Origin: Bdellovibrio sp.
Lineage (GTDB): Bacteria > Myxococcota > SpSt-1050
Direction of reading: 5' to 3'
NCBI GenBank assembly: GCA_020725805.1
Contig: DYEF01000082.1
Coordinates: forward strand, 1-7,648
DNA: 7,648 bases
Numbering within the stretch: the first letter of the stretch is position 1; every line of letters begins with the position of its first letter. Both the position numbers and the translations under genes were made by a program. Below are positions 1 through 7,648 of the stretch, piece by piece. The notes beneath the pieces were generated by a model that worked only from the letters and a program-made list of their open reading frames with translations, made no database searches and had not been told where the DNA came from.

Positions 1-69
1 TACAAAGGAAAAAGACTTTGCAAAACAAAATCAGGGATAGTAAAAGAATATAGTGAGGCAGTTATATGA
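1..69 (+). CDS. Possible 3' tail of an unidentified ORF, perhaps a transposition gene
   Basis: Frame 1 is open from the window edge to a TGA at 67-69 and encodes a 22-residue basic tail (begins YKGKRLCKTKSG). It lies just before the paired 12-mers at 88-123 that look like an insertion-sequence end, which is where the last gene of an element would finish. The stretch is too short to identify a family. A second frame is also open to 40, so the reading frame itself is not certain. That it belongs to a mobile element is inference from position only. Confidence 0.22.
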   Translation, partial: YKGKRLCKTKSGIVKEYSEAVI

Positions 70-87
70 AAATCAATGAAGCCGAAA

Positions 88-123
88 AATGTAACATTTT
101 AATTTTGCAGAAATGTAACATTT
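88..123. mobile_element. Putative insertion-sequence end (paired 12-mer terminal repeats)
   Basis: Two copies of AATGTAACATTT lie at 88-99 and 112-123, 24 bp apart, with TTTTGCAG at 103-110 between them. The core AATGT-A-ACATT is a near-perfect palindrome. The same arrangement appears in reverse complement at 7526-7562, including the CTGCAAA linker, so this is an inverted repeated unit and not a local coincidence. Multiple 20-25 bp-spaced terminal repeats bound by the transposase are typical of IS21-like elements; assigning it to that family is inference, since no transposase is inside the window. The exact tip is not visible. It lies about 80 bp before the tatD start. Confidence 0.5.
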
Positions 124-152
124 TGACGTTGCAGTTACATGCAAAATTCATA

Positions 153-180
153 TTGCATAAATGTTTTTAATTGTTATATT
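153..180 (+). promoter_or_regulatory. Candidate sigma-70-type promoter for tatD-rhomboid
   Basis: TTGCAT (153-158) and TATATT (175-180) are separated by 16 bp, placing a transcription start near 187 and the tatD ATG at 205. The -35 overlaps the right arm of a small inverted repeat (ATGCAA 139-144 / TTGCAT 153-158). The promoter lies just outside the putative IS end, so it may be native or may have been created by the insertion. AT-rich sequence makes chance matches common. Confidence 0.3.
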
Positions 181-204
181 CTGCAGCCGGGTCTTTTTTT
201 AAGT

Positions 205-1029
205 ATGATTGATACACATCTACATCTTGCATCGCCTGAGTTCAGAAATGATATCGCAGAGACTATAAATCGCGCCGGAGAGGCCGGTGTAAGATATCTG
301 ATAACTATAGGTTCGGGTTACGGGGCGGATAATTTTGATAGTACAATAGAGATTGCCGGCAGATTCGGTCTTTTTTATGCTCTTGGCGTTCATCCTCACG
401 ATGCTGACCTGGGAGTGCAAGACAGGAACGAGTACAGGCAGAGGCTCGACAGAATCTTCGGCAGAATCAGAAGAGAGTCTTCTGACAGTAAAATGGTTGC
501 CATAGGTGAGATTGGGCTGGATTTTTATTACAATCATTCGCCGCAGAATATCCAGAAGGATACATTTGCAGATTTTCTCGGTTTCGCATCAGAGATGAAT
601 CTCCCTGTTATTATACATTCGAGGGATTCTTTTAAGGAGACCGTTGATATTATCAGATCTGCCGGAAAGAAGATTAGAGGGGTCTTTCACTGTTTTTCGG
701 GGGACAGGGAGCAGGCAAAGACGGTTCTCGATATGGGGTTTTATATCTCCATCCCGGGGATTGTTACATTCAAAAAAGCAACAGAGATGCAGGAGGTGGC
801 AAGATTTTTGCCCGACGACCGTATTCTCATCGAGACAGATGCCCCGTTTCTGGCGCCGGTCCCGTACAGGGGAAAGAGAAATGAACCTGCCTATATTGCC
901 GAGACATACAAATTCGTGTCGGCTCTGAGGGGGACGGGTATCGAAAGACTCTCCGATACGGTACTAAATAACGCATTCAGGTGTTTTGGGATAAGAAAGG
1001 ATGACATAATTGATTCCACTCAAGGATGA
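205..1029 (+). CDS. tatD: TatD family metal-dependent DNase/hydrolase
   Basis: This is a 274-residue TatD-type amidohydrolase-fold enzyme (TIM barrel, two metal ions, cytoplasmic). The family has 3'-5' exonuclease activity and is linked to DNA repair and turnover; a substrate cannot be read from sequence. All expected ligands are visible: H5 and H7 in DTHLHL, E102 in GEIGLDFYYN, H138 in VIIHSRDS, H162 in GVFHCFSGD and D212 in IETDAPFLAP. Its length matches the usual 255-275. An upstream in-frame ATG at 139 would add 22 residues encoded next to the IS-like end and unlike the family, so ATG 205, which begins the canonical MIDTHLHL, is chosen even though no good ribosome-binding site precedes it. 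It overlaps the rhomboid gene by 20 bp and is probably cotranscribed with it. Confidence 0.95.
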   Translation: MIDTHLHLASPEFRNDIAETINRAGEAGVRYLITIGSGYGADNFDSTIEIAGRFGLFYALGVHPHDADLGVQDRNEYRQRLDRIFGRIRRESSDSKMVAIGEIGLDFYYNHSPQNIQKDTFADFLGFASEMNLPVIIHSRDSFKETVDIIRSAGKKIRGVFHCFSGDREQAKTVLDMGFYISIPGIVTFKKATEMQEVARFLPDDRILIETDAPFLAPVPYRGKRNEPAYIAETYKFVSALRGTGIERLSDTVLNNAFRCFGIRKDDIIDSTQG

Positions 1030-1738
1030 TATACCGTCGAGGACATTCCCGATAGTCAATATAACGTTGATTATCCTGAATATCTTCTTCTTTCTGGTCG
1101 AGGTCTCGCTGGGTGACAGGCTGAATCTGCTCTTTGGTAATTTCGGGGTCGTCCCTGCAAAGTTCTTTGCAAGTTATTACATTGCCGGAGACCGGATTGT
1201 CTATATCGGTGCGGCCGAAAGGATTATTCCGCTCTTTACCTCTATGTTTCTGCACGGGGGTTGGTTTCACCTCCTTGGTAATATGCTGTACCTGTGGATA
1301 TTCGGGGATAACGTAGAGGACAGGATGGGACACCTGCGTTATCTCGTCTTCTATCTTCTCTGTGGTCTGATAGCAAGCCTTACGCATATCCTCTTTAATC
1401 CTTCATCGACCATTCCTTCAGTAGGCGCCTCCGGTGCTATTGCCGGAGTACTGGGAGCGTATATGCTCTCTTATCCGACTGCAAGGGTCGTTGTACTGAT
1501 TGTTCTGTTTTTTTATATTGATTTTGTAGCCCTTCCGGCACTTATTGTGCTCGGTTTCTGGTTTATTATGCAGTTCTTCTCCGGGGTCTTAAGCCTCGGC
1601 GTCCAGAATGCATCGACCGGAGGAGTTGCTTGGTGGGCTCATATCGGTGGATTTGTCGCTGGTATGGCTCTCCTCTTTATCTTCAGAAAGAGAAACTACC
1701 GGCCAATAGGCAGAGACCTCTGGTGGATAAGAAGATAG
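1010..1738 (+). CDS. Rhomboid family intramembrane serine protease
   Basis: This 242-residue polytopic inner-membrane protein has the rhomboid catalytic core. The nucleophile is S141 in GASGAIAG and the partner is H211 in AHIGGFVAG; the HLLGNMLYLW segment (residues 87-96) supplies the conserved His and Asn of TM2. Hydrophobic segments lie near 14-34, 73-98, 108-128, 139-154, 158-190 and 206-225, consistent with a six-helix rhomboid. Family members cleave substrate transmembrane helices inside the bilayer; the target here is unknown. The start is TTG at 1010, giving the typical MIPLKDDIPSRTFP N-terminus, with AAAGGA at 996-1001 eight bases upstream. That start lies within tatD, so translation is probably coupled. 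The stop is only 3 bp from the stop of the converging ATP-grasp gene. Confidence 0.94.
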   Translation: MIPLKDDIPSRTFPIVNITLIILNIFFFLVEVSLGDRLNLLFGNFGVVPAKFFASYYIAGDRIVYIGAAERIIPLFTSMFLHGGWFHLLGNMLYLWIFGDNVEDRMGHLRYLVFYLLCGLIASLTHILFNPSSTIPSVGASGAIAGVLGAYMLSYPTARVVVLIVLFFYIDFVALPALIVLGFWFIMQFFSGVLSLGVQNASTGGVAWWAHIGGFVAGMALLFIFRKRNYRPIGRDLWWIRR

Positions 1739-1741
1739 ATT

Positions 1742-2413
1742 TTAATCTTTCAGTACAACAAGGGCATCGACAGCGACAGGATTTCCGTCTTCGAACATAA
1801 CGGGATTTATGTCGACCTCGGATATCTCAGGTATCTTCTCCGGCAGTTTTGAAAGGGAGATAATCATCTCCTTTAGTTTTTCGGAATTTACAGGCGGATA
1901 TCCCCTGATAGAACCCAGAAGCTTCGATGAGCGGATTTCGGATAGCATCTCCATAACATCCTCATCCGATACAGGGCAGACCCTGATGGAGATATCTTTT
2001 AGTGCTTCCGTGAAGATTCCTCCGAGCCCGAATACAACGGTATATCCGAACTGCTGGTCAAATTTCAGGCCGAGCAGAAACTCTCTCTTGTCGGTAATCT
2101 GACTGGATACAAGGACGCCCTCGACGCCGTCTACAGATTTGAGCTCTTCAAACTCTCTTCTTAGTTCGTCCCCGTTTTTGATATAGAGTCTTACGAGATT
2201 CTTTTCGGTCTTGTGGGCAATGCTCTTTGATATCCCTTTTGCCACAACAGGAAATTTTATGTGTGAGAGCTCTCTCAGTTCTGATATGTCTTTTATGAAA
2301 TATTCACTCACAACCGGAATCCCGAATTCACGCAGAATCTTTTTGGATTCATATTCAGTCAGGGTATTTCGTCCTTCGTTTCTTACAGATTGAATAATCT
2401 CCCTGTATCCCAT
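1742..2413 (-). CDS. acdB: ATP-grasp beta subunit of acetate/acyl-CoA ligase (ADP-forming), orphan
   Basis: This 223-residue protein is a stand-alone ATP-grasp_5 domain, as in the beta subunit of ADP-forming acetyl/acyl-CoA synthetase. That enzyme converts acyl-CoA + ADP + Pi to acid + CoA + ATP. Visible family signatures are FPVVAKGISKSIAHKTE (K59, H67), EFLLGLKFDQQFG (111-123), FGLGGIFTEALKD (128-140), LLGSIRGYPP (165-174) and EVDINPVMF (199-207). One deviation: the usual Gly-Gly-Val after the HK(S/T) motif is replaced by N72-L73-V74. No CoA-binding alpha subunit is in the window, so the partner must be encoded elsewhere or the protein has another role. It is third in the punA-cdd operon, starting 2 bp after the cdd stop; AGGAGA on the minus strand lies about 6 bases before its ATG. 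Confidence 0.87.
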   Translation of the reverse strand: MGYREIIQSVRNEGRNTLTEYESKKILREFGIPVVSEYFIKDISELRELSHIKFPVVAKGISKSIAHKTEKNLVRLYIKNGDELRREFEELKSVDGVEGVLVSSQITDKREFLLGLKFDQQFGYTVVFGLGGIFTEALKDISIRVCPVSDEDVMEMLSEIRSSKLLGSIRGYPPVNSEKLKEMIISLSKLPEKIPEISEVDINPVMFEDGNPVAVDALVVLKD

Positions 2414-2415
2414 AT

Positions 2416-2808
2416 TTATTCTCCTATCCTGAACCCCTTGGGCAGAAGTTTTGATATCCTGAATTTCTTAAAATCGCCTTTTGAGTTGAAGAGATATACA
2501 TCGATATCCGGCGCAAGTTCAAGGATAAACTGTCTGCATATACCGCAGGGCGGAATAAAATCGAACCTGTTCGAAATTATGCCGATAGCCTTAAATTTAC
2601 TGAATCCCTCGGATATTGCCTTTGTAAGGGCAACCCGTTCAGCACAGATGGTCGCACCATAACTCGAATTCTCCACATTGCAGCCCGCAAAGATAAATCC
2701 GTCCTTTGTGATAACGGCAGCACCAACCTTTATCTTGGAATACGGTGAATAAGCATTCTTCATTACCGCAGAGGAGTGCTCGAATAATATCTGATGAATC
2801 TTCTTCAT
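2416..2808 (-). CDS. cdd: Cytidine deaminase
   Basis: This is a 130-residue, short (homotetrameric-type) cytidine deaminase that hydrolyses cytidine and deoxycytidine to uridine and deoxyuridine plus ammonia in the cytoplasm. The zinc site is complete: C55 and catalytic E57 in GATICAERVAL, and C88 and C91 in PPCGICRQF. The substrate-binding YSPYSKIKVGAAV (20-32) and GCNVENSSYG (42-51) are also present. Its ATG overlaps the stop of punA in an ATGA arrangement (2805-2808), so the two are translationally coupled; AAGAG precedes the start inside punA. The pairing with a purine nucleoside phosphorylase supports a nucleoside salvage or breakdown role. Confidence 0.96.
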   Translation of the reverse strand: MKKIHQILFEHSSAVMKNAYSPYSKIKVGAAVITKDGFIFAGCNVENSSYGATICAERVALTKAISEGFSKFKAIGIISNRFDFIPPCGICRQFILELAPDIDVYLFNSKGDFKKFRISKLLPKGFRIGE

Positions 2809-3626
2809 AACTCTTTTACGACCCCGGCAATGAGGCTATAAAATCTCTCTTTTATTCTCTCGGCAACATCGCTCACGTCCTGATGCGAGAGTTTTACCTT
2901 CTCTATCCCTGCAGCCATATTCGTAATTGCCGAAAATCCCAGAACCTCTACTCCCATATGATTTGCCACGATTACCTCAGGCACGGTTGACATACCAACA
3001 GCATCGGCACCGATTGTCCTGAGATATCTTATCTCGGCAGGTGTCTCATAGGTTGGTCCGTGCATTGCTGCATATACACCGCTTTGCAGCTTTATTTTTA
3101 ATCTCCTTGCACACTTTATGGCAATCTCTCTTAGTCTCTCTGAATAGGCATAGGTCATATCCGGGAATCTCGGCCCGAGCTTCTCGTAATTTTTGCCAAT
3201 TAGTGGCGAATCCCCGATGAGATTTATATGGTCGGTAATCAGCATTATATCGCCTTTTCTGAAACTCTTATTTATGCCTCCGGCAGCATTTGTGACTATC
3301 ATTCTCTTTACACCCGAATAAAAGATTGCCCTGAACGGAAGGGCGATCTGCTGCATCGAATACCCCTCGTAATAATGAAATCTCCCCTTCATAAGCAGAA
3401 CATCTTTTTTGTTTAAGTCTCCTTTTATAAGTAAGCCTTCATGTCCTGCAACCGTCGAGACCGGAAAATCTTTTAGTGATTTATATGGGATAATGGTTTT
3501 ATTCTCAAGAATATCTGCAACAAATCCGAGTCCCGAGCCAAGCACAAGGAGTGTCTCTGGAATCCTGCCGAATCTCTTTTTGAGTATCCTGCTCAGATTT
3601 TCAATCTTCTTAAAATCATCCTGCAT
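2805..3626 (-). CDS. punA: Purine nucleoside phosphorylase, trimeric (class PNP/MTAP)
   Basis: This 273-residue enzyme of the trimeric PNP/MTAP family cleaves purine (deoxy)nucleosides with phosphate to base plus (deoxy)ribose-1-phosphate. Visible motifs are GSGLGFVAD (30-38, phosphate loop), H61 in GHEGLL, GRFHYYEGY (81-89), TNAAGGINKSF (112-122), MHGPTYETPAEIR (188-200, with E194), VGMSTVPEVIVA (210-221, with M212) and SAITNMAAG (232-240, with N236). The Glu/Met/Asn set indicates purine nucleoside phosphorylase and not methylthioadenosine phosphorylase. The frame extends upstream to 3698, but the added 24 residues are not family-like. ATG 3626 is preceded by GAGGTG a few bases upstream and gives a family-typical length, so it is chosen. 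It leads the punA-cdd-acdB operon. Confidence 0.95.
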   Translation of the reverse strand: MQDDFKKIENLSRILKKRFGRIPETLLVLGSGLGFVADILENKTIIPYKSLKDFPVSTVAGHEGLLIKGDLNKKDVLLMKGRFHYYEGYSMQQIALPFRAIFYSGVKRMIVTNAAGGINKSFRKGDIMLITDHINLIGDSPLIGKNYEKLGPRFPDMTYAYSERLREIAIKCARRLKIKLQSGVYAAMHGPTYETPAEIRYLRTIGADAVGMSTVPEVIVANHMGVEVLGFSAITNMAAGIEKVKLSHQDVSDVAERIKERFYSLIAGVVKEL

Positions 3627-3654
3627 AATCACCTCACAAAAACAGGCAAGGATG

Positions 3655-3684
3655 TTTATAACACAAAACTGGGTTTTGGGTAAA
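3655..3684 (-). promoter_or_regulatory. Candidate promoter of the punA-cdd-acdB operon
   Basis: On the minus strand TTTACC (3684-3679) and TATAAA (3660-3655) are separated by 18 bp. The predicted start is near 3648, which gives a leader of about 20 bases with a GAGGTG ribosome-binding site before ATG 3626. The -10 agrees in 5 of 6 bases with consensus and the -35 in 4 of 6. No riboswitch-like structure fits in so short a leader. Confidence 0.45.
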
Positions 3685-3759
3685 TAAAAACAGACCATTG
3701 TTTGCTTTGTTTGTTTGGATATTTTTCTGTTTTCTTTCTTTAAATTCTGCCAAAAGGAT

Positions 3760-3765
3760 TATAAT
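3760..3765 (+). promoter_or_regulatory. Consensus -10 box (TATAAT) for the radical SAM gene
   Basis: A perfect TATAAT lies 11 bp before the ATG at 3777. Initiation 6-7 bases after the box would put the mRNA 5' end at about 3771-3773, leaving a 4-6 base leader. The -35 region is T-rich with no good TTGACA (candidate TTTAAA 3739-3744 at a short 15 bp spacing), so the assignment rests on the -10 and on the lack of any ribosome-binding site near the start. The same TATAAT overlaps the in-frame stop TAA at 3762-3764. Confidence 0.45.
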
Positions 3766-3776
3766 ATGCGCTCTCT

Positions 3777-4757
3777 ATGAGTCTGCCGCGCTATCTGTAT
3801 CTCACCATTACAAGAGAGTGCAATCTCAGATGTCAGCAGTGTCACTTCTGGACATATAAAGACCCTGAAGACAAACTAAGTATAGGTGAATTTAAGGATG
3901 TAATCGACCAGTTTTGCGAGCTTAATCCCAATGGAATAGTTGTAATCAACGGCGGGGAACCTACTATTCACAGAGATGAGTTCTTTGAAATCTCCCGCTA
4001 CATAAGAGAAAAAAGACTAAAGTCTGCCTGCGTTACAAACGGATACCGTTTTGACGATGAGACCTCAGGAAGGCTTATTACAGATGGACCAACATATATT
4101 ACCGTCTCGCTCGACAGCCATCTGCCTGATATCCATAATAGGCTTAGGGGTAGAGAGGACGCCTTTGAGAAGACACTGGATACAATAAAAAAACTAGTTA
4201 GTATCAATAAATTATCGTCGGATTCAACGACTGAAATTACAGTTACAACCATTATCTTCGATGAAAACATCAGGTATCTCTCTGAGTACATAGAATTTGT
4301 CCGTTCTCTCGGTGTGCGCGGTGTCCTCTTTCAGATTATTAATCCGACATTTGCAATGGTATCAAAGGAGGATAGGTTTTTTAATGAACACTTCTTTAGA
4401 GAGAAAGAAGAAGCAATACAGCAAATAGAATCAGTCTATGAAAAATATAAAAATGACCCGTTCGTCTTTCTCTCAAGAAGTGATGTTGAGTGGTTCGTAA
4501 GTTATATAAGAAATCCGGAATTTACCGGTGAGGCAGTCTGTGACTCACACAATAAGAATATTTTTTTGGAACTCACGGGCGATATCGTCCTCTGTGCCCA
4601 TATGCGAAACTTCAACAACGGTAACGCAATCGGCAATGTCAGGAGAGAAAAGCTGAAAGATATTCTTAACTCCGATATAGCAGAGAAGATGCGAAGTATT
4701 ATGGCAAAGTGCAGAAAGAACTGCGGCCTCCTCACCTGCCATAAGAAAGAAGGGTAA
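3777..4757 (+). CDS. Radical SAM protein with SPASM/twitch-like Cys-rich C-terminus
   Basis: This 326-residue protein starts almost directly with the radical SAM cluster motif: C15, C19 and C22 (CNLRCQQCHFW). It is followed by the SAM-binding NGGEPT (58-63), VTNGYRF (86-92) and a VSLDS strand (110-114). This core binds a [4Fe-4S] cluster and cleaves SAM to a 5'-deoxyadenosyl radical. The C-terminal part carries C255, C273, C312, C316 and C321, with GDIVLCAH and GNVRREKLKDIL spaced as in SPASM/twitch auxiliary-cluster domains, which are common in peptide- and sugar-modifying enzymes. The substrate is unknown and no obvious precursor peptide is adjacent. An in-frame stop at 3762 and the first cluster cysteine at codon 15 leave ATG 3777 as the only reasonable start. 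It has no Shine-Dalgarno at normal spacing (AAAGGA at 3754-3758 region is about 18 bases away). It is divergent from punA. Confidence 0.88.
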   Translation: MSLPRYLYLTITRECNLRCQQCHFWTYKDPEDKLSIGEFKDVIDQFCELNPNGIVVINGGEPTIHRDEFFEISRYIREKRLKSACVTNGYRFDDETSGRLITDGPTYITVSLDSHLPDIHNRLRGREDAFEKTLDTIKKLVSINKLSSDSTTEITVTTIIFDENIRYLSEYIEFVRSLGVRGVLFQIINPTFAMVSKEDRFFNEHFFREKEEAIQQIESVYEKYKNDPFVFLSRSDVEWFVSYIRNPEFTGEAVCDSHNKNIFLELTGDIVLCAHMRNFNNGNAIGNVRREKLKDILNSDIAEKMRSIMAKCRKNCGLLTCHKKEG

Positions 4758-4788
4758 TTTCAATCAGTCGGGTGCGTAAGTATATTAT

Positions 4789-4819
4789 AGTCCACAGTCC
4801 ATAGTCCACAGACCACAGT
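4789..4819. repeat. 7-bp tandem repeat array (unit AGTCCAC, four copies)
   Basis: Consecutive units begin at 4789, 4796, 4803 and 4810: AGTCCAC, AGTCCAT, AGTCCAC, AGACCAC, followed by a partial AGT. Two single-base variants break perfect identity, so the array is not a very recent expansion. It starts 32 bp after the radical SAM stop codon. No function is evident; slippage or replication-associated expansion is the simplest explanation. Confidence 0.85.
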
Positions 4820-4824
4820 TATTT

Positions 4825-4850
4825 AGTGCTGAAGACTGAAGTGCTGAAGG
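4825..4850. repeat. 8-bp repeat array, first copy (AGTGCTGA units)
   Basis: AGTGCTGA (4825-4832), the shortened AGACTGA (4833-4839) and AGTGCTGA (4840-4847) are followed by AGG and then TGATA. The second array at 4989-5013 ends with the same AGTGCTGAAGG followed by CGATA. The two arrays bracket the hairpin cluster in the same orientation, so the whole 4825-5020 block behaves like a compound repeat unit. Confidence 0.75.
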
Positions 4851-4865
4851 TGATAGGACTATTAA

Positions 4866-4899
4866 GGTGGCTGAGTAGCTTTAGCGTATCGAAGCCACC
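4866..4899. repeat. Covarying palindrome, copy 1
   Basis: The outer stem is GGTGGC (4866-4871) paired with GCCACC (4894-4899), 6 bp perfect. Inside are the constant sides TGAGTAG (4872-4878) and TATCGAA (4887-4893) with a small apical GC/GC pairing around TTTA. Copies 2 and 3 share the two constant sides but have different stems. It resembles REP-like intergenic palindromes; whether it acts as terminator, mobile unit or protein site is unknown. Confidence 0.8.
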
Positions 4900-4907
4900 G
4901 CCAAGAT

Positions 4908-4942
4908 GGACATTTCGATAAGGCTTCGCCTACTCAATGTCC
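4908..4942. repeat. Covarying palindrome, copy 2 (inverted)
   Basis: The outer stem GGACATT (4908-4914) pairs perfectly with AATGTCC (4936-4942) over 7 bp. An apical stem AGGC (4921-4924) pairs with GCCT (4928-4931) around TTC. Read on the minus strand it contains the same TGAGTAG and TATCGAA sides as copy 1, so it belongs to the same family in opposite orientation, with a completely different outer stem that is still fully paired. Confidence 0.8.
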
Positions 4943-4954
4943 TTTTAATACCAA

Positions 4955-4987
4955 GGTCGCTGAGTAATTGAGTGTACCGAAGCGATG
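4955..4987. repeat. Covarying palindrome, copy 3
   Basis: The stem GGTCGC (4955-4960) pairs with GCGATG (4982-4987) by four Watson-Crick pairs plus one G-T, the outermost pair being lost. The sides TGAGTAA (4961-4967) and TACCGAA (4975-4981) correspond to the constant sides of copies 1 and 2 with one change each. It is the most decayed copy and has the same orientation as copy 1. Confidence 0.7.
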
Positions 4988-4988
4988 T

Positions 4989-5015
4989 AGAGCTGAAGAG
5001 CTGAAGTGCTGAAGG
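4989..5015. repeat. 8-bp repeat array, second copy (AGAGCTGA units)
   Basis: Units AGAGCTGA (4989-4996), AGAGCTGA (4997-5004) and AGTGCTGA (5005-5012) are followed by AGG and CGATA. It matches the array at 4825-4850 in unit, length and flank, and starts directly after hairpin copy 3. Confidence 0.75.
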
Positions 5016-5105
5016 CGATATTATGGGAGAACTTTTTAGGATTTTAAAACTTATGGGCATTTTAAGAGAGAATAAAAATTTTTCTGCATTCTTTTTTGAA
5101 TTCTG

Positions 5106-5111
5106 TATAAT
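5106..5111 (+). promoter_or_regulatory. Candidate -10 box (TATAAT) upstream of the HExxH gene
   Basis: A perfect TATAAT preceded directly by TG lies 128 bp before ATG 5240. No good -35 stands at 17 bp (TCTGCA at 5083-5088). If used, the transcript would have a leader of about 120 bases. The surroundings are AT-rich, so a chance match is possible. Confidence 0.3.
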
Positions 5112-5239
5112 TAATTTTGTAAACATCAGTGCCGGGGGTATTGATGTATGAGATAAGAAATTTCAGTTCTCACACCTATCTATCTATCGTGTAGTTTATC
5201 CAAAAATCAGAAAACTAAGAATAAACTTTGGAGGAATTT

Positions 5240-6190
5240 ATGAGAGGATATTTTAGTGTTTTTATACTCTCGTTTTTATTTGTCTCAATTGCAATTTTGT
5301 CAGGATATAAGAGTGAGTCTTCATCTACTGGTTGTAATTCTCCACCTGAAATCGTAGTCTTAAAACCATCTGAAAATGATAACATCGAAAATCCACCAGT
5401 ATCTGTTGAGTTTACAGCAATTCAGAACAGCACAGACCTGACTTCTATTGATTTAAGTAAAGTAACTGCTATAATCAGGGATAATATGAATAAGACAATA
5501 TATACATTTTCGGAGACGTATGAGAACAAGGTAACATTTACAGGTCTACCATTGAACAATAATGATTTTGGAGTAAAGAGGGTATACCTTGATGTAAGAG
5601 GTTTTAATTATTTTTACAATATGGCTCTTGATAATATTTGGGTGAAGATATTTTTCCCCAAAGAGGCAAAAAATCATCCATATCCATCAGGCTCACAACC
5701 AAATACACCAAATTGGTATTTCTATTGGGGACAGGATGTTCCTGCTCCTTCAACTTTGACAAGGAGGGAGTATAATCCAAATAGTGCCAGTGCAAATGAT
5801 GAGATTGGTTATTGGTATCCAACACTTAATGGCTGGACGTATATAATAATCTATGACGGATGTAAAAGTAGCAGGAGGGAAGGATGGACAGATTACCATG
5901 CTTGTACAGCTGTGATGGCGCATGAGAATAAGCATGAAGAAGATTTCAGACAGGTTGTTTGGGGAGGTGAGCCGTTTGACCCTAATAAAGATCAGGATAA
6001 AAATTTTCTAAGAGATGAGTGGGAGTCTGACTCTAATAATTTTTATATATTTGCTGGATGTGTTGATTCTTATACTAGGTACAATGTTTGTTATAAAAGG
6101 TGGGCAGAAACAAGAGCAGCGGATATAGAGGAAAACTACCCTGATAAATCATCAACAAATGACTGGTTAAGCCCTGGGTCAAATTATTAA
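5240..6190 (+). CDS. Exported protein with Ig-like N-terminal region and HExxH (zinc metallopeptidase-like) motif
   Basis: I do not recognise this 316-residue protein as a named family. Residues 1-22 are a basic start plus hydrophobic core typical of a signal peptide; there is no clear lipobox. Residues 34-110 (PPEIVVLKPSEND...) look like a beta-rich Ig/Big-type domain. The C-terminal half contains H228-E-N-K-H232, an HExxH zinc motif. An acidic stretch follows at 247-262 (DPNKDQDKNFLRDEWE) like a calcium-binding TSP3/EF-type loop, then WAETRAADIEE at 288-298, where E290 could be the third ligand of a gluzincin. Five cysteines (32, 208, 222, 274, 284) are compatible with disulfides outside the cytoplasm. 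The frame can be read from TTG 5228, but GGAGG at 5230-5234 stands 5 bases before ATG 5240, which decides the start. It is followed after 20 bp by another exported protein. Peptidase activity is inference. Confidence 0.72.
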   Translation: MRGYFSVFILSFLFVSIAILSGYKSESSSTGCNSPPEIVVLKPSENDNIENPPVSVEFTAIQNSTDLTSIDLSKVTAIIRDNMNKTIYTFSETYENKVTFTGLPLNNNDFGVKRVYLDVRGFNYFYNMALDNIWVKIFFPKEAKNHPYPSGSQPNTPNWYFYWGQDVPAPSTLTRREYNPNSASANDEIGYWYPTLNGWTYIIIYDGCKSSRREGWTDYHACTAVMAHENKHEEDFRQVVWGGEPFDPNKDQDKNFLRDEWESDSNNFYIFAGCVDSYTRYNVCYKRWAETRAADIEENYPDKSSTNDWLSPGSNY

Positions 6191-6196
6191 ACAGAT

Positions 6197-6202
6197 AGGA
6201 GG
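6197..6202 (+). promoter_or_regulatory. Strong ribosome-binding site (AGGAGG)
   Basis: A full AGGAGG stands 8 bases before ATG 6211, fixing the start of the solenoid-like protein and supporting translation of this gene within a transcript shared with the HExxH gene. Confidence 0.8.
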
Positions 6203-6210
6203 AACAAGAT

Positions 6211-7116
6211 ATGAATATTAGGAAATTATTTTTATCAATTTTTTTAACGTTATTTATTTCACCTAAAACGTTTGCTCTAGATTTATCACAGTTTAAGTAC
6301 AATAGTGATGAGATATCCAAAAAGCATATGAATTATTTAAAAGCAAAAGGTATAGAATATAGAAGTTTACGAGCAGAGATGATGAAAGATATATTAATTT
6401 CAATTAATATAAGAGATGAGGTAGGGCGGTTGAAGAAGATGAATCTATCAAATAATGAGCTCAAATTGATAGCAAGATGTGAAGATCTGTCACAAATTAC
6501 AAGAATAGCAGCACTTAGAATATTGATGAAGAGAGAAGGAGAGAGAATACTTCCCTTTATTATAGAATTGTTTGAGATGTATAAAGAAAGATGGACAGAG
6601 CCCAACTATAACTATTTAGTAAATCATCTTAGGAGGTTAATTGTTGAGATTGAATTAAATAAATATGACAACTGTATATCGAAGATTAACCTTCTTTTAG
6701 ATCTGGCAGAGAAAGAAGAAACAAAGACAGGTGTAACTTATTTATTTCCAGCATATCTTGACAGCTGTAAAGGAGAGAAAGGGATTAAAGAGCTACTATG
6801 GGAGAGATATAAAAAAGGAAATGTGAATAAAAAGCATAGTATTTTAATATACGTTTCTAGTGCTAAATTATCTTATGCAAAAGAATTTATAGATGAGGCA
6901 CTTAAATCAAAGGATAGTATAGAAATAGTATATGGAGCAACGGCATGCCAGATATTTTATAATGATGGATGTATAACGAGGTTAAAAGAGGTTGCAAATA
7001 ATATCAATGGTGTAGAGAGAGAAGTAATAGAAAAGATGATTAAAAACTATAAAGGTCCTGATTTTGTTGTGGGTAAACATTTTTTAGAAGAGCATCCCAT
7101 AACTTATGGAGAATAA
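6211..7116 (+). CDS. Exported alpha-helical repeat protein of unknown function (HEAT-like)
   Basis: This 301-residue protein has a clear signal peptide: MNIRKLF, a hydrophobic core, and a likely cleavage after T20-F-A22. The mature part is almost entirely predicted helix and very rich in Lys, Glu, Ile and Leu. Two stretches look like degenerate HEAT-type helical pairs: 96-122 (ITRIAALRILMKREGERILPFIIEL) and 236-263 (SIEIVYGATACQIFYNDGCITRLKEVAN). HEAT solenoids usually bind proteins; no catalytic motif is visible. It begins 20 bp after the HExxH gene with its own strong ribosome-binding site, so the two exported proteins are probably made together. The gene is notably AT-rich compared with tatD and the punA operon, suggesting acquisition or a fast-evolving accessory locus. 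No family name can be given. Confidence 0.7.
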   Translation: MNIRKLFLSIFLTLFISPKTFALDLSQFKYNSDEISKKHMNYLKAKGIEYRSLRAEMMKDILISINIRDEVGRLKKMNLSNNELKLIARCEDLSQITRIAALRILMKREGERILPFIIELFEMYKERWTEPNYNYLVNHLRRLIVEIELNKYDNCISKINLLLDLAEKEETKTGVTYLFPAYLDSCKGEKGIKELLWERYKKGNVNKKHSILIYVSSAKLSYAKEFIDEALKSKDSIEIVYGATACQIFYNDGCITRLKEVANNINGVEREVIEKMIKNYKGPDFVVGKHFLEEHPITYGE

Positions 7117-7224
7117 TTTTAACAATTAACTAAATAATATTTTTGCGGAGATATATCTTGTGATATTAAATTTTATTATCTTCCTCAGGTTGTATTTAAT
7201 TCCGTTTCCTAGATAATTATATAA
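7117..7224. other. AT-rich spacer between the solenoid gene and the mosaic gene remnant
   Basis: No ORF, clear promoter or intrinsic terminator is visible. It lacks the ribosome-binding site and signal-peptide coding sequence that precede the matching segment in the gene at 5240, which shows that the following relative has no 5' end of its own. Confidence 0.5.
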
Positions 7225-7525
7225 AAGTCTAATCAGAGAGATAACATCGAAAATCCATCTGTATCAGTTGAGTTTACAGCAATCCAGAATAGCATTGACC
7301 TGACTTTTATTGATTTAAGTAAAGTTACTGCTATAATCAGGGATAATATGAATAAGGCAATATATACATTTGCGGAGGTGTGTATATATAAAAAGTTTCA
7401 CAAGGACAAATGGCTTGAGTGGTGGCCAAAGGGATACAATCCTCTGGAAGATCAAGATAATGATAGAGTACCAGATTATTGGGAATTAGCAAATGGACTT
7501 AGTATAGATTGTTGTTCCAAAATAG
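7225..7525 (+). pseudogene. 5'-truncated mosaic relative of the HExxH gene, interrupted at its 3' side
   Basis: Bases 7240-7377 match 5378-5515 with 11 differences in 138 (about 92%), covering codons 47-92 of the gene at 5240 in the same frame. Homology stops sharply, and the frame continues into a C-terminal piece that is only distantly related to the first gene: a single H, then WLEWWPKGYNPLEDQDNDRVPDYWE, aligning with the acidic loop and DEWE of the first protein. The Ig-like remainder, the HExxH and most of the central domain are absent. A TAA at 7222-7224 precedes it and no start or ribosome-binding site is seen before an internal ATG at 7348. The frame stays open to the window edge, but from about 7526 it reads through IS-like end repeats. 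This is most likely a non-functional recombinant remnant. Confidence 0.75.
7240..7377 (+). repeat. Direct repeat of 5378-5515
   Basis: This 138-bp segment matches the sequence 1862 bp upstream without gaps (about 92% by hand count). It encodes part of the Ig-like region. Several differences are silent, but others change residues (for example P to S and T to I), so the copies have diverged for some time. Confidence 0.93.
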
Positions 7526-7562
7526 AAATGTTACATTATCTGCAAAGTAGAAATGTTACATT
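7526..7562. mobile_element. Putative insertion-sequence end, inverted relative to the one at 88-123
   Basis: AAATGTTACATT occurs at 7526-7537 and 7551-7562 (25 bp apart) with CTGCAAA at 7540-7546 between, the reverse-complement counterpart of the left-edge pair. It interrupts the mosaic gene remnant. If the two pairs are opposite ends of the same element type, elements of equal orientation lie to the left of position 1 and to the right of 7648. No transposase start is visible before the window ends. Confidence 0.5.
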
Positions 7563-7609
7563 TAATAGGTTTGGATATAAAGAAAAGTTAGGGATTAAAG
7601 TGGAATTAC

Positions 7610-7648
7610 AGGGAAAAGTATATGTTTCCCTATGGGGGGTAATAGGGA
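7610..7648. other. Two mutually exclusive hairpins at the window edge
   Basis: AGGGAAA (7610-7616) can pair with TTTCCCT (7625-7631), 7 bp with an 8-base loop. TCCCTAT (7627-7633) can instead pair with ATAGGGA (7642-7648), 7 bp with a G-rich loop. The shared middle segment makes the two folds alternatives. They lie inside the putative element end, so they may belong to its subterminal region or leader. The function is unknown. Confidence 0.45.

Follow-up and report, generated by a model that had tools for sequence, protein, structure and literature searches.

A hairpin repeat family with a constant internal loop and covarying stems, REP-like in layout, in a Bdellovibrio sp. genome and across bacterial phyla

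Hairpin cassette and flanking repeats

The window, meaning the whole stretch of 7,648 nucleotides that was analysed, is one entire contig (C79) of a 3.29 Mb draft genome. An intergenic cassette of three hairpins lies between a radical-SAM gene at 3777-4757 (assigned with Pfam) and a frame at 5228-6190, for which no Pfam match was found. The hairpin cores were located at 4872-4893 (+), 4914-4936 (-) and 4961-4981 (+), in agreement with an earlier note that had described three palindromes with constant sides at this place, the second of them inverted. The pattern TGAGTA-n(1-26)-TAYCGAA occurs three times in the window against 0.01 expected, and three or more occurrences were obtained in 0/200 shuffles. 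Hairpin A (4866-4899, + strand) consists of the outer arms GGTGGC (4866-4871) and GCCACC (4894-4899), the constant sides TGAGTA (4872-4877) and TATCGAA (4887-4893) and an apical GC/GC stem. It is separated by a spacer of 8 nt (4900-4907) from the inverted hairpin B (4908-4942, - strand), with arms GGACAT/ATGTCC, sides TGAGTA and TTATCGAA and an apical GGC/GCC stem, and a further spacer of 12 nt (4943-4954) leads to hairpin C (4955-4987, + strand), with arms GGTCGC/GCGATG, sides TGAGTA and GTACCGAA and a weak apical stem. Two of the three were said to pair perfectly, and this holds: the outer arms of A and of B form 6/6 pairs, and those of C form four Watson-Crick pairs followed by G.T and G.G.

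The three hairpins are flanked by an AGTCCAC array and two AGNGCTGA arrays. The AGTCCAC array (period 7, 4.4 copies, 4789-4819, +), which is also present near most other cassettes, and the left AGTGCTGA array (period 8, 3.2 copies, 4825-4849, +) precede the cassette, and the 3' end of hairpin C adjoins the right AGAGCTGA array (period 8, 3.2 copies, 4989-5014, +); the two period-8 arrays are the matching, identically oriented arrays that had been reported to bracket the cluster. In the host genome, arrays accompany many but not all hairpin copies and also occur without hairpins, as at four loci (L035-L038) that match the query in the array part only and contain no hairpin core. The arrays are therefore treated as a separate repeat that shares the intergenic space. 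Several host contigs end within or beside hairpin cassettes. Two further repeats were observed in the window: the segment 5380-5520, within the 5228-6190 gene, recurs in diverged and broken form at 7243-7385 near the contig end, which looks like a partial gene duplication, and AAATGTAACATTT-type repeats are found near both contig ends (85-125 and 7525-7562), as if both stopped in the same mobile element.

Copies, distribution and stem covariation

A pattern search of the host genome returned 67 cores, compared with 1 for the reversed control; some few of these matches have no stems and probably arose by chance. A lack of further copies, or unpaired stems in them, had been named in the earlier note as what would count against its reading; the copies are plentiful and their stems mostly paired. 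At least four stem subfamilies are present (GGTGGC, GGACAT, GGGCGT/GGACGT and GGTCGC), with complementary partner arms in most distinct copies and, in some variants, pairing maintained through G.T. The units are arranged in the order A(+)-8 nt-B/D(-)-12 nt-C(+), sister cassettes carrying type D (GGGCGT) in the place of hairpin B, and longer cassettes follow the order A-B-A-B-C. Every pair keeps a set spacing, with core-to-core distances of 20-21 nt in 16/16 +/- pairs (the A-B spacer) and of 24-25 nt in 12/12 -/+ pairs (the B-C spacer).

Among 195 genomes of the host phylum, enrichment was detected in this genome only, so that the distribution is very patchy; the same-genus species gave 3 matches against 5 for the control, with no enrichment. 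In the sister species, the orthologue of the neighbouring gene (73% identity) has no hairpin after it and is followed by other genes, a break in synteny that leaves no exact empty-site junction. An exact search of GTDB genomes, in which the outer arms were left free, gave matches in Treponema, Anaerolineales, Bacteroidota, Herbaspirillum, Herminiimonas, Gulosibacter, Salinibacterium, Dependentiae, Ignavibacteria and others. Whole-genome counts of copies and controls were 321/3 (the maximum copy number in a genome) and 197/9 in Anaerolineales, 201/3 in a Herbaspirillum MAG, 107/6 in Treponema, 74/0 in Gulosibacter and 16/1 in Dependentiae; some Bacteroidota carriers lie near their controls, and a match alone is thus no proof of the family there. 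A sister form, TGAGC-nnn-GTCGAA, with the foot CCGCTC, occurs 135 times against 3 for the control in a relative (G079), sister-form hairpins having been seen at L098-L129 of that genome and at L090, L091 and L094. Palindromes resembling TGAGC...GTCGAA are common in environmental genomes; no publication containing such strings was found. Ten stretches of viral contigs (L337-L346), which may be prophages or misassigned host DNA, contain the exact core TGAGTAGCGNAGCGTAYCGAA. Gulosibacter units were also observed head to tail, with a period of ~30-36 nt and arms in common (GGCGTTCCC; L380 6285-6370 and 8261-8380; L369 2920-3010), an arrangement that may reveal the exact unit ends.

The earlier note had also claimed that the stems covary around a fixed internal loop, and this was borne out in the host genome and across phyla, the outer and the apical stems both pairing beyond shuffles. 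In 231 hairpins picked by the apical stem alone, blind to the outer stem, outer pairs 1-3 were Watson-Crick in 220/231, 212/231 and 180/231 cases, whereas shuffled partners gave 114, 101 and 85 such cases on average and at most 133, 122 and 102; related copies among them do not represent independent events. When each combination of genome and 5' arm was counted once, giving 77 units, the exact complement was the commonest 3' arm in 47/77 (shuffle mean 7.8, maximum 16; 13 different arms). Conversely, in hairpins picked by the outer stem alone, apical pairs 1-5 exceeded every shuffle, the inner-stem register counting the G that precedes TAYCGAA. Gulosibacter apical stems are of many lengths and sequences, and a test confined to Gulosibacter places pairs 1 and 2 beyond shuffles. 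The stem of the Treponema zioleckii copies is invariant, which makes the covariation test uninformative there.

Internal loop, gene position and possible mode of spread

The geometry that we infer for the loop comprises a T-A pair, two tandem G.A pairs (G.A, A.G), a G-C pair, a pyrimidine left outside the helix and a TA/TA step, which together would make the loop compact; it stays conditional because folding programs choose a different register for some of the loop. The putative extrahelical position is T in 192 cases and C in 24, and the base preceding TAYCGAA is G in 201/216. Nested tandem modules are of the GA/GA kind in 23 cases and of the TC/TC kind in none, indicating that the TGAG strand is the folded strand. 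The view that a constant loop with covarying stems marks a structured DNA or RNA recognition element is supported in the genome and across phyla; as to the active form, the evidence leans towards single-stranded DNA rather than RNA.

A search was made for a gene that could mobilise the units. The linked TnpA_REP (Y1) transposase envisaged in the earlier note did not materialise, as no hairpin-flanked one was found in the host, ten relatives or 28 carrier genomes. In an all-against-all comparison of 595 ORFs, no gene family recurred as a hairpin neighbour in more than 3 genomes, the only two clusters comprising 3 genomes each at scattered distances from the hairpins; no IS body was found between copies. 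The Y1 loci L146 and L150 of one relative (G070) carry two weaker TGAGCCTGTCGAA hairpins of the sister TGAGC type.

The stems vary freely and one odd unpaired loop is constant, which suggests recognition of the loop by a protein that copies the hairpins or makes use of them. On the basis of the observed copies, layout, covariation, patchy spread and gene position, we consider it probable that these are REP-like single-strand hairpin repeats recognised through their internal loop by a putative enzyme. Each unit would be a hairpin that folds in the TGAG strand once the DNA is single-stranded, built from an outer stem, the internal loop TGAGTA / (G)TAYCGAA and an apical stem-loop, with the loop serving as the mark read by the putative protein. 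As the stems would need only to pair, they could diverge into subfamilies through compensatory changes, and an enzyme recognising the folded strand might mobilise or multiply single units as well as inverted pairs, in the way that TnpA_REP acts on REPs; such mobility is suggested by the copies. A more far-reaching version, which we entertain as a tentative possibility, is that of a multi-phylum REP superfamily with the loop TGAG/(Y)CGAA, propagated by a putative non-Y1 enzyme whose target in single-stranded DNA would be a loop of tandem G.A pairs with its pyrimidine flipped out.

Ordinary REPs could show this layout and size, this position at 3' ends and this patchiness if a TnpA_REP (RAYT) mobilised them in trans, the transposase being distant, lost or situated in assembly gaps, and a Y1 gene is indeed present in 20/28 carriers and at a contig end in the host. 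However, 8/28 carriers have none, among them Gulosibacter with its 74 hairpins against 0 for the control; at 29/30 Y1 loci of carrier genomes the motif is absent for about 1.5 kb around, and the remaining locus has a single weak match; and the only Y1_Tnp frame of the host is cut off by the contig end and has no N-terminal part, whereas the hairpin-free sister species (G001) possesses an intact Y1 look-alike of 230 aa (loci L039 1471-1926, at the end of C60, and L133 from 37). The GT[AG]G foot is also absent from the host copies, whose feet are TATTAAGG, TACTAAGG, GCACAAGG or similar, and mobilisation in trans is accordingly rated as rather unlikely. We are similarly doubtful that the hairpins are RNA elements, transcribed at 3' ends, that stabilise, process or terminate transcripts and have been spread by selection. 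Such a role would suit the position relative to gene 3' ends, which was checked as the earlier note had proposed: between-gene copies across genomes number 50 in convergent against 18 in divergent settings, gene calls being crude, the genomes draft and many GC-rich copies lying inside predicted frames. It would also suit the strand asymmetry, the strong RNA folds given by folding programs and the excess of G.T over A.C among stem mismatches (14 against 4 over distinct arm pairs), although this wobble asymmetry reaches only p 0.03 without duplicates and is reversed in G079, and is therefore not relied on. Against it, tandem gene pairs show no clear orientation bias (41 sense, 27 antisense, p 0.11), no intrinsic terminator (GC-rich stem plus T-run) was found in 4700-5250, and Rfam gave nothing at the gathering score save a tRNA elsewhere, the best cassette match being at chance level; moreover, inverted units within one cassette are not needed by RNA, and multiplication together with flanking spacers requires a DNA process.

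Quasipalindrome correction, that is, template switching during replication, would keep arms complementary without selection on structure, and neutral palindromes maintained in this way would need no recognition at all. Yet the same correction would erase the mismatched loop, and TGAGTA/TAYCGAA is constant across phyla as both stems change, which renders this account very improbable. Equally little credit is given to double-stranded protein-binding sites, where a protein would read the constant words in duplex form and the stems would be incidental: the words are fixed in sequence, but the distance between them differs greatly among copies, and stem covariation persists nonetheless. Taken together, the evidence on Y1 genes, RNA and palindrome repair favours the REP-like single-strand element.

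Comparison with known repeats

The ends of IS200/IS605 elements are single-strand hairpins in which an extrahelical base is read by a protein. Units of the window family would share this build; they differ in being more numerous, shorter and mosaic, with no IS body found between copies. In the literature, no paper was found with TTCGACAAGCTCAG or related consensus strings, shorter strings giving primers; a CRISPR spacer match to the consensus-string search was unrelated. TnpA_Y1 genes belonging to subclass 2.6 and class 3 are flanked by atypical non-GTAG multicopy hairpins (PMC6006769); the present hairpins are likewise non-GTAG and multicopy, but were not found beside Y1 genes.

GTAG REPs, BIMEs and REPINs consist of small, imperfectly paired hairpins that contain internal mismatches, reach high copy numbers and alternate in orientation with set spacers; GTAG REPs are located at gene 3' ends, spread patchily and fall into subfamilies whose stems carry complementary changes (PMC3733652, PMC6006769). 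The window family resembles them in all these respects, namely hairpin size, internal mismatches, copy number, orientation, spacers, 3'-end position, patchiness and complementary stem changes. Alternating orientation with set spacers, as in BIMEs and REPINs, is present in the host genome, and the 67 cores with their 50 convergent against 18 divergent positions agree with REPs in the wide sense, which are of high copy number and lie mainly at gene 3' ends. The family departs from GTAG REPs in having no GT[AG]G foot and no linked Y1 gene flanked by repeats (30 Y1 loci, 28 carriers), and in being defined across phyla by a constant internal loop. The likeness to REPs drawn in the earlier note consequently stands for layout and gene position, and falls away for the link to TnpA_REP.

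CGTC REPs have a terminal CGTC (or TGTC, CCTC) tag, A-T pairs at the first two positions of the stem, a CCA tail, plain stems of 8-9 bp and loops of 4-5 nt, and they are found across phyla, mostly as inverted dimers, without a linked transposase (PMC3733652). The window family shares with them the cross-phylum occurrence, the inverted dimers and the lack of a linked transposase in the genomes searched; its copies in the window differ in having no CGTC tag, A-T foot pairs or CCA tail and in stems that begin with G-C pairs, and CGTC REPs as described have no TGAG/CGAA loop. In copies from Gulosibacter, Dependentiae and Herbaspirillum the stem is preceded by CGNTC or GGTC, apparently a variant form of the CGTC tag, so that, judged by sequence likeness, kinship of the hairpin family with CGTC REPs is possible.

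Some REPs, those of the CGTC type, have no known transposase (PMC3733652). A family with fixed loop and free stems in Y1-free isolates, such as Gulosibacter chungangensis, offers a bait for the putative recognising protein, in the form of the folded strand with a closed-loop control and the reverse strand. On the favoured reading the hairpins work like REPs and BIMEs, outside the features that define GTAG and CGTC REPs, and they carry a loop signature by which such repeats can be traced across phyla.
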